A stretch of 64,000 nucleotides of DNA from Thozetella sp. PMI_491. Lineage: Eukaryota; Ascomycota; Sordariomycetes; Chaetosphaeriales; Chaetosphaeriaceae. The stretch spans positions 1-64,000 of the forward strand of contig MU270038.1 of the NCBI GenBank assembly GCA_021432635.1, written 5' to 3'. Positions 1-64,000 of the stretch are shown here, piece by piece; the first letter of the stretch is position 1; every line of letters starts with the position of its first letter. The notes below the pieces were generated by a model. The model was not told the DNA's origin, searched no databases, and saw only the letters and a program-made list of their open reading frames with translations. A program made the position numbers and the translations under genes.

Positions 1-809
1 CTGGCTTGCTTACTGGCTGAGGGCGAGCGATGTCGGCGCCGGCGATTTTTGGCTGTGGCTGGCACCGCCACTCCCAAATGGGTAGTTACCGGATGTGGTT
101 AGATACGGTAAAATCCATACGGTCGATTTAACGGGGTCGCTCCCCCTCCCCTCGCCTGTTTCCTACCTATTTCGGGGAGCCCGTTCAGGCTTTGTTCAAA
201 ACCAACAATTGGGGTTACGCCACTTGTGTCAGCGTCCACTCATTCGCCAGCGCCACGACCTGGGGCAGAGGCACTCGAACGAGTCCGACAAAGTGACGCA
301 CTCAACCGAGCGAAGGATTCTGAATAGTCCAACTCTCTCGCTCCGGAGACGCTCGCCTCCCCCAACCGACGCAGGATAGGCTTAAACTGCACACCCCTCC
401 TCCGTACTCACAGACGCACAGTCCGCCGACACGGTCGCGGCGGAAGGCAGCGAGAATTCTCGACGCGGCTTCCCCAGCTCCGAGACTGGGCGCCCTGGCC
501 GCTCCCAAGCCGATTGGCGATCTGCCTGCACAAAGTGCCCGCATTCGCAGTGCTCGTCCTTCGATCACCAAGCTTTTTCGCGTAGCCAATTTTGCCAACC
601 CCGCCTGTCCCGCGAGGCCAACTTCCCGAGGCTTCCCTCACCGAGTAGAGAGACCTTCCCGCACGCAGCCCCCTCTCGTCTCGTAGCCCGACCGCATACT
701 GCCGCCTTCCAATTATGCTCCATATACATGGCGGAGATCAGGAGAATGGTTGGTTGCCTCTCACCGCGGGCTCCCCGCCTCATCGCCTCGCCCGCTGCCA
801 TCGAAGGCT
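1..809. other. Upstream region of the PAS kinase gene; no gene seen
   Basis: No convincing coding frame on either strand: the open frames are short, overlap one another and are rich in Arg/Pro/Ser, as expected from random reading of GC-rich DNA. The stretch most likely holds the promoter and 5' leader of the kinase gene that follows. I see no tRNA boxes or long repeats. Confidence 0.5.
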
Positions 810-3800
810 ATGCTGACCGGACGTTACCTGTACGTAGGAGCGGATACAAGACACGACGGGGAGGAACGCGGCCCGGTCCGGCTCGAGCCACCAATACATA
901 TCCCCAAGAACCGGAGCACCGGGAACCTGGAGCTGGCCGGAGATAATTCAGAGAAGGCGAGGATACGTTTCTCCTTCGACGCTGGTGCCGCCGCTGCCGA
1001 ATACGACACACTCACAAGGTTAGTCCAACAACCTAAGGGAGGGGTGGCGGAAGGGAGAATCCCGGAGAGGTTGGATTTTTTCTTGTCTCGGACCGCGAGG
1101 GGGCTGTCTACACTCTGTCACATGAGCTGTCTTGGCCATACCACCCAGCAGAGCTGACCTTGCCCTTGCCTCCAGGACCTCGCTCATGACAGACCACGAC
1201 CACGGGCTCGGCCTCTCCGGCCTCCGTCGCATACGGCAGCAACACAACCCCATCCGGACTCCCACCCTGCCGTCGCCGTCGAGTCGGACGCCCTCAATCG
1301 GCAACCTAACCCGCTCCTCGTCCATGACCTTGATGATGGAGGCGCACAACCACGCCATGCCCTTTGCTTCGGGGCCCGGCTCGCCCGCATTTACCGAGGA
1401 CCTGTCGCGGTTCCCCTCCGAGTCGCTGCACAGCTTCTCCTTCGCACACCAGTCCGAAGAGATCCTACACAATCGCCAGAATGTCCTCAAGCGTTCCATA
1501 GAGTTCATGAAAGACAAAATGGGCTGGTCGGGAGCGTCCAACGCGGCCATAGCATCCTCCGCAGCCATCGCCAGTGCACAAGCGCGCCTCAGTGGTGACC
1601 TCGAAACACAGCATATGCTCGACCTATTGGCCAAAGCGAATTTGGTGGGGGCAGGAAACCTGCCACACGCGGACCCTGATATTCCTTTCGGACCCCTAAC
1701 CGGACCCCCCGACATGTCAGGAGAGAACGTGTTCGACAGACAGTTCGTACCGAGAACCACAAGTCCGGACGCTCTCGATGAGCCTCGTGTCTCTCCCACC
1801 ACCGCGAAACCTCCCCCGTTTCCAAGCACGAAGGAGGCAGAGGATTTGACGGCCGAGGGCGGCCCACGTCCTAGGCTCTCTGGCTCCAACGAGGATCCTG
1901 ACTCGGAGAACTCGTCGCGGACACCGACCAACGAGAGCGGAACGACGGCGAAAACGTCACCGCCGTCGTCGCGGCGGCCAACGGCGCTGAAGCGAACCTT
2001 GACTGACACGGTCCAAGCATCAATGCAACAGAGGCTAATGGACGCTTTGGCGAAGCCGTTCATCGCCGCAGACCAGCCCGAAGCAATCGCCTCCCCACCC
2101 CTCACGTCTTCCTTCCAGAACTTTCCGGCCTCAATAACTCAGACCGCCTCAATTGGTTCTTCTGTCCACGGCCATGCCACTAGATGGGTTCCTGCGGCGC
2201 AGGCTATCTTCACGACAGAAGCCAAGCCGCCATGGACGATCCTAGCCGCCAACGATCTAGCCTGCTTGGTGTTCGGAGTGACCAAAGCTGAGGTTAGGAA
2301 AATGGGTATCTTGGAAGTAGTCCAGGAGGAGAGGAGAGCCTGGCTGGAAAGGAAACTGAAAGAGGGCAACAACCAAGATGTAGGTGATGGTTCTGAGAGT
2401 GAGATTTCGACTACAGTTCCCACGCCGGCAATGCCAACGACAAGTCTGTTAGGCTCCCGGGGCGGTGGCATCACGGCCAAGCTTCTGAGCAAGCCCAATT
2501 CTCGGTCCGTCTCTGCAGCCAATACCCGACGCCCGGCTACGGTCCACAGTGGCGACCCTAAGCCGCCGAAACCTGGACAGGGGCACCACAATAGCAGCAA
2601 GTCTAGGGGTGTATTGCTCTGCGGTGACGTCGTGCCAATACAGAAGCGCAATGGGGCGACGGGATCGGCGAGTTTATGGGTGAAGGAGAAGAAGGTCGGA
2701 CTTATATGGGTTCTCGAAGAGATCCACGAAGACGTGGCACAGGTCGACCTCGATGAAGATGGCGTAATCACCAGCGTCTCAGGTGCCCTGGGGCCTATCT
2801 GGGGAGACGAGAAGCTTAAGCCCGGTATCGATATCGGAAAGCTTATACCTCGTATCCCTCGGCAGGGATTTGACCCTCGGACTGGTGAGATCGACTATGC
2901 CCAGATCGCCAAAAGGAGATACTACACTTGTCGCAACAGCGAACGGATCAACATACCTGCGACTGTTGAACAAGTCAGAGGCAAAACGGAGCTGCGGGTG
3001 TCAAGCTTTCCACATATCGCAGGCATCGTGGTCATCGAGACAAGGAAGTTGACGATCAAGAGCTCAAACTCAGTTTTTTGTCGCTCCCTTTTTGGCCACG
3101 AACGGCCGGATGGGCTGTCAATCAACACGCTATTGCCGTCATTCGACAAGATTCTTCGGATCTTAACCGAAGAGGATGGAATACGGCTAGTCGACGGAAT
3201 CGTGGTGCCTGAGCACAGTTTCCGGAAGGCTGCGGCTTACCTCGCGCTAAAGGAAGGGCAGCCCAACGCCGCGACCAATTTTCTACGGCCCGAAGGGCTC
3301 CCGGCACGACACCGAGATGGGTCTGAATTGAAGATTGACGTGCAGATGCGGGTTGTCAAGAGCGAGAAGCAGCCCACATCTTCGGACCACACCCTGGAGG
3401 AAACGAGCGAGGACGAGTCGGCGTCTGAGAAAGATCTCAAAGTCTCCGTGCAGCCATCCGAGGTGGTGTATGCCCTGTGGATCACCTATTCTAGACACCT
3501 GCACGCGACGCGGACAAATCTTGGCGCGGCTTCCCCCTTGCTCTCCGGTACAGCAACCCCCTTGCATCAGCCATCCCCAGGCCAGACTCCGGCCTACAGT
3601 CCGTCCGAAATCCAGTCCGACTCGGACGAGCCCAAGAAGGAGGAATCGACGGCCTCGACTCTGACTCGCCAGATCAAGGAAGTCGCCATGTCGGCTGCCG
3701 CGGCGCTCACCGGCGGTCAGAAATCCTCAGAGCCTAAGTCGCAAGTACCGGCTGCCCATGTTGAGGAGCCGCAAAAGAAGAAGACGATTGATGACTTTGT

Positions 3801-4652
3801 GATCCTTGAAGAGATGGGCCAAGGCGCGTACGGTCAGGTCAAGCTGGCTCGGTACCGCGACAATGGAAAGAAGTGCGTCCTCAAGTACGTCACCAAGAAG
3901 CGCATCCTTGTCGACACGTGGACCAGGGACCGAAGGCTCGGAACGGTACCCTTGGAGATCCACGTACTTGAGTACCTGCGCCGGGATGGCTTCCGCCACC
4001 CCAACATTGTGGAGATGGAAGATTTCTTCGAAGACGATGTCAACTACTACATCGAGATGGTCCCACACGGCCTGCCCGGTATGGACCTTTTCGACTACAT
4101 CGAGCTTCGAACCAATATGGAAGAGCAGGAGTGCCGGAGCATCTTCGTGCAGGTTGCCCGGGCCATCCACCACCTACACATCAAGGCGTTGGTGGTGCAC
4201 AGGGACATCAAAGACGAAAATGTGATCCTAGACGGGGAGGGTAACATAAAGCTGATCGACTTCGGCAGCGCCGCATACATCAAGAGCGGGCCCTTCGACG
4301 TGTTTGTGGGCACCATTGGTAAATCTCCTACGACCTGCGCCTGTCTGCTTCAACCCGAACCTATACTAACTCTCGTTTAGATTACGCTGCACCCGAAGTC
4401 CTGGCCGGCAAGCCATATCGCGGCAAGGAACAAGACGTGTGGGCTCTAGGTATCCTCCTCTACACTATCATCTACAAGGAGAACCCTTTCTACAGCATTG
4501 ATGAGATCATGGACCGTGATCTGCGGGTGCCTTACACCATCAGTGACGAGAGCATCGACCTGATCCGGTGCATGCTGAATCGCGACGTCGCACAGCGATA
4601 CACCATCGAGCAGGTGCTCGACCATCCGTGGTGCAAGATGGACGAAGAGTAG
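810..4652 (+). CDS. PAS-domain serine/threonine protein kinase (Psk1/Psk2, PASK family)
   Basis: Nutrient-sensing cytoplasmic kinase; in yeast the family couples carbon status to glycogen/glucan synthesis and translation. Exons proposed: 810-1018, 1176-4318, 4381-4652 (1,207 aa). A PAS segment begins near residue 407 (RWVPAAQAIF, then WTILAANDLACLVFGV), with a second sensor-like block ending LIWVLEEIHED. The C-terminal kinase domain starts near 943 with glycine loop GQGAYG (951-956), Lys973 in VLKYV, HRD 1078-1080 and DFG 1098-1100; after the last intron it continues DYAAPEVLAG. All catalytic residues are present. The last intron (62 nt, CTAAC branch) is certain because the frame breaks inside the activation segment. 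The first exon is inferred: the main frame has no ATG before 1186, while ATG 810 joined through GTTAGT/CTCCAG splice sites stays in frame. If that exon is wrong, translation starts at 1186. Convergent with the TBC gene. Confidence 0.9.
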
Positions 4653-5522
4653 GCGGAAGGGCGGAGAGCGTGCGGTAGAGCACCAGAGCGGTTGACAAGA
4701 GAGCAGCACAAAGAGCGTAAATGTAACGCAGCGGTTGTTTGGTGATTTGCTATGGCCAAAGATTGTGGCGTATGATACCCTAAGACTTCGATTCAAACAC
4801 GGCAGCAACCACTGGCAACGGATATGACAAAAGAAACAAAGAAATACCACACAACCTAGCATAGCATTGGGGGGGAGGGGTAACGCTACGGAGTACACCA
4901 AGAAAGGGAGGGGCCCAAGTTGGGGGCTGTTCAATTTGGCCGAGACACGCAAAGGCCACACACAGGATCAAGGGGCAAAGGTCAAAGATAATTTAGTCGA
5001 GTGGGGGTTTGTTCTGCATCATATAAAGAAGGTCAAACGATGATTGGCTTGAGAAGGGCTCGCTCTCCTGTGATGCCCTCACCGTATAGAAGGTTCTACA
5101 GTGACTGAAGGGCGACACACCAGCTTTTCTGGTTTGATAAAGTTCAAGCGGTACATCGAGAGGCTCGTCACGGATGTGAGAAGACCAGAGCCAGCGGCCG
5201 CAGACCTTGAAGCTCCTGGCTTGTCGAAGTCGCAGAAATCAGAGCTGCAGTCCTGCCACCCTGGCCGTCTCGAGGCCACGGGAACGTAGAAAACGGTACG
5301 GCCTTGCGGCAACGGGTGGATTAAGAGCTTAATCATGTCGCATTCCAGTGAATTCAGGTTTCATCAAGCAAACGGGGGAAGTAGTCCCCAGCTCTACTGA
5401 GAGACGGTGCCAGACCTCCAAGCGTGTATTCTATTCATCCAACATGCTGCCAAACCCAGGCTATAAAGCCGCTTTCCTATCTAACACCACACAGTAAGGC
5501 TACCCTTGGCCAGTAATCTTGC
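4653..5522. other. Convergent 3' intergenic region; no gene seen
   Basis: Separates the stops of the PAS kinase (+) and the TBC gene (-). It should contain both 3' untranslated regions. Only short shadow frames are present. Confidence 0.5.
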
Positions 5523-7995
5523 TTACCCCTTTGCTACATCTTCAACAACTCGGGGGAGTGAGCCGCTCCTACTCCCGCTTCCCTTTCGAATGGGCTTAAG
5601 CCCGAATATCTCATCTGTTGACACCCCAACCTCACCGCTCCCTTCGCTGGTCACCTCCCCAAAGAGGAACGCATTCCGCTCTCGGCTTGCGCTATTCGGC
5701 GCTCGCTTCTTGTGGCCGATGCCCCCTTGGCCGCCGCCCGAAGGCGTAGGGGGGAACGAATTAGGAGGGGAGCCGTGTACCGCATCGGGCTCCAGCATCC
5801 AGGCGAATGATGATTGAGCAAGAGTAGAGCGGGTGGGGATCGGGGCGCTGGGACGCTGCGGTACAGATGTTGTAGAAGAAAGTGGATCGCTAGGCTCCGC
5901 CCCGGTGCTAGGCTTAGGCAGAGGCTGGCTAGACGCGGTCTCAGGGGCATCGGTGTCCATCTGATCGCCATCGTGTGCTGCGTCCTCCTTGTTCTCTTTG
6001 CCCTTCGGTGGCGGTGATGTCGGCCCAGTTTCTTGATCTGAAGCCGGAGATGACAGAGTCGACCGTACCACATCGACGGCTGATGAGGTTGTTACGACCT
6101 GGGTGGTATCAAGAGCGACCGTAGGTGACCGGATGTCGCTCACTGACGAGATTGACAGGGTCCCGATCGGCGGGAGATCCTCTTCGGGCATCAACAGGGT
6201 CGAGTCTTCGAGATACACCTTGACAAACTGCGCCTTTGCTGCGGCCATCTCGATTGCTTGGATATGCTCGTCTTTGTCTCCTTCGAGTCTTCGTGACGCG
6301 AGGCGCCTGAGGTTCTCAACCGTTTCGTCGAGCATAGCGGCAAGCTGCTTATTCCTCCTCTCCATGGCAGCTAGAGTAGCTGCATGGTGTCCCAGCTGGT
6401 CCTCGCCAAACAAATCACGGTTCATCCTCGACACACGGGGATCCTGGAGGCCCTGCACATTACGCCGAATCTCACCCATGGCGTCTCGGACTGCCTGGTT
6501 GATGCCGAGCTTTTCGCCTCGTTCCATGACGTTCTTCGTGGCACTCTGGAAGAGTGCCTCAACCCCTCCTGGCTGCTGAAGTATCCTTGCAGAGGAAGCG
6601 AGCGGCGATCGCGCGCCTAGTGTCCTCTGACGCAGCGAGCCAAAGCCCTGGAAGGTTGGCGTCAGGGGCCGCGAGGCTTGTTTGGGGATGGCTACAGGTA
6701 CAGGCTGTCTCCCCGTGTATTTCATGATTAGTGTAGAGCCGCCAGCGGCATTGGTATGGTTCTTGAGGTAGACGGCGTCGTCGACAAATGTATGGGGCCC
6801 ATGAGGCGCTTCAGGCGCTGGGTACTTTAGCAAGAGCTGGAGAGCTACCGAGTAATCTGCTTCTAGCACTGTGCTTGGGTAAGAACACTGACGAAGGGAA
6901 GGGTTGAAAATGCGAAGTTCCACGTACGAGTCCAGCGTATTCTAATCAGCATTGCCACGCATATCAAATCTATCAGCTCCAGGGTTGGGTCGAAGGCAAA
7001 GATGGTGTCCCAGAGCACCAAAAGCTGCTCGAACGGGAACTCCCTGCCGAAAAGGAGACGAATCCAGCGTCTATCTTGCTTGTTAGCGCATCCGGCTTGG
7101 GGATGGGTAGGGATCAGGCTCACATCAAGAATATCTGGGGCAGCACCTCGATGCTCTTGAGATGATCTGCTAGCTCCTGGTCTACCTTTGTCAAGATAGA
7201 TTCGTGGATGTGCCTGCTTTTCTCGACAATCGTGTTCGGAGAATTCGCCGTCGATTCGGTCCCTTCCCCAGTTTCATAGAAGGCTTGTGCATTTTGCATA
7301 ATATTGGCAAACAGGGCGTACGCGTCCTGCTCGATGTAGCGGAAGTCCAACATGTCGAGCATGACGGGGTCCTCAATCCCCACGGAGGCGGCTGCCGACC
7401 GATCTATCGCATCCATGTGTACAACATAGACAATGGGAGCTAGGAGCTCGTGCATGCCTTGCCTGTACCCGCCAGCGCCAGGGTGGAGTTTACAGTACAG
7501 AAACAAAATGTCTAGTATCATGGTCTGCACCGTCTCCTCGTGATAAAAAGGCTCGTCCGGCAGTCGCTGGACATCTTGCAGGATTTCGACCCGCACCTGT
7601 TCATCTTGGCGGGCAACATCCCAGGGAGAGTTGGGATCGTCGGCCAATGGGTCAAAGGAGAGCTCGGCGAGCTGCTCTGGGTGCTTGATGAACCGAAGGT
7701 ACTGCTCTCGCGACGCCCCGTACGAGCGCCGCGACTCGGCGAGGAGCTGAGACCAGCTCGGCGCCGGAGCGTTTCGGAAGAGGAGGAAGGCCTTCCAGCA
7801 GATGGAGCGGCATCCGGCGACACAGGGGCTACTGGGACCGTTGAACTTGACCGCCCGCTGGAGATCAGCGAGGCCGGAGCTGTGTTTCAACGTCTCATCC
7901 CATCTCGCCCTAGCTAGCTGGTTAACCTACAAATTCGAGGCCGATCAGAGCGGTGGTCGGTCGTGGACCTACTTGGTTTCCTCCACGGTCCTCAT
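5523..7995 (-). CDS. TBC-domain Rab GTPase-activating protein (TBC1D5-like)
   Basis: GTPase-activating protein for Rab/Ypt GTPases in membrane trafficking. Four exons: 7995-7973, 7909-7124, 7070-6928, 6868-5523, giving 765 aa. The TBC signature is complete: RSICWKAFLLF near the N-terminus, the arginine finger in EILQDVQR (Arg123), the glutamine finger in YRQGMHE (Gln158), and LPQIFLIRWIRLLFGREF built across the second intron. The N-terminal shark-fin placement of the TBC domain and a long Ser/Pro-rich C-terminal tail resemble the TBC1D5 branch rather than Gyp1 or Gyp7. The tail contains a possible coiled coil (ATLAAMERRNKQLAAMLDET). The first exon encodes only seven residues plus two bases (MRTVEET) and uses a CTAG acceptor among several nearby; phase 2 joining gives KARWDETLKHSSGL, which suits the family. 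Introns are 63, 53 and 59 nt. The exact Rab target cannot be read from sequence. Confidence 0.92.
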
Positions 7996-8823
7996 GACGA
8001 CATGCTCGGGGCTGAGCTGAAGGGGGAAGATGAGAGGGACAGAAAGGAGGAATGGGTATTTCCTCACTGGGGCAAAAGCGTAGACCGAGGACCGCTTGGC
8101 TGTCAAATGGAGCGCTCGGCGGTGGGGCGAGACGTAGGCGAAGGGTAGTGCAGGATTACGGACGGTCAGAGGAGAAATCGAATTTGATGCGTCGTGTCTT
8201 TGCTCTGGTCGTTGCCTCCCGGACTTAGGATGCTCTTATACACACGGCTCACCTGTTAGAGCAGCCGTCATGATTCGGAAGGCAGCTGGGGTGGGGGATG
8301 GAGATCACGGCAGGGCAGGGATCCACATGTGGGAAGGTGCAGCTGGGATGCTGCAGCCAATCGTCCGCCTGCCCCAAGTCTAGAACCCCGGCTCCACGTC
8401 TAGCAACCGGCGGCGCGACAACCACCGAATCTCTCGAATCTCGCCCAGCTTCGAACCTACGAAACCAATCCAGACCGTCCGCCCGATCGGTCGCCAGGAA
8501 CCGGTCCACGTCGCGCGCTGCTCCCAACTTCAGAAGGGTATATGACTCACTTCGACGACTCGACAAGGTCTTCGTGGCACTCGTGGTTAGACCTTCGCCA
8601 ATAAACCGGCCGGCGCGGCTTGCCCCTTCGCCGCCTCGACGGTGCCCACCCCTGGATTCCTCAGGGAACACCTCCCCCTGGGCACCACCTCACTGCCCAT
8701 GACGAAGGGCCTTCGTTGTGCAACGAAGCTGTGGCGGGATATCTCAATGCATGCGCCGTAACAGCCTGTTGTTTTCTCCTCCTCTAGCATGTCTAGTTTG
8801 AGACGTCCTCGAGAGACGCCAGC
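7996..8823. promoter_or_regulatory. Divergent promoter region between TBC gene and Laa2-like gene
   Basis: 828 bp shared upstream region. Frames of about 130-140 aa exist on both strands (8249-8671 and 8298-8702), but they overlap each other antisense and show no domain. Pyrimidine-rich tracts lie just upstream of the ATG at 8824, as is usual for fungal 5' leaders. Confidence 0.4.
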
Positions 8824-10803
8824 ATGTCCGCCGACCTCTTCGCTGCCTTCAGCGACCCTGCACCAAGCTCGGGCCGGGGCCAGGCCCAGCAACATACCGC
8901 TAGCAATGCCCCTCCCTCGATGACGACCGGCTCGGATCCTTTCTCCTTCTTGGCTCCCAGCGCGCCCGCGCAGTCACAGCAGCAGCTCTTCCAACAGACC
9001 TCGCCATGGCCTGCGTCCCACCCGTCCCACCAACCCAGCCAGCAGCCCCTCCAGTGGCCGCCGCTTCAAACACCTGAGGTTGCAGCGCCCCAACCCAGCA
9101 CTGAAATATGGGGGGACCTCGCCGGCTTCGGCAACGCCCGGGCGACGAAGCCCGCATCGGGGAAGGAGGAAGAAGAGGACGATGATGGCTGGGGCGATTT
9201 CGAGGTGGCCGCGCCTCAGAACGACAAGGCGGCACCGGCCACCAAGCCCCCTCCTACGCTGTCTATATCCGCCGTTCGGGCTAACTCGTCTGCGGTAGCT
9301 GGAGCCAAACCGGAACCATCGCCGCGGACGAGGATCATGAGGGCATCTACGTTGGACATGATGTCGAATAAACTAGTCGATGCCGGCCCATCGGGAATCC
9401 TGGAACCCTGGCAGGAGCGTCCCTCCTGGGAAGTGTCAGGGACGGTAACGCGACCTGGGCCTCCCAAGCCTGTGAACCCAGACCCGAACGTCTTGTTCGA
9501 TGCCGATGATTTCAACGGAATGGCGCCACCAGATGCGATTGACGACGACGACTTTGGTGATTTTGAAACCGTGGCGGCCGCTCCTCCGGTCTCTGCTTCT
9601 GTTTTGCCGCCCACAAAACCACTCCCGTCCACCTCGGCGCTCGACTTGATATCTGATTTAGATTTCGGGGTAGCACCTACGAAAACTAGAAAGGAGCCCC
9701 CGGGCCAGCTACTCTCTACGCTGAGTCTCCAGGATTCTCCATACCCTCAAGCGCCCAAGTCCCCCTCCTTCCAGGAACGCAACCCTTTCCCAGGACTAGG
9801 CCTCACCACTCCCAAGGCCTCAGAGTTCCCACAGGAGGTGAAGGCTAGTTCGCCGTCCCCAGTGACAGCGTGGCCCAGCTACGACGACGAAAAGAAGGAA
9901 CGGAACAGCTTTGATGAGAATTGGGGAGACTTTGAAGCCCGGCCGTCACAGCCCGTCTCAAAAACGTCTCTGACGAAGCCCCAAACTATGCAGGCCGCAT
10001 GGCCAGTAAAGAAGACTACCAAGGCAGACCGACCAGCCCCAGTGAACTCTTCTGACTGGGATTGGGATGCCTGGGAAGACACCAACTCCCCCAAGCCAGA
10101 GCCATCCATTAAAGCCGTGGCCCCGCTGCGGGATCACGATATCGGCGGCCCACCGCCAACCAATGTGCCCCCCCCCTCCATTCTCCTCTCACTGTTCCCG
10201 GAACTCCTCAGTTTAGCCAACTCATCGCTCTTCAAACCACTTACCTCGCAACCTGCCGCCATCAAAGACCGCGTCCTCGCCGATGCGACCACACTAGCCT
10301 TCCTTCGGGGCTACCTGGCCCTCGCTGCCGTCGCCGGGCGTGTCATCGCCGGGCGAAAGCTGCGGTGGCATCGCGATAAGTTCTTGTCCCAGGGCATGAC
10401 CATCTCGGCGGCCGGCGGCAAGGGTGGGATGAAGCTCTCGGGCATTGACAAGACGCAGGTGCGCAGCGAGGACCGCGAGGTGGCAGACGTGGTCGCAGTG
10501 TGGAAGGAACACGTCGGGCGCCTGCGCAGCGCGGTCGCGGCGGCGAACTCGGGTGCCATCGCAGCAGGGGAACCTCCGCTGCGGATTCCAGAACTGACTG
10601 AGACGGTAGCCGTTCAAACAGCCAAAGGGGCAGTCACGGCACCGAAGCCGTGCGTGGTATGCGGGCTTAAGAGGGAGGAACGTGCGCCTCGGGTCGACTT
10701 CGACATCGAAGACTCATTTGGTGAGTGGTGGATCGAGCACTGGGGCCACCGGACGTGCAGGAATTTCTGGCTGGAGCATGAGGTTCAGCTACGACAGCGC
10801 TGA
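8824..10803 (+). CDS. Clathrin-adaptor accessory protein, Laa2/aftiphilin-like
   Basis: Single-exon gene of 659 aa, mostly low complexity. It carries repeated acidic, aromatic ear-binding type motifs: DDGWGDFE (120-127), DDDDFGDFE (240-248), ENWGDFE (365-371) and a Trp-rich block DWDWDAWED (411-419). Such [D/E]n-(F/W)GDF motifs are known from aftiphilin and yeast Laa2, which help recruit AP-1 with Laa1, so a role in clathrin-mediated trans-Golgi/endosome transport is inferred. The C-terminal third is ordered: a helical region (PSILLSLFPELLSLANSSLF onwards) and a terminal block with Cys610, Cys613, His639, His642 and Cys645 that could bind zinc. The ATG at 8824 follows a long CT-rich leader, and an AATAAA lies 174 nt after the stop. 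Assignment rests on motifs, not overall alignment. Confidence 0.8.
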   Translation: MSADLFAAFSDPAPSSGRGQAQQHTASNAPPSMTTGSDPFSFLAPSAPAQSQQQLFQQTSPWPASHPSHQPSQQPLQWPPLQTPEVAAPQPSTEIWGDLAGFGNARATKPASGKEEEEDDDGWGDFEVAAPQNDKAAPATKPPPTLSISAVRANSSAVAGAKPEPSPRTRIMRASTLDMMSNKLVDAGPSGILEPWQERPSWEVSGTVTRPGPPKPVNPDPNVLFDADDFNGMAPPDAIDDDDFGDFETVAAAPPVSASVLPPTKPLPSTSALDLISDLDFGVAPTKTRKEPPGQLLSTLSLQDSPYPQAPKSPSFQERNPFPGLGLTTPKASEFPQEVKASSPSPVTAWPSYDDEKKERNSFDENWGDFEARPSQPVSKTSLTKPQTMQAAWPVKKTTKADRPAPVNSSDWDWDAWEDTNSPKPEPSIKAVAPLRDHDIGGPPPTNVPPPSILLSLFPELLSLANSSLFKPLTSQPAAIKDRVLADATTLAFLRGYLALAAVAGRVIAGRKLRWHRDKFLSQGMTISAAGGKGGMKLSGIDKTQVRSEDREVADVVAVWKEHVGRLRSAVAAANSGAIAAGEPPLRIPELTETVAVQTAKGAVTAPKPCVVCGLKREERAPRVDFDIEDSFGEWWIEHWGHRTCRNFWLEHEVQLRQR

Positions 10804-10976
10804 GGCGGATCTCCGAGCTGAGGCTCAGCATCTTCCCGCGGTGCATGACGGGTCGTGCTATAGATAGAGAGAAGATCTACAGAGGCGCCAATATTACGTC
10901 TGTGAAACCAAAACAACAGCAAATGTTTAATAGACGACCGCCTGGGTAGCTTGTGGAACGGGTAGCATGAGCACCA

Positions 10977-10982
10977 AATAAA
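10977..10982 (+). terminator. Candidate polyadenylation signal (AATAAA)
   Basis: Canonical AATAAA 174 nt downstream of the stop of the Laa2-like gene, followed by a T-rich run (ttatttttttccc) near 10995-11010. Fungal 3' ends often lack the exact hexamer, so this is suggestive only. Confidence 0.4.
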
Positions 10983-11919
10983 AGTGTAATGCCCTTATTT
11001 TTTTCCCTTTTGGAAGCCAATACAGCCGTTACCCGTTACCCATGATCCTCCAGCCGGTGGGGTCATCTCTCTCGGGGGAACTGGAAGGTTTGTTTTGTGG
11101 AACAAGTGGGAATCCCGGTGCGACATGGAAACGGAAGTTCGCGAGAAGCTTCATAGAAGGCCGTTGTTGACGTTGAGACGTTGTGTCCCAAGACTCTGGC
11201 GTGTTTGTAGCCCCTGGCGCACCCATCCTTCCTTGCGAGGGAGTGATCATCAAGGGTTAGGGTTCATAGTGGAGTTGGTATACCTCGGCTGTTAGCTAGG
11301 CTCACATCAAACTCCCCATTCTCTCGCTTCACTTGAGTCGGCCATCTCCCTCTCTGTCAAAATCGGCAACCGACACTTGTCGGCTGGACATTCCGAAGAC
11401 TAAGCTTAAGGAGTGGGTTTCGGATCATCACTTCCAAAACCTTATTCTAAGCATAGGCCAGGCAGTTGCGCCACCCGCCTAGCCAAAGCCACCTCGCGGC
11501 CTCTCGCTCCCCGGCCAATCTCCTCACCAAGCCTCGATCCAAGGCCAGCCTCTGGCTCCTTTGGTCCCTGCTTTAGTCCGTCCGCCCAACCCGCAACCCA
11601 ACTACCGCTTATCCTGTTCTGTCTTGTCAGGTTATACATTGTCGGGCTTTTTTCCCTCCTGCCATCGACTTGGGCAAGTCTGGCGGCAGCCTCCCAAATA
11701 AGGTTGCATAGGTACAACACATGCGACGAGCCCCCTTCATCGAGGGCCACGCCGACGCCACTGGCCGCGCTCTCGCTCTTCGCTCCTCGCATTTACTGTG
11801 TAGCACAGCGCCTCGCTCTATCGCCCCAGCTATCGTCCACGTCCACGCTTCCGCATCTTCGCTAGGCCGATCTACAGCCTCAGGACGCCGGTGCGCATGA
11901 CCCTTGCAGGCCGATAACC
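10983..11919. other. Intergenic region upstream of the TFC7-like gene; no gene seen
   Basis: Holds the end of the Laa2-like 3' region and the promoter/leader of the TFC7-like gene. Only shadow frames are seen. It contains one telomere-like GGGTTAGGGTT at about 11255. Confidence 0.45.
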
Positions 11920-13844
11920 ATGACGTTGGAGGTCATCTACGTAACGCGCCACGGAGTACGTGTTGCGTGGGAACTTCTCCCGCTTTGGCCTCCCCTAGTC
12001 ACGCCCCCCTTCACGTGTATTAGACTTTCTGCGTTTCCCAGCCACAACGCTCTGGCCCTTGGTCTCTGCTCTCCCAGACTGGACAGTTTACGACAAGTCG
12101 GGCTGCCGCCCGCTAGCGTGGTCTCGGTCTCGCGGGCTCCGATAGTGCCCATTGCTCTCAGTTGGCTTCGCACCGGGGAATCGGCGGCTAGTCTGAAGGG
12201 AAGGGCCAGGAAAGGAACTTGCGATCACAGCCATGGTAGCCCAAGGCAGAGAGAGAGAGAGAGAGACGAGAGCCACTCTGCCTTCGAGGCAGCTCTGTCG
12301 GACCCGCTCTTGTGGCGACCCCCTGGACCCTACTAGCAGCGCACGCGCCAACGTGGCCTGGCTTATTCCACGTCACGTCATTGTTTTCTCTGTACGGCAG
12401 GCTAACACGAGACATCTCGCGCAGTTTCGGTCCAACTGGCTCGTCGATCACACAACTGGGCAGTACTCTGCGTCCATCAAGACCCCTACCGGAGTCCCGT
12501 CAGACCCTGCTCTCACGGCTCATGGCGTCGATCAGAGCAAGGAGCTAGCTGCCCACCTCCTCACTGTGCAACCACCCATTGACCGAGTCTACTCTAGCCC
12601 GTACTACCGCTGCCTGCAGACGGTTGAGCCGTACACGAGGCAAAGGCAAGAGCAACGGCAGCATGGACCAAGTTACGGCGCAGTGCCTGCCGGCCAAGCC
12701 ATTGCGGGAAGGGCTGCACCCCCTGGTCCGGCAACTACAGCAGGAGGCGTCAGTTCTGTCCAGACAAGTAGCAGTAGCTTCGGCAGTTTTCGGATTCGGT
12801 GTGAGAGCGGGCTGAGCGAGTGGTATGGCTCTGCGCCGTTCGATCACCCGACTTCAGCACCGCCTAAGACACTGCACGCCCTCTTTCCCGGCCTGCTCGA
12901 GCCCGCGTACGAGCCTCTGGTCATCCCGTCGCGCAGCGGCGAGTCCATCGACGAGCTGCATGACCGCGTCGCCGCGACGATGGAAACTCTCATCGCGCAG
13001 TGCGACGCCGACGGCACGCGCTCCATCCTGCTGTGCACGCACGCGGCCGTGGTCATCGCTCTAGGCCGCGTCCTTACCGGCGTCATGCCCACGGACATAG
13101 AGGAGGAAGACTTCGGCGCCTTCACATGCGGGCTGAGCGCCTATCGAAGACGGAAGCTGGGCGAAAAGGTAGGAGACAAAGATAATGGCGATAATACACC
13201 AGGTAGGACGGAGATTTGTCACGACGGCCCGATGACCCAGACAAAAGGCGAACCGTCCGTGCCCACGGGAGATTTACGTGACGGCGCTCCGAGATTTTCG
13301 GATCGCCGTGCGTCCCATCCTCAAGCAAGCGCACGTCCTCGGGCGCCGCAGTGGAGGGGAGGTCCCGGTGTCGCGGGCGGTTGGAACTGCGAACTGAACA
13401 GCGCCTGCGACTTCTTGTCCGGTGGCGAAGAGCGAGGATGGTAAGCAACCCTGTTCTCATACCTCGCATTGTATTGCCCGTGTCTCTGCAAACTACTGGT
13501 CTCGCCCTCTGCCCGCCAGGCTGTTATAGCTCTCTTTTCTGCAGGCGGCGATCTTCTGCTCTTTTCCTTTCTTTTTCTCCTCACTCTTCGCCATAGCCAC
13601 GAGCCAGCTTGCGGGGACCCCCCCTCCCTTTCCTCCTCCACGCCGCCCCAAAATTATGTTAAGAGACACCAATAAGACCGCGCTGTAGGCTGACGTAGTT
13701 ATCGGCAGGCGTTTCGCTGGTGACGAGTCGTTTCGAAAGCTTGGTCCGGACGGTACGGATGCAGGGAATCTAGGCACGGTTGTTGAGGGCAGCGGGGAAG
13801 CCAGGTCTCGACGGGAACGTCCTTCCAAAAGCCCACGCCTCTAG
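11920..13844 (+). CDS. TFC7: Histidine-phosphatase-fold protein, TFIIIC subunit Tfc7-like
   Basis: Phosphoglycerate-mutase-superfamily protein corresponding to the fungal TFIIIC tau55/Tfc7 subunit, which helps RNA polymerase III recognise tRNA genes. Exons 11920-11955, 12425-13440, 13709-13844 give 395 aa. Exon 1 encodes exactly twelve residues (MTLEVIYVTRHG), ending with the catalytic RHG (His11). Exon 2 begins FRSNWLVDHTTGQYSAS. The remaining catalytic set is intact: Arg74 in SSPYYRC, Glu144 in GLSEWYG and His218 in LLCTHAAVV, so the fold could still be enzymatically active. The family end motif GGEERGW is split by intron 2 and resumes as RFAGDESF in exon 3, which identifies the true C-terminus; reading through would give a false stop right after GGEERGW. 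Intron 1 is 469 nt and intron 2 is 268 nt, long for this window. Confidence 0.88.
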
Positions 13845-14117
13845 GTTATGGGGTGGCTCTCAGCACAGGTTATCTTTCTCGATATGCTAGTCAATATGGG
13901 ATCCTTGTAATCGTCGTTCGATCGAGTCCGTCCCAGTGTGCCGCACGGTTCGTCTCTTTGTTGCCACCAATTCATGGTCGAACCGCTAACGTGGGTATCT
14001 TTGCTTTTCCAGTGCAATCGGATTAGGCAAGTGGCTTCTCAGGCGGGTGATTGGCGATACTTTGCCATGAGAACAGGGCCGGCCAGGGGTTTCTTCCCGT
14101 ACCCTGCCGTACCCTGC

Positions 14118-14222
14118 GTGGCCTGCCTGCCTGCCTGCCTGCCTGCTTGCCTGCTTGTCTGTTTGCCTTCACCCCCCCTCCCCCCCCCCCCCCCCTTCTC
14201 CCCTCTTCTTCTCCCCCCCTCC
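14118..14222. repeat. CTGC/CTTGC microsatellite followed by poly-C/CT tract
   Basis: About eight near-identical CTGC or CTTGC-type units (14118-14166) run into a stretch that is almost pure C with interspersed T. This is simple-sequence DNA and likely variable in length between strains. Confidence 0.8.
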
Positions 14223-16558
14223 TAGCTTGAGATGCTCAATGCAGAGGGGTGATACAAGATCCTCGCTTCCCTTCTTTTGCTTTCTCGCCCCAACCCAGCC
14301 AATACGAGGAGTTCAAGGCCGTGCAGAACCACTCCCTTAAAAACATTCTAGAGCCCTCTGCGACCCTTTGGGACGATGAGAGACACCCCGAGTTCCGCCC
14401 TGGCATCGGGAGCAAGGAGAAAAGGACTGGAGTACACCGAATCGGCGGAAACAGAGCGCACGGAAGATGCCATGGTGGGACGGCAAGACCTGTCCAATCC
14501 GGCAATCCCACCGATCCCTACGACGTGGAGGAGGGAAACAAGATCTCAGACTAATACGGAACCTGAATTTTGGAGCTTCAGCGCTATTGCTGGCCTGCAG
14601 AAAGAAACCCCACCTGCGAGAGTGCAGAGGCGACTGGCGCGCCCTAAGGAGAGAAACGCCAGAGTCTCAAAACGCGGCCAGGTAGCCACCAACGTTTCGT
14701 CAAAATGCCGACAGCTCGCATTTCCGAGGTTGTAAATTTCACGGCGGGCGAGTACCGCCCTCCCTCCCTTGACTCGTAGCTGAGACACGGGAGAGTGAGG
14801 AGGGTGGCCACTCTGCTAGGGCCAGACCCAAAGAGGACAGGGGCTTGTCGAAGCAAAATGCGACAACAGAGGGGCTAGGAAGGGGACAAAAGCATCGGGT
14901 CAGTTACAGCCGCTCGGGTCCGCCAACAATGGCCACGGCTAGCTCAGGACCCTCGACGTGCGGCTGCCGAGAAGCAACACTGAGTTTCCTGATCTGGCCT
15001 GGGGTGCGTTACCAACAGCATGGTCAGGGAGAAGGAAACATGAGGAGAGCTGATTCCTGCTGGAAATGAATCCAGGTGACGCTTGCTCGGTACCCTTGCC
15101 CTTTCAGTGGCGGCGCAAACGCTATGAGGTTCGTGCCGTTTTTTCCTTTGTCACGGCATGGCTCGAGGCACTCGTCCGTGGGACGGAAACTCGTGGAGCC
15201 GGGGTAGATCGTGGGTAGATCTGACTAGCCTGACAAGAGGAGGACTCAGCTTCTTCACTGAGCCTCCGCTAGGATTTGCCTCGAGGATTGAGGGGACGGG
15301 GAAGGAAAAGGAGGCGGGCGGCAGACGGCACGTGAGTGTCATCGAATGTCGGGTGCCATCTCCCGTCCCAGACCTGACCCCAGGACGGCCTTGAAGGAAG
15401 GGAGACTCTCGGGATCGTCCCAGGGATCCCTCGCTCATCGGGTCGGTGCCCGAGGACGTGTGTGCTGAGTAGACGTCTCGCATGCAGAGAGGCAGGCATC
15501 CCAGCCTGTCTCTGGGTGTCTCTAAGTGTCTTGGATGTGCTCGCAAGGCCAAGACCCGCTGCACAATGAGCGGCAGACGAGATGTGACGTGCCAATCAGA
15601 GTCCCAAGACGGGGCGGCCGGCCTTGGGGACCAGGACCCGCATGCCGAACCAGTGCGGCTTTCCCGGTCAAGGGCCCATACGTACTTTGCACATCGATGA
15701 CCTCGAGCCGGGAGCAGCCCACGCCGAGGCTGGTTCCAGAGGAAATAACGACGATAATAATATCATCTAGAAAAAGCAACCATCGCAGCTAAGCGGTTTC
15801 GTCCGAGACACTCTTGGAGCCTTCGCTGCTGCTCCTGTTGGCTGCTGCTCCCCCTAGTCCCGCTCCGGGGCTTCAGGACGACAGGCTTCGGGAACGCGCT
15901 CCTGGAATAGAATCGCTCTTCCTAGGCCATGCAGGAATCCTGTGACATCACATATCTCACATGGCTAGGACCTGTGGGCTCGCGTCCTCAAGAGCCGCTA
16001 TGCCGCGAGGCGGGCGTTCCTACCACGTCCTCGTGCTTCGGGCTTACCAGATGCTGAAGGCTGAAGTCACAGAAGGCAGCTACGGCCTGGCCGCCGCGCC
16101 TTCCACGCTACAGGGCAGAGGCTGGTGGCCCTAGACCAGACGACTAGACAGTTGTCAAAGAGAGCTGCTGGCAGAGCATTACGCCACCCGGACAACCCAA
16201 GACTGTGCTACAATGTACAGACCCCGGGGTCTTAAAGTTTTTGTATGTGGACCCTGCATGCATAGACGATCCTCTCGTGCTCAATCCGCCCGGGCCCCTC
16301 TCTTCTTCGTTTCTAGATGCCAATCTCGGGCCTGGGCTCGAGAATTCCATGCCTCTCGTCTTTAGAGACCGCTTCCCTTGGCATGTCGTCCCGGGGAGGG
16401 TGCAGTGGCCTGCGCTGGAGGGGCGCCGGGGAGGGGGGGGGAGGGAGGCGGAGGAGGCGGGCCACGGCATGAGCCTGGAACGTCTGCTACCATCAAACTA
16501 TCAAACAGATGACGAGCGCAGCTCCCCCACGTTTTGGTGCGGATCCACCGGGGGACCG

Positions 16559-16618
16559 CCATCGAGGACCACCATCGAGGAGTTCGATCGAGGACTACCA
16601 TCGAGGACCACCATCGAG
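16559..16618. repeat. Short degenerate tandem repeat (CCATCGAGGA units)
   Basis: The core ATCGAGGA recurs four times within 60 bp, with the arrangement CCATCGAGGACCA / CCATCGAGGAGTTCG / ATCGAGGACTA / CCATCGAGGACCA and a further truncated CCATCGAG. It lies in the gene-free stretch, so it is not explained by coding. Confidence 0.7.
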
Positions 16619-18485
16619 CCCGTCTCGCTCCATCTCGTTCATCCCGGCTCCCTAGTGCAGAGCTTGTCCGGACAGGACGAGGACGATTAGGACGAAACGT
16701 TCTTGTCCCGTGCGTCACGGCTACTAGGCTAGCGAGCCAAGACTGGCCTTCCGCCCCTATCGCGCTTTCGGTCTAAGGCCGGGGTCCCCCCAGGAAGCGA
16801 TTTTGACAGGAAGCTAGCAGATAAACTTCGACCACTCGCTTAAGAGTAGCCTACAGCAGGAGAACTAGTACTATCCAGGTCTGCGTCGCGACTGTTGGAA
16901 GATGCCGACTGCCATGCCCGGTAGGTGCACAGTAAGTATTCGGCATCCGGGATTAGATATCGTGGCAGGCCCGCCCGGGGACTCAACTAGCCCACCGCCC
17001 CAGCTCTTATTTTTCTTTGACAGTTTGGTCCCCGCCCCTAGCTGGGCCTCTGCAGCTTTGGCACGTCGCCCATGGGAGATCTAGTCCGTTCCTGCTGCTG
17101 GCCCTCCCTCCCGCCACCAGCACCGCCAGTACCCGCAGCAGTTGGGCCGGATCGGCGGCCCTCCGCCGCTCTATCTCTCTGATCCTACCACCCCCTCCCT
17201 CCCTCCCCCCCCTCCCCCTCTCTCCCTCCTCACACACTTCGCAACCCTACTAGGCCTCGCCCTGTGTCACCCCGCAGCACCAGTCTAACGCCGCCACGAC
17301 AGCCGAAGGGCCCGCCTGGCCACGACGGGAGGCTCTCGACGGCGGCGGGCGGACTAGGCCACGATGAGCTTCTCCAGACACGCACCTATGCATTCCGTGC
17401 TCTAGGCGATCGATTCCGTGGCCTCCACAGTCTCGTGGGATTACAACGGACATGGCTGTGTACATGTCCGGGGATGCTACTTTTCACTCCGCTATGGGGG
17501 AGGGAGGGGAGCGTGTCGCGAGTCGAGGCTGCTCGGTTCTCTCTCCCCTCCCGCCCAGCCGCTCCTTATGTCTCGCATCCAGTCGTCATGTTGGAGAGCT
17601 TCAAATCGTCCGAACCACTACGATGCGCCTTGTCAGCCATGCTGTACAAGTTACAGGGAGCCACGGGCAAGATCGAGCGCTCCTTGGCCTCCTTGGCACT
17701 ATTGGTGTAGGAGACGGCGAGCTGAGCTCCCTTGCTTGCAGATGACCCGTGCGGGTGTTGTCTGCACCTGTGCGAATCTCCAAGCAGCCGGCTAGTTCCT
17801 GTCCAGTCCACATTTTCGAGCACTGTGCTAGATAGAATTCGCCCCGATCGATAGGTGCGCAGCTGGCTTGGCTGACCCCAACGGCGGTCGGCGGATGGCT
17901 GTCCGACTAAAGCAGGCCGGCCCCCTGCAGTACGAGGATAGACTCGAGAGCGCCGGGCCTAGCTCTTGACCGTCTTGCTTTTTCCCGCCGTCGGGCTACC
18001 CTGTGAGACACGCAGACCGCCTCCATGCTGCACGTCCCCCTCCACCTACGAGATGGGAGCAGCTGGCTCAACGAGGCAAAAGCCACTATGGAGCTCACGC
18101 TATGCCAGCTTTCCCTCGCTGTAGCTGAACGCCACTCGACACAAAGCGAGTAGATCGCAATCGAGCTGGTGGCCTTTCCTAAAGACCAAGATTTCCGATC
18201 ATTACGGCCTGTGTGAGATATCTACTGTGCCACACCCCCCCTCCCTACATCTTACCCCCAGAACAAAGCCTGGGTATATTAAGAGCCCTGGTGATCTCCC
18301 TTCAACGGATCCTTGCCTACATCCTCATCTCACAGACCACCTTGCTCGGTCAGCGCTAATTCATCACATCTCCCTTGTCTGTCTGATACATTACCTGCCC
18401 TCCCTCGCCCTTCGACGCCAGTGAGGTGACTGCTTGTGCCCTTTCCCATCTCCCTGCTTATCGACATTCTGGGACATTCTCGAAA

Positions 18486-19710
18486 ATGCTGCTCGAACAG
18501 GTCCAGCAGTTGGAAAGGAGAAGGCTCCCTAGCATCCATGAGCTTGTTCTGCCACCGCCTGCAGTTGCCTGCCCTCCCGAGCCGGTACGGGTCAGGGACG
18601 AGGAGGACTGCGCCAGGATACTCGCCGGCCTTCAGGGCCCAGGCTCCAGTGGTAAGTTCGATTCAGGTTTCGACGTTTAGACGTTACGACGTTTCGTTAT
18701 CTCTTTCCACGCCCGATTGGCGCTGACAGGGCGCAGATGAGGTCCGGTCTAGCCAGAAGTTGCCATCCATCTCCTGTCTCTTTGGCGAGCTAGAATGCCT
18801 TCCCTCGCCTGCCTACCTCAGGCGGGGGAGCTGCGAATCCATAGCATCTACAACACCATCATTGGCCTCCACCGCCAGCGTTGCGTCCTCCCCGCCCTTG
18901 TCTCCTAGGTCGCCGACCTTCAGGGTGCCGTTCAAGTTCGGGGACATGACCGCGGCCGAGCAGGTCTTCGCCGAGGCCAGGCAATATGACTTCCGGGCAG
19001 ACCACCACGGCTACGTCCGCCGCCGGAGCTCGCTGCACATGCAAGAAGGCCGTATTGTCAAGCCGTCTTCTCCCCCTCCCCATAGCCGGTGCATCGCGCC
19101 CCAGGCTCTTCACGCTGTCCAGGCACAGGAGAAGCCGCGCCGGGCACCGCCACGGTCGCGAGGCAAGCCGCACAACAATATCCCATACACTGAGGAGCAG
19201 AACCACTGGGTTATCTACCACAAGGTTGACCTTGGTCTGTCATGGCGCGAGGTCGAGGACCGTTTCAATTTGCTGTTCCCGCTTCCTCCGCCGTACGACC
19301 GCACCGACGGCGGACTTCAGAGCACCTTTTACCGCTGGAACGACCGGATGCCGCTGATGACTGACGACTGGTTGCTGGTGCTTGACGATCGCAGTCGCGA
19401 GACGTATGCGGGCGTCGGCTTCCGCACGCACAAAGTCAAGGTGCGAGCAAGTGGCAAGAGTGGCGAGGCGTCCGGCAATGTGACCCTTATCGCGCGGTAC
19501 GCCGAGCAGATCGTCGACCGGGGGTATAGCTGGATCAGGCCAGCCGACATGGCCACTGCAAGGGAAGTTGGTAAGTTCTCCAATGGCCTCGGCAGGGCTC
19601 TATTCGCGTTCTTGAATGCTATAGCTCACACAATCCCTACAGCCATCCGCCGCAGAAAACAGAGGCAAGAATACCTTGAGATGAAGGCCGCCATGCGCTC
19701 TCGGTTTTGA
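18486..19710 (+). CDS. Putative fungal DNA-binding/regulatory protein (SANT/Myb-like segment)
   Basis: I do not recognise a named family. Exons 18486-18651, 18737-19570, 19643-19710 give 355 aa. Two short Pro-Ser-Ile motifs (LPSIHELVLPP near residue 13 and KLPSISCLFGELE after the first intron) are like the short motifs seen in fungal transcriptional regulators. A Ser/Pro linker follows, then a basic stretch and the segment PYTEEQNHWVIYHKVDLGLS with WREVEDRFNLLFP and GGLQSTFYRWN, which resembles a Myb/SANT helical bundle as used by many fungal regulators. The end is strongly basic (AIRRRKQRQEYLEMKAAMRS). The last intron is 72 nt, a multiple of three, so it reads open but has clean GTAAGT/CTACAG ends. 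The first acceptor is at 18736 because the nearer CAG at 18729 would bring a stop. It sits after a 4.6-kb gene-free region and converges with the patatin gene. Confidence 0.75.
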
Positions 19711-20930
19711 GAGCAACCCACTTGGTTACGCGCCCATCGCAGCCACTGGAATGCAGGGCCGGGTGCCTGCTCCACGACTCGCTGAGGGTGCCGCTCCCTT
19801 CGGGCTACCTCTCTACTCGTCCATCTTGTCTTCTTTTGTAATGTAATTTGTACACGAATGGGCTGGCTACGATTGGCACTTGAAAGAGAATGGGGTCGGT
19901 TCACTTCTTGTCTTCTTTTCTACCTCTGTTTATTTTGCTGTAGCATACGGTGCTCTAATATCTCTTTTGTGGCGGGGGCCCAAGGCTGCATATGGAATGG
20001 TCATTCGGGGGAGGGTACGGAGGTTGGTGTTTTTGGGAGGCTCCTGTCTCGGAAAATTGATGTCTGCCTGATCTTGATTTCGACATCAAACTTGGCTTTA
20101 GGGAACTGCTGGGGCGCGGAGCGGCGTTTACATCTCTTATTGCTTGTCCTATCTGTTCTTCTCTTGACAACTGGTCCGGCAGTGCGAGGATCGCGTGTGT
20201 CTGTATTATTATTACTTATCTAGGTACTCAGCTCGGAAATGCGCCGGCGGCGCCCGGCTCCACGAACGTGTGTGCAATCTAGTATCTCTCGTTCTGGACC
20301 TTTTGGTGCCTCGCTCTCCAGAATCTCTCTCTTTCTCTCTCCCCCTCTCCGGCTTGGCTTGTTTGCCCTTGTTGGTTGGTTCCCCATCGGGCTCGGTGAA
20401 ACACGACCTCATATGAGAACAGCAGCTTGGGCTCTCTCGCTGCCGTTGATTTTGCGTAGGTGTTTTGATTGGCAATATTAAATGTCTCATGCAAGCGCTT
20501 CTACTGAGACCGGGCATGGCCAACGGGACGCTCTTCAGCAGCAACAGCATGACAAATCCACGCGAATCCCCCGTACATAAAACACACATTCGATCGACAG
20601 TGCAGCATGCAGGATGGATGATCCGGGTCTTTCGGGGCCGGCTCGTGGGCCACGTCCAAGCAGGGGCCACGCGCCATTCGAGAGTACGCTCATCAGCAAC
20701 GCTCAGCGCCGGGGCCCCACACCGACCCCTGATCCAAAAGTAAACAACGGACTCGAGACACAGTTGCTACCTACCTACCTACGCAGAGCAAAAACCAAAC
20801 TTTTGCAATACACCACGGAATCTGGTTTAATGTCTGCCCGGACCCAAATCCCGTGCTCTGCTTCTCTGCTTTCCAAGCCCAAGCTTACTGCCTACTGCCT
20901 ACTCCCGTTGCCCCTTCTCTCTGGACTGCA
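19711..20930. other. Convergent 3' intergenic region; no gene seen
   Basis: 1.2 kb between two convergent stops. T-rich tracts after 19800 are compatible with 3' ends. No convincing gene or RNA element is seen. Confidence 0.45.
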
Positions 20931-22463
20931 CTATACCCTGCCCGTCCGGCGCAGTTCCTCCAGGCGCCGGGCTTCGTCTTCGGTAGTCGGCAGCTGGCCG
21001 GGCCGACGCTCGGCAAGGAGCTGCGCGAAACTGTGCCGTAGCGCCTGGAGGCAGGAATGCCTCCACATCAGCTCGGCCGCCGTTTTCGATTGGGCTCGGA
21101 TGAGTCCGCCCGAGTAGTCCTCGAGGAACTCGTCGAGCGGCTTGTTCTGGCGCAAGTGACCCTCCCAGGGCGCATCCAGGCGCTGGTGGAAGTAGAGCCC
21201 GGGAAAGTCGCAGCGGCCGACGATTGCATATCGGCTCCTCAAGTCCGAGATGGCGCTCTGCTCTTCCCTGACTATGCTGTCGAGGCACCTGTCGAGACGC
21301 GAGTACCTGGATCCCACGGCCTCTCTCCACGGCTCACGAACATTGGAGACTGATCCTGCGCTGATGCTGACAAAGATTCCCCATCTAGCCTCCCCTCCGT
21401 AGATGTAGCCGACCTCCTCGTTAAGACAGGCGAGCGGGGTGCAACACCTTCCGGGGCCGCAGAATCTCTTACCCTGGGCTAGAGCGGGCTTGAAAAGGGC
21501 CGGGTGTGCCAGCGTAGCCATCGCCGCCTGCACGACCGTGACCCCTCTTGTCTGCACATTCGGCGCGGAGGCTGGTCTGGGATAGGACCGCAAGGACTCG
21601 TGGCTTCTTTGGCTCTCGGGCCTTTGCGCAGAGTCAGCCCACACCACCGTATTCCCCGTTTCTCGCCATTCTGGCTGGAACAGCAACTCATCAGCGAATG
21701 CATTGAAGCAGGAGCGAAGCTCTCTCTCTAGGAGGTCGGCATCGAGCAGCGGACCCTGGGAAGTTGTGCCACCTCGGCCCTCGGGGTCGGGGTAGACAGC
21801 TGCGCAGATCTTCTCGTAGGCGGCGATCACCTCAGTGACAGACATTTGGAGCCTCCCCAGCATGATCGCAATGAGACTGCCAAGTATCCGCATGTTAGTT
21901 CCCGTCTTGTAGGACGATCGACAGGCAACTGCAAGCAAGAAACATACCCTCCCGTGCCGCTTCCCCCGATGATATGAAACCAGTCGCAAGGCCGAGCCGT
22001 GCCAGCTCTGTGGCCACTACCTCTCCTGATATCAGGGGAATACCCAGGAGGTATTGCCTGTGCCTTGCTGGTGACCGCTTCCATCAATCTCTCTAGCATA
22101 CGGAGCTGTAGTATCGTCCGTCGACCACCCCCAATATCTTGCGCGCCGAGCTCTGGGTTAGCGGGTGGTAGTGCAAGGGGAGTCTTTGATAGATCTGCTA
22201 TGCGTACCTAGCGAGAGAGCGTTGATCCTAAAATCCTCTCCGTCTACGTTTGGATTTGTTTCGCAATACTCGGGCGGTGCTTCATCGGCGATGTGATAAT
22301 AGGGATGTATTCTGCCGGGCCCTGTTGGGGCAAGCGCGTAGCCAGCACGGCCCTCATAGGAATCCCCATCGTCCTCGGCCTCAAAAGAATATACTTGCCG
22401 TGTTCTCCTACGCTGAAAAGTGCTGCGGGTGTCAATATCTGCGCTTTGGGAATCTTCCTCCAT
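20931..22463 (-). CDS. Patatin-like phospholipase-family protein lacking the nucleophile serine
   Basis: Exons 22463-22208, 22152-21948, 21876-20931 give 468 aa. The patatin core starts at INALSLELGAQDIGGGRRTI (oxyanion-hole glycines at 93-95), then LQLRMLERLMEAV, a fungal-patatin-like CDWFHIIGGSGTGG (148-154) and, after intron 2, LIAIMLGRLQMSVTEVIAAY. In active patatins the elbow reads G-T-S-T-G-G with Ser as nucleophile; here the equivalent position is Gly151, and Ser150 lies one residue too early. The usual DG(G/A) catalytic aspartate motif is also not evident in the region that should hold it, although VSISAGS matches the following VSIGTG strand. Active members hydrolyse lipid acyl esters; this one is probably catalytically dead or strongly altered. 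Introns of 55 and 71 nt have GTACGC/CCCAG and GTATGT/GGCAG ends. The frame and splice sites are intact, so it is not a simple pseudogene. Confidence 0.8.
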
Positions 22464-23205
22464 ATTGACTTGCTACACTGGCCAACCCAACCGTATACTT
22501 GCGCTTGAAGGACCTTGACTTGAACACCGCGAGGTAGAGAAAGGAAGAATGAAAGAAAGAGTCAGAAGCACGACCATTTATAAAGTTATTTATAAAGTCT
22601 AAGCCTTACATTCATCCTAGGGCACTGAAATGTTGTGTGACCATCTCCGAATCGCCGGTGAAAAGCTTTGTAGGACGACAGAGAGTCTGGTGGTATGCTA
22701 TTTGGCGCCACTTGCACAAAGCAACCGTGATTCAAGTCCACAGTTTATGGGTAGGGCGTTCGATACATCTTGGTCCTTTGTAGTAGTGCTTCGGGAATAG
22801 AACAATAATTCGCAACCCTGCGGGTGGTCTTCACACTTTAAGAATGAAGTGACCATTGGTTGGGATTGCCGACAAGTTTTGAAAGCAGCCTTGTGGTAGC
22901 AGAGCAAGTCGGGACAGATCGTGTACTGATACTTGATTTATTTTGCAACGCTAGATTTAACTACTGGCTCGCATCTAGAAAGAAATGAAGAGTGCAGTAT
23001 AAAGATAAGATGCGACAGAGCCGCGAGTTGGTCGAAAAGGAGAGAGTGTATGAAGACACAATGTTTGTTTGTTGAAAGCGAGTCCAGCTGATTTCATTAT
23101 CGTACTCATCCGCAACACAACACATTTCATCTGGCAACTTCCCAGCCAAAGTTTCGGCCAACCGCAACTTTATGGGCAACGTTACTCTTCCCCCTGCTAT
23201 GCTCC
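22464..23205. other. Intergenic region upstream of the patatin gene; no gene seen
   Basis: Somewhat AT-richer than the surroundings, including a duplicated TTTATAAAGT (about 22575-22600). It probably holds the patatin promoter and the 3' region of the small secreted-protein gene. No coding frame is supported. Confidence 0.4.
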
Positions 23206-23707
23206 TTAAATATTGGCAAGAACAGCGGCTCCACCGAACAGCGCCCCGAGGGCCACGGCACCAGTCTTCGCAGGTGCGGCATTCTTGGTAGTGCTGGAGG
23301 CAGCAGCATTGGATGCCGAGCTCGCACGGCTATTCGCCGCGGACGAGATACTTGCGAGGGCAGAGGTGATGGAATCGCGGGCGGAGCCCGTGGCCGTGGA
23401 CAGTTCCGAGTTGAGCGACGACTGAAGGCTAGCGGCCTCGCTGGTGATGCTGGCAATCTCAGAGCTGACCTGTGAGCGGATGGAGCTAGCCAGCGAAGCA
23501 GCTTCGGAGGTGCGCGAGGCGATTTCGGACGAGAGAGACGAGAGTGAAAGAGGGTCCAGGGAGGTGGGAAGCGCCGTTGTCTCGCTGTTCATGGTTTGAG
23601 CCTGGTTATTACGGGTTAGAATCTGGAGCGACCTAGCATCGAACAGGGTTCGCATCACATACAGCTACCAGCGAGGTGGCGGCGAGGACGACTGCGAAGA
23701 AACGCAT
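23206..23707 (-). CDS. Small secreted Ser/Ala-rich protein with GPI-type C-terminus
   Basis: Exons 23707-23663 and 23601-23206 give 146 aa. Exon 1 encodes almost exactly a signal peptide (MRFFAVVLAATSLVA), with predicted cleavage before QTMNSE. The mature part is a Ser/Ala/Thr-rich helical repeat-like region (SSEIAS, TSEAASL, SSEIASITSEAASL), followed by a small-residue region (SSTTKNAAPAKTG) and a hydrophobic tail AVALGALFGGAAVLANI ending the protein. That arrangement fits a GPI-anchored cell-wall or plasma-membrane protein. Splice sites are GTATGT and AACCAG, joined in phase 0; the 61-nt intron is needed to reach the signal peptide. Function is unknown; low-complexity secreted proteins of this kind evolve fast. 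Confidence 0.82.
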
Positions 23708-25134
23708 GATGAGAGGATAGTATATATCTCTGTGGTTGGTTGGATTGTAAGTAGTAGGAGCGGCCGTATGCACCAGCTAGGAAGAAGCAGCGCTTTATAA
23801 CAGTATGCGATTGGGATGTCCTATAATACGTGAAGGAAATAGGTTGGGGAGTGACAAGGTCGATGATATATACATTCACACAAGACCCAACCGCACCCCG
23901 GTTACGAATTCGAGTGCGTTAGTGGCAATGCGGTCAATGGATCACATCACTATTACCTAGGCCATATCGATCGAGATGTTCCTCCTCACCATGACCAGGA
24001 ACAGCCCGGTACCGACCGTACGAGCAACCCACCGCATACACAGACAGCGGCTTGCAGGGGCCGGAGCGCACGGGTGCGCAGCCGGCACACTCCGCTCAGC
24101 ACCGTCACCAGCCTTGTTGCGCAGCATTAGAGCCAGGTGCGCTTCGCAGCGTACGGGGCCGGCGGCTTCCTGTTTCTCGAAGTAGCCCCTAGTTGGCTTA
24201 GCTGGGGAAAGGGCGCACCTCGAATCAATGGGAGGCTGGAGAGATGCCCATCATACTCCTCGATCCATGTTGTCATCACCATCGGACTTGCGCTATGCTG
24301 GCAGTTTCAGCCCTGGGTTCTGTGCCCTTCCGTCTGGTGGCACTGAGGCTTGGCTGGCACCTCGCGGGACCCGAGCCACGCGACGACGAAGGTGCGAATG
24401 TGCGAGAGCCCGAGGTAGCAACACTGGCCCGCGGGGGCCGGGGTCGTGCAGTTCTACAGAGCTTTCAAGGACGTGGTCCCGTCTGCCCGAGGTTCAGCAA
24501 GGAAGGCACAGCTGTTCGAGCGCAGTGTGCGCGTCATTAGCCACGGCCAGATCCAGGGCTATCCCTGCGGTCCCTGCATCGCAACTCTAGGATCCGGGAG
24601 CCGCATTGATTCCGACAGGGTCTGGACAGGGATGGCAAACTTTATTTTGACCCTAAAGAATCCACTTAACCCAGTATATTGGTTTAGCTCACCTTGCTCC
24701 GGTCGTGGGGCCTTGTGCCATCTATTACCGAGGGATACCGTTGAGCCATCATGGCTCCTGTGTCTGTCCTTTCCGTCACTCGCCGTCCCAGGAATGCACA
24801 GAGCGAGTGGGAACAGGGAGGGGCGGTTGAAAGGAAGCCTTAGCCTCGCTTCAGTCTCTGAAACGAAGGTTGGGCGTCTTGTCCTGGACATTGTTGCGAT
24901 GTAAATCAGACTATCAGAGGGCGCTCCTTGGATGAATGATGTCATAATATCAGTATCCTGGAAACAGTGAGAGGGGGGTAAACCGCGATGCGGTGAGCAC
25001 AGACGCCGGGCTTGGAGTGTGTAGTACTGTACTTTTGCATCACATCATGAAAAGCGGACTGAGAAATGGGTGGAAGAAGGGTGGGGGGTATCATGGATGG
25101 TATCATGGCCTAGACGCATATGCTAACTAGATCC
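23708..25134. other. Intergenic region; no gene seen
   Basis: 1.4 kb between the small secreted-protein gene and the SIN1 stop. A TATATATA lies about 10-20 bp upstream of ATG 23707 and further TATATA near 23870. Frames such as 24446-24904 lack any motif and are judged non-coding. Confidence 0.4.
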
Positions 25135-27821
25135 CTAGGTATCTCGGTAAGGCGCGATCCCTTTCTGTAGCCTGGCGACAATCTCTGTCGCTTCCTCGGC
25201 ATTTCTCGCCTCAAAGTCATAGACCTTGTTCGGCTCACGTGGGTCGCGGTAAACAGTAAACTGGTTGGCAGTGTCAATCATCGTTGCCCGTTCGCGAGGC
25301 TGTTGTAACTGTTGGCCGGGTGAAAAAAACGTACCTTGAACTGGGTCGGATGCTTCCGGGAGACCTTGCATCCCAGGACGCTACTAAAATGTATAGTCGA
25401 CTTCTTGCCGTTGGCGTCCGTGATGTGGATATACTCTCCGTCAACGGAGAAGCTCCTCGTGTCGGTAAGGCCCATTCGCATCCGACCTCTTCGGTTCACC
25501 GTATACTTCTTGTAACTCATGTCAAGGCCGAGATCCTTGGCCACCAAGGCTTCTTGCGCAAGGGGATGCGGTCCGGCAACCCTCTTCCGGGCTCTGCCCA
25601 AGCTAGAATTGTCAGTGCCCAGTATCCTCGGCGACGAGCTGCTCGGTGAACCCGAGCCCGTCATAGTGAGCACGCCGTCAGTCCCGAAGCGCCGTCGGTA
25701 TAGGTCTAGATCGGCCACGCTGCCGATTGAGGCGACAGGTTGGTCCAGAGGAACAACGAGTCCCGAGCCGGGGAATTTCAGCACATGGCTGGCCACATCT
25801 AGCTGCCTCTTCCTGCAGGCTTCTTCTAGAATCTCCTGGAGGTACCTATCTGTGGTGACATCCAGCGTCACCATCTGGCCCGGGGGCAGGTCTGTCGAGT
25901 GCATATGGATCCGCAGCAGCTTCTTTTCGCCACGGGCAGCGGCACTCCGTGTCGGGGCTGGCTGTTGCGGGGCGGTCGGGACATCGGCATAGACAGTGGT
26001 GCCATGCCAAAACGTTTTGAGCAGTGGGTTGGGCTTGGGAGGAACGGGTTCGAACTTGGATGCGTCGGGCTTGGGCGTGTTCTTGGGGGTCACATCCTCC
26101 TCTTCATCGTCGCCGCCTCCGCCGCCCTGTTCTTGCCCATACTCGGGCGTCACGCTCTGGTTGTCAGCGAACTCGGAGGATGAGGCCTGCACTAGAGCAA
26201 AGATGTCGTAAACGGCCGAGTTGGACCGCGCCCTTCCCGCCCTGTTGTTAGCGGTGGTGAAGGAAGTCAACGGTTTCTTGCGTTCCAGCGGCGGGAAGTC
26301 GTCGTCAACCTCGCCGTCTTCTTCCACCATCCTAAGTGTCCACCAGTTGACATTTAGCTTGTCGCTCGGCAGAGATGGCTCGAGCTTCTCCTCGTTGTAC
26401 CGCCAGAGGCTGAGTCCGATTAGGTCGGCCACCGTTACAGTCCTGTTCGAGCTCTCGCCCTCATGGACGCTCCGACGGATGAGCACCTCGAATGGCCTTG
26501 ACGGCTTTGTAGAGAAGGGCGCAAAGATGCGCAGCCGCAACGGGTTCGGGTCACCCTGGCCAGATAGAGAGGCGAACTTGACAAAGGGAAGGTTGGGCTT
26601 TGTCTTGTTCGCGTTCAATGCGGCGGATATCAAACTCTTCGGCTGGATCATGCTCATGGGGCGGATCGTGCTCATGGGCCGGGGCGGGGGTAAGTCTCCC
26701 ATTGAGATCTGCAAGGGGGCGGGCATGGCCGAATTTCGAATGGTAGACCGCCTTGTGAAGTCCCGCGGTGGAGTGCCGACGACCTGGGTGGTCGGCGATG
26801 CGTTGAGATGCTGGTCCACGACCTGGAGGAGGGACGTCGAATCAAGACTGCCACCTACAAAGGCCGAGGACCCATCGGATCCATCAGAGTCGTCGTCATC
26901 GTCTTCTTCCTCCAAAAGATCGCTCTCCTGACGCTTGATGCCCATGGTGGGTTCTGTGTTCATTCTCACCGACATTTTCGCGGCCCTTTCTGCCGCTCGC
27001 GCAGCCTCGCGAGCCTTATGGAACCCCGACGCATCGAACTCGTTGTCCGAGGAGACCTCACTGCTGGTGACAGTATCCCGCCGTGCCCGCTCCTTTACCG
27101 TCTCGAGCGCCGATTGCGAGCCTCTCCTCGGAGGCGGCGCGCGCGGGGAGGAGACATTGGTGGCCTGGCGAAGGTTCGAAGACTGTATTGGCGATGAGCC
27201 TGAGCGAGTGCGTAGAGGCATCTTGGAGAAGCTAATCTTCTGGGCGGCTCGTTGCTCGGGCTCGTCGTCGCTCTCGTCACTGAGATCACTGCTGTCGTCC
27301 TCTTCCATCTGCTCCCTCCGCCTCCGCCGTTTGGTCGCCATTCCAGGGCCAACCGTGTCGGTGCCACCACCGCCAAACATGCCTGTTTCGTCACCTTCAT
27401 CCTCCAGGGTCAGTGCAGCTGCTTGAGGGGCCTGGAAGTATTCTGAGGCGACGGCGGTGGGAATCGGGGGCGAGTGGGTTCGCTTGATCAATGCCGGATT
27501 TGGTCGCCATCCTGCCGATTTGAAGGGGGCCGAGTTGAGGAAGCCCTCATTGAGAGTAAAAAGACGCTCTCCAACTCCGTCGGCAATGTCGTTTAGATAG
27601 TTCGTCCGCAATTGGTAAGAAACGAGGCTGCATCCGGCCACGTTAGCACAGCTCGTGGGAGAGGGGAAGAGGGAAACCGGTGAAGATTGGGCCACGCCAT
27701 TCCATGGCCTGAATCCATTTCAACGTTCAAAGCTGAATGAGAGAGGTCGGAAGCAATTGCTTCCAAGCTACAAGAACAAAAACCCGGGGTAGGCATACTC
27801 TTCGACTTGGATGACCGACAT
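25135..27821 (-). CDS. TORC2 subunit Sin1/Avo1
   Basis: Essential scaffold subunit of TOR complex 2 at the plasma membrane; it presents AGC kinases to TOR. Exons 27821-27799, 27627-25335, 25260-25135 give 813 aa. Domains in order: N-terminal SIN1 motif YQLRTNYLNDIADGVGERL (residues 12-30), an acidic/basic low-complexity linker with MATKRRRRREQMEEDDSSD, the CRIM domain from about 365 (LRIFAPFSTKPSRPFEVLIR, ADLIGLSLWRYNEEKLEP, VNWWTLRMVEEDGE), a Ras-binding-like region (LLRIHMHSTD, TTDRYLQEILEEAC) and a C-terminal PH domain (MSYKKYTVNRRGRMRMG to DPREPNKVYDFEARNAEEAT). Exon 1 is only 23 nt (MSVIQVE + GA), spliced over 171 nt to give EDLVSYQLRTNYL, matching the family start. The final 74-nt intron splits the PH domain at HPTQFK/FTVYRD. 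Divergent from the PRCC gene. Confidence 0.95.
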
Positions 27822-28365
27822 TGCGATAACGCTTGGTCCAAGGGAGCGTCTGTTGGCTTGGATTTGGCGATTGGCATCAGTGGTGAATTTGATGAACCAA
27901 AGCGAGCTCGACAGCCATTTCAGGCTGGACTTGTAAGGAAGAGAAGAGGCAAGGGAGGAGGGCAGGTAGGCTGGTGTAGAAAGGAGGCGGGGGGAGGGGG
28001 TTGAAGCCGGAGCTGCCTCGTAGGCGAAACACCCCAGGTAGCGCGTCCGTGGGGTCACCTAGGTCAGCAAGTTCACTGAGGAAGGGGTAGACCCAAAAGT
28101 AAGCTTCTGATTGGACAAGAAATCGAGGCGGGCCCGCCTAGGTACCTACCGATTTAGCGAGTGGAAGAAACCACACCAGAAATCGAGACAGCATCACAGG
28201 CCTCCTACTCGAACTCGGCACGTGCATTTCTTTCAAAAAGAGAAACAACGACGGAAGCAAAGCAGCAATGCAGTAATCGCGGTCAAAGAGCCACCACACA
28301 CAAATATACACACATACGCACACACACCTCGCGCCGACGACTCGCCGTGCTCAGCACCTACGAGC
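27822..28365. promoter_or_regulatory. Divergent promoter between SIN1 and PRCC-family gene
   Basis: 544 bp between the two start codons. The PRCC side ends in a CA-rich leader (28297-28329). An open frame continues upstream of the PRCC ATG to 28111 but is low complexity with no motif, so it is taken as leader. Confidence 0.5.
28297..28329. repeat. CA microsatellite in 5' leader
   Basis: An imperfect (CA)n tract interrupted by ata and tacg, about 37 nt before the PRCC start codon. Confidence 0.7.
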
Positions 28366-29526
28366 ATGGGCTTGGTGGACTACTCCGACTCTGAGTCGGA
28401 GTCGGAGTCGCCGACGACCCAACCCACGAAGCCGACCATCGATGTTGCCTCCAAGAAGTCATCCAGCAACCCGATCGCCCGGTCTTCCACTGGCAAGATC
28501 CTCGTCAGTCTCCCGGCCAGCTCCGCTGCGAACCCTACACAGAGCGACGAGCCGCCCTCCAAACGCGCCCGAGTCGGCGCCGGCCCAGGAAGCAGTCGCT
28601 TCAGCAACTTTGGTGCCTTCCTTCCGCCACCCAAGGCCGTCAAGCCGGTCGCGCCGAAGGGAGCCGCGCCGCGACCTGGCGTGCACCTCAAGACGGGCGC
28701 AGAACCCGCGTTTAGCAGAGAAACGGACCCAATAAGCGAGGAAGGTGATGCTCTCAGTAGAGCTCCAGGATCTGGACTTAGCCTGCCATCGCCCAAAGTG
28801 TCGTCCGGCCCGACGATTCCTGAGGGACAAAAACCGGAAGAGGAGGTCAAGTTGGTGGGCAAACCCTTGATGTTCAAGCCTTTGTCTGTGGGAAGGAAAC
28901 CTACAAAGAAAAAGAGAATAATCCCCGGGGCTGTGCCAAAGCAGCCAGCTCCCACAGGCGACCATCAAGGCCCGGTAACGAGCACGATGGTAGCCCCCGA
29001 GGAACCGGCCAAGAAGAAGGTGTCCCTGTTCTCCATGGATGACGAGGCTCCGTCTGTCGAACCCGTACCACAGGCGGCGGCTACCTACGAGCCCCTGTTT
29101 GGAGTAGGAGGCGGAGAAGAGGACGGCGTGACCGAACCTTACCCGACAGACACAGGGGCTGCTTTCCTCGCCCAGCAAGACCAGCTGCTACCGTCGCGCT
29201 CGGCGCCCCAGTCGCTTTCTATCATGGCTGACGATCTTAACCTATCGAAGAAGGCGCGACGCGAGCTCTTCGGACGCAACGGGCCAGGAAGTGGCGGGGC
29301 CAAGATTGTAAACTTCAACATGGAGCGCGAGTACGCACACAACGAGGCAGTGCGTGCGTCAGGCGAGCAGCAGGCCTACAACCCGGTGCGGGCGATCGCT
29401 CCGGGCAAGCACAACCTGCGGCAGCTCGTCGACGCGGCGCAGAACAACCAAAGCGCGCTCGAGGACAGCTTCGCGGCGAACAAGAGTAGCAAGCGCGAGG
29501 CCGGGTCCCGCTATGGGTGGGGTTGA
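28366..29526 (+). CDS. PRCC-family nuclear protein
   Basis: Single-exon gene of 386 aa. It begins MGLVDYSDSESESESPTTQ, the typical fungal PRCC opening, followed by Pro/Ser-rich segments with FGAFLPPPKAVKP and VHLKTGAEPAFSRE, then the conserved C-terminal PRCC region (ADDLNLSKKARRELFGRNG, IVNFNMEREYAHNEAVRASG, HNLRQLVDAAQNNQSALED). Animal PRCC is a nuclear protein tied to pre-mRNA splicing and the MAD2B checkpoint; the fungal role is not well defined. Likely nuclear, given the KRAR and KPTKKKRI basic clusters. ATG 28366 is chosen because the conserved start follows it and upstream in-frame sequence is low complexity. Convergent with the next gene, with only 397 bp between stops. Confidence 0.88.
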   Translation: MGLVDYSDSESESESPTTQPTKPTIDVASKKSSSNPIARSSTGKILVSLPASSAANPTQSDEPPSKRARVGAGPGSSRFSNFGAFLPPPKAVKPVAPKGAAPRPGVHLKTGAEPAFSRETDPISEEGDALSRAPGSGLSLPSPKVSSGPTIPEGQKPEEEVKLVGKPLMFKPLSVGRKPTKKKRIIPGAVPKQPAPTGDHQGPVTSTMVAPEEPAKKKVSLFSMDDEAPSVEPVPQAAATYEPLFGVGGGEEDGVTEPYPTDTGAAFLAQQDQLLPSRSAPQSLSIMADDLNLSKKARRELFGRNGPGSGGAKIVNFNMEREYAHNEAVRASGEQQAYNPVRAIAPGKHNLRQLVDAAQNNQSALEDSFAANKSSKREAGSRYGWG

Positions 29527-29923
29527 ACTGACACACGCGCTACGGATTAGTATCATGAGTTGAGAAGGATGCTCCTGACTTTATGGGCCCAATATACCCG
29601 AAGGCTTCTTCATTTGAAGCAATAGGTGGTTTGTGTGCATGTCTTTTTGGTTATTGGTACACAGCCCTGTGGACTGAAAACTATGTGCATCTCAAAATGA
29701 AGACACGACAGAGGCAGGAAATTACGACGCTGCGAACCAAGATACCCTCCCAAGCCGCCGTTTCCGATATGCTTGTGTCAAGAAGTGTATGCAAGAATCA
29801 TAGGGCCGGGTCCTCGCGGACCTCCTAGCAAGGCAATCTGTCTGGATCATGCGTGATCCGCCGTCTAACGCCGCAAATGCAAGTCGTTATCCACATCATG
29901 TATGCCCAAGCCACGAGCCTTTC
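29527..29923. other. Short convergent 3' region
   Basis: 397 bp between two stops; no gene or structural element seen. Confidence 0.5.
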
Positions 29924-32242
29924 TCAGAGGCACTCTGTGACATTCACTTGGCGTCCATTTTTCCGATCCGCGCCCATCAGGAAGCCCCATTCGCCCCTGG
30001 TAATGGGCGAGATGTCGTCGTATCCGTTGGGCGTCATAGGGCCTACCTTGGCATCTCGGTCACCCGGTCCCTCGACAGGCGACAGAACAGAGTCAATCGA
30101 GATGCTGTTCCACCGCACGAAGCCTCTAAGCCCGTCCGTTGCAGGATGAGCACTGTCGGGTGGGCGAGCAGTCAGCTCTTCCTCGGTATCGTCGCCATCT
30201 CCGTTCGTATGCAAGTCCTCAAGGTTGATCGCCAAGCTGGTCGGCCCGGAATCGTGAGGTTGCGACATCCTAACTGCAGCGTCCATCGACACGCTCACCT
30301 GGTGTCGCTTGGCTGCAACCCGCGGCTTGGGCTTGATGAATTGAGTGTCCAGCCTCAAGCCCATGAGTCCCACCTTTGCCATAGTAGATGGCAAAGGTGG
30401 AGGCTGCGGCAACGGTTCCGCCACTGGGTTGACGACGGCTTGTCGAATTTCCTCTACCTCAGGAGTCGGCTCCTGAATATATATAGCCGCGCGAGCGGGT
30501 TTGAAAGTGACGGTGTCGAGGTTGATGTCGACCTCGCGGTACCAGTCCTCAATCTCGTCCATGTCGAGCTCGATTTCCATGCCGAGGAACTCCTTCTCCT
30601 CTCCCCATCTATCGAGCATTGGTGTGGCAGCCCGCTCCGACTGGGTTGTCAGGTTGCTGACGACGCTGTGTCCTGTATCGGACTGCTCGGTGACAGTGCT
30701 TGCAGGGGTCTTGAAGCCTGATCGCAGCGGCGACTCGGCCCGCGAAGAAGATTCGATGTTGAGGGCGGCGGGGGGAGACTTTCTACGGCCTGGAGTTCCG
30801 CTGTTTCGGGAAGCATTGGAGTGCGTGGGAGTTCTCTGCTTCGGAGTCGTAGAGCGCACCTGCGAACGGCTACGTCGTACCTCGATTTCGAGGGGGTCCT
30901 GTACGCCAACCGGCGTCTTCGGCAGGGGCTTTCCCGTGAGGTCCTCGAACGAGAACCTGTGAAGATGCTGCTCGAGAACAACAGGACCGGCATCCTGGTC
31001 CTGGACAAGCGGCACATTGTGGAGGCTTAACCTGGTGTCTGGCAATGGCCAGCTCGGCAGATCCATGTCGTTATCGATGCCCTTGTCGCCTTCGTGGCTC
31101 CCATAAGCCCTGTGATACATGCGGCCCACGTCCTGCAGCGCTGCGCCATCGGGTCGCCCAAGCCACGTATAATTGTGGGTAAGGGTGCTCTTTCTCAGAT
31201 TTCGCATTTCATTGCCCAGGACCAGGCGCCGCAACTCATCGACCGCGTCTTCTAATCGGCAGGGCGACTGCGTCTTCGCATAGGATTGGAGGGCACACTT
31301 GAAAGTATAGAGATGGTCCAAGGCCAAGAGGGTCAGGCCCTCGGACGTGAATAAAACCTCATTCTGGAGGAGGGATCGATCCATCAAATCAGCGGTTAAC
31401 CCGCAGTATGATGGAGCTATGGGATTGGAGATCCATTCGGGCCTACAGTGTGGTTAGCTCTGATTCTTAGTCTCTAGGGACGGTAGAACGCACCCAATGT
31501 TAAACTTCCTCGCCGCCCTCTCGAGGGAATGTCTGAGGCTCTTGTCTTCTCGGGTAGTTAGCGGTGCTGCATGGAGCAGTTTGATGCCGAATTGGCCCGG
31601 TGTCTGAGAGAAGGACGCAGACATTGCACTTCCCGTATCGGTTGTACCCGTTGTCGACGAGTCTACCGTGAAGGGGGTGGCAGGGGTCATGGGAACTGTT
31701 GGGCTCTGCGTTTGCGATTGACTTGTACCCAGACCCATGGGCCCTCGTGTGCCCGTGAAAGTCGAATCGGCAGTTGATGCTGTCGATGCCGACGAGGCAG
31801 TCACTCCCGAACGTAATGATACATCGCTGAACGTGGGTGAGACAGCACCATTGCGCTGGAGGTCCAAGCTCTGTGTCCGGCTGTGAGATGCGGAGTCATC
31901 GTCTGAGTGAAGGATGTTGGACCGGACGAGATTTTTGAGCGCACCGAAAGGCGAAGCGGTGAATGAAGGCCGGAACGGGGTGTTGCTAGTAGAGACGGAT
32001 GTTGTTTGGGGAAGCGATGCTGGTGACGAGAAGCCCGAGGCACCGGGAGACGACAACGTAGGCGAGGGCAGCTGATAGTCCCTCCGCACGACCACGCAGG
32101 TCAGATGAAGAGCCTTCCTCGCTAACCTCTTGGATGTGTATTCGAGAGCAGGCGTAAGGGCCGGTGGCAGATGGTGGCCGTCGACAATCGAAGTACCAGC
32201 CTCGAGAGGCGATGAGATGCGCTCCTTTAGGCTCGATGCCAT
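29924..32242 (-). CDS. Conserved-looking protein of unknown function
   Basis: I do not recognise the family. Exons 32242-31494 and 31442-29924, joined by a clean 51-nt intron (GTGCGT, CTAACC branch, TGTAG), give 755 aa. Residues about 25-55 form a basic amphipathic segment (ALEYTSKRLARKALHLTCVV). After a long Ser/Thr-rich linker, an ordered region spans the intron: LERAARKFNIG + PEWISNPIAPSYCGLTADL, then RSLLQNEVLFTSEGLTLLAL, LDHLYTFKCALQSYA and DAVDELRRLVLGNE. This all-helical block is probably the conserved domain. The C-terminal half is Ser/Pro-rich and disordered. No signal peptide or membrane span is seen, so it is likely cytosolic or nuclear. It is a normal intact gene; a BLAST or HMM search would be needed to name it. 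Confidence 0.8.
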
Positions 32243-35200
32243 TGTGACTGAAGAGTATGCAGTGGCTCAGCGAAGAGACACGACAAGTTTTTTAAAAAAA
32301 AAAACCCCCTCCCAAAAGGCACGAGAAACAAAAGCCAAGAGGCGGAGCTCGTTGGCAGGAGCAAGACGGCTATCCTCCAAGACCGTCGTTGAGCAGGTTC
32401 GATGCCGTCGAGGCAGGCAACCAGCAGAGTCGGCGCTGTATTAGGCCTTCCGAGGTGGCGAGACTGAGCAGAAGCTGTTGGCCCGTCGTCTGTCTCGAAG
32501 GGAAGGGGCTCTATAGGAAGCCAGATCCTTGGGTCCGCTCAAGACTTACCGACCTTTAAAAAAGTGTCGGGAGCTTTGGGAAACCCGGGGCAGGCGGCTC
32601 TTAAAGAATGGGGGAGGGGACGGTGGGAAGGCTGTCGCAGCCAGACTAGCAGACGAGCGATCAACCAACGTGCATATCTGAGGCACCAAACAGGCAAGCA
32701 AAAGAACCCGAGAGGGTCCAGCTACGCAGATAGGTGGAGATGCGACATGCCCTACTGCGAGGGGGAAGCAGCCTCTCTTGTGGGATAAAAAAAGCCTGGG
32801 CGGCTAGCAGCAGCTGCTGCTGTTCCATGTGCGCTTTGCCGGGCTCCAGACGCCAGGGCAGGGATCCGCCTGAAGGGGGAGGCATCGAGGTAAACAAGTC
32901 CCACCCATCGGTCGCTTGAGGACCGGGGGGGGGGGGGCGGCCAGCCGTGTAGCTTTGTTTCAAGATTTGCGTTCCGCGCAGGCGAGGACCCCCGACGCGG
33001 CAGAGGCCCTCAGCGGCCGAGGGTGACCCGCCCGCATTGGTCGGGGGAGGCGGTCGGCAGGTGTGACGAGTCGAGGGACCGCTGGCGCCCGATGTGCCTG
33101 CTCGGACAGGACCAGGGATCTGATAGTTAGTGGTGGTGGTCAGGATCCATCAGCGGAGAAGGAGGGGGGAAGGGAAGGGAACGCTGGGGGTGGGGGGTGT
33201 TGTGGTAGAGGAATATCTCCAGACGAGGCAGGAACGCGCGGGTGGATGATAGCAAGCCATCTGCACGTCCGCCCTAGCCTAGCCCCTACCACAGGCGCGC
33301 CGTTTTCTCACAGGTCCAGGCCGGCGGCAGGAATGGCCCTAAAGCAAACCATATGTCGGCCTTTCACACGTCACTCGCTGCCCTGGGCTCGAACTCGAGC
33401 TACCATTCGTTGCCAGTGGGTCCCGGCGCCTAAGCATTCTATTTTCAGGCCATTGAGAAGCCGCCGGTTGGCCGCCTGCGTGCGGGGTGGACGCTCGGGC
33501 CAGGACTGGACGTCGCCTAACTGGGCAACTGGGGCGCCACCCCCCCAAGAGCCCCCGCTTCTCTGGGCTTTAGACGCGGGAGACAGTCAAATCCCTGTCT
33601 CCGCTGTCTTCCCGCCGTCCCCTTGGTTTTCCCTAACCTTTCTCCCCTTCCATGCCGGCCCTCTCCCCAGAGGTTACAGAGTACAGAGCCCAAAGACATT
33701 GCACCCACCGACTAGAGGAGCCACATGCAAGAGGGAAAGCGGCTCATTGCGGTGCCTCCTCCCCTGACTGATGCCTCAAAACAGGGATGGTCGTTCACCT
33801 CGTCCCTTCCGCCTGTGCCCCCCCCTCCTCTCTCACCAGGCACAAGCGCCGATAGACCTTCACAGGCACGCATTATACTGCTTCACATACATCTAATTTG
33901 TATTACCCATACTGTACATACCAAAATAGCTCCTTATGCATCGTCGCCCTGAGGCATGTTAGCCACTGAAGCCTAGCCTCATTTCTCAGCTCGTCTCAGA
34001 TCTCCAACTGATTCTCTGACCCGGTCAACCTGAATCTGAGGCAAGTTCCGCCACATTTCTAGGCTACGATTACGGGCGACATGGCCTCTTTTCTTTTCTC
34101 CCCCCCCCCTGGCCTCCCTCCACCCTATGGACCGGCCTGAGTCTTGCCTGGGCGAGGCTCGAATGCCGATTAGATTCTTCACCCCAACTTCCCCTTTTCC
34201 CCAACCTCAGCATGGGCCGGAAAGGAGGATATAGAAACGTGACAAAAGACAACAAACAGACCGCCAGATGGCTTGCCCACCGCTTGCAAGGCACTAACCG
34301 CCCATGCACTTCCCAGCCAACGAAATTGCCTGCACCCCCAAAACTCGCGGGTGACTCGTTCTCCAGAACCGTTAGTTCGGGCGACTACGAGCATGTGTTC
34401 CTCACCAAGAACCAAAGACAGGCGAGACAAAAGTGGAGAGTTGGGAGAGAATGGGCGGGAGCTAACGCACGGCTCATCCGCGCGACCTACTGGGTCCCGG
34501 GGGACAGCCAAGCACGCCGAGGGCAGATATCGGCGCTCCGATCTGCCGTGCTAGATGCGCTTGAGGCTGGGATCACCGACCCAGTGTGCGCACACTAAGC
34601 GAAACCCGGGCCTTTCTGGTTTGCGCTGCACAGCAGGGTGCAGACGCACACCACAGGACCAGGAAACCAGAGCGGGATCGACATGCATACCCCTCGTGTG
34701 GCGGCTCGCACTCGCGCTTCAACTTGTCGGCTGCAGTCCCTCCTGCCCTGAGATTGGCTGTCCGTCGCCCGCCGTGGCTGTTATTTCCCTCTTATCTGCT
34801 GAGGAATTCCAGTGCTATTTCGGGACTCGAGATCGTGCGTGCTCTGGATGTGCTCTCGAGCTGGGCAGGCGCCAATTGCACACCAAACCATCGAGGGTCC
34901 AAGGCCGAAGGGCTGGGCCCATTTCCGAGTCCGGCACAGAGTTAGATTAGAGAACCAGGAACTCAACCAGTCGATCCTTGTTTGGGCCGCTGCCCCTGAC
35001 TGCTTCACCCAGGGCACCCTCCAGGACCCTTTCCAGGACTCTGGGCAGGGACCCGTGAATCAGCCTGGCCAAATAGGATGCGGCCAGAACCCAAAACAGC
35101 AACAAGATACTCTTCGTGCAAGGTACAGCTGTATCATCCATTAGCCACCTAGTGGGCTCTAAGCTTCATTCTGGGGCAATGCAGTCTAACCTCCTAAAGA

Positions 35201-35691
35201 CTGACGAGTAAACTCCTAGTCTCAGATGTTCCCTCCGCGGATGCCGTCGCACCCCCTTATCTCTTGGCTCACAAGACAAGTACCACGAGCTCCTTGCCCT
35301 ACCCTGCCTTGCCCTGCCCTGCCCTGCGCCTCGCATAAAAGCAAACGAAAAACAAAGGAAGGGGGAGGAGGGGGGAGAGAGAGAAATCGCCCGAAAATAG
35401 AGACCGCTGAAATGAAGGCCGCTCTCTCCTGACGCCTTGGCGCCGAGGCCATGCTTGAACGTTCATCGTAGGAATATGCCATGCATCATCGTGTCCCTCC
35501 TGCCCTGTCCGGTTCCGGAGCCCTCTCTATGTGATTTCCCCTAGTGTAGACCTGTGTTCTGATCCAGTTCATCGTAGCAAAAGATGTGAAAAGAAAGGCA
35601 AGGAAAGCAAGCATTTCGTCGTACAGAAGGCCGGTTGCCCCCCGTTCTGAATGTCATGACGGTCGTGATCGCGTCCGCGTATTCATGCCTT
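32243..35691. other. 3.4-kb gene-poor stretch
   Basis: Lies between the start of the unknown protein gene and the end of the USP gene. It contains an A-run (32289-32304), a G13 run near 32926-32938 with flanking G-rich DNA, CT-rich leaders and a duplicated CCTTGCCCTGCC tract near 35291-35325. The best residual frame is 34212-34598 (+, 128 aa, starts MGRKGGYRNVTKDNKQTARW), which is hydrophilic and protein-like but has no recognisable domain; I do not call it a gene. Otherwise nothing is supported. Confidence 0.4.
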
Positions 35692-38600
35692 TTACTGAGG
35701 TTCACCGTCCGCAGGCATGCTGATGTCGCCGAGACTATCGGGCTGCTCCGAGATGCCCGAAGAATTCTCCCATCCTATAGGCCCTTTGCGGTCAGCCGGC
35801 CGCCGTGACGCTTGATGCATTGCTGGATGAGTCGCTGTAGAACATACCAGAACCATCTTCCTCCGGATCCTCAGCAACCGCCAGCCTGGCAAGTGGCTCG
35901 AGCACATCTATGTCGAAGTTAGTCATCATCAGTCCGAATGAGAGTTAGTCTTAGGGCGGTCTATACTCTGGCTGAGTCGTATGAATTCGTCCGCAATCGA
36001 GTCTTCTGATGGTTCCTTGAGATTAAAGTAATCGGAGCAGTGCTTGATCACGCGTTCTAGAGGTTCTACCAGCCGAAGAGAGACATCAACGCGCCGGACC
36101 ACGTAGTTGTCACGAAGGTATATCAGGCAGCGGATGCCCAGCTCTCTGGCAGTAGAGATCATGACAGAAGGGTACCTCGGGTCATCGCCGTACTCCTCTC
36201 CATCAAGCTCGGGTGATGGGCCATGCTTGAAGATATGCCGATATAGGAACTCCTCGACACCTTTGCTGACCGACGGATCGTAATAGCCAAGCAGACCAGG
36301 TGCCCACTCCGGAATGCGTTCCAAGTTGGCCAGGAAGGTGTCCACCGGAGCCTCGAGGGAATGCTCCTGTACACGTTCAAATATCTTTCGCTGAAAGTTG
36401 AAAAAGGCCCGGCCCTCTCCATGTTGAATACAGGAGCACTCGTTGCAAATGTGGCTGATCAGCTTGTTGGCGTAATCTGCATCTGCGGCTTTCTCGCAGA
36501 AGACTGCCGCAACCCGGAGGAATGGGGCGTTGTGAGTCTGCGTGATCTGGCCGCTGATGCTCTGTCGCAGAGTCCGGTAAACCTTCTCCTCCATAACCGG
36601 GCTGCGGTCCATGAGGACCATGATAATTGAGTTCGTGTCCGGCAAGTTTTGATTCAGACCGATCAGCTTCTCGACGAAGATGCTGGCTGGACCCCTGCCC
36701 CAGTCTGTCAGGAGCATTCGAGTCTCCATCTTGGTGAAATAGAGCAAGCCGTCGGGATCCTCCTCGTCCCTTATCTCGAGCCGTTGATCATATCGCTCTA
36801 GCCCAATATCCGGGCGCTCTGGCGAGTGAAAGGCGAGCGATGAAATAAGAACGTCAACGAGCGCGATGATGTTATCGTACGAGGGCGGCCGCGTTGCCAT
36901 GCGACGTGCTACAGTCGTCGCCAGCTTAGTAAACTGTGCACTCGTCTCTAGGTTGGGATCCGCAGAAATGATCAGCATGAGCTTGTGCAGAAAGCTTGTC
37001 TCGAGGAATGCGTAGACTTCCTCACGCCCCAGGTTGACGAATGAGAGCATAAAGCCGAAGACTTCCGGCCAAGATCGAAGGTGAACCTCGAATTTGTCGA
37101 AGAGGTGCTTGAATATGCCAAGTACACCGTGGATGACCTTCCGCTCGTCGACATCGTCCTCGTCTTCTTCGCCGTTGGAGCTGCCATACTGCAGTCCATA
37201 ATGGTAGGGATCCTGATCCCTGATAACATGCAGTGCTTGTAGCACCAAATCAACCGTGCCTTGGCGAACCAGCTGTTCTGGGGAGCGTTGAACGAGCCAG
37301 CGGAGCGAAGGCGGCCGGTCAAAGAAGTATCTCACCAGCGCGAGGCTGCAGCGCACACAACTTCGCGAAAGGGTGATCAACACATTCACCAAGCTAGCAA
37401 AGTCCGGTATGTCCTTAGCCCGAGAGGCGACCTGGTCAAGGTGTCCCAAGGCCATTTGGATGGCTGTGTCTTCCAACTTGTGGGACGCAGTACACGTGTT
37501 TCGTGTGATTCTTTTGAGTCGAGCCAACGATGTGCGAACGAACGAGACCTGGGCAGGGTCATAGAGGCAGTGCCGCCGTAGAATCGAAGCATTTTCTCTG
37601 TCGATATGGGCTCCAAGCTCACTCGGAACATTTACTTGAAGCGGGCCTCGGGAGCCGGTCGGGAGGAGCTCCTGTTCTCGAGCCAAGGAGGACGCCCGTT
37701 GGTAAAAGAGCATGTACGCGCTGTAGTTCTTCTCAAATGGGACACCACTCTCAAAGTTGGTCCGATAGTCTGTACCGCCGAAGCAGGAGCTTTCCATCTG
37801 AGTTGGGTCCCAAGAAGTGACCACATCGTCGTTGAACTCGACCCAGGCCTGCGAACTGCTGCTCGTTGGCCGCTCCCGAATGTACGAGTAATAATGACCA
37901 GATTCGGCGGTTCCCGAATGCACGAGCACGCCCACTAGCTCAAAGATGTCTTCTGCCTCCTCTTCTGGATTGCTCAAGTGGTCAATGGTGTATGGTCGCA
38001 TGTCGATCCGGTGGGGGAACGCAAAATAGTCGTTGATCTTGCTGCGCTGTAAGGTTCGCAGGTTGAAGTCAAACCGTTTGAGATGAAAGATCAAGTTGTC
38101 CGGCATATCTTTCAAGCAGGCCCTATTGTATCTTGTCAGCTCTTGGAACCAGTCATCCATTACTGGCATCGCTTACCGTTTCACAGCGTCGACGTGACGG
38201 TCGCAGCTGGAACACTTGTATTTGTTGTCTCCTGCCATGATCTCTCCGTCGACATAGGCTTGCAGACTCTCCTCTAGGCTGGTTTTGCCCTTGATATCGC
38301 ATTGGATAGCAGAAAATGGCTCAAGTCTCTCTGAGATGTGCTCACACTCCTTCGAGGAGACTTGTTGCACCAACTGCCCTCCATAAAAGGAGCGGAACTC
38401 TTTCTTAGCCTCAGCTCCGAGGAGCTGGCCCTCCCATCGATCAAAAAGGAGGTTATAGAATTCGTCGACATCCATTTGGTTGTGAATGTCAATCTGGCTA
38501 TCCTCATACGTTTTGATGGCGTATACGCAGTCCTCGGGGTTCATGAAGCGGCGTATGCTCCCCTGCATGTTGCCAAACAAGATCTGGGTCTGGAATAGTA

Positions 38601-41600
38601 GATGCTGCTCAAACTCTCGATCCTGGATATGAGCATCTAACATAAACTGTCGAAACTCAACGTTCATGAAAAGCTGGGTGAAGAGAGAGTTCAGGTAGCA
38701 AGTGTTGGACAGATTCTTGAGGCCAACATAACCGCAGGCAGCCCGGATGGCCTTGGATCGCTCAAATTGAGGGTAGAGGTCATAAGCATAGTAATCACCT
38801 GTCCAAAGTGTCAGCTAGGGCCTTGGACCATAGGCATCGATAAAAAACAACATACCATCGTCGTCGTTGTCGAAGGGAACTAGCTCGCTAAGGTCTCGAA
38901 TCAGGAACCCCAGCTGACGCCTGTCATCGCTAATAAGCGCGAATAAGATGTCGATCAGCATGGCCCGCGCAGGAGGGTACAGGATTGGGCGGCGCTGATC
39001 GCTGTGCGGCATTTGGCCATCTCCTCTCTCGAAGGGAGGGAATAGATGCTTCCAAAAGAGTTTGCGCGCAACACTTCTGTTAGATTCGGTCAGACGGTAC
39101 CCTCAGGTATTACAAGAAGACTGTTGGGCTTACTCCTTTGGTAGCATGCTCAAGTCTATCGAATATCCTTCCAAGCAGAGCACGCAGTGAAGCAGCTGGA
39201 CCAGGCCGAAAGCAACGACGTCGGTTTCGTCAGGTTGGGTGACGTCCTGGCAAGTGATCGAGTTAGATCTACCGACGTATTTGCGAGCAGAGAAACTATG
39301 GTAAAGCATGGGTACCTCAAACGTCGTATGGTCCAGAAGAAGCTGGCACCAGTTGTTCAGGACTTGCTCGAGATCAAGAACCTGGGACTGAGACACCCGC
39401 AATATCTTGAACATGCTGAGGCAAAGCTCAAATAGTTCGCTGCAGGTTCCAGGGTGCGCTGGAGCTGTGGCGATGAGAGTAGATACCAGTGGCCAGAAGA
39501 AGCTAAGGAATTCGGAACTCCTTGCCACCGAGCTACTAAATCAAGCTGGTTAGTATCACAGCTTAATACCCAGAAAAGAATGCCGCACCTCGTTTGACGA
39601 GTATTCTCTCGAATAAGCGCTACCGTGTTCTCCCTGACTGCAGAGCGTTTATCGCCCAAGATGAGTTCACCTAGTAGACCCGGGATGGAGACATGGTTGC
39701 AGAATGCTGTCCAAAAGGTTTTGTTTACCGAACAGCTCGCAAAGATACTGTGGAGAGCCATGTAAATATGTCTCGCGGAGACATCCGAGCTATTCGCGGT
39801 AGAGGCCAATAACGATAAGATCGCTACAAGGCGATCCAGTAGGTCGGCGTCGAGGAGGTCCGTCGAAGAAGGGGGTAAAAGGGGTTCTGGTCACAAGTTA
39901 GAGGAAGCGATCCTGAAAGAGGTTTACTTTGCGCACCTTCCAGCAGACAAACTAAACACTGCACGAGGGAAGAGCTCAGTTCCACCTGGAGCTCGATGCT
40001 GGGACATTGCGCAACGACCTCTGCATCGGTTATTGCAGCGACGACCAGAGACATAGCTCTTGCAAGCGGGGCGGAAGAGGCGTCTGGCAAGCTCTCTCCC
40101 GCATTGTGATCTGCCGCAAGATCCGAATTGCTGGCTTTGCTGCGGTTTGACGTGAGATATTCTTGCAAGACGTACACGCCATAAAGAGAGCGGAAAGGCT
40201 GCCCTAGCGGGAATATCTGCTTGTAGGGCGTTGATTCCTCCTGGATAGCACGCAGCATATTCTCATCGGCAGGCAGCTTGACCAAAAAGCTGTAGATCTG
40301 TAGATGTGTTAATACCACCACGATATGGTCTCGCCAACCTCAGGAACCGCGTGGAAATGTACCTCTTGAGCCAGTTTCTCCTCCATCGTCAAGTATTCCC
40401 ACAACTCCTGAAAGTGGCCCAGAATTTCAATGTCAACAGGCGACGCACCAGGTCGAACACGAGTGGTGGGTGAAGGTGGTACATCAGACTCCCTCTTGAC
40501 AAGTATTATGCCATTGTGAATTTGGAGGTCTTCCAAAGACTTGCAGATGTCGTTCTCTCGAGGGACGAAAGGCCTTCCCCTGTAATATATGCGGTAGTTG
40601 GTGAAACCGGTTACCTCACGAAGACTAGCCAGCAAGGATGCAGCGGTGTTGCGTCTGCCTATTTTGAGAGGCATGACATCGGTTTGGCAGTCACCGTCGA
40701 ACGACTGATATTTCAACTCCGCAGACTCACCGTCAATATCACTAGGAGGTTCTAGAATCAATGCTCGCAAGTCCGGTGCCGAGAAGTGAGCCTTTGCTTG
40801 GTGTAGTCGATGAAACTCACGCAGAACCGCGAGCGAGCGGATGAATAAAAGCTCTTGTTCTTGGACTTGCTGTTCCGATGCAACGATCACCATGGATTCG
40901 TCATCGCCACTGGCGGTCCCATCGTTGAATGCCTTGAGCTTGGTCGCGGCGGAGAACAGCTGGCTCAAGCACCGCCGTACAAGACCCAAATGAACGTTCC
41001 GAGCTCGGTAATGCGGGAATGATACGATGGAACGGCTGTCGATGTACACGTCATTGACGAGTGTATGTATCGCTTTTTGCTCGATCGTGTGATCAGGGGC
41101 GGTAAGAATCATACGCCACAGCTGTTCGATGCCGGATTGATCCGCGCTTTCAGAGTCGTCGAGGATGATGCTCTCAGGGTCATTAACCAGAGGCAGAATA
41201 CCCTCGCGGACAAAGTCGAGGGCTCCAGGGCAAAAGCATTCCGGTGCGAGTGTCGGTAGATACTCGGTGAAGCAAGTAAGTACAAAAGGGTTGTCCGCCC
41301 GGGTCTGCGTCTTCTTCAGTGAGGTATTGAAGATCTGCCAGGCGACATATCTATCCTCCTGGCAAGCCGCCCCGCTGCCCACGAGCAAATCCCAAAGTTT
41401 GAGGCCGAGCTCTTTGGTGATTGATGAGGGCTCATGTGACAAAATGCACGTTATCAGTTCTTTTCGTGGCGTGTTGTGCTGGCCGCTGATAACGGCCGGA
41501 AATCCTGCTTTTCGCGCCGCCGTGCTCGCTGCCTCGAGTTCTTCCACCAAGATGCGCGTGAGGCCATGATCCACAGTCAGGTTGTGAAGATCCATTCGGC

Positions 41601-43998
41601 TCTGGTATGGCTTCAAGACAAGCGAGAGAACCCAGAGGCTTCCAAGCGCAGTCTCGGTCTTCCCAGAGATGTCTCGCAAACAGTCAAAATAGATGTCGCG
41701 CCGCGTGTCAGGAGACGGCCCGGGGACGAGCAGTTCCTTGAACTTTTGAAGGGCGAATTGCTGAATATCGAAGTACGCCGTGTGGGACTGCGGTCCATAG
41801 ACGGATGAGAGCCGAATGAGCCGTATACAGAGGGTATATGGGGCTGCGGCCTGGACAGTTCGTTCAAAGCCGAACTTGTTCGGAAGTTGCCTCAGAATGA
41901 GGTCGAAGAGCTCCCGCATGGTGGGACTAAATGCTTCCACAGGGACGGTGCTCAACTTCTCGCAGAGATATATCAAGCCTTCGTATGTAAAGAGTTGCGT
42001 GATACGACCGATCATTCGGATCAGAGCGTCTGATACTCGCGGATCTTGGGTCGAGCTCACCGTCTGCCACAGGGCATCCGTGTGTTCATTAGTATACGTC
42101 TGTGAGACCACGAGGAAGCCAACTATGTTGCTGCTCTCGATGGTAATCTCTGGGTGGCACGTCGGGCCCAGGATATACGATACCAACCCAGTCCGGAGGA
42201 GGAAATCTGCGATGTACTGCAAGTACATCCGACTCGCTTCGTCCGGTACGTCGCCGTACTTCCGCCAGATAGCCACCAGGTCGTTACACATGGAACTGAC
42301 CGCCATGACGCGAAGTTGCATCTGGCTAGACATGATCATCTTGGTAAAAACGGTGAACTTCCAGTGCTGTGCGATGGCCTCCGGCACGTGCTGAGAGGCG
42401 ATTGGGGGACGACTCCGCCGGTGCTCCTCTACGGTTTCGGGGGGCACGATGCGATCGGCTGTCAAGCACATCCGGTATATCTCTGTCAGAGCGTTGACAA
42501 GAATCGACGCAGTATCAAAGGATAGATGGTTAACGTGTTTCTCAATGATGGTCGACAAAGTAGATGACACTGTCTTAAAGAACTGGTATGCGCGTGTCAG
42601 CTGGGCCTTGGGGCTCTCGTTGCTATCAACGTTGCTGGCGTTCTTTCGAATATGATCCCGCAAAAGGGTGTCTACCAGCACGCTGGGGTAGGCGAGAACA
42701 TCTGTGATCTTGGGGAACCGTGGCACAGCTCCCACCAGGAATTGTACTAGCTCTTTCAGGTACCTCACTGGGCCGCCTTGAGACGCCAATGACGCGTGGA
42801 ACTCTCCGAGGACAATGTTGATGTCTGCCGCGTAGTCGCAGTCAGGGTCCCCGTTATGGAGCTGACCATTATGCAGGATGATCTCTTCCCGTCTAGTGAG
42901 GAGGGCGAATGCATGGATAAAGCCCAGAGACACCAAGCCTGGGATCTGCGACTGCTCCGTCATTGGGCCCATAGCATTGAGCAATCTTAAGTCGTACTCG
43001 ACGAAGAAGGCAGTCAGCCTCGCAAAAGATCCATAGAACGCCATGATCTCTTGCCAGAGCTTGCCACGGGGGTAGGGCATCCTACTAACCGTTAGAGGCG
43101 ACCAGGACGCAGGATATGGACGACAGACTTACTTGCGAGTTAACATGAACAGCACCAATTCAGGGAGATTCGACCAGAGCTCGTTATGGTCCTGGACCGA
43201 CTTGAGCATCTCCTCGCCGCCGGTTGCTTTGAGGTAGGCAAGGCAGATGTCGATCCAGTTCGAAATATCCCTAGACACGCTCTCGTGGGTGGGTAAGAAC
43301 TGTGTCAACCGAGCGATGGCTTCAGGATATGACTCTGCGGGGTCGCGATAGGGGAAATCGGGCGAAGGATCGACGAAGATGGCGGAAGGCAAGCCGGCCA
43401 GCCCTCCGACTGCTGGCTGGCCAGCATCGAACCCAGAACCATCATCCAGCTGGAAGGGGAGAACCTCGACTTGCGGGCTGCCCGCCCCCGAAGTGGACGT
43501 CGCAGGCGTGTCGCCAACATTCCCGCTCTGAGAGGGGTCCACCTCCGAGTCCTCTATGCTGATCTTGACATCACCGTCCATGTCGGCTGGGGCATCGGTC
43601 GGGCCGAGCTCTGCTGGGATTTGGGCTGTCGGCGATGTCGGAGACGAGGGAATCGCATCCAACGGGCGAGAAGGCGTGCGAACGTTGATCGTGACTCGGC
43701 TCGATCGTTCCCCCGTGAGTGGCGGTCGGGATTCGGCCACAGGTTGCTGGTGCGGCTGCTCGGGGGTCTGCGGAGTGGTGGGGTCTGTCGGGACCTTCAT
43801 GGCGGTTGCCTCTTGCTGGTCAGCAGCGGGGGAGCCGACCGAGTCGATGGATCGGGTAGTCGAAGCACCGCTGAGAGAAGTGCGACGACGTTTTCGGGAT
43901 AGGAGGTCGCCTTCGTCGAAAGGGTTGGGGCGGGTCGAGCAGGGCTCAGAAGAGACGGCGCGTTCTCTCGACTCGACGTGCCCCGAAGCTTGGTCCAT
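35692..43998 (-). CDS. Giant ubiquitin-specific protease (USP9X/USP34-like)
   Basis: Cysteine protease that removes ubiquitin from proteins. Ten exons: 43998-43133, 43081-40363, 40297-39937, 39886-39589, 39535-39134, 39076-38856, 38798-38177, 38122-35967, 35907-35848, 35774-35692, giving about 2,595 aa with every junction in phase. The first 1,620 residues are a helical-repeat-like scaffold with a ubiquitin-like stretch before the core (YRIYYRGRPFVPRENDICKS). The USP core starts VGLKNLSNTCYLNSLFTQLF with nucleophile Cys1656; a CxxC ... pair appears in KYKCSSCDRH; the His box is ESGHYYSYIRER (His1906) with WVEFNDDVV after it. All catalytic elements are present. The apparent stop at 35929 is intronic: a GTATAG donor at 35966 and CTAAC/CATAG acceptor restore frame to NVLEPLARLAVAEDPEEDG, then a further intron leads to the acidic end DISMPADGEPQ. 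Introns are 50-73 nt. Confidence 0.93.
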
Positions 43999-46199
43999 CT
44001 GGGTTGCGCAAATGGTATCTGCCGGGTGGCTGGAGCTGCGGAGACGGAGCAGCTTCGCTCGAGGAAGCTCGGCGACAGCTTCTTGATCTCCAGGGTCTTA
44101 GCATGTGTATTCCAAAAGCAGAGAGGGATGGGTGGTAATATGGGTGGGTAGCTTGTCAAGGTGGGGGTGATTGGAGAGAGGCAGACGGATGCTGGGATCG
44201 CGGGGACGGGAAGAGCGCCAAGGTCCAGGTAAAGAGGTACCACGCCTCTGCTAGGCAGCCCACCCTGGCAAGGCCACAAAGCCCAGGCAAATGGCCAAAA
44301 CTGGCGGTTGACGGCTGCACCAAAGAAATTTTACAAGCGGCAAGGCGGGCAAATGGCTTCTATTCGCTCTTTGGTTGCTGTTTTTGGAGGGTGTGTCAAA
44401 GGACAAAAAGACAAATAAATAAAAAAAGGGCTTCTGGGTCTCCATCCAACGTCTCGCAGAGAGCACTGGAGGATGGCGTTGAGGTAGTGACCGGATGAAG
44501 GTAAGATTGTCCGCGGATCAGAAAGTGGTTGCACGAGCAGGCAGTAAGGGGAAGATCCGGAATCAAACTGCACAGCTAGACCTACCTACCTAACCAGGCT
44601 GCAAGAAGCGGAAGCTGCCGCCGCGATGTTCGAAGGGCCTGAGAGGGATACGGTGGCGGCTGCGGATGGTGGCAGGGCGCGTGAAAGCGACATTCCCTTT
44701 CCGTGCGCCCAGCTGAAAATGGGGATGGCTGGTGTGGCTCCGGAGTCTTAGAGGGCGAAGAGGGATAAATGTGCTTGAGGTGCTGTGATGCCAGCTCTTG
44801 CTGGAATAAGCTTGTTCAGGTGAGCTTTCTACGACGAGGCTGCCGAGCTCTTCGGTGGGCGGGATCGATGGCAACCCTGCGGGGCGTGAAGACGGTAATG
44901 GTGGGGGAGGGGGGTGAGACAAGCCTACATACAGACCGAGCGAAATATATGCGAGGGGCCAAGTTGGAGGGTCCTTAACGTACGTAACCAAGGGAGGGGT
45001 CCAGGCTACGGAATTGGGACCCGGTTGGTCGGTGCCTCAGGCCGAACATAACTGCAGGCAAAAGAGGGCGCGGGTTCGGTGGCCAGTGCCTTCTACAGAG
45101 TAGGGCGGGCTTGCAAAGCTAAAGGTCTGCCCCTTAGGATCTACGCTGCCTAGCTTGGAGTGCCGAGGTAGGGAAGGCACTTTGACAAGGCTCTTCAGGA
45201 TTGACGAAAGGACGCCCTGCGGCGATGGATACTGCAGTTTGACCCCAAAGAGCTTTTTCTGACCTATGCCTAAGAAGAACACCATTCACGCAAGCCTTGC
45301 CAACGCGCCTCACTTTTTGCGGAACCTCGGGCGAGGTCCATGGAGACGGCGTCATCCGGGGAAGTCGCGAAGTCTGACGCGTAGCAAACGCGCGACTTTA
45401 GTGATCCTATCACCACCCAGGTGTGACTGTAGCCCATCAAATTGTCATAGTACTCCGCACCGTCGATTCTCGCCGCCGTTGAGCTTCTGGTCTACTGAGC
45501 TACGACGGACCCTCTATACCAACAGGCAACTCACAATAAGTAAAGTGAGCCCAAGCTGGACTATGCGAGGTCTCAGGCACCGCGTGGTTTGGCCATACCA
45601 GCTAAACCTAGCTTGCAGCTGTGAGCTCTGTGAGGGAAGCTTTCCCGGCTCAAGTGCCAAGGGCGTGGTTAGCGTGTGTGCTGCCCCGCCAAATAGAGAG
45701 GAGGGTGGAACAGTGAGCCAAAATCACGAGCAAAACGATTTGCCATGTAAACCTACTGTGCCTGTTCATCTTTATCCAATCGCACACTTGCCTGATCCCA
45801 GCCGAAGCCATTCCTGCCTTCTCTATAGAACCTGTTGCTCGTCAAGGGTCCAAGAGCTACTACCGTTTATTGCGACACAGGTGTGGCGATACAGTCGATC
45901 CCTGAGCGGAGCAAGACAGACCAAGGTACACCTTCGGTACTTGACCGGGTGCAGGCGGCGTGTGGGCACAGATTAGCTCGGGGGAGATCTCCACCCAGCA
46001 ACAATAGCGTACCTCAGGCGCACCGACCTTGCCAAGCGTGCCATACAGTTGCTTTGAAAGAACTCCAAGCCGTGCAGCCAAGAAAAGAAAAGAACGGGAA
46101 GACAAGAGCCACTCGCTTCCAGCCGCCTTAGGTACGACCTGTACGGAAACAAGGAGATTTTGCAACCACCAGAGAGGCAGCCCGTCGGCAAACACGAGC
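43999..46199. other. Divergent intergenic region between USP and POP3; no gene seen
   Basis: 2.2 kb. A frame at 45266-45976 (+, 236 aa) is Arg/Ser/Cys-rich without motifs. On the minus strand near 45490-45520 the sequence GTAGCTCAGTAGACC looks like a tRNA A box, but no B box or acceptor stem follows. Probably promoters and leaders of the two flanking genes. Confidence 0.45.
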
Positions 46200-47060
46200 A
46201 TGGACCGCAAGAAAATTGTGCATCGCCTAGAGACCCCCTATTCCTCAGTGCAGTGGTAAGAGTCTACCAGCCTTTACTGGGCAAACCCAATTTGTCTCAC
46301 CAGCCATCGCCAGGCCTCAGACGACCCAAGAGGATCAGGACTCCATCCTTGAACTCCTATGCAAGCAAGTTGTTACCACCCCCCCACCGTCTCCCCGGCT
46401 CTCTTCGAGTGTCAGACTAACGCCCACCTTAGCCTTTTAACCCCTCTAGGGGTGTACCGAAAGTCCCACATCACTCCGTCGAGGGGGAAAAGAAGCAAGT
46501 TGAAACGCAAGCGTTCTGGGCACGCCGAGACAGAGAAGGATCTCCAACAGCCACCCCGCCCAGCGGTTGCTGCGTATGTCGACGTTGGCCTCGCAAGCAT
46601 CTCGAGGCATCTAGAGGCACTATCTAGCCAAGAGAACAGCCGGGACACTGAGTGGGATGGCGCACTGCCCGCCCACGAGCTCAGAAACACTTTACAGCCA
46701 TACTCTGTCATCTTCGTTGCGCGCTCGGGCATGTCACCAATATTTCACTCGCACTTTCTTCAAATGATGGTGGCAGCCTCGAAAGCCAAGATGCTTGAAG
46801 AACCCATGAGATTGGTGGCCTTCTCTCGACCGTGCGAGGAGCGGCTGAGCGCAGCTGTGGGCATCCCTCGGGTGACGAGTCTTGCCCTTCGATCCGATGC
46901 ACCACAGTCAAAGGCACTCGTGGACTTCGTCAGAGCCCATGTCCCCGCACCTGAGATATTATGGCTTGAGGAAGCTCGTACCGCCAAGCATCTTGTGACC
47001 AAAATAGAGAGCACATCCACCAGCATTGGTCAGCCGAAGAAAGCTCCTTTGAAGACCTAG
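46200..47060 (+). CDS. POP3: RNase P/MRP protein subunit Pop3
   Basis: Protein subunit of the nuclear RNase P and RNase MRP ribonucleoproteins that process pre-tRNA and pre-rRNA. Exons 46200-46255, 46314-46364, 46433-47060 give 244 aa. The opening MDRKKIVHRLETPYSSVQW joins to PQTTQEDQDSILELLC, then N and LLTPLGVYRKSHITPSRGKR, followed by a basic run (RSKLKRKRSG), AAYVDVGLASISRHLEAL, SVIFVARSGMSPIFHSHF and LVAFSRPCEERLSAAVGIPR. This is the fungal Pop3 pattern. Intron 2 has a GC donor (GCAAGT) with a normal CTAAC branch and TTAG acceptor; the nearby GTTGTT donor would break the frame. Intron 1 uses the second CAG (46313), not the nearer one. The 51-nt middle exon is therefore correct only with a GC-AG intron. 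Confidence 0.88.
46365..46432 (+). other. GC-AG intron in POP3
   Basis: 68-nt intron with donor AA|GCAAGT, branch-like CTAAC at 46417-46421 and acceptor CCTTAG. The exon bases before the GC (TGCAA) and the following AAGT match the strong U1 complement seen in bona fide GC-AG introns. Confidence 0.8.
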
Positions 47061-47891
47061 ATGGAAGCAAGACTAGCGAAGACGGAGCATAATAACGGAC
47101 TACAAAATAGACGGATATCAGAACCAAATGGACTTTAATTGCTCTCGAGGTTCCAGTACCTCACGCCAGTGTAGACTAGCACCTTGTAGAATGACAATAA
47201 CACAATGTCTCCGTCGACAAGTGCTTTCACTCTTTGTCTACCTTGTCCCGAAGGCGAGCCAGTTTCTTGTTTCTACGTTTCTTCCTTCTCTCCAGCTACC
47301 AATGGGGGTGATGAGGAAGGAGCAGTGTAACCTGTCTATCTACTGAGGTACCCAGGAGCTGGGCTTAACTTGGGGAAAGCGAGGGTCGAATCACCTCCAT
47401 CGTAGTCGGTAGTTCTTCCTTCATAAATTCTTTCTCCAGGTAAGCAGTTGGTACATCAGGTACTGGTGCTGCCAATTTGATCCCCAGCATCGCGTGTGAC
47501 TTAGCCCTGTCCCCTCTTCCGTCTTCGTGATTCAATACTCACTCTCCAAGTCCATATGAAGGCTCAGTATTTTCTGCAGACCAGTACCCATTAATTCTGT
47601 GTCTCTCCAAACTAAAGCATTTTCTCGCTCCCGACACGCACAGCCAAATCTACAAGGCATACCTTTGTCCCTCTCTCACCTTCCATCTACCTTAAGGTAT
47701 GCCACTTGAGTAGCACCTTCCGAAATCATCTGGGGTAACCTTCTGGCCTCAGTTCATTTATCTTCTGCCTTTCTTCCCCTCTGAAACTGCCCCCGAGCTC
47801 TCTGGCTGCCATATAGTTCCCTTCTCGCCTCAGATTCACTCCTCACTCCCGCCTCCTGAACATACTCAAGCCTCATCACCACTACGCAACG
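47061..47891. other. Intergenic region; CT-rich leader of the next gene
   Basis: 831 bp between POP3 and the next gene on the same strand. From about 47430 on it is strongly pyrimidine-rich, typical of a fungal core promoter and 5' leader. No gene seen. Confidence 0.5.
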
Positions 47892-48877
47892 ATGGCCTCT
47901 AAAAGGTCACACGAGGAGAACATGGCAATAGCCACCCAACTGCAGGCGGAGTTCTCACGCGGCGGTCCGAACCGTGGCAGCGGCAACTCTGCTCGCGGTG
48001 GCCGTTCCGGGCGAGGTGTTGTTCGCTCTGGCAGCATGACAGGCGGACAAGTTAACACTGGACGTGTGTACCAAGATAGGGCGTACTCAAATATTCGAGG
48101 CACCCGTGGTCCGCTACAGAATCCTGGGCTCACTGCGAGCCGGGGCAGGGTGGTCAACAATGGTAAGCCCTCCTTTCGGCATAATTTCACTAGGACTGGA
48201 CATCGAATTGTCACACTCCATCCGTTGGCTGTCTCTGACTACAGCCAGACGGCGAGACATTCTCTCCGGAATATCGTGGTCCGAGCTATTCACATGCTCA
48301 TCGAAGCTTCGGTAAAGGATCCGGTAGAGAAGTACAGGACTTCTTCAATCTTGAAGACACGAGCGACATAGTACCCGGCAATGTGGTCTATTACCAAGAC
48401 GAGACATATCACCCCGAGGAAAAGGAGAATATTCCTTCCACAACCGGCCCTCTCTCGATGCAGCCTCTGGTCCAGGCAGTTCGTCCTATCAACTTCCCAG
48501 CATCCCTCGCGCCGCCAGCTGCTACCCCCGAGCCGGACTACTACCAAGAGAACTACAAAGAGAAATACGAGGCAGAGACAGAGCAACGTGAGATATACCT
48601 TGCCAGCAGTGACCACGCGGGTAAGCCTCCACATCCCTCGACTCTCGACCTGATAGCTAACCTAGGGAAAGTAAAATCTCTTCGTTCATCTCGCCACGCT
48701 GCACAGACAAACACGGGTGCAATGGGTGTTGGTCGCTCAGTTTCGGCTACCCTCACGGCGAACATACGGTGCACGTGTTATGGCTACGTTCCGACAGGCT
48801 TCTCTATGGCCACGGGTAGCTTTCCGCCATGCCCAGTGCATCGCCATACAAATGACCCTGCCGGCAAAATTCCATAG
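47892..48877 (+). CDS. Unknown protein with N-terminal RGG region and C-terminal Cys/His cluster
   Basis: I do not recognise the family. Exons 47892-48162, 48249-48620, 48666-48877 give 284 aa. The N-terminus (MASKRSHEENMAIATQLQ) leads into an Arg/Gly stretch (RGGPNRGSGNSARGGRSGRG, residues about 23-42), a type often bound to RNA and methylated on arginine. The middle is acidic and Tyr-rich (YYQDETYHPEEKENIP, PDYYQENYKEKYEAETEQRE). The end contains Cys250, Cys252, Cys270, His273 and His275 in CTCYGY...CPVHRH, a possible zinc site. The first intron (86 nt) is fixed by phase: only the CCAG acceptor at 48248 gives NNDGETFSPEYRG. The second intron is 45 nt with CTAAC branch; it is a multiple of three, and a second acceptor six bases downstream would also keep the frame. 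Confidence 0.7.
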
Positions 48878-49306
48878 TGCACACGTTCATTTTCGGTGCT
48901 GAGGCTTGGGCAGGCGCCGCGGTCGGATGGAGAGCGAAGCGATGCCATTCCCTCGATGCGCGGCCGACCTTTGAACTTGCCAGTAGATATCTAGCTTTCA
49001 AGTTCTACTTTGAGACGGCAGTTGTTGGTGAAGTTTCCTGTAGTCTAGGGTGATAAGGAGGGGGGGTCATTCTCAAGAAGAGCTGGTGGCCGCAGTAGTA
49101 GATAGGCCAAGATATTCTATGCCGTGACCGTCGACGAAGAATCAAGAAGACATATGAGAAGTCTCAGTCGCACCAACCCTACGTCGTCGCTGGGGTTGTT
49201 AGGAGTGGGTATCTGTCTAATTCTATTTAACACATCCGTATATCCGTCTAAGTACAATGGAGCAGAGATGTGATTATTGTTTTCCCCATAGAGGGAGACA
49301 TGACGT
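48878..49306. other. Convergent 3' region; no gene seen
   Basis: 429 bp between convergent stops; AT-richer towards 49200-49290, compatible with 3' ends. Confidence 0.5.
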
Positions 49307-51082
49307 CTAAAAGCGGTTTATATCCCTTCCAAAGAGCCAGGATATCGCCCAGTAAACCGGGACCATTATTTTATTCCGTATGCTCATCGACTTCGTGAGA
49401 TACGCACCTCTCCATACCACCCACGCAACCCAACCCTTCAGTTCGTCGGCGGAACTCTGGTGGATTGCCTTCCAGCTGCCCAAGTAGGTCAGTGTCCCCC
49501 AATTGCGAAATCTGAAGACTTTTCTCGCCACCTCTCCTCGGTTGAGGCTCTTCGCAAGGAACACTGCCTGCTGCGATGCAACCTGGGCTGTTTTGGGCAA
49601 GGATTTGTCTTGGTCGATGACGGCGCTGTCGCCAATAACAAACACATCATCCAATGCCTGGCTCTCACCCTCTCCATTGTCGTTGGCCGCTACTCTTGCG
49701 CGTAAATGTCCATCCGTGAGGATGCCGCCGGTCTTCGGGTCTTTCAGCAGGTGACCAGGTGCGCCGTCATTTGCCAACGCGACCTCCTTTCCGACAAGCT
49801 TTTCAACTAGGGGGTTCTGCATCAAGCCGGTGCTCCAGACCACGAGACCAGCGCCGATTTCTTCGTTGCCGCTCTCTTTGACCTTGATCTTTAGCCCACC
49901 ATGCTCCGAACCTAAGTTGCCATCTGCTAACGAGACACGCTCGAGGTGGTGCTCCGTCTTGACCTCGATGCCCTGACGCCGAAATGTATCCATCGCATAG
50001 CGGGCTAAACTGGCCTCGAACATCGGGAGAACCTTGGGGGCGACATCGTATACGGTGATGCGAACGAAAGGCAAAAGGTTGGGGTATATCTTCGCCAAGT
50101 CGTCGTGGATTAGGTCGTGCAGTTCTGCTGCGAACTCGATTCCGGTCTATCCAGGTTCCTCAGTCAATAACTGCCTTTTATGTGTGCGTTAGGAGTATGT
50201 CTCGGAAGCAGTGCTCGTGAGACATGTACCAAAAGGAAGAAATCAACTGCGAAACAAGGCTTACTGGGCCACCGCCAACAATGGCAAAGTGAAGCAAGGA
50301 ACGCTTCTGGTCGTCTGTCAGGGGCTTGGCTGTAGGCGCCCCAGGGCTTCCTGCATTGCCAACGGTATAGCCATTGCCATCCCCGTTTGCCGGATACGAA
50401 CACTGTTCAAACAATGACAGGACCCTGAGCCGGATCCTCCGCGCATCCCCGATGTCCCTCAAAAAGTGAGCATGCTCCTTTACCCCGGGGGTCCCAAATG
50501 TTTGGCTGTAGGCACCGACCGCAACCACGAGCTTGTCGTAAGGAACAGCGAACATCTCTCCTTTAGGAACGACGGCAGCCCCGCCCCCAGGTGGCGACAC
50601 GGCAGAGGACCGAGAGGCTAGATCATCGTTTGCATTCGCCTCGACGTGGACAATCTTGCGGGAAAAGTCTACATCATCGGCCCACCCCTGGAAGAAGCGC
50701 ACACCCTTCAGGCGCCGGACGGGCTCGAGGACGGCGCGGAACTCGAGAGTCCCGACAGATGTGGATGCGAGTAAAGGGGTGAAAACAAAGTAGGAACGGG
50801 GTGAGACGACGATGCGGTCGAACTTCTCCGGATCGAGGGTTCGCGCGAAGGCATAACCAGCCCAGCCAGAGCCGAGGACGACAACCCGCTCCTTGCGGGT
50901 TTCTATGCCTTGTTAGCCTCGCATTAAAGTAGAATGGAACAGAAACTGTCCCATTTGGTCGCAGTTCTATCCCTACCTCTCTTCCTGATGCTGAACTGCC
51001 GCTTGGCCGAAGACACCAAGGCGCCTTGCCTTAGTTTCCGGACTGCTTGCACCCCTGTTTTGGAGCCGAGGTGTTGAGACAT
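49307..51082 (-). CDS. Type II (alternative, rotenone-insensitive) NADH dehydrogenase
   Basis: Mitochondrial inner-membrane flavoprotein that passes electrons from NADH to ubiquinone without pumping protons. Exons 51082-50977, 50902-50265, 50146-49307 give 527 aa. Residues 1-35 (MSQHLGSKTGVQAVRKLRQG, SSAKRQFSIRKR) are basic with no acid, a typical mitochondrial presequence. The first dinucleotide fold is VVVLGSGWAGYAFAR (FAD), the second VGGGPTGIEFAAEL (NADH), split by the 118-nt intron exactly between GGGP and TGIE. Other family marks are SPRSYFVFTPLLAS, KTAQVASQQAVFLAKSL, WGTLTYLGSWKAI and the C-terminal membrane-anchoring helix region YLTKSMSIRNKIMVPVYWAI ending WLFGRDINRF. No EF-hand insertion is present, so it resembles Ndi/Nde3-type rather than calcium-regulated Nde1. 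Internal or external orientation cannot be read from sequence. Confidence 0.95.
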
Positions 51083-52651
51083 TTAGTAAATTTTGTAAAA
51101 TATAAAAAATATAAAAAAAATATAAAAAAAATATATATAAAATAGAAAGCTCATGTCACCAAAGCGAGCGATGACTTGGTTATATCTGCTCCGGCTCCTG
51201 ACGGCTTGCACAGCGCCCGTCGCAATAGCGTGGGTCCGCCACGGCGGGCGGCCGGACGCGAAAATGTGCCGGAGCTGTCCGGCGACTCAGGAGATAGCAT
51301 AAGCAAAGCAAAGGCCTCGTGACACAGGGGCTAATTTTTTTCCAGCGGCGGAAACCAAATCTTTCAAAGGATTTGGCATCATTTCCTTCCAAAACGGGCT
51401 GGAGAGTTGACAAATGGAGTCCGTGAAGATGGTAGCGACGTGAGTTCAACTGGGGAAGGCAATAAGGGGCACTTGTAGTATATACAGATATATAAAGGTA
51501 CTTCGGTTTTGGAGTCTCTTGGCCCCACCTGGATGGATATCGCTTTGAGAGTCATACACGGGTGAAGGAAAATTTGACGCCGAGAAAGCCTCGGGGGCAT
51601 TGGCTCCAGCGGCTCTTGCGACTAGCTCAGGCCAGCCACTTGGTCTGGGCGCTCGAGCATGCCGGCCGCCGGGCTCGTCAGACTGGTTGAAGATGACGGG
51701 AGGGCTAGCATGCTGCGGCCTGCCCCACGCGACCAAGGAAAGAATTCGTCTAGTATCCCTCCGGGCTATACCCAATGCTTCAGGAAAGCAGTTCTGTCTT
51801 ACCTCATGCGCCTGTCCTGCACGGCCTGGCTGGTCCTCTTTCGACAGAGAGCCAGCCAAGAACAAGCATACATATATCGAATGCGAAGGGAGACACGACG
51901 CTAAGTCGGAATGATGGGCAAGCATGTCGTGCACCGATCTATACTATACATGGCACGAACTAACGAGGCATCCCGTCTGTGCGAGGCAGCTCGAGCCGGC
52001 TCCAAACGCTGTCTGTCGGTGATGGTTAAAAAAAAAAAAACAGGACTGGTGCCCAAAGTTGGTTGCCGACAGGCGAGCTACAGTGGGTACCTGTACAGAG
52101 TAGCCAGTGGAGGAACAATGGGTGGGGCCAAGCTCTGGCCCGTTTTTATTTTAGCAAGGTCCTTGGTTTCACAAGAGCTGCAGGCAGCCCACCCCACCTT
52201 CACGTTGCCATGGGAGATGGTGGAAGGTACATCCCCGATTGTTTACCAGCGCTGGCCAATCAAGGAAGTTGGCCACCAGCCCGAGCACTCCCGCCATTAA
52301 ACACCAAAAGACCAGCCGCGCACACCCCAAGAGCTGCCGTCCTCCAAACCCTCTCGACTAACTCTTGCTACGGAACGGCCGCCAATATCACTCTTGATAT
52401 AGCCGCTGTTCCCGTCGCGCGAGGACCCATTCTCTTCGCCAGCACATACTGGATATTCGTGTTTTGCATTTGCCAATTCGCAGCATCTCACAGCATCGTT
52501 TTAGCGGCAGCTCTCGCCGCCCAACTGTTGATTTTGCGCATCTGCTTGCGCCCTCTGTCTATCTATCTTCAGTTTTGCTGTTCATACTTGGTTGGGCTTG
52601 ATCGAGCCGTAATCCCAGCTCTGCCTTTCACCACCCGACATATCCTCCAGG
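51083..52651. promoter_or_regulatory. Divergent promoter region between NADH dehydrogenase and BUD4
   Basis: 1.57 kb. Directly upstream of the NADH dehydrogenase start is an AT-only island (51085-51144). An A-run lies at 52028-52039. The BUD4 side (from about 52430) is CT-rich. No gene is supported. Confidence 0.5.
51085..51144. repeat. AT-rich island, repeated TATAAAA units
   Basis: About 60 bp with almost no G or C: repeated TATAAAAAA-type units ending in TATATATA. It lies immediately upstream of ATG 51082 on the minus strand and stands out against GC-rich surroundings. Confidence 0.85.
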
Positions 52652-55600
52652 ATGGCCTCCGAGGAGCCGGTGAGTCGCGCGCCATTGCACCCGCCCCTCT
52701 CACTGTTGCTCCTTCTTCCCTCCTCCTCTGCTGCTCCCCGCCGACCATCGCGCATCATTCTGACGCTGACCCTGCTTAGGTGCATCCTCTCCGGCTTTCT
52801 AAGAACGGCTCAGCCGCTTCGCCTAGCAAGATGGGGAGCGCTATTCCTCGTCCGCTTTCTGAGATCCCTCCGACCGAGAGGAGGCGCAACTCGCCGAGCT
52901 GGAATCAATCGTCCAAGGTGAGACAGCCGCATTCCAACCTTTGGCGGTCCTGAAGCGACTAAAACCCCTCCCCAGAAAATGGCACTGAACACGGACTCTT
53001 CTCCGTTCCAGTCCTCCCCGCTCGACGGGGCTACATCACCCCGCCTCTACTGGCAGAAGAAGGGCCTCGAGACGGAGAACGTCTTCGGTGCTCGTTCCGG
53101 TTCGCCGTCTCCTACCCGCCGCTCATCCATCGAGCGACTCCAGAAAGCCTCGCGCGTCAAGAACAGCAGCATTCTTGCCCTCGAACAGAAGCAGGAATAT
53201 GACCCCACCAGGGTTCCGCATGTTGAGCGTCCGTTGGCTAAGGTCCAAGGCAATGCATTCGGTGGCACCGGCCGCGGCCTCGGTCACCAGCGCAACGAGA
53301 GTAAGACTGCGCTCCCTCTCTACAACCCTGCTCTGCCCCCGCCGGCCAGCAACCCTTTGCGTCCACAGACGCCCAGCAAGGACCAGGCCTCTCCCATCAA
53401 GTCATCTCTCTCCAGCAGATTCAAGAGCAGCTACGACCGGGAGACGGGAGCCTGGTCGGCCGACACGTCGTGCGATGAGCGCGAGCTACCGGAGGGCAAG
53501 AGCCTGCACCGCCACGCCAAGAGCGTCACTTTCGACGCGGCGCCTCCTCAGGTGAACGAGTATGAGATGGCAACTCCCGACCTTTCTTCCATTGGAAGCA
53601 ATTCTAGGGAAGGAAGTTATGACTCGGGAGAGGAGTATGACGACGACGACGAGCACTATATGGCGCATGAGAGAGAAGACCAGGACGATAGCTTCGATGC
53701 TTCCCTGGAGGACACTGACAAGACGCCGGTTGTTGGCCCTGATGACTGGAGGCAGGACGGGCGTGGTGATTCATACGAGCGAAGTCCACTGCCCGAAGAT
53801 GTGCCTACCGCTCCACGCCCGCAGCACAGTCGCACCGACTCGTCTAACTCGAACGGTGACCATCGGCCTCTCCCTCCGCTTCCGGGCATGGGTCAGTTGG
53901 CTAGGTCGCATTCGACTTCTTCTAACGGCTTGTCAGCGACCGCAGAGCGCATGCTTGGTGCCCACCGAAGTCTTCCTTCTCCTCCTCCGGCTTCTACGAC
54001 AAAGTCGGAGATTCAGAACATCGGCAATACTAAGATGACTCTTGAAGAGCGCCTCAAGCTGATGATGCTTTCCGACGACAGCAAGTCGGCCGCGGAGCAG
54101 CAGCGTGAGCGCCGCATGAGACGTGCGGGCAATCGTGACCGCGTCGATAGCCAGACGCCGGAGCGTGAGGTGCAGAGCCCAGCTACCCAGGAAGAGGAAT
54201 ACGAAGAGGAAGACACTATCGGCGACCTCTCGGGGCTCGAGGAGTATCAGCTCCCTCCCCGTATATCCCGCGAATCGATCCTCCGCCGCGTCAATGGTAA
54301 CAAGGCACTCGAGCGCGAGTCTGGTTATAACTTTTCATCACCCGCCGGTGGCTCCCCTGAGCGGCAGCTTCCTTATGACCGCGATGTCCCTATCCCCAGC
54401 ACGGAAGACTCCGTCATCGAAGAGCGGGATGAGGAGGAGGAAGAAGAAGAAGAAGAGGACGATGCGGGTAGCGTCATCGTGAAGAGAAACATCGAAGATA
54501 AAGAAGTCGACGTCTACTCCATTCCCGACATGTACCAAGGATCGGAGACCCAGGACGAGCAGGACGATCAGGACGGCGAGAGCCACTATTCCGACAGTAC
54601 ATCTGGAAAGACGAAGGCAGTGGATACCGAGGACGACCACGGGTCTACTCCCCGGGCTACCAGTCCTGCCGAGGAAAATCCATCCTTCGCCCACCTGATT
54701 CATGAGCAGCCTATCTTCTCCGACGAAAACAAGGGGCTTGGCTTGCGACTTGACGCGATCAAGCTGCCTATGCCCCATGAAGCTGAGATCTCGGTCGAGA
54801 AGGACGCGCGAATGATGGCGGATGTTCATGCCTTCCTCCAGCGACCGGCGACGCCAGAGCAGCCTCGCAAGGGCAAGCTCTCAAAGCCCGAATATGATGG
54901 CTCTGGATGGGGAAATCCCGATGAAGAATATGATGACGATGAGGACGAGGACGAGGACGAAGAGCCCGGCACTCCCGAGTCTGTCATTCATCACCCTATG
55001 CCTGACTACGAGGAGGAGATCCGTGACTCGCCTGCCGTCCCAGACCAGGTGGCTACTATCAAGTCGGCATCTGGCTCCAAGCTCAAGACCCGGCCGTCTG
55101 CAACCCCATCCGACATTATGGCCATGCGAGAAGCACGCCGACAAGTGAGCCGGGAGATCCCCGACATCCCACCCATTCCCGAGCGCCATCGCAACCGAAT
55201 GTCTCGTGACATGGAGGGTGACATGCACCTGTCCCCACACGACGACTTCCTCGAGCGTCACCCGAGCTTTAAGAACCGCAGTCTTACTTTGGATCTTGAC
55301 TATGGCCTCAGTCTCGATCAGGATTTTGAGCGGGTTATCGAGGCACAAAAGGTGGCTTTCCAAAAACTTGTCGTGACCCCCCCTACTGGCAGCAACAGCA
55401 CAAGCAGTCACTCTGCGACCAGACAAGCGTCTGGCAGAGATGCGACCGCGGCTAGCGCCAAGCCCATACAGAACCTTGACACTAACATTCCATCCCGCAA
55501 GCAGCGCGGCTACCTCATGCGCCAGAACACCAAGGTTGTCACGGCCAGCGACAAGGAAGCGGAGGACCGATTCTGCCGGTCTGCCGGAAACTCACCTGTG

Positions 55601-57167
55601 AAGCAGACCCGTCCCCAGTCGTGGACCGTTGAGCCTTGGAATGGTCAGACTAGAAAGCGGAGCGTCAAGAAGCACCAACGCCCAACGACTGCTGGGGCCG
55701 TCCCACCCCTTCCTGGACAAGAAAGCAATGCGACGGTTCTCAACCCGCTCGTTGAGGAGGATCTCGCCGTCGACTTGGCCACCGAAGAGAGTGGCGAGAG
55801 GGGCCGTCTATTTGTCAAGGTCATGGGGGTGAAGGACCTTGACCTCCCTATTCCCAAGAGTAAGTTGAAAACACGATACCAGAGAGGGTAGAGTATCTAG
55901 CTAACGGGAATAGATGAGCGGACCTGGTTCAGCTTGACTCTGGACAATGGCGTCCATTGCGTCACAACCGCCTGGTTAGAGCTCGCACGCAATGCCCCCA
56001 TTGGCCAGGAGTTCGAGCTAGTCGTGCCCAACGACCTCGAGTTCCAGCTGACCCTGAATGTCAAGCTCGAGAAGCCAGCGCCGACGAAGGCCATCCAGTC
56101 ACCCACCAAGATTAGTAGGCCAAAGACGTCAACTTTCAGCAGGGTCTTCGCCTCGCCCAAGAAGCGGAAGGAGATGGAGCTCCGTGCTAAGGAAGAAGAG
56201 GAGCGCCTGGCCCAGCAGCAGCGTGAGGCTCAGGCCAGGCAGATGAATGCCCACCCCACTGCCTGGGACCTGCTCTCGCCCCTGACTGCTGAGGATGGTA
56301 GCTTCGCTAGGGCCTACATTTGCCTCAAGGAGCACGAGACTAAGTGCTTCGGTCGACCGTACCTCACCGAGGTGGCCACCTTTAACGAGTGGGCGACCGA
56401 GGAGGCCGGCTTCGCCTCGAGCGTCAAGAGCAAGCGCGGCAACACTGCTGTGGTCCGCCGCGCCCCGTACAAGATCGGAAAGCTCGAGCTTCAGCTGCTC
56501 TTCGTACCTCGTCCCAAGGGCACGACAGACGACGATATGCCCAAGAGCATGAACTCGTGCATTCGCGAGATGAAGGCGGCCGAAGAGCGCCTTGCCCGCA
56601 ACTGGGAAGGACACCTCAGCCAGCAGGGAGGAGATTGCCCGGTAAGCTCAGCTAGTCCCGACTCCGTCACAGAGCCGCATGCTAACAAATGCTACGCAGT
56701 ATTGGCGTCGCCGCTATTTCAAGCTGGTGGGCACAAAGCTCACTGCGTACCACGAGGCCACTCGCCAGCCTCGTGCCACCATCAATCTGGCCAATGCCAA
56801 GCGCTTAATTGATGACCGCCGGTCGCTTACCGAGAAGGAGACGACCGGGAAGAACGGCAAGCGCCGTCGCTCTGCATTCGCAGAGGAGGAAGAAGGATAC
56901 ATGTTCGTGGAGGAGGGCTTCCGCATCCGGTTCAACAACGGCGAGGTCATTGATTTCTACGCCGACAGCACCCACGACAAGGAGGGCTGGATGAAGGTGC
57001 TCTCGGAGGTCATCGGACGCGACAGCCTCGGCGCCGATGAAGAATCGGTCGGCAACCCGCGCTCCAAGACCAAGTGGTGCGAGCTCGTCCTCAAGCGGGA
57101 GGAGGCCCTGCGGCGCCGTGCCGAAGGGCGCCGCGTGCACTCGCGCACCAAGAGCATGTACATGTGA
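52652..57167 (+). CDS. BUD4: Bud4/anillin-like septation protein with C-terminal PH domain
   Basis: Anillin-related scaffold that organises septins and the contractile ring at septation sites. Exons 52652-52669, 52780-52917, 52976-55859, 55914-56641, 56700-57167 give 1,411 aa. Exon 1 encodes six residues (MASEEP). The long N-terminal part is disordered and acidic, with SPSPTRRSSIERL, FDAAPPQVNEYEMATPDLSS, MTLEERLKLMMLSDD and Glu/Asp runs. The Bud4/anillin-homology region runs from about 950 to 1256 (RLFVKVMGVKDLDLPIPKNE, TWFSLTLDNGVHCVTTAW, EFELVVPNDLEFQLTL), joined across a 54-nt intron. The PH domain starts exactly with exon 5 (YWRRRYFKLVGTKLTAYHEA, residue 1257) and ends near WMKVLSEVIGR. 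All junctions are in phase. Convergent with HIS6. Confidence 0.94.
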
Positions 57168-57831
57168 GCAGACTCGCTCGCGAACGATTAATGATGGAAC
57201 GAACGGCAAGGGAGACACGACAGGGAACGTTGTGGTATGGTCACGACCCTGAATGAGTACCGGATGTCTACGCGTACGACTCAGGACCCTCGCATAACAT
57301 GGCCTTTTTTGGCTGGGACGTCTTCCTTTCGCTCAGGGCCATTCGCTCTCGCTCTCTCGCTTTCGAGCTCTTTCTTTGGTTGTCGGTATGGCATGCCAGC
57401 TCGCTCGGCTGCCTGCAGCGAGACATGGCTGGATTTGATATTGGCGTAAAAAGTCTGGTTTTGCCGTTTTCGTCCGGGATGTTTTTCAGGCTTTGCTGTT
57501 TGAACCAGGGAGTGCAATGAGGGTTGACTAGGGTTGTGAGCAAATGGATCCAAGCTGCAGGACAGATGAAATGGAGACTTCTCTCTTCTTCACGAGGTGT
57601 TGGCCTAGGCGAACGATGTCGTTGTCGTTCCATGAGGAGCCGGCCGCCACAGACGCTGCTGGCCAGACTTTATTTGTATTAAATTGTATTAACGGTCCGA
57701 CGGAATACACTGACATACCTCTTGCCAATCGTTATGCATAACTTTGTGAGCTTCGGACAAAGGAAACAACAAGCAAGGGAGGAGTAGGATATGGCGAGTG
57801 CGTTCCGAGTCCTTGAACCGTACGTGTATTG
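57168..57831. other. Convergent 3' intergenic region; no gene seen
   Basis: 664 bp between the BUD4 and HIS6 stops; T-rich tracts on both strands, no supported gene. Confidence 0.5.
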
Positions 57832-58800
57832 CTATTGCTGTCTGTTCCATTCTACACAGTCTGCTAGCTTGACGCCGCTTCCGCCAAAGCAATCCAAAGC
57901 GCTCCCAATCGTCAGATCCACCCTGCCGTTGCTTAACCGCTTGACGGCCTCGAGGTCCTCGAGATTCCGGCCCCCGCCGGCGTAGGTGACGGGGATTGTG
58001 CACCACTCAGCCAGCCGCTGGACCAGCTTCTCATCGACGCCCTTCTGCAAGCCCTCGTTGTCGGCTGCATGTATGAGGAATTCGGAGCAGTAGGGCTCTA
58101 GCCTCTTGATGGATTCTAGACGAGAGCAAATAATGAGCCTCCGTCATGAGAAGGAGATGGCGCAGAAAGACCAGGAGGGGCGGGATGGGGAGAGGCCGCG
58201 CAAAAAAAAATAAAAAAATAGAGGCGTCTGTACCTTCGTTTACTTCCATGTCAGTGATCGTCTGCCACTTGTTCATGGCCACGAACCAGCTGTCGTCGCC
58301 GCGCCGTCGGCAGCTCAAATCTATCACGAGCTTGGACTTGTCCCCACCCAGGGAGGCTAGGACAGCATCGAGGCGATCCTGGCTGAAGCGGCCCTCGGGA
58401 AAGAGATAGGAGGTGATGATGATCTACTCCGGTCCGTTCTGCATATAAGTCACCGCTGCACATGCAGATGCGCGAGGGGAAGAGCAAACGGTGAGCGCAC
58501 CTTCTCGGCGCCGGCCTCGATCCATTGACGGGCATTCTGGTCGCTGATGCCCCCGCCGACCTGCAGGCCGGCGGGCCAAGCGCTCAGGGCCTCGCGGGCG
58601 GCGTCCTGGTTGCCCGGCCCCAGCATGATGACGTGCGCGCCCGTGAGGTCATTGTCCCTGTAGAGCCGGGCGAAGTGGGCGGGTGGCTGCGACGACACAA
58701 AGTTGGTCTTGAGCTCCGAGGTGGCGCTGTCGAGGGTGCCGCCGACGATCTGCTTGACCTGCCCGGCATGGAGGTCAATGCAAGGCCGAAAGCGCGTCAT
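57832..58800 (-). CDS. HIS6: Phosphoribosylformimino-AICAR ribotide isomerase (histidine biosynthesis step 4)
   Basis: Cytosolic (beta/alpha)8-barrel enzyme that converts ProFAR to PRFAR in histidine synthesis. Exons 58800-58501, 58423-58234, 58115-57832 give 257 aa, the normal length of fungal His6. It opens [20 protein letters not shown] with the first catalytic aspartate at Asp9; the second is Asp135 in [13 protein letters not shown]. Other family marks are [91 protein letters not shown] and [14 protein letters not shown]. Introns are 77 and 118 nt with GTGCGC/AGTAG and GTACAG/TCTAG ends. Divergent from FAF1 with 323 bp between start codons. Confidence 0.96.
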
Positions 58801-59123
58801 CTCGCCGCGCTACGCACCGAGTTCCTCTTTTGGGAGCGGTTGTGTGATGGACAATGGCTGTCTGTCTCCCTGGGCGACCCCGGAGGCTCTCTCTGTGGAC
58901 GACGGTTGGCCGATGGCGGGGGTTGGAAAGCTCTGCTGCGGGTGCCAGGCTGCGGGTGCTATGGCGGGGCAGCGGCTCGCCGGCCCCTTGCATTTTTGGT
59001 GGGGTGTTCAGCAACCGACCAAGAAGGAAAGCTTCCTGCAAGAGCCCCAGAAAATTTCTACCTCCCCTTCAACACCGCCCTCTGCGACCCCTCGTGGGAA
59101 GTACCAGATCTGCGGACACGACA
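58801..59123. promoter_or_regulatory. Compact divergent promoter between HIS6 and FAF1
   Basis: 323 bp serving both genes. I searched by eye for the general amino-acid control site TGACTCA (Gcn4/CPC1) and its shorter TGACTC/GAGTCA forms and found none, which is unusual for a histidine gene. Confidence 0.6.
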
Positions 59124-60526
59124 ATGGCCACCGTTCTCGGAAAGCGCAAGACCCGTCACGTCGAGGACGAATCCGCGGACGGGCTCGCCCAGGCCCAGGC
59201 CCAGGCCCATGCACAGGCTGTCTTCCAGCGCCACTTCGAGGCCAGCTTCGCGCCGTTGGCCGTCGAGCCCTACCACAAGCCCCCGGTAGGAGGAGCTTCC
59301 GACGACGACGAGTCGGACAATGAAACAGTTACCGACGAGTCGGGATCCGAATGGGGAGGCGTTTCGGACGCGGAGGAGGGCGACGGCGACGGTAGGCACC
59401 CTCCTTTCCCAATGAGAGAGAGGCAGCAGAACAAGGGGACGGCGTTTATTGACCAAGGCACCCGCAGATGACGCCGAGCTCGAGATCATCAACCACGCAG
59501 CCAGCAGCGAGCCAACAGCCACCATGTCGAAGCGCGAGCTCAAGGCATTCATGGTGCGTATTTCTCCTGCATGCCCTGGTTCCTGGTTTCTTCGGTTGCA
59601 CGCGGCCCCATCCGCTGGCTCTGGTCGCTCCGAGCCGTTCTCCTGTAATGTCGTCTACAAGCCCTCGGCGCCTAACTGACCAACACCAATCCAGAGGGCG
59701 AATGCCGAATGCCTCAGGCAGGCGCACCCACTTCTCCCTCTGCTTGGCGTTGTCTGTCTCGGGGCGATTGGGATCGGCCTAGAGGACGGCTCCAGCTTCC
59801 GTTGTCTCACTTGCGACACCTTTTCATTCGCACATCACGTACCCACGCCGATCGATGGTGGGAGGCACTGCCAAAGCGACCCACCTCCCGCGCGTCCTCT
59901 GCCTGCTGACCGTCTTTCTTGCGAACTAGTCCTCGCGCCCGCCTAGCGCCCCAGCGCTTGAACGAACGCCTCATGCTACGAGTCGCAAGGGCAAGCGCGC
60001 CGGCGACCAAGATGAAGACAGCCAGGCTTTCCTGGCCAATGATCTCGCTCTCCAGCGCCTGATCTCTGAGTCCCACATCCTGGCTCGCGCAGGAGGGAAC
60101 CCCTCGCACTTCTCTGCAGGCTCAAGGGCCGAGGCTGCCGACGGCGGCGGCAAGCTCTTTGCTGCCGGCCGCACCCGCCGTCTCACGACCGAGATGCGGC
60201 TAGAACAGGCCATGGGCCGCGAAGCCGCCGTGCCAAAGCAGGCCAAGATGCCGATGGCAATGCGTAAAGGCATCGCTCGGCATGCGGCCGGGCGGGAGGA
60301 GAAACGCCGGCGGGAGGCTCGGGAGAATGGCGTTGTGCTAGAACGGAAGGGCGGCAAGGCGGCCAAGAATGCGGCCAAGGGGAGGAGAGGCGCCGGCGAG
60401 GCTCCCGTGGACCTCCCCGGCGTAGGCAAAATGCGCGGCTCCGAGCTACGCCTCAGCGCGAGGGACGTGAGGTCCATCCAGGGGCCCCAGGAATCTAGCT
60501 TGACGCGAAGAAAGAAGAGGAGGTGA
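59124..60526 (+). CDS. FAF1: Faf1-like 40S ribosome biogenesis factor
   Basis: Nucleolar protein needed for pre-rRNA cleavage and 40S subunit assembly in yeast. Exons 59124-59391, 59468-59553, 59930-60526 give 316 aa. The N-terminus (MATVLGKRKTRHVEDESADG) is followed by acidic stretches and the conserved MSKRELKAFM, which ends exon 2. Exon 3 carries the family core: AFLANDLALQRLISESHILA, AAGRTRRLTTEMRLEQAMG, KQAKMPMAMRKGIARHA, REEKRRREARENGVVLERK and the end GVGKMRGSELRLSARDVRSI with a final basic RRKKRR. Intron 2 is 376 nt and clearly longer than its neighbours; its acceptor AACTAG at 59929 is the only one tested that restores the Faf1 frame. Convergent with STE12. Confidence 0.9.
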
Positions 60527-62512
60527 GGTCGACCGTGCGAAGCGGCGCAGCCAGAGTGAAGACTCGTAGCTCGCCGCGGCTCACGTTATCGAGGGCGACC
60601 TCTTCGTGCTAGAGCGCCAGGCAAAGAAACGAACAGCGGCCACGCACGGCAGGCGCAACGATTATCCGGGCGGTCGCCAGAAAGAGCATCCTAACGCCCC
60701 CTGGTTGCGTAACCACAGACCGCGCGGATTGGACCATACGTACCAATCGAGGGGATTGCCCGCCGTAAGCTAGGATCGCAATCCGTCCGTGATCCCTCCA
60801 CCCAAGTGCTCCCGCAGCGCATTGCCGCCTCATTAAACATCAAGTCTCAGCCAAATATAGTCCCAGCTTAATAACTTCCCTCGCTCGTGGCCCCCTACCG
60901 AGAATTTCCGTGGCCTGTCTGACCCCTTTTTATGCATCCCGTGGCACCCGACACTCGAGCCTGGTAGCCATTCCCAAACACCGCCCCTGCCATCCCGCTC
61001 CCGTCCCCTTCCATCCCATCGCCCAAGTGCGGCACCCGATCCGTTGTTCTAGGCCCCATGGAAACAAAACATCTAGAAACTCGAACGCGGCACATGAGAG
61101 CGGCCCGGCCAGCCCGCCCTCGATCTCTGCGCCGTGCCTCGCCTGGAGGTTGAAACAACCTGCAAAAGGCTGACCGCATGGCAAAGGAGAACCGGTGCTT
61201 CGGCCGAGTGGTGTGTTTTACCTCTTCGTCATAAGCATGCCCATGGAGGCCGAGCAGCTCCGTGCCATTGAGTGACAGTAGGACGGCATGTCTTGGCAAA
61301 ATAAAGATGGCTTAGAGAGGAGGAGGAGGAGGGGGGGGGTTAAGGAGAGGAGGGNNNNNNNNNNNNNNNNNNNNNNNNNNNNNNNNNNNNNNNNNNNNNN
61401 NNNNNNNNNNNNNNNNNNNNNNNNNNNNNNNNNNNNNNNNNNNCACAAGGTGGCAACCAACTAGGGCCGTCGGGCCCCGAAGTCGAGAGATGCTATTTGG
61501 AAGGATTGGGGCGGAAGGGCGAGTGGAAGACGCTCCGAGACGAATTCATAATGGTGATGATGATGATGACAAAGGAGCCGTGACTACTGTACGTCCATAC
61601 AAACACCTTAGACGGCTGACGGGACATGGAATCTATAGCGGATGTCCACTTCCATCTTCACCTTTCCCAATCCTGGTTGATCTTGAGAGCTCGTCTCTCG
61701 ATGCTACAAAGAATACGCGACATCGGACGAAGTGGTTGACTGCCCATCACAAGGAACCTTCGACTAGCTAGTCGTCGCACGTCTACTCTGCCAGTCGGGG
61801 GATTCTCTACTTCTCGTTACGTATGATTGTAATCACTGCCATTTCGTTCCTATGGCTACTGGTCCGTCTCCGGGTCCAGCCATTGCCTCGTACTACACGT
61901 AAGATAAAGAAACTTCGCACAAAGTCCTTCCTCCCATCTTCCCGCTCATCCCATCCCTGGTATCTTGGTGCCTCCACCTTTCGCAGAAGAAAGAAAGAAA
62001 AAAAAGGGCGGGGGTAAAAACGTCGCAGAAGGAGCCCCCCAAAATCAAGCTATATATACAAATGGCATCGTTCTTCCTCCGCTTCCCTTTCATGTTCCGT
62101 GGTCCTCATTTCCTGCATGAACGGGTGCAACCGATGCTGAAACGAAAAAGCAAATGATGGGCGTGGTCATCCCTGACCTCACCACATATCCCTCTATGAT
62201 TGTCTTTTTTGATGTGCCGCAAAATGTTCTGCTCCCAAGGAAAAAAATGCGGCCGAGGTCGTGAGGAAGAAAAAAAAGAAAAAGATGGACGAGTCGCAGA
62301 AGGCCTCAAGATGCTGAACGCCCCCGTAGATGACCAGTGCCAGACTCGAAGCCGGCAACAAACGAAGAGAAGATGAAGGCGAAATCCCGCTACCATGGGC
62401 CGCAGCTCTGCAAACGAAGCGAGTATTCAAAACACCAGACCGCCTTGGTAACATACACAACAACTCCCTCAGACGATCTCGGATTCTTGTGAGCGTCGAA
62501 ATCGGGCCCGGC
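60527..62512. other. 3' intergenic region with assembly gap
   Basis: Between the FAF1 and STE12 stops. A G-rich tract (61319-61354) runs straight into 89 Ns, so the gap probably reflects a sequencing-resistant simple repeat. T/A-rich runs near 61985-62000 and 62245-62285 would suit a long STE12 3' untranslated region. No gene is supported. Confidence 0.5.
61355..61443. other. Assembly gap (N run)
   Basis: 89 undetermined bases. The left flank is an AGG/G-run purine tract. Confidence 1.
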
Positions 62513-64000
62513 TTACATCATGCCGCCTGCGTTGATGGCCTGGGGCTGGCTGATGGTCATAGGCATGCTCAGCGTCTGAAGGCTGTTGAAGGTCGGGGCG
62601 CTCGACATGACGGGGCCGAGTCCGCCCGAGTTTGGGGTGCCGCCATTGGCGATCGAGTTTAGCGAACTTGTGATGTAACCGCTCTCCGAGGTGGGCGAGG
62701 CTTCCTCGCCGAGGGAACCGAGCTGGTCCTCGCCAGAGTAGTCCTCCTCCTCCTCGCCGGAGAGGTTCAAGCCGCCTTCAGCACCCTCACCACGGTCGTG
62801 GGTACGCTTGTGCCTACAAGAGAGCAATGGTTAGCCATGCATCTTCCTTCAAAGGGTGTGCCACGATCGTCATGTGATGTTGTGCTGCTGCTGTGTGGTG
62901 ACTCTGGCGGTTTGGTTGTTGGTTTCACACTGGTTGTTGACATGCCACACGCACAACATGACGTTTTTTTCTCCCTTTCCGTCTGACAAAAGAAATGATA
63001 CATCAAGGAAAGGTTAGGGGCATACTGTGCTAGGTTGTCTGATCTGGAGAATGCCTTGCTACAATAAGGGCAGATGTAGGGTCTTTCTTGGGTATGTGTT
63101 CTCACGTGTCTGGAAGTTCAGTCAGATACACGGCAGGAGGCTTGTGTTGACAAATGAAAAATCTCCAGTCTTACCGCTTCAGGTGCTCGAGGCGCTTGAA
63201 GAGACGGCCGCAAGTGGGGATGGGGCAAGAGTGTGATTTCTGGGGGTAGGGGCCAAGTTCCATCACGGTGGCTGACCGGGCTCTGCGTACCACATTGGGG
63301 CCGGCCTGCTGCATCACCTGTCGCTGCTGCTCACCCATGGGGCCGGCTTCGTCGGCCAGCTGAGCGAAGTCCTGCTGCTGCAGAGTCATGGGGTTGAGCG
63401 CTGGGCTGCCCTCGACCGTCGACAGCGGGGTGCCGTGGCGGGACAGCTCCATGAGCTCCTTGTGTTGCTGGCTGGTCATCGACATGCCCGAGTTGCTGTA
63501 CGTCAGGCCGGGAGGGGAGTTGTCAGCAGACTCATCGCCTTCCGCAACGGGTCCAACCGAAGCCGACACCGACCTCCGCAGGTCAGAGGGGCGGTGGGCA
63601 GCGGCAGTCGCCGAGGCGATAGCCGCCGCGGTGGCCGACATGGAGGGGGGAATCGAGGAACGCCTCCTCCTCTGCTTATACGTTGGGGATCCCTCAATCA
63701 CCGAGTACACGTTGTTGCCGCCATAGCCACGGTTGAAGGTCGGGCCAGCTAGGTTGGAAGGCGGGAGCTGAATCATGCCATTGAGGCCGTTCACGCCGTT
63801 CAGGTGATCGGGAATGGCAGTGTAGAGACCAGTCTCCTCATTGGCAATGTACGCGGGCTCAGCAGCCATGCCCAGCGCCTGCTGGGGAGGCGTGAGGGGC
63901 TCGAACGAGATGCCCCGCTGGCTATAGTCCTCGTAGTGCGAAGAAACAAAAGAAGGAGCGGGCGAGTACTCGAGAGCATAGGCGGGCATTGAGGCGTGAC
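62513..64000 (-). CDS. STE12: Ste12-family transcription factor, C-terminal part (gene runs off window)
   Basis: Transcription factor at the end of the mating/invasive-growth MAP kinase pathway; filamentous ascomycete members add two C2H2 fingers to the Ste12 homeodomain. Only the C-terminal part lies here: exons 64000(partial)-63175, 63109-63026, 62813-62513. The frame is open to the window edge (...HASMPAYALEYSPAPS), so the homeodomain must lie beyond it. Seen features: a Ser/Pro/Gln-rich middle with YKQRRRRSSIPPSM, finger 1 CPIPTCGRLFKRLEHLKR+HVRTH, finger 2 CPYCSKAFSRSDNLAQ+HKRTH and the acidic end with EEEEDYSGEDQLGSLGEEAS. Introns of 65 and 212 nt interrupt finger 1 and finger 2 at the same position, just before the first zinc-binding histidine. 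The exon between them is 84 nt and phase-symmetric (see findings). Confidence 0.93.

What the first reader, a model, noticed from the sequence alone, without database searches (positions are those of the whole stretch)
62813..63175. Symmetric 84-nt STE12 exon whose skipping fuses two zinc fingers into one intact finger
Both introns in the zinc-finger region interrupt after CA/CG in phase 2, each just before the zinc-binding His of its finger. The exon between (63109-63026) is exactly 28 codons. Skipping it keeps the frame and joins the Cys half of finger 1 (CPIPTCGRLFKRLEHLKR) to the His half of finger 2 (HKRTH), giving C-x4-C-x12-H-x3-H, a complete single finger. The downstream intron is also unusually long (212 nt). 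Zinc-finger splice variants of Ste12 are reported from plant-pathogenic ascomycetes; the exact hybrid-finger geometry here suggests a conserved switch between a two-finger and a one-finger factor.
Basis: partly seen in the sequence, partly recalled or inferred. Interest (0 to 1): 0.75.

Follow-up and report, generated by a model that had tools for sequence, protein, structure and literature searches.

The report
Skippable zinc-finger exon of fungal STE12
A fungal STE12 gene has an 84-base exon whose loss would merge its two zinc fingers into one; the geometry is real, but exon skipping in the same gene is already reported from two other fungi and the neat fit follows largely from how zinc fingers repeat.

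Summary
Introns 63174-63110 (65 nt) and 63025-62814 (212 nt) flank an 84-nt exon; both are phase 2, just before the first zinc-binding His of their finger, and skipping gives C-x4-C-x12-H-x3-H in frame. The gene is a full STE12 (STE domain; 693 aa predicted).

PMC10789715 states that exon skipping of STE12 was described in Colletotrichum lindemuthianum and Botrytis cinerea; Trichoderma atroviride and T. reesei showed none, Cytospora showed intron retention. The geometry does not itself suggest a switch: two introns at the same place in neighbouring 28-codon fingers give it. A second gene here (L020) appears to have the same design with a 174-nt exon (loose search only), and 5 of 10 intron-split fingers are cut within 3 nt of that His.

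By inference: the skipped exon carries finger 2's whole DNA-reading helix, and both helices match a finger pair in this genome that looks Msn2/Seb1-like, a kind that binds AGGGG. Skipping would remove an AGGGG reader and leave the homeodomain. No transcript data or fungal relatives were available. Interest is low.

The parts
63175..64000 (-). STE12 coding exon, the part inside the window; ends with the Cys half and helix of finger 1; the exon and the gene run on beyond 64000 (predicted ATG at contig C24:64938, first intron C24:64838-64772)
63110..63174 (-). intron A, 65 nt, phase 2, GTAAGA / branch-like CTGAC / CCAG
63026..63109 (-). 84-nt (28-codon) exon: His half of finger 1, linker, Cys half and whole recognition helix of finger 2
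62814..63025 (-). intron B, 212 nt, phase 2, GTATGC / branch-like CTAAC / GTAG; no stop codon in the frame entered from the exon
62513..62813 (-). last coding exon: His pair of finger 2, acidic C-terminal tail, stop codon

Best explanation
This is the orthologue of filamentous-ascomycete STE12 with its two C-terminal zinc fingers each cut by an intron just before the first zinc-binding His. The 84-nt exon is normally included. When it is skipped, probably at low or stage-dependent level as reported for other species, the frame is kept and one hybrid finger remains, built from the Cys half and DNA-reading helix of finger 1 and the His half of finger 2. Shown: gene identity, splice-site anatomy, frame, hybrid finger. 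Inferred: that the exon is ever skipped here, that the two fingers together read an AGGGG-like element (helix residues R-E-H-R and R-D-N-Q are those of a finger pair in this genome that looks Msn2/Seb1-like), that one finger alone does not hold DNA, and that the skipped form therefore acts through the homeodomain alone. The exact fit is a by-product of the 28-codon finger repeat plus introns at matching sites, not evidence of selection for skipping.
For: STE domain at 2.1e-58 and two zf-C2H2 stretches. Exon geometry. Exon skipping in C. lindemuthianum and B. cinerea as stated by PMC10789715 and alternative splicing in both as stated by PMC4214791; 'conserved exon-intron structure' (PMC3925392). 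Helix residues equal those of the L010 fingers; CGBP1, whose zinc-finger domain is called highly homologous to those of Msn2 and Seb1, binds AGGGG by EMSA (PMC8344781). A second gene with what appears to be the same paired-intron design, and introns just before the first His in 5 of 10 split fingers, with 0 such among 3 decoy hits (no formal test of clustering).
Against: No transcript data for this genome. T. atroviride and T. reesei show no alternative splicing. PMC10789715 also says that both C. lindemuthianum versions truncate the C2H2 finger, which does not sit well with one full two-finger form, and that the same event had not been found in other plant pathogens. The RNA of the region folds no better than shuffles (z +1.10). 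Splice-site weakness that would favour skipping is unsettled: the exon's own acceptor is weakest of a 13-intron set but ordinary. The AGGGG reading rests on helix residues only, and I saw no binding test of Ste12 fingers.
Confidence: 0.6

Rival explanations
1. Constitutive exon: both introns are always removed in this species, skipping occurs only as noise, and the geometry has no function.
For: Only full transcripts in T. atroviride and no sign of alternative splicing in T. reesei. The geometry is expected from paired introns. Fungal splicing is proposed to work mainly by intron definition, where a missed site gives retention and not skipping (PMC3925392 passage).
Against: Skipping is reported for C. 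lindemuthianum and B. cinerea.
Confidence: 0.3
2. Intron retention is the main alternative event: retained intron B keeps an open frame of about 70 codons and ends about 15 codons into the last exon in another frame, giving a 679-aa protein with finger 1 whole and finger 2 without its His pair.
For: Open frame through all of intron B. Retention of the zinc-finger introns is reported in Cytospora kinase mutants and of both STE12 introns in an F. graminearum lsm8 mutant.
Against: A stop-free frame of this length and composition arose in 7.9% of 20,000 simulated introns. Intron A retention stops at once (566 aa). F. graminearum intron-retained transcripts are said to be mostly degraded, and the Cytospora forms to be rare.
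Confidence: 0.2
3. The 212-nt intron holds a regulatory element or hidden exon that controls skipping.
For: Its length, three times intron A, and internal candidate sites.
Against: The fold of the whole region is no better than shuffles; no comparators to show conservation; another split finger has a 221-nt intron.
Confidence: 0.1

Closest known systems
CLSTE12 of Colletotrichum lindemuthianum (Wong Sak Hoi et al. 2007; paper not held, known here through; the name CLSTE12 is recalled)
   Same: STE12 orthologue of a filamentous ascomycete; exon skipping that alters the C2H2 region; PMC10789715 calls the exon-skipping region highly conserved in different fungi
   Different: Transcripts shown there, not here; exact boundaries could not be compared
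BcSte12 of Botrytis cinerea (Schamber et al. 2010; paper not held, known here through)
   Same: exon skipping and two splice variants of the orthologue
   Different: both variants are said to complement the mutant except for sclerotium formation, so a functional switch looks weak there
Ste12 of Trichoderma atroviride and T. reesei
   Same: in T. atroviride homeodomain, two C2H2 fingers and two C-terminal introns (60 and 63 bp); two introns in T. reesei
   Different: no alternative splicing found; both T. atroviride introns are short, while one here has 212 nt
Four-finger C2H2 gene in L020 of the same genome
   Same: two predicted introns at the same codon of two fingers; skipping would keep the frame and fuse an intact hybrid finger
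   Different: phase 0, exon of 174 nt, loses a complete middle finger as well; not STE12; introns found by the looser search only

Membership tests
Ste12-like factors of filamentous fungi | N-terminal STE homeodomain-like domain | tested here: met
   PF02200, 195.9 bits, positions 1-109 of 109
Ste12-like factors of filamentous fungi | two tandem C-terminal C2H2 fingers | tested here: met
   two zf-C2H2 stretches, 51.1 bits together; 27.4 and 35.2 apart
Ste12 genes with exon skipping (CLSTE12 kind) | in-frame cassette exon in the zinc-finger region | tested here: met
   84 nt, phase 2 on both sides
Ste12 genes with exon skipping (CLSTE12 kind) | skipped transcript present | not testable with these tools
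   no RNA data
Ste12 genes with exon skipping (CLSTE12 kind) | same exon boundaries as in C. lindemuthianum | not testable with these tools
   paper not held, no fungal relatives held, no relative of the STE domain in the viral or prokaryote collections
AGGGG-reading finger pairs (Msn2/Seb1/CGBP1 kind) | recognition residues -1, 2, 3, 6 of both fingers | tested here: met
   R,E,H,R and R,D,N,Q, the same as L010; that L010 is Msn2/Seb1-like is recalled, not from a call, and its binding is not tested
AGGGG-reading finger pairs (Msn2/Seb1/CGBP1 kind) | binds AGGGG | not tested
   no binding data

The most novel reading that the evidence does not exclude
Splicing of one exon decides whether Ste12, the filamentation and mating factor, can also read the AGGGG stress element: the full form links both programmes and the skipped form acts through the homeodomain only. 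The paired introns keep this option open across ascomycetes.
Probability: 0.1. Interest if true: 0.55.

Novelty: new member of a known kind. Interest (0 to 1): 0.22.

Why it matters
If the skipped form is made, it would change one DNA-reading module of a central developmental regulator without touching the homeodomain. The result here mainly supplies a caution: perfect-looking hybrid fingers arise wherever introns sit at matching places of repeated fingers, so geometry alone should not be read as a switch. The match of Ste12's helices to those of likely AGGGG readers gives a simple binding test for what its fingers are for.

Tried and rejected
Relatives: searches of viral contigs and prokaryote genomes with the STE domain found none (16 and 91 pattern matches, no relatives), and no relatives of the window's genome are held. 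So exon boundaries in other species could not be compared.

Splice strength: ab initio intron sets from 34 stretches (about 192 kb) were too noisy. The scripts ended in errors and gave no intron set; one search gave 51 introns with many likely false long ones; one search gave 21, of which 13 were used for scoring. In one search the four STE12 sites are ordinary (47th to 59th percentile). In one search both donors are at the 15th percentile, the exon's own acceptor is the lowest of the 13 and the last exon's acceptor is at the 46th. Not settled. In some searches my finder itself joined 63174 to 62814; this is an artefact of requiring 90 nt of exon on each side, more than the 84-nt exon offers, and is not evidence of skipping.

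RNA structure as a cause of skipping: no support, z +1.10, 88 of 100 shuffles fold at least as well.

Retained intron B as a designed coding stretch: not excluded, but its open frame has a chance probability of 0.079.

Solved structures: 207 distinct sequences match the finger pair, generic C2H2 proteins among the 60 shown and no Ste12 among those 60; not used further. Structure prediction was not used, since the spliced forms are not letter-for-letter readings of the window.

Papers: nine searches. A search for 'CLSTE12' with 'splicing' gave no paper. PMC11518743 and PMC5579035 (passages) gave nothing beyond a citation or a passing mention of Ste12 splicing. One search, on fused fingers, gave 605 papers, of which I saw a listing of 10, none of them about Ste12 by title.

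Full report
What is there. The minus strand at the right end of the window holds about the last 60% of a STE12 gene; the predicted start lies beyond the window at contig C24:64938, with a first intron of 67 nt. The whole predicted protein has 693 residues, a complete STE domain (2.1e-58) and two C2H2 fingers. Both introns are phase 2 and fall one base before the first His codon of their finger (position -1 for both).

Does the fused finger hold up? The skipped form has 665 residues and one finger, CPIPTCGRLFKRLEHLKRHKRTH. Pfam's zf-C2H2 model matches it over all 23 positions at 25.7 bits against a cut-off of 25.2 in a 33-residue query, and at 24.3, below the cut-off, in a 48-residue query. Finger 1 alone has 27.4 and finger 2 has 35.2. 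So it is a credible finger, slightly poorer than either parent.

Is the geometry special? It needs only one coincidence, two introns at the same codon and phase in adjacent fingers; with a 28-codon repeat the 84-nt length, the frame and the hybrid then follow. I searched 34 stretches of this genome for fingers cut by an intron: the window, L009-L015, and 26 of L016-L045 (L016, L017, L032 and L036 left out as overlapping), about 192 kb. The loci lie mostly around the best of 150 zinc-finger matches and of 50 matches, so genes whose fingers are all cut are under-represented. A strict search found 10 cut fingers in 8 stretches from 1855 donor-like sites; four decoy donor types gave 3 from 9383 sites, none of the 3 just before the His. 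Five of the 10 are cut 1 or 3 nt before the first His codon: STE12 twice, L029, L022 and L040. No formal test of clustering was made. A looser search limited to that place gave 11 rows: 9 cut fingers in 7 stretches, and 2 skip joins. Two of the 7 have two cut fingers, STE12 and L020, and in both of these the exon between is in frame and its loss fuses an intact hybrid finger; in L020 the exon is 174 nt, 58 codons. The looser search had no decoys, the L020 introns did not appear in the strict search, and no intron is confirmed by transcripts. Among 10 uncut tandem finger pairs, 4 have a His-to-His distance of exactly 84 nt (only distances divisible by three and up to 150 nt were counted).

What is known. 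STE12 splicing variants are in print. PMC10789715 (passages) states that exon skipping was described in C. lindemuthianum, giving two versions whose abundance changes with stage, and in B. cinerea, which has two variants; that the skipped region is highly conserved in different fungi; and that the same event had not been found in other plant pathogens. It also says that both C. lindemuthianum versions truncate the C2H2 finger, which I could not reconcile without the paper. Its own data show intron retention at low level in samples of Cytospora kinase mutants. PMC4214791 (passages) found only full transcripts in T. atroviride, data not shown. PMC11053031 (passages) found no sign of alternative splicing in T. 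reesei. PMC12886710 (abstract and passages) reports raised retention of both STE12 introns in F. graminearum without Lsm8. PMC3925392 (passages) speaks of a conserved exon-intron structure and proposes that fungi splice mainly by intron definition. The two primary papers and the review are not held, so I cannot say whether their skipped exon has the same boundaries or whether they describe a hybrid finger. I therefore make no claim that the hybrid finger is unpublished.

How it would work. The exon carries the whole recognition helix of finger 2 (RSDNLAQ), while finger 1's helix (RLEHLKR) lies wholly upstream of intron A. The hybrid keeps finger 1's reading residues and borrows only the His half. 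The residues at -1, 2, 3 and 6 of both fingers (R,E,H,R and R,D,N,Q) are the same as in the finger pair of L010, the best match outside STE12 (62% identity over query residues 7-56). From recall, that pair is of the Msn2/Msn4/Seb1 kind; PMC8344781 (abstract and passages) reports AGGGG binding for CGBP1, whose fingers it calls highly homologous to those of Msn2 and Seb1. By the usual recognition code (recalled) the STE12 pair should read about AAGGGG. This is inference throughout, and the fingers are reported dispensable in N. crassa PP-1 while Mst12's are needed for virulence in M. oryzae (PMC4214791 passage).

Other possible products. Retaining intron B leaves an open frame through the intron and gives 679 residues with finger 2 lacking its His pair; such an open frame has a 7.9% chance at this composition. 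Retaining intron A stops the protein at 566 residues.

Splice signals. Both introns have consensus-like ends and a CTRAC branch-like site that begins 16 nt (A) and 21 nt (B) before the intron's end. Whether the exon's sites are weaker than those of its neighbours is unsettled, and the RNA shows no unusual fold.

Verdict. A correct and careful observation of a known kind of feature.

Noticed in passing
L020 (G000:C80:175994-179062), minus strand, about 1337-1712: A C2H2 gene in which two fingers are each cut by a predicted intron (59 and 67 nt) at the same codon, phase 0; the 174-nt stretch between is in frame and its loss would fuse an intact hybrid finger and drop one complete finger.
   Followed up: partly
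34 stretches: Introns that cut C2H2 fingers often fall just before the first zinc-binding His (5 of 10 within 3 nt); a preferred insertion place or shared ancestry could explain it.
   Followed up: partly
window 62814-63025: Intron B of STE12 has no stop codon in the frame entered from the exon, so retention would give a 679-aa protein.
   Followed up: partly
L010 (G000:C51:219000-227000): A finger pair with the same four DNA-reading residues per finger as STE12 (R,E,H,R / R,D,N,Q), Msn2/Seb1-like by recall.
   Followed up: partly
window 61355-61443: A run of 89 N about 1.1 kb downstream of the STE12 stop; gap or withheld stretch, not examined.
   Followed up: no
window 25281-27695 and 28111-29523: A Sin1-type frame (CRIM and SIN1_PH domains) and a PRCC-domain frame lie close together on opposite strands.
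   Followed up: no
window, ten long frames: Six of the ten long frames scanned have a Pfam match at 1e-5 (kinase with DUF7891, histidine phosphatase, Sin1, PRCC, ubiquitin hydrolase with DUF3517, anillin); four have none, among them 40312-43080 (923 aa) and 52979-55888 (970 aa).
   Followed up: no
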